Part shown: piece by piece, positions 1 to 9,963 of the stretch
How positions within the stretch are numbered: position 1 is the first letter of the stretch
How the letters are laid out: the number at the start of each line of letters is the position of its first letter
Source of the DNA: a bacterium
GTDB taxonomy: Bacteria > Blakebacterota > Blakebacteria > Blakebacterales > Blakebacteraceae
NCBI GenBank assembly: GCA_025774615.1
Contig: JALGVQ010000166.1
Location: 1 to 9,963 of the forward strand
DNA length: 9,963 nucleotides
Reading direction: 5' to 3'
Made by a program: the position numbers and the translations under genes
Notes under the pieces: model-generated
Told to the model about the DNA's origin: nothing
Databases searched by the model: none
Seen by the model: the letters and a program-made list of their open reading frames with translations, nothing else

Positions 1-893
1 GCCTCGAGGTCCTCATCGGGTGACCAGAGGGAGTGGATCTTGACATTGTTCTCAAGCGCCAGCGCCGGCAGTCTGAGATGGAAGTCATCAGGCCGGTTCG
101 TCTCGACCGTCAGCTGACTTCTCTCTCTGTCGAAGTCGACACTCAGTACGTCATCGTATTCCATCAGCTTCGCGGTCAGCACATTGACGTTATCGCAGCG
201 GATCGTGACCTGCAGGGGATGACTGTCGATGAGCCGGCGGATCTCATAGATATTCCCCTCGGCGAGCAGCTGACCGTGGTTGATGAGCACGATCGTGTCG
301 GTCATTGCTTCGACCTCATGCAGGATGTGGCTCGAGACAACGATCGTCTTTCCCTCACTGCCGAGGCGCTTGATCAGATCGATCGTCGTCCGTCTTCCCA
401 GGGGGTCCATTCCGTTGAGCGGTTCATCCAGAAAAAGGGTGTCAGGCCCGTGGGCGATCGCCTGGGCCACCTTGATGCGCTGTCTCATCCCCTTGCTGTA
501 GCCGGCGATCTTCTGGTTCCTCGCATCCTGCATATCCATCAGTTCGATCGCCTCATCAGCCTTTTTCAGGGCCTCCGAACGGGTGAAGCCGTGCATCTGC
601 AGGAGGGAAGTCACGAACTCCATGCCGGTCAGGTATCCCCAGTATGCGTCTGCCTCCGGGCAGTATCCGATCCGGCTCATGATGGTGTGATTGTTCCAGA
701 CCGTTTCACCCTCGAGTGTCACACTCCCCTGGCTCGGTTTGAGCTGTCCGGTCATGAGGCGCAGGAGTGTCGTCTTCCCTGCTCCATTCGGTCCGAGGAA
801 CCCGGTCACGCCGGGCTCGATGGTGAATCCGAGGTGGTTGACACCGATCACCTGTCCGTACCACTTCGACAGGTTCTGTGCTTCGAGTCTCAT
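1..893 (-). CDS. ABC-2-type exporter ATPase, partial (3' end beyond left edge)
   Basis: ATP-hydrolysing subunit of an ABC exporter, acting at the cytoplasmic face of the inner membrane. I translated the minus strand from the ATG at 891-893; it stays open for 297 codons to the window edge, so the C-terminus is missing. Visible motifs are Walker A GPNGAGKTT (residues 34-42), a signature reading YSKGMRQR (132-139), Walker B plus catalytic Glu in LFLDEP (153-158), the D-loop GMDP and the H-loop His189 in SSHIL. The usual Q-loop Gln is Glu in YCPE (77-80), as often seen in NatA-like exporters. It starts 22 nt after the stop of the permease gene and has AAGG about 8 nt upstream, so it is the third gene of that operon. 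A cognate permease probably lies beyond the left edge. The substrate cannot be told. Confidence 0.93.
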   Translation of the reverse strand, partial: MRLEAQNLSKWYGQVIGVNHLGFTIEPGVTGFLGPNGAGKTTLLRLMTGQLKPSQGSVTLEGETVWNNHTIMSRIGYCPEADAYWGYLTGMEFVTSLLQMHGFTRSEALKKADEAIELMDMQDARNQKIAGYSKGMRQRIKVAQAIAHGPDTLFLDEPLNGMDPLGRRTTIDLIKRLGSEGKTIVVSSHILHEVEAMTDTIVLINHGQLLAEGNIYEIRRLIDSHPLQVTIRCDNVNVLTAKLMEYDDVLSVDFDRERSQLTVETNRPDDFHLRLPALALENNVKIHSLWSPDEDLE

Positions 894-915
894 GTCACGT
901 ACCCTTGTACAAGCC

Positions 916-1770
916 TCACCGGACCACCTCCGTCGGTCTGACCCGCTGCCAGAGCGCCAACAGTGATAGTCCTGTGATAACGGCCAGAACCACCAGCCCT
1001 GCCCATGCGGAAAATGCAAACGGGAGTTCCTGTCCGAAGAGGAGCGCGTTCGACTGCTTGAGCAGAGCCTGGAGCGAGACGAATCCCAGAGAGGGCAGAC
1101 CGGGAAGTATCCCCCTGATCATTTCGGGGATGGTCAGCAGACCGAAGAAGAGAATGGCCGCCGATCGCGCCCGTCCGGTCAGAGCCGAGAGCGCCAGGAT
1201 CACCCCTCCCAGGCTCAGGAGGATGATCGCCGACTGCCCCAGGAGCGCAAGTGGTACCCACCAGTGATCGCTGAAGAACGTACCATCAGTGGAGAGAAGG
1301 ACCATGAATAGGAAGAGAAGGAGTCCGGGCACGAGCGTTATCAGACTGCCGTACCAACCGACGATGAGGAACTTGCCGGAGATGTAATCACGGAAGAGTA
1401 CCGGCCGGGAGAAGTAGATGGAGAGCGCGCGGAATTTGCGGTCGTTGGCGATCTGGCCCGCTCCCGCGATGATCAGCACGAGGAAAACAAAAAAGGCCTG
1501 TCCCTGCAGGAATCCCGAGAAGAATGCCGCGTCGATCTTCAGTTCCTGGACCATCTGGGCGAGTTCGGGGAAGTCGGCAAGCCGCGTCGCGGCGTAGATC
1601 TGTCCGGCGCGCACCAGGAACGGGATCGTGGAGAACAGCAGGGTATATATCATCGCCCGCTTCCACTGGAGCCGGATACCGGTCCGGGCGATGATCAGCC
1701 ACGTCCGGGGATCGGGCACCAGCCTGCCGTGCCAGGGACGATATACCTCCTCATAGATCGGCTTCATCAT
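916..1770 (-). CDS. ABC-2-type transporter permease (284 aa)
   Basis: Membrane subunit of an ABC-2 exporter. I see about six hydrophobic segments, at roughly residues 38-56, 88-106, 135-159, 170-196, 203-221 and 252-273. Between segments 2 and 3 lies a charged cytoplasmic loop, NDRKFRALSIYFSRPVLFRDY (around 109-129), typical of permeases of the NosY/ABC-2 subunit type. There is no large extracytoplasmic domain, unlike the two permeases on the right of the window. It overlaps the 3' end of the upstream ATPase gene by 20 nt. Two ATGs in tandem (1770 and 1767) follow GGAGG directly, at 0 and 3 nt; both are unusually close, so which one is used is uncertain. It most likely pairs with the ATPase at 1751-2677. 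The substrate is unknown. Confidence 0.9.
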   Translation of the reverse strand: MMKPIYEEVYRPWHGRLVPDPRTWLIIARTGIRLQWKRAMIYTLLFSTIPFLVRAGQIYAATRLADFPELAQMVQELKIDAAFFSGFLQGQAFFVFLVLIIAGAGQIANDRKFRALSIYFSRPVLFRDYISGKFLIVGWYGSLITLVPGLLLFLFMVLLSTDGTFFSDHWWVPLALLGQSAIILLSLGGVILALSALTGRARSAAILFFGLLTIPEMIRGILPGLPSLGFVSLQALLKQSNALLFGQELPFAFSAWAGLVVLAVITGLSLLALWQRVRPTEVVR

Positions 1771-2677
1771 CCTCCACGATCAGCTTCATGAACACATCCT
1801 CAAGTGACTGAACACTTGAAACCAGTTTGCGCAGCTGGACCCCGGTGGCACGTGAAGACTCGAGGATCAGGTCGGTATCCCCACCCTGCGGCAACGTGAC
1901 TTCAAGGGATTGCCTGCTTCCGGGACTGACCTTGCATCCTCGCGAATCAAGGTCCGCCTGAAAGCGCTCACGATCGCCCTCTACCCGCACCTGATACGCC
2001 CCACCATAGGTGCCATGAAGTTCCTCGATCCCGTCCTGCCGAAGGACTCTGCCGCGATTCATTATGAGGACCTGCTCACAGGTCCGTTCCACGTCCACCA
2101 GGATATGGGTGGCCAGGATGATGCTCATCGTGCCGTGACTGGAGATGTTCTGGATGAGATCGAGCATTTCCTGCCGACCCTGGGGGTCCATGCCGCTCGT
2201 CGGCTCGTCGAGCAGGAGGAGTCTGGGATCGTGCACCAGCGCCTGTGCGAGCTTGATGCGCTGCTTCATGCCGGCTGAATAGGTCTCCACATTCCGATAG
2301 CGCGCCTCCTCGAGACCGGTGAGGAACAGGACCTCGTGGGCCCTCTGCATCGCGTCGATCTGCCCCATGCCGCTGAGTTCCCCGGCGTACTGGACCATCC
2401 CGATACCGGTCAGTCCGGGGATCAGACAGTCATCCTCCGGCATGTAACCGATGTTCTGGCGGATCCCCTTCGGGTCGGTGGCCACGTCCATATCAAGTAC
2501 AGTAGCCGAGCCGCCCGAGAGAGGTACGAGACCGAGGAGTCCCTTGATCAGGCTCGATTTTCCCGCTCCATTCGGCCCGAGCAGTCCGATCGTTCCCGAC
2601 GTCAGGACAGCCGAGAAACAGTCGACCGCGGTGAGGTCGCCGTAGGAGATGGTGAAATCGTTCAGTGTTACCGACAA
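1751..2677 (-). CDS. ABC-2-type exporter ATPase (308 aa)
   Basis: First gene of the left operon, and the probable motor for the overlapping permease at 916-1770. Motifs are Walker A GPNGAGKSS (34-42), the signature YSAGMKQR (133-140), Walker B LLLLDEP (153-159), the D-loop GMDP (162-165) and the H-loop His191 in ATHIL. The Q-loop Gln is replaced by Glu in YMPE (78-81), as in the sister ATPase at 1-893. A C-terminal extension of about 90 residues follows the nucleotide-binding domain, ending in LEDVFMKL, the usual end of this family. The start is TTG at 2675-2677. An in-frame TAG lies 30 nt upstream and no ATG fits; only a weak GGGA precedes the TTG. The domain begins at residue 2-5, so the true start cannot be much further in. 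Confidence 0.92.
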   Translation of the reverse strand: MSVTLNDFTISYGDLTAVDCFSAVLTSGTIGLLGPNGAGKSSLIKGLLGLVPLSGGSATVLDMDVATDPKGIRQNIGYMPEDDCLIPGLTGIGMVQYAGELSGMGQIDAMQRAHEVLFLTGLEEARYRNVETYSAGMKQRIKLAQALVHDPRLLLLDEPTSGMDPQGRQEMLDLIQNISSHGTMSIILATHILVDVERTCEQVLIMNRGRVLRQDGIEELHGTYGGAYQVRVEGDRERFQADLDSRGCKVSPGSRQSLEVTLPQGGDTDLILESSRATGVQLRKLVSSVQSLEDVFMKLIVEDDEADL

Positions 2678-2783
2678 GCTGTCATCCCGGCTCGAATCGT
2701 TACGTGGCTATTGCACTCCTTACGATAGTTTCTGGAAATGGTTGCCGATATCGAACAATGAAGATAATTGAAGATAGAATAGC

Positions 2784-2801
2784 AGCATCCAGGGGGATGC
2801 T
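2784..2801. other. Small hairpin or palindrome in the divergent intergenic region
   Basis: A perfect 7-bp inverted repeat, AGCATCC (2784-2790) and GGATGCT (2795-2801), flanks a 4-nt AGGG spacer. Neither strand has a T-run after it, so it is not an intrinsic terminator. It lies between the divergent ATPase gene (start 2677) and the toxin-antitoxin promoter. It could be a protein-binding site, or part of the 5' leader of the leftward operon if that operon's promoter lies still further upstream. No function can be assigned. Confidence 0.4.
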
Positions 2802-2812
2802 CTGCCAGTCGT

Positions 2813-2840
2813 TCTTGACGTTATGACGTCAAGACGTTAT
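2813..2840. promoter_or_regulatory. Putative RHH autoregulatory operator (8-bp periodic GACGT repeats with palindrome)
   Basis: Three consecutive 8-bp units, GACGTTAT (2817-2824), GACGTCAA (2825-2832) and GACGTTAT (2833-2840), share the GACGT core at exact 8-bp spacing. On top of this is a 22-bp palindrome with perfect 9-bp arms: TCTTGACGT (2813-2821) and ACGTCAAGA (2826-2834). Ribbon-helix-helix repressors commonly bind arrays of short, evenly spaced half-sites as several dimers, and the gene starting at 2852 encodes such a domain. The element covers the -35 box and spacer and reaches into the -10 box. The repeats and palindrome are seen directly; the role as operator is inferred. Confidence 0.6.
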
Positions 2841-2843
2841 CAT
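2815..2843 (+). promoter_or_regulatory. Sigma70-like promoter of the toxin-antitoxin module (predicted leaderless)
   Basis: The -35 element TTGACG (2815-2820) and the -10 element TATCAT (2838-2843) are separated by exactly 17 bp. Transcription would begin around 2849-2852, at or just before the ATG at 2852. No Shine-Dalgarno sequence precedes that ATG, which agrees with a leaderless mRNA. The transcription start is inferred from the spacing. Confidence 0.6.
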
Positions 2844-2851
2844 CTACTATT

Positions 2852-3445
2852 ATGGAAGACAAATTGAGAAGGACCACGATCTATTTCGATCCAGCGGTCC
2901 ATCAGCACCTTCGTATGAGAGCTGCTGAAACGGGCCGATCGGTCTCGGACCTGGTAAATGAGATAATCGAATCGGCTCTCGAGGTCGAATCTGCCGACGG
3001 ACGATATTCCCTCCCCGCCATCCCCGACGGGACCGTCCATGAACCAGGTGTCGAGTATACTGGATTGACTGATCGGATCGAACGATTGGAACGCAGGATC
3101 GGGATCGTGGATGATGGTCCCGAGACCGCTGGTGAACCTTCCACTCTCCTCACTCTGACTGATGTGAAGGAACGTCTCGGCAGCAACAGTCGAAGATTGA
3201 AGGAACTGGGAGTCAGGTCACTATCTGTGTTCGGGTCCCTGGCCAAACAGAGATTCAAGTCGGACAGCGATATCGACTTCCTGGTCGAATTCGAATACCA
3301 GGTCGGTCTCTTTCGCCTCATCGAAGTTGAACAGTACCTCACCCTCCTTCTTACAAGCGAAATTGACCTCCTGACACCCGACTCACTGAAGCCGAAGATG
3401 AAGAACAAGATCCTGAATGAGGCTATCCGTGTCTTCCCAATCTGA
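2852..3445 (+). CDS. mntA: RHH-MNT fusion: MntA-type antitoxin nucleotidyltransferase with DNA-binding domain
   Basis: Probable antitoxin of a type VII (MntA/HepT) module. Residues 5-43 look like a ribbon-helix-helix domain: the beta-strand RRTTIYFDP, a helix VHQHLRMRAAETG, the turn RSVSDLVNEI and a second helix. A linker rich in G, P, D and E (about 45-98) follows. Residues 99-197 form a minimal nucleotidyltransferase: GS at 128-129, ten residues, then D140-I-D142 (the GSX10DXD signature), and a likely third acidic residue, Asp172, in EIDLL. In known MntA proteins this fold transfers AMP from ATP to the tyrosine of the partner HEPN toxin and so inactivates it. The known MntA proteins I can recall are mostly the nucleotidyltransferase domain alone; the added RHH domain suggests the protein also represses its own promoter through the repeats just upstream. 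The ATG has no ribosome-binding site, which fits leaderless translation. The 3' end overlaps the toxin gene. Confidence 0.88.
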   Translation: MEDKLRRTTIYFDPAVHQHLRMRAAETGRSVSDLVNEIIESALEVESADGRYSLPAIPDGTVHEPGVEYTGLTDRIERLERRIGIVDDGPETAGEPSTLLTLTDVKERLGSNSRRLKELGVRSLSVFGSLAKQRFKSDSDIDFLVEFEYQVGLFRLIEVEQYLTLLLTSEIDLLTPDSLKPKMKNKILNEAIRVFPI

Positions 3446-3776
3446 AAAAGAATACCTTGAGGATCTGATCGAGGCCTGCGAGTGGATTCTTCATTATACG
3501 GATGACATGACATTCGAAGACTTCTCTGAGGATAGAAGGACAATCGACGCGGTCCTGAGGAACATTATCGTGGTCGGAGAAGCTGTGAACAAATTGCCGA
3601 CAGCTTTCACTGAGGAGAATCCCCGGATCCCCTGGCACAGCATGCGCGGTCTCCGAAACTTCGTCGTACATGAATATCGCAGCATCGATCTCCCGAGACT
3701 CTGGGAAACCGTCCAGAATGATATCCCTTCGATCCTGCCTGAATTGAAAAGGCTCTGCACCGATCCAACACTCTGA
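3429..3776 (+). CDS. hepT: HepT-type HEPN ribonuclease toxin (DUF86)
   Basis: Small all-helical HEPN protein of about 115 aa, the usual size for DUF86/HepT. It shows the HEPN core and the toxin signature RX4HXY as RNFVVHEY: Arg76, His81 and Tyr83, counted from the GTG start. Arg and His form the RNase site across a dimer. The Tyr is the residue AMPylated by MntA in known type VII systems. Other family-like stretches are AVLRNIIVVGEAV (41-53) and IPWHSMRGLRN (67-77). I prefer the GTG at 3429: GAGG stands 6 nt before it, and the resulting MSSQSEKEYLEDLIEAC matches the usual family N-terminus. An ATG at 3417 would add four residues but has no clear ribosome-binding site. It overlaps the antitoxin gene by 17 nt, which implies coupled translation. 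The catalytic residues are intact, so the toxin is probably functional. Confidence 0.9.
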   Translation: MSSQSEKEYLEDLIEACEWILHYTDDMTFEDFSEDRRTIDAVLRNIIVVGEAVNKLPTAFTEENPRIPWHSMRGLRNFVVHEYRSIDLPRLWETVQNDIPSILPELKRLCTDPTL

Positions 3777-3817
3777 AGTATGCTGTGATATCGAAGTATC
3801 AGCGATCGGTGTCATCG

Positions 3818-3838
3818 GACGGTCTATATCCCACCGTC
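3818..3838 (+). other. Weak hairpin between hepT-like gene and esterase operon
   Basis: A 6-bp inverted repeat, GACGGT (3818-3823) and ACCGTC (3833-3838), with a 9-nt loop. No T-run follows; the sequence continues straight into the Shine-Dalgarno of the esterase gene. It is a poor intrinsic terminator. It could be a regulatory structure in the esterase leader or simply chance. I found no confident promoter in the 82 bp between the two genes, so read-through from the toxin-antitoxin module is possible. Confidence 0.25.
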
Positions 3839-3844
3839 TATCTC

Positions 3845-3850
3845 AGGAGG
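3845..3850 (+). promoter_or_regulatory. Strong ribosome-binding site deciding the esterase start
   Basis: A perfect AGGAGG stands 8 nt before the ATG at 3859. It fixes the true start of the esterase at this ATG and not at the TTG at 3853 or the GTG at 3924, and shows that the signal-peptide segment belongs to the gene. Confidence 0.85.
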
Positions 3851-3858
3851 GTTTGATA

Positions 3859-5624
3859 ATGCACCTACGTGTCACAATCGGGATTGTGTTACCGGTCCTC
3901 ATTGTTGTGCTGGCCGGCTGTTCGTGCTGGCCGGCTGTTCATTTACCACCTCTGACTCCGAGGGCGGCGGGATCGAGTTCGCGGTCACCTTCAGCGAGAA
4001 GGCCAGCGTCGAGACTCTCGACGGCCGGATCATCCTTCTGCTTTCGACCGACAACGCATCCGAACCGCGTTTCCAGACCGGTGGCGGCGCCAGCGCGATC
4101 GGCGTGTTCGGCCTGGATGTGGATGGCCTTGCTCCCGGTGCGGAAGCAGTCGTCGATGGCTCGGTCTTCGGATATCCCATCGAGAGTCTTGACGAACTGC
4201 CGAGGGGTGTCTACTACGTGCAGGCCGTGTTCCACAAGTATGAGACCTTCCATCTCTCGACCGGCAATACGGTGAAGCTCCCGATGGATCAGGGCGAGGG
4301 GCAGCACTGGAACCGCTCTCCCGGAAACCTCTACAGCACCCCCCGGAGGATCTCCATCGACCCCACCCGGCCGGTGCGGTATGAGATCGAGATGGAGGAG
4401 GTCATCCCCCCCATCCCCGAACCGGCGGATACGGAGTACATCAAACACATCCGTATCCAGAGCGACCTGCTCACCGAGTTCTGGGGCCGGCCGATGTATC
4501 TCGGAGCGCACGTGTTGATCCCTGAAGGGTTCGACGATCATCCTGAAGCACGCTATCCCCTCATGGTCTTTCACGGGCACTACCCTTCCGACTTCGGAGG
4601 ATTCCGGACCGAACCGCCCGATCCCGATCTTGAGCCCGATTACAGCAGCCGGTTCGGGATCTCGGGATACAATCAGATTCAACAGCAGGAGGCATACGAC
4701 TTCTACCAGCAGTGGATCGCACCCGATTCACCACGCGTCCTGATCATCGAGATCCAGCACCAGAACCCCTATTACGACGATTCGTACGCCGTGAACTCGG
4801 CCAACCTGGGGCCATACGGGGACGCCATCACCTACGAGCTGATCCCCTTTATCGAGGAACAGTTCAGGGGTATCGGCGAAGGATGGGCGAGATTCCTCTA
4901 CGGCGGTTCCACCGGCGGCTGGGAAGCCCTCGCGGTACAGGTCTTCTATCCCGATGAATACAACGGCTGCTTCGCGGCCTGTCCCGATCCGATCGATTTC
5001 CGCCAGTACAGCCTGGTGAACATCTACGAGGATGAGAACGCCTACTACGAGGGAGGATCTCTCCATCAGGTTGAGCGACCTGCCCGCCGGGACTGGCTCG
5101 GCAATGTGAGTACCACCGTACGGGACGACAATCATCTCGAACTGGCGCTGGGCAGCAACAGCAGGTCGGGCGATCAGTGGGATATCTGGCAGGCTGTCTA
5201 CTCCCCCATGGGCACAGACGGATATCCTGAACCGATCTGGGACAAGTACACAGGCGAGATCGATCACGAGGTGGCCGATTACTGGCGGGAGAATTTCGAT
5301 CTGCGCCATATCCTCGAGCGGGACTGGGCGACACTCGGGCCGAAGCTCGCGGGAAAGATCCATATCTACTGCGGGGACATGGACAACTATTACCTCAACA
5401 ATGCCGTATACCTGATGGAAGAGTTCCTTGAGGGTACGACCGATCCATACTACGGTGGCGAGGTCGATTACGGGGATCGGGCCGAACACTGCTGGAACGG
5501 TGACCAGGAGAATCCCAACGCCATCTCGCGGCTCCGTTACAACACGATGTACCTGCCCATGATCCTGGAGCGGATCGCTGACAGTGCGCCCCCGGGCGCC
5601 GATCTGAAGAGCTGGTGGTATTGA
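3859..5624 (+). CDS. Secreted lipoprotein esterase (alpha/beta hydrolase), frameshifted at the signal peptide
   Basis: Putative envelope-anchored esterase of the esterase D/enterochelin-esterase-like (PF00756) type. From the ATG at 3859 the frame encodes a short hydrophobic signal ending in the lipobox LAGC (18-21). It is then thrown out of frame by a 17-bp tandem duplication (3907-3940) and would stop at 4273-4275. The rest of the protein lies in the frame that runs from 3924 to 5624. Removing one 17-bp copy gives a clean 582-aa lipoprotein: lipidated Cys21, Ser at +2 (consistent with outer-membrane sorting), an N-terminal beta-rich region (about 25-175), then a hydrolase domain. In restored numbering the likely triad is Ser345 in GGSTGG, Asp501 or Asp503 in GDMD, and His538 in AEHCW. 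A GTG at 3924 could restart translation, but it lacks a ribosome-binding site and gives no signal peptide. One base separates the stop from the next ATPase gene. The substrate is unknown. Confidence 0.85.
3907..3940 (+). repeat. Exact 17-bp tandem duplication disrupting the esterase frame
   Basis: GTGCTGGCCGGCTGTTC occurs twice, back to back (3907-3923 and 3924-3940). The unit encodes VLAGCS, the end of the signal peptide and the lipobox. As 17 is not a multiple of three, the extra copy shifts the frame. With a single copy the signal peptide joins perfectly to the mature lipoprotein, so the duplication is probably recent. Confidence 0.97.
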
Positions 5625-5625
5625 C

Positions 5626-6558
5626 ATGATCAAGGTAGAGGACCTCTACAAGAGTTACGGTGAGACTGTCGCGGTCGACGGGATCTCCTTCACCGCCGAG
5701 CCTGGCCGGATATTCGGGCTGCTCGGGCCGAACGGTGCCGGGAAGACGACGTCGATCGACTGCATCTCCGGCGTGCACAAACCGACTTCGGGACGAATCC
5801 TCGTCGGTGATCTCGACATCGTCCGCAATGCCCGTCAGGCGAAGGCGCAGATGGGAGTAGTACCGCAGGAGGTCGCTCTGTATGAGGAAGTCTCTGCGCG
5901 TGAGAACCTCCATTTCTGGGGTGGCGCCTGTGGCCTGAGGGGGGCCGATCTGAAAAGCAGGGCCGGTGAGGTCCTGGAGCTGACCGGACTCATCGACCGG
6001 GCCGATGATGCGGTGAAGAAGTTCAGCGGCGGCATGAAACGACGTCTCAATTTCGGCTGCGGCATCATGCACCGCCCGCCTGTCCTCCTGCTCGATGAAC
6101 CGTCTGTCGGGATCGATCCCCAGAGCCGGGTACGCCTGCTCGACCTCGTACGCGAACAGGCCTCAGCCGGAGTGACCGTTCTCTACACGACCCACTATAT
6201 GGAGGAGGCGGAGTCACTCTGCGACGAGCTCGCCATCATCGACCACGGTACCATCCTTGCCGATGGCAGCCTCGATGAATTGCGCTCCCTGGTCGGGGAG
6301 AAGGACATGGTCAAGCTGACAGGCACCTTCGATCCCGCGGAAGTGAGCAGAGCTCTCGGCGACAACCTGCCCGAGATCGAGATCATGGAGAGCGACGAGG
6401 CAGCCCTTCTGGTATCGATGTCCGATGCCGCAGGCAACCTCGCCGCCCTGCTCGGTGTACTCCAGGAGAATGGCGTGGTCCTGCGTGAGACCTCGGTCCG
6501 GCGGCCGAGCCTTGAGACCCTCTTCATCAAGATGACCGGCAAGGAACTGCGTGAGTAA
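5626..6558 (+). CDS. ABC-2-type exporter ATPase (310 aa)
   Basis: Motor subunit of the right-hand exporter. It is a complete NatA/DrrA-like ATPase with Walker A GPNGAGKTT (34-42), a canonical Q-loop Gln81 in VVPQE (unlike the two left-hand ATPases, which have Glu there), the signature FSGGMKRR (133-140), Walker B VLLLDEP (153-159), the D-loop GIDP (162-165) and the H-loop His190 in YTTHYMEEAE. The C-terminal region (about 220-310) is the usual regulatory extension, ending in RRPSLETLFIKMTGKELRE. The ATG begins 1 nt after the esterase stop without a clear ribosome-binding site of its own, which suggests translational coupling. The 3' end overlaps the first permease gene by 8 nt. It almost certainly powers the two permeases that follow. 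Confidence 0.95.
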   Translation: MIKVEDLYKSYGETVAVDGISFTAEPGRIFGLLGPNGAGKTTSIDCISGVHKPTSGRILVGDLDIVRNARQAKAQMGVVPQEVALYEEVSARENLHFWGGACGLRGADLKSRAGEVLELTGLIDRADDAVKKFSGGMKRRLNFGCGIMHRPPVLLLDEPSVGIDPQSRVRLLDLVREQASAGVTVLYTTHYMEEAESLCDELAIIDHGTILADGSLDELRSLVGEKDMVKLTGTFDPAEVSRALGDNLPEIEIMESDEAALLVSMSDAAGNLAALLGVLQENGVVLRETSVRRPSLETLFIKMTGKELRE

Positions 6559-7834
6559 TCTGCGGTACACACTTGTCGCGATCCGGAAGGATATCGGACG
6601 ATTCCTCAAAGATCCCGTCGGGCTCCTGCTCTTGATCTGTATGCCGGCCATGGTCGGTACACTCGTCAATCTGGCGTTCGGGGGGAGTGACGATACACCC
6701 ACAGCCCGACTCATGATCGCCGATGAGGACGATTCTCTTCTGAGTGGTCTCCTGATCGGCGCGTTCGGCCAGGGAGAGATGGCCGAACTCATCAACACAG
6801 AGAGCGTCACGCGAGCAGAGGGTGAGCGGGAAGTCTACAAGGGACGCGCTACTGCCCTGCTCGTCGTCCCTGAAGGATTCGGGGATTCATTCCTCAACGG
6901 TGAACCTGACACTCTGAGCCTCCTGACGAATCCTGCCCAGACGATCCTGCCGGGTATCATCAAGGAGACATTGGAGATCATGACGACCGGGGGAGGACTC
7001 CTGAGGGAGTTCCTCGGGCCACAGATCGACCTGATCAACTCGGAGTCAGGAAGCGTGTCTGATTCCTTTTCAGACCAGACGATCTCCAGCATGGCGGTCG
7101 ACATAAATAACCTCATGGAGGGCGCCTCGACCTGGCTCTTCCCACCGGCCATCAAATTCGAGAATATCTCGGCCGACACGACCTCGGCGACCGATGCAGA
7201 GGCCAGTATGGTGACCGACGAGGAGAAGACCCTGCTCTGGTACTTCTTCCCCAGCCTGCTGACCCTGCTGCTGATCTTCGCCGGGATGATGCTCTCCTCC
7301 GATATCTGGAAGGAGCGACAGGCCGGTACCATCCGCCGTGGACTCTCCGTACCCTTCCCGGTGCGGTGGATGATCCTTGGGAAATTACTCGCCGGGACCC
7401 TGGTGGTCCTGACGGTCCTTCTGCTTGCTGCCGCCTTCGGCCGGTTCGTACTCAGATTGCCACACCAGTCATGGCTGGCAGGAGCACTCTTCCTCTCGCT
7501 GACCGGAGCCACGTTGATCTCGGGCATGACGGCACTACAGGTCCTCTTCAAAACCGAACGGGGAGCGAGCATTGTCGTCATGTTCTTCGTGATGGTGATG
7601 ATGTTCGGCGGCGGCTCGTTCTTCCCGCTCGAAGCGATGCCTGACTTCATGCAGAAAGTCGCCATGTACCTCCCGAACGGGTGGGCCCTGATCCACTATA
7701 AAGCGGTCATCGAGGGCAACTCCGCCCCGGGTGACCTCCTTGTACCGGTCATCATCCTGATCTCCATCTTCATCCTGAGCTGGACGTTCTGCAGCTGGCA
7801 GATCGCCCGGCGATGGGGAAGCGGGTCGGCATGA
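6551..7834 (+). CDS. ABC-2-type permease with large extracytoplasmic domain (427 aa)
   Basis: First of two membrane subunits of the exporter. The layout is typical of the larger ABC-2 permeases: one N-terminal membrane segment (about 22-44), a large extracytoplasmic domain (about 46-225), then five more segments (about 228-248, 274-298, 308-331, 339-361 and 396-416). The loop after the second segment carries DIWKERQAGTIRRGLSVPF (251-269), matching the conserved ERxxGTxRR coupling motif of the family. FFPLEAMPDFMQKVAMYLPNGWAL (357-380) is the usual re-entrant and coupling region before the last segment. The start is GTG at 6551, with AAGGA 5 nt upstream inside the ATPase gene. It overlaps the ATPase by 8 nt. 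The next permease has the same layout but low sequence similarity, so the pair probably forms a heterodimer. Confidence 0.93.
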   Translation: MSNLRYTLVAIRKDIGRFLKDPVGLLLLICMPAMVGTLVNLAFGGSDDTPTARLMIADEDDSLLSGLLIGAFGQGEMAELINTESVTRAEGEREVYKGRATALLVVPEGFGDSFLNGEPDTLSLLTNPAQTILPGIIKETLEIMTTGGGLLREFLGPQIDLINSESGSVSDSFSDQTISSMAVDINNLMEGASTWLFPPAIKFENISADTTSATDAEASMVTDEEKTLLWYFFPSLLTLLLIFAGMMLSSDIWKERQAGTIRRGLSVPFPVRWMILGKLLAGTLVVLTVLLLAAAFGRFVLRLPHQSWLAGALFLSLTGATLISGMTALQVLFKTERGASIVVMFFVMVMMFGGGSFFPLEAMPDFMQKVAMYLPNGWALIHYKAVIEGNSAPGDLLVPVIILISIFILSWTFCSWQIARRWGSGSA

Positions 7835-8979
7835 CGCGGGGACGCTGGAATAGGATCGCCTTCCTGACATGGAAGGATTTCTGGTACCTGATCCGGGAAC
7901 CTGAGACCCTCTTCTGGATGTTCTTCATGCCCTTCGTCTTCTTCTTCTTCATCGGATCTATAGCCGGTGGCGGCGGTGGAGGATCAGGAGTGGAGAATCT
8001 GGCGTCGTGGGCACCTGATGAGGGAGTCCTTGTTCCGGCTATCGAAGAGCGACTAACGGACCTGGGTTATACCGTCACGCGTATCGACACTCTCGAGCAT
8101 ATGGAGCGGTATAATCGTCAGCTCCGTTTCCCGGCGGCCTTCTCGGACAGTGTACTGGCCGGCATCCAGGCTACCGTGACCTTCCGCCGCACCGATGAGA
8201 GCATCCTTGGCGGGCAGTATGATGACATCCGGATCCAGCGGGCCATCTATGAGACGCTGGCTGATATCGTACTGATCGACCGCGATGATCTCGGATTCAC
8301 CATCGAGTCGTTCGAGACCCGACGTCAACAGCCGGTCCTGATAGGACTGGAGGTCGAACAGGCCGGCACTCACCATGAACCACCCGACGGATTCCAGCAG
8401 GCAGTACCAGGGACGATGGTGACATTCGTGCTGATCATCCTGCTCACCGGCGGAGCCGTTCTGCTCATCACAGAGCGACAGGGGGGACATCTCAGACGCC
8501 TGGCGACTGCTCCGGTCGACAAGATCGATGTCTTCGCTGCGAAGGGGCTGTCCCGATTGGGGATGGGACTGGTCCAGATCGGCGTCGGATTGTCAGCAGG
8601 TGCCTTCGTGTTCAAGGTCGACTGGGGACCGCATATCGGCGCCCTGCTCGTCATTCTGGTCCTGTGGGGGGCGGTCGCCGCGGCAATGGGTGTCATCGCT
8701 GCCAGCCTGGCGAAAACAGTCAACCAGGCGATCGGGATCGGCATGCTGCTCGCGAACGGCATGGCCGCCCTCAGCGGATGCTGGTGGCCGATCGAGGTGA
8801 CCCCTGCCTGGATGCAGAAGGTGGCATGGCTCATTCCCTCCGGCTGGGTGATGGACGCCATCCACCGTCTCACCTCTTTCGGTGATCCTGCTTCAGCCAT
8901 CATTCCCCACGTCATCCTGCTGACGGCAGCGACTGTCATCCTGACGCTCATCGGCAGAAAGGTGTTCCGATTCGACTGA
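7831..8979 (+). CDS. ABC-2-type permease, second subunit (382 aa)
   Basis: Second membrane subunit, the likely heterodimer partner of the permease at 6551-7834. Segments are at about 26-45, then after an extracytoplasmic domain (about 50-190) at 193-213, 237-260, 267-293, 298-317 and 357-376. The coupling motif reads ERQGGHLRRLATAPV (215-229), and WWPIEVTPAWMQKVAWLIPSGW parallels the same region of its partner. I chose the ATG at 7831 because it forms a 4-nt ATGA overlap with the previous stop, has G/A-rich sequence upstream, and gives the family-like start MTRGRWNRIAFLTWKDF. An ATG at 7813 would add six residues but has no visible ribosome-binding site. A glycine run (about 45-51) just after the first segment is a flexible linker. 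This is the last gene of the operon; no terminator follows before the convergent gene 5 bp away. Confidence 0.92.
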   Translation: MTRGRWNRIAFLTWKDFWYLIREPETLFWMFFMPFVFFFFIGSIAGGGGGGSGVENLASWAPDEGVLVPAIEERLTDLGYTVTRIDTLEHMERYNRQLRFPAAFSDSVLAGIQATVTFRRTDESILGGQYDDIRIQRAIYETLADIVLIDRDDLGFTIESFETRRQQPVLIGLEVEQAGTHHEPPDGFQQAVPGTMVTFVLIILLTGGAVLLITERQGGHLRRLATAPVDKIDVFAAKGLSRLGMGLVQIGVGLSAGAFVFKVDWGPHIGALLVILVLWGAVAAAMGVIAASLAKTVNQAIGIGMLLANGMAALSGCWWPIEVTPAWMQKVAWLIPSGWVMDAIHRLTSFGDPASAIIPHVILLTAATVILTLIGRKVFRFD

Positions 8980-8984
8980 GCAGT

Positions 8985-9963
8985 TCAACCGGCAGGCACG
9001 AGTCGATAGCGTACTACCACACTGCTCTCTTCACGGGCCTCAGTCGTATAACAGACATCGCTTCCGAAATACCTTGAGACACCGGCGATGGGCTGGATTC
9101 CCAGCCACTCTCCCTCCGGCGTAAACACATCCCAGTGAAGTGTCTGGTCTTCCGGGCCGCCCCACCGTTCTGAGGGGATATTTCTGAGCGCCCAGATGCG
9201 ACCCAGGTCGTCGATGCGTACTCCCTCAACCGAAGGGAGCGCAGATGGTCGTTCAAGGGCATTCCAGACAGTCGGTCCATATTCACCGAACTGTCTGTCG
9301 ATCTGCTCCTGAGCTGCCTGCCACATGGTATCGGTAACGCCGGAAATCGGGGCATCCCACTCGATCGTACGGAGCAGCGTTCCGGTCAGATCGTACATAT
9401 CGATGCGGAACTCCCTCCCCTGGCAGACCGCTATCTTCCCTGCCTGCACCCACCAGCTGAAGCGAGGCCAGAATGGTTTTGAGACGGGAAGGCCCGGCCC
9501 CTCATCATCAGCCCCGCGTCTAACCCTCACAACCCGCCCGGCCGGAACCACTGCGATCGTATCCACCACCGTGAACTCGGGATCGATCAAATCAAGGGAC
9601 TCCAGTTGATCGAAATCGGGAGTGAAGGTGGGATGGATGATCACGAATCGATCGTCCTCCACCTGAGCGGCGTTCCAGCTGTGATTGTCCCTCATGGAGA
9701 TCATCTCGAAGCTGCCCGTGTCGGGGTCTACCCGGGTCAGGCGCTGGTTCATCCCGTCGGTGATGAGGATCTTCCCGTCGGGAGTGAGACTGTGATCCAT
9801 CCTGGGATCCTCGAACTCACCGGGTCCTTCACCCTGTCTCCCCATGCTGAACCGGAGAGAACCATCATCATTGAAGACCTTCAGGGATCTGTTGCCATAA
9901 TCGAAGACTGCCAGTCCTCCCGGGACCTCGACATATCCCCCTGGGGACATGAGTATCGCGGCT
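8985..9963 (-). CDS. 6-bladed beta-propeller protein, partial (5' end beyond right edge)
   Basis: C-terminal part of an NHL-like/6-bladed beta-propeller protein. The minus-strand frame is open to the window edge, so the ATG at 9948-9950 is probably internal and the true N-terminus, perhaps with a signal peptide, is missing. Propeller blades show as repeated patterns of hydrophobic strands with D/N-G turns: VFDYGNRSLKVFNDDGSLRF, then SLTPDGKILITDGMNQRLTRV, IDMYDLTGTLLRTI, IDDLGRIWALRNI and WDVFTPEGEWLGI. The segment GRQGEGPGEFEDPR is characteristic of a group of secreted propeller proteins found in FCB-type and Gemmatimonadota genomes. I see no catalytic motif; a binding or scaffold role in the envelope is the general expectation. 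It is convergent with the exporter operon and 5 bp from it, so there is no sign of shared regulation. Confidence 0.82.
   Translation of the reverse strand, partial: AAILMSPGGYVEVPGGLAVFDYGNRSLKVFNDDGSLRFSMGRQGEGPGEFEDPRMDHSLTPDGKILITDGMNQRLTRVDPDTGSFEMISMRDNHSWNAAQVEDDRFVIIHPTFTPDFDQLESLDLIDPEFTVVDTIAVVPAGRVVRVRRGADDEGPGLPVSKPFWPRFSWWVQAGKIAVCQGREFRIDMYDLTGTLLRTIEWDAPISGVTDTMWQAAQEQIDRQFGEYGPTVWNALERPSALPSVEGVRIDDLGRIWALRNIPSERWGGPEDQTLHWDVFTPEGEWLGIQPIAGVSRYFGSDVCYTTEAREESSVVVRYRLVPAG

Follow-up and report, generated by a model that had tools for sequence, protein, structure and literature searches.

A RelB-like ribbon-helix-helix domain and a relBE-type candidate operator joined to the nucleotidyltransferase of an MNT-HEPN gene pair

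The window (the whole 9,963-nt stretch of DNA analysed) carries two overlapping genes preceded by a candidate operator and a predicted promoter (Table 1). The first gene encodes a protein in which a ribbon-helix-helix (RHH) domain is joined by a linker to a minimal nucleotidyltransferase (MNT) domain, and the second, which overlaps its 3' end, encodes a HepT-like HEPN protein. Scanning the fusion protein against Pfam (hmmscan) placed NTP_transf_2 (PF01909) at residues 115-193, above the cut-off (E 1e-11), and its catalytic motif was complete (G128, S129, D140 and D142). Matches to FitA-like_RHH (residues 13-43) and RHH_5 (residues 7-44) stayed below the gathering score when the whole 197-aa protein was scanned; FitA-like_RHH and Antitox_RHH exceeded it when only residues 1-53 were scanned. 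In addition, residues 1-74 were matched at 58 bits by a RelB-like antitoxin profile.

Table 1 Features of the rhh-mnt/HEPN locus and its upstream region (window coordinates).
Feature	Position	Strand	Evidence
rhh-mnt fusion gene, 197 aa, ATG start	2852..3445	+	ORF, Pfam, AF2 model
Ribbon-helix-helix (RHH) domain, RelB-like, residues 5-44	2864..2983	+	Pfam, RelB-like profile, fold match
Linker, residues 45-98, mostly low-confidence in model, possible RelB-tail remnant	2984..3145	+	AF2
Minimal nucleotidyltransferase (MNT) domain, residues 99-197, GSX10DXD	3146..3442	+	Pfam, AF2, fold match
HepT-like HEPN gene	3429..3776 (GTG, 115 aa) or from ATG 3417 (119 aa)	+	PF01934, E 2e-27
RX4HXY motif, RNFVVHEY	3654-3677	+	In HEPN gene
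Predicted operator, three ACGT-centred boxes 8 bp apart, CTTGACGTTATGACGTCAAGACGTTA	2814..2839	+	relB-learned motif, 29.5 bits
Perfect 9-bp inverted repeat overlapping operator	2813-2821 / 2826-2834		Upstream sequence
Predicted sigma-70 promoter: -35 TTGACG (2815-2820), 17-nt spacer, -10 TATCAT (2838-2843)	2815..2843	+	Scan

An AF2 model of the fusion protein, built from the A2 alignment (10 rows), had a mean pLDDT of 74, with confident RHH and MNT domains and a linker that was not (pLDDT mostly <60, with a single helix at residues 70-82). The RHH helices spanned residues 14-27 and 31-48, and VIA-align superposed residues 4-48 on CopG, Arc, AtaR and TacA2 with Z values of 5.3-6.2, which are modest and refer to a stretch of 45 residues. 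Profile and model matches together assign the N-terminus to the RHH fold of CopG/RelB-like autorepressors. Residues 97-197 aligned with MntA structures (Z 8-12.6), and the MNT model ended without a further C-terminal helix. In the model, residues 45-98 look like a flexible tether; five in-frame candidate start codons for a separate MNT occur inside the fusion, with no clear Shine-Dalgarno. The HEPN protein was modelled at a pLDDT of 91, its closest fold being Shewanella HepT (6M6U/5YEP). Among 42 aligned HEPN relatives, E51, H81 and Y83 (115-aa numbering) were invariant and R76 was nearly so. The assignment of RHH, MNT and HEPN domains is thus far beyond chance. It bears out the initial annotation, which had read an RHH-like N-terminus (residues 5-43), a linker of ~50 residues and a GSX10DXD nucleotidyltransferase in the first gene and the HEPN motif in the overlapping second; the structure prediction that it had proposed recovered the RHH helices and the MNT fold, and RHH homology in residues 1-45, the absence of which would have counted against it, was found.

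The pair has the gene content of class I HEPN/MNT (type VII) systems, namely adjacent and overlapping PF01909 and PF01934-type genes, each above its Pfam cut-off and with the MNT first, and their motifs, GSX10DXD in the MNT and R76, H81 and Y83 of RX4HXY in the HEPN. Scores against the NCBIfam MntA and HepT equivalogs (NF047752, NF047751) were 39.6 and 41.8 bits, respectively, under the curated cut-off of 60, so by that rule the pair is of the class and not an orthologue of those model families. The MNT also departs, at 197 aa with an RHH domain, from the description of class I MNTs as single-domain proteins of <150 aa, which is descriptive and not strictly defining. Nor is the locus a RelBE (type II) operon, as the gene after the fusion is HepT-like and not RelE/ParE.

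Downstream of the pair, a 17-bp tandem duplication (GTGCTGGCCGGCTGTTC twice, 3907-3940) shifts the reading frame between a lipoprotein-like signal peptide (ORF from 3853) and an esterase-like ORF (3924-5624). It represents one of three things: slippage, phase variation or an assembly error.

The nearest relatives of the RHH region were small RHH proteins whose genes stand immediately ahead of RelE genes. These included one from a gammaproteobacterium (locus L004; 49% identity over the best segment) and a relB-like gene from the fusion's own genus (L003/L056) that shares the operator and its spacing. The fusion keeps strand residues R7, T9 and Y11, which are invariant across the relB-like relatives. 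Compared with the RelB-like RHH antitoxin/RelE (ParE_toxin) operons at L004, L037, L050 and L056, the RHH region is ~40-55% identical and the 26-bp operator over the promoter is shared, as is, with some of them, the probably leaderless spacing. However, what comes after the RHH differs: a short tail and then a RelE gene in those operons, the MNT and the HEPN gene at the fusion locus.

The likeness extends to the upstream DNA. Within the 200 bp before the start codon lie the inverted repeat, TCTTGACGT-TATG-ACGTCAAGA, together with two copies of GACGTTAT at a distance of 16 bp, and the same pattern was visible upstream of nearly all the relBE relatives. A 26-bp motif was then learned by expectation-maximisation from 16 relB-like upstream regions, with the window left out. 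Its consensus, CTTGACgTtATAACGTtaTGACGtTA, comprises three boxes centred on ACGT at 8-bp intervals, of which the first overlaps the -35, and the motif was present in 14 of the 16 regions (log-likelihood 197, versus 63-69 on shuffled upstreams). The match at the fusion lies 12 nt before the start codon and far exceeds the best of 60 shuffled windows (16.7 bits), while the regions upstream of 59 unfused MNT open frames scored 8.1 bits at most. In the whole genome the exact box pattern occurred once, at the fusion; elsewhere, its own reverse strand apart, it was found with three mismatches, at places no commoner than those for a reversed control pattern. The predicted promoter has 10/12 consensus matches, a quality for which one site is expected by chance in the region, and its spacing is the same at L004, L054 and L056. 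The operator-promoter motif ends 10-12 nt before the ATG at the fusion and at several relB-like genes (L004, 408-641; L054; L056). As the predicted -10 sets the transcript start close to the ATG, the fusion mRNA is probably leaderless, as at those three loci.

The predicted operator thus places repeated and inverted boxes over the fusion's own promoter, the arrangement of an autorepressor, and at the sequence level the RHH domain and the operator match relBE loci as a pair. Given that both resemble relBE loci, the simplest history would be capture of both from a relB-like gene, its 5' end with promoter and operator having been joined in frame to an mnt-hepT pair. In a different reading, the antitoxin would be bifunctional: residues 1-84 would form a complete RelB, still able to neutralise or sense RelE, and the MNT would handle the HEPN toxin. 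Alignments with relB-like proteins do reach approximately residue 78 and the linker holds an EP...Y pattern, so that a relationship between linker and RelB tail is suggestive; however, the tail similarity alone is not significant, the two RelE/ParE genes of the genome have other antitoxins (Phd-like and a different RHH), and no relB-type operator lies near either. We consider this bifunctional reading very unlikely.

We investigated the occurrence of such fusions more widely, using searches that could miss diverged RHH-MNT proteins. A full-length RelB-type fusion was not found beyond the window among 386 domain-wide genomes, 386 from the phylum in which close MNT relatives are most numerous, and a handful of small phyla, nor in one other genome of the genus; it is known from one metagenome-assembled genome (82% complete, 324 contigs). 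Phage records held no match to the fusion, one viral-contig scan returned nothing, and in plasmid records neither fusion type was present over at least 80% of its length. Among long open frames upstream of other MNTs, an RHH was found only at L024/L095, where a ParD-type RHH (PF03693, E 1e-6) is fused to an MNT. The initial annotation's call for a search for other RHH plus MNT architectures was answered by this second fusion. It is carried by seven genomes, all from a single genus of a different phylum, where the 149-aa protein shares 79-96% identity with that of L096. A search of 386 widely spread genomes and of 57 from its phylum found it in no other genus.

Other arrangements were encountered around MNT genes. 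The genome of the RelB-type fusion has a second, unfused MNT-HEPN pair (L002, G000:C263, ~1450-2100), in which the HEPN match crosses an in-frame TGA. At L090 (G412:C392, 457-1100) an MNT open frame with a ~130-residue N-terminal region that does not look like an RHH is followed by a HEPN gene, and at L012 (G187:C362, 651-2016) an MNT gene is overlapped, in the usual HEPN position, by a gene for a 283-aa HNH-type endonuclease-like protein.

The ParD-type fusion resembles the RelB-type one in that a HepT-like gene comes immediately after the RHH-MNT gene in four of its seven genomes (L096-L099; E 3e-21), starting right behind the fusion stop codon. In the remaining three (L095, L100 and L101) the HEPN gene is gone, and an apparent remnant of its start is left in L100 and L101. 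Like the RelB-type, it has a dyad over the promoter region (GATAACAAA-n11-TTTGTTATC in L096), conserved among the ParD-type genomes with small changes. It differs in its RHH family, its length, its phylum and its HEPN protein, where G replaces R of RX4HXY; this makes motif-based activity uncertain, and toxicity is less sure there. In one of the loci that lack the HEPN gene (L101, 1498-1950), the catalytic loop of the MNT reads FDS instead of FGS, which hints that selection on the enzyme relaxed after toxin loss. By the Nei-Gojobori method, the RHH part had the lowest dN/dS (0.022), followed by the MNT (0.162) and the linker (0.335), and the RHH value was 0.036 among the three genomes without HEPN. 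Purifying selection on the RHH part of the ParD-type fusion is therefore very strong. A tree of MNT domains resolves neither the placement of the RelB-type fusion nor the separateness of the two; we take them as separate origins because their RHH families differ.

This second fusion also bears on the integrity of the first. A relB-like 5' end could have been wrongly joined to an mnt-hepT contig during assembly, and the single, fragmented genome and the lack of the fusion in the one congener searched are what such an artefact would give. One open frame spans the linker, however, and a false junction within these 54 residues would be in frame only by chance; with similar fusions in seven other genomes, we judge misassembly highly improbable.

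We regard it as probable that the locus is a class I HEPN/MNT (type VII) operon in which an RHH autorepressor is part of the AMPylating antitoxin itself. By analogy with characterised relatives, the MNT half would transfer AMP to Y83 of the RX4HXY motif and so block the HEPN RNase (PMC7641770, PMC11586414); family knowledge likewise suggests that the HEPN protein is toxic. The RHH half would dimerise and bind the three boxes across the -35 and spacer of its own promoter, and in the bound state may repress both genes of the operon, as the operator held in common with the relBE relatives implies. Points against are that the RelB-type fusion is in one genome, that both genes score under the NCBIfam cut-offs and that the MNT is without the C-terminal helix, although a Legionella MNT without this helix still AMPylates (PMC11586414).

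The RHH might instead have given up DNA binding and serve dimerisation only, so that two MNT sites meet a HEPN dimer, with the operator left as a relB relic. RHH domains are obligate dimers. Known MntA-HepT complexes are also oligomeric (PMC7641770). Against this, the operator is intact and includes a perfect inverted repeat, the strand residues of the RHH are kept, and constraint in the ParD-type lineage is strongest on the RHH, even where the HEPN has been lost, so loss of DNA binding appears improbable. Alternatively, the fusion may be a domesticated transcription factor with the HEPN protein as its regulatory subunit and not a toxin. Where a HEPN and an MNT share a single polypeptide, the HEPN domain is typically inactive (PMC3710099), and three of the seven ParD-type fusions have outlived their HEPN gene. 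However, loss of toxin before antitoxin is also predicted for a toxin-antitoxin pair, R, H and Y of RX4HXY are all present in this HEPN, the antitoxin-toxin gene order is maintained, and the operator is a single site in the genome and not a regulon. We hold domestication to be about as improbable as a purely dimerising RHH, and favour the reading of an antitoxin that modifies its toxin and represses its own operon.

That one protein here both modifies the toxin and regulates the operon was also proposed in the initial annotation, which did not mention the operator, and the RHH-MNT arrangement upstream of the HEPN gene, with its operator over the promoter, supports self-repression. The accompanying idea, that this replaces the separate regulators of other toxin-antitoxin types, is not supported in that form: type II antitoxins usually combine toxin neutralisation with a DNA-binding domain of their own. 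Moreover, the canonical MntA SO_3165, which has no such domain, is reported to bind its own promoter and to repress it mildly, deletion of the pair giving a 1.6-fold rise in promoter activity (PMC4621449). Autorepression by an MntA-type antitoxin is therefore not new.

Among known systems, SO_3165/SO_3166 of Shewanella oneidensis (class I, type VII) shares the PF01909 and PF01934-type pair with the antitoxin first, the GSX10DXD and RX4HXY motifs, and promoter palindromes near -35/-10 with reported self-repression (PMC4621449, PMC7641770). It differs in that MntA is a single MNT domain with a longer C-terminus, to which the fusion adds the RHH before the MNT and the relBE-type operator. The HEPN-MNT pair of Legionella pneumophila has a similarly short MNT lacking the C-terminal helix and a HEPN with RX4HXY, but no RHH domain (PMC11586414). 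The paREP1 HEPN-RHH fusions of Thermoproteales also join an RHH to a HEPN/MNT-type protein; unlike in RHH-MNT, the RHH sits on the HEPN protein and the operon has no MNT gene (PMC2701414). The same paper (Makarova 2009) presents HEPN/MNT modules as having no obvious DNA-binding part and guesses at one acting in trans (PMC2701414). No description of an RHH-MNT fusion, or of an RHH with MntA/HepT, was found in the open-access papers searched. The initial annotation had also seen the arrangement as lying outside the canonical MntA layout. Judged by those papers, the RHH-MNT fusion, the relBE-type operator match and the occurrence in two phyla with different RHH families are new.

The DNA-binding part that HEPN/MNT modules seemed to miss is here fused to the antitoxin, and likewise in a second phylum, and the RelB-type locus is a case of a DNA-binding domain and operator matching those of an unrelated toxin-antitoxin family. 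More generally, we put forward only tentatively, and with some doubt, that antitoxins acting as enzymes can take up RHH domains, at least once together with the operator-promoter that matches, to give type VII/type II hybrids in which toxin state is coupled to transcription. The seven ParD-type genomes, three of them without the toxin, form a natural series for studying toxin loss, and the RelB-type locus offers a testable system for asking whether a covalently modifying antitoxin can couple toxin state to transcription. As the same chain would modify the toxin and sit on the promoter, the modification state of the toxin and transcription would be coupled; if so, HEPN without the modification could keep RHH-MNT on the DNA or drive it off, giving a built-in feedback absent from canonical MntA.

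Follow-up and report, generated by a model that had tools for sequence, protein, structure and literature searches.

The locus and its reading frames

The window, the whole stretch of DNA analyzed here, is 9,963 nucleotides long and corresponds to contig 236 of a draft metagenome-assembled genome (MAG) composed of 324 contigs and 82% complete. It contains an esterase gene followed by an ABC exporter (Table 1). Within the esterase gene a 17-bp unit, GTGCTGGCCGGCTGTTC, is present twice, with identical copies placed head to tail. The base preceding copy 1 and the base following copy 2 each differ, so that the match run is exactly 17. Among exact tandem repeats of period 3-59 in the window, only this duplication and a TTC run at 7937 were detected. 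By a 4^-p reckoning, exact tandem duplications of at least 13 bp are expected by chance about 0.02 times in 869 kb, and the 17-bp duplication therefore needs an event or an error.

As assembled, the product from ATG 3859 starts MHLRVTIGIVLPVLIVVLAGCSCWPAVH and has 138 amino acids plus the stop, and the open frame of the mature protein, stop-free to its end, lies in another frame. The signal peptide and lipobox are joined in frame to the mature protein in the one-copy reading only, whose product is a 582-aa lipoprotein precursor containing LAGC. These results confirm a previous sequence-only reading of the locus, which had described the exact duplication, a perfect AGGAGG at 8 nt spacing, a one-copy LAGC lipoprotein of 582 aa and a two-copy frame ending after about 139 codons.

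Table 1. Features of the esterase locus, in coordinates of the window
Feature	Position	Strand	Basis
AGGAGG Shine-Dalgarno, 8 nt upstream of ATG 3859	3845-3850	+	direct reading
ATG 3859 frame as assembled: signal peptide and LAGC lipobox, then frameshifted to stop	3859-4275	+	translation
Copy 1 of the 17-bp unit	3907-3923	+	repeat scan
Copy 2 of the 17-bp unit	3924-3940	+	repeat scan
Mature esterase frame (PF00756), intact, 566 aa from GTG 3924, other frame than the signal peptide	3924-5624	+	translation, profile match; catalysis predicted only
ABC exporter, ATPase and two ABC-2 type permeases, same operon layout	5626-8979	+	also follows the orthologue of the same-genus genome

Two other genes of the window (2852-3445 and 3417-3776) encode an MNT-like nucleotidyltransferase with an N-terminal ribbon-helix-helix region and an overlapping HepT-like protein; they resemble a type VII toxin-antitoxin pair with an apparent fused DNA-binding domain. 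A search of the window against Rfam gave no match, nor did the flank of the duplication site match viral contigs.

Conservation of the esterase

The esterase scores 25.2 bits against PF00756 (gathering cut-off, 22 bits), with a match that spans residues 297-383 only. It shares with this putative esterase family, besides a score above the curated cut-off, a GGSTGG nucleophile elbow and invariant Asp and His residues; it differs in the short extent of the match, in that no NCBIfam family was found for it, and in that its sole PDB match is weak (8z91, E 2e-4). The columns of the presumed triad (Ser329, Asp485 or Asp487, His522, numbered from GTG 3924) are invariant in a 10-sequence alignment, in agreement with the intact triad proposed in the sequence-only reading. 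A scan for relatives identified 557 candidates, and the best 80 of the 557 have 64-91% identity and come from Aminicenantes, Bacteroidota, Marinimicrobia and other phyla. The family (window 3924-5624; L002-L081) is thus uncharacterised and unusually conserved, at about 65-75% identity across several phyla.

In nearly all loci that include the 5' end, the reading frame of the conserved protein extends upstream to a start codon, and a signal peptide is usually, and a lipobox often, present there; the start codons were chosen mechanically and a few are doubtful. None of these loci has the 17-bp duplication. The orthologue in the same-genus genome is 91% identical over 435 shared codons, with dN of 0.055, dS of 0.87 and dN/dS of 0.063, and the rest of the esterase gene is under strong purifying selection. 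The earlier observation that nothing downstream has decayed therefore stands, as the frame is both open and constrained. At the duplication site itself there is one assembled allele, and the same-genus copy stops at a contig end short of it. The contigs with the closest orthologues (G001:C447 and G003:C176) both start within the gene, at residues 132 and 117 respectively, and the 5' end is therefore absent in both close relatives. The low dN/dS, the in-frame 5' ends of the relatives and the conserved exporter indicate that the esterase has lost its function only very recently, if it has lost it at all, and the one-copy reading is supported as the ancestral gene.

Exact duplications in the genome and the signature of its assembly

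Exact two-copy tandem duplications of at least 13 bp, excluding low-complexity units and longer arrays, were counted in 97 pieces of the genome that contains the window (869 kb without N), 21 pieces of the same-genus genome (150 kb) and two genomes of the same family (120 kb). The controls were 79 loci taken from other genomes (546 kb in total) together with 200 kb of E. coli MG1655. We found 10 duplications in the 869 kb of the window's own genome and four in the 150 kb of the same-genus genome, none in the same-family genomes and two in the 746 kb of control sequence. The excess in the two genomes of the genus over the control (binomial p 0.012) is clear but not overwhelming, and statistically modest. 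The control set is biased, as its 79 loci from other genomes all lie around one conserved gene and are lower in G+C.

The 14 exact units of the two genomes are 13-72 bp long and have no mismatches between copies; short ones outnumber long ones, and no exact duplication of 73-500 bp was found in the scanned sequence. Only three of the 14 are multiples of three, and in 13 the match run exceeds the unit by just 0-3 bases, that is, with almost no microhomology. Slippage at microhomology was rejected as a cause on the latter ground; at the esterase site, TGTT is found both ahead of the unit and close to its end, but the two lie 16 bases apart and therefore do not yield 17. Palindromes or hairpins at the junctions were likewise rejected, as they are not enriched. 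Two-copy duplications with 1-3 mismatches are also present in these genomes. Among diverged tandem repeats of the own genome, 17 of 20 are in frame, although the scan was loose and many periods are short and possibly due to chance. This bias fits selection, and the exact duplications show no trace of selection on frame.

In the own genome, exact duplications split genes for a ROK kinase, a PadR regulator, a sugar-binding protein, an AAA ATPase and a zinc-finger (putative anti-sigma) protein. The ROK kinase gene (L180:4972 and 5362, contig C276) has two, one of 54 bp in frame and one of 37 bp out of frame, 390 bp apart, and its orthologue in the same-genus genome has neither. Conversely, the same-genus genome carries a 22-bp exact duplication within its gene for pyruvate, phosphate dikinase, which is thereby split (L194:375, contig C10 of G001); the own genome has one copy there. 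For all four duplications with alignable orthologues, the other genome of the genus has a single copy; in the sister genome the L181 and L117 duplications had no DNA match, and L177 had a partial match only, short of the site. A further exact duplication of 65 bp (L149:19604-19736, own contig C117) includes the start of a putative lipoprotein together with its signal peptide (MQRRTGYILIPVLLALSACGR), and the second copy of the duplication retains its own start codon.

Regarding the assembly, 167 contig ends were compared: four pairs share an overlap of exactly 114 bp, and one pair has a 23-bp overlap that had not been merged. The 114-bp overlaps are characteristic of de Bruijn assembly with a largest k near 115, and the 17-bp duplication is exact, blunt and shorter than this k-mer. 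By its record name, the sister MAG is a 'scaffold' from the Meg22 series, and papers on the Meg22 data give IDBA-UD as the assembler; from the kinship and the end overlaps we infer that the own genome was assembled in the same way. For IDBA-UD and CLC, joins have been described in which overlapping flanking sequences leave a duplicate behind (Chen et al. 2020, PMC7111523). A single N gap was encountered in the 869 kb, and its flanks neither overlap nor carry duplicates.

Origin of the second copy

The most probable explanation is that the 17-bp duplication is an assembly artefact. Two ends overlapping by less than the assembler's k-mer would have been joined with the overlap unmerged, so that 17 bases were written twice, presumably at this very point. 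Such a join would leave an exact, blunt and frame-blind tandem duplication shorter than k, as at 3907-3940, and the living cell would carry a one-copy gene for an ordinary 582-aa secreted esterase lipoprotein heading an ABC-exporter operon. This reading fits most of the evidence, namely the excess of exact duplications, their frame-blindness, the unrelated genes that they split, the one-copy orthologues, the unmerged overlap and the constrained esterase. The errors described by Chen et al. 2020 (PMC7111523) are similar in the duplicates at overlapping flanks, the contig ends sharing about one k-mer and the broken MAG genes; however, that case keeps Ns between the duplicates, whereas the copies in the window abut directly. 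Further points count against an artefact, among them the solitary N gap in 869 kb and the statistically modest excess. The 34 bp lie within one k-mer of about 115, and a pure graph contig would therefore need read support, so that the artefact needs a join here; in addition, the simple overlap model does not predict more short than long duplications.

Alternatively, the duplication could be real and very recent, a loss-of-function frameshift that is common or fixed in the population sampled and can revert by losing one copy, without being an evolved switch, a reading that we consider possible but somewhat unlikely. Translation would then end at 4275, yielding a short, false lipoprotein, and the exporter downstream may be expressed less because 1.3 kb ahead of it goes untranslated. 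The two-copy repeats with mismatches argue that real duplications occur in these genomes, and the excess is present in two genomes of the genus; however, all exact copies are mismatch-free with no sign of selection on frame, strongly conserved genes are among those broken, and the junctions lack palindrome enrichment. Blunt end joining by Ku was rejected as a source, Ku not having been found in four genomes of the family, which are incomplete. A precedent comes from pneumococcal capsule genes, in which spontaneous reversible sequence duplications are described by Waite et al. 2001, 2003, as cited in passages of PMC4022640 and PMC4243769. According to these passages, a short intragenic tandem duplication abolishes the product and exact reversion is possible, as could be the case here; reversion is reported there in living cultures, whereas the window offers a single assembled sequence of an uncultured organism and a genome-wide, frame-blind class. 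It is improbable that the lineage is truly prone to blunt, microhomology-free tandem duplications of 13-72 bp without Ku, with many genes, the window lipoprotein included, flickering between broken and intact in the population.

The sequence-only reading had proposed a recent event, a reversible phase switch or an artefact; a very recent or artefactual origin is upheld, with an artefact as the best fit, but the switch is not. An evolved switch, in which the esterase lipoprotein would be turned off by gain of a 17-bp copy and on again by its loss, appears very improbable, even though a duplication within the lipobox codons shifts the frame cleanly between on and off and identical copies can be lost via slippage or recombination. 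No relative examined has a repeat at the site, there are two copies only and no flanking homology, and similar duplications occur genome-wide in unrelated genes with no common envelope connection, pyruvate, phosphate dikinase in the sister genome among them. It is scarcely credible that production of the protein continues from a fixed two-copy gene, whether by starting internally, by -1 frameshifting or by a 17-nt ribosome hop between the copies. The downstream frame does open at GTG 3924, and every codon of copy 1 has a twin 17 nt further on as a possible landing site; however, this GTG has no Shine-Dalgarno and its product no signal peptide, and a comparable layout occurs in no relative. A programmed frameshift was rejected, as no X-XXY-YYZ slippery heptamer was found in frame from 3859 to 4275. 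Switch, internal start, frameshift and ribosome hop are all without positive support.

Real duplications would make the lineage a natural mutator with respect to small tandem duplications. Should they be artefacts, MAGs assembled in this way may contain exact duplications at about a dozen per megabase, many of which disrupt the reading frame, and conserved genes would be misread as pseudogenes and as candidates for phase variation. Such artefacts would be flagged by scanning for exact duplications that abut and are shorter than k.
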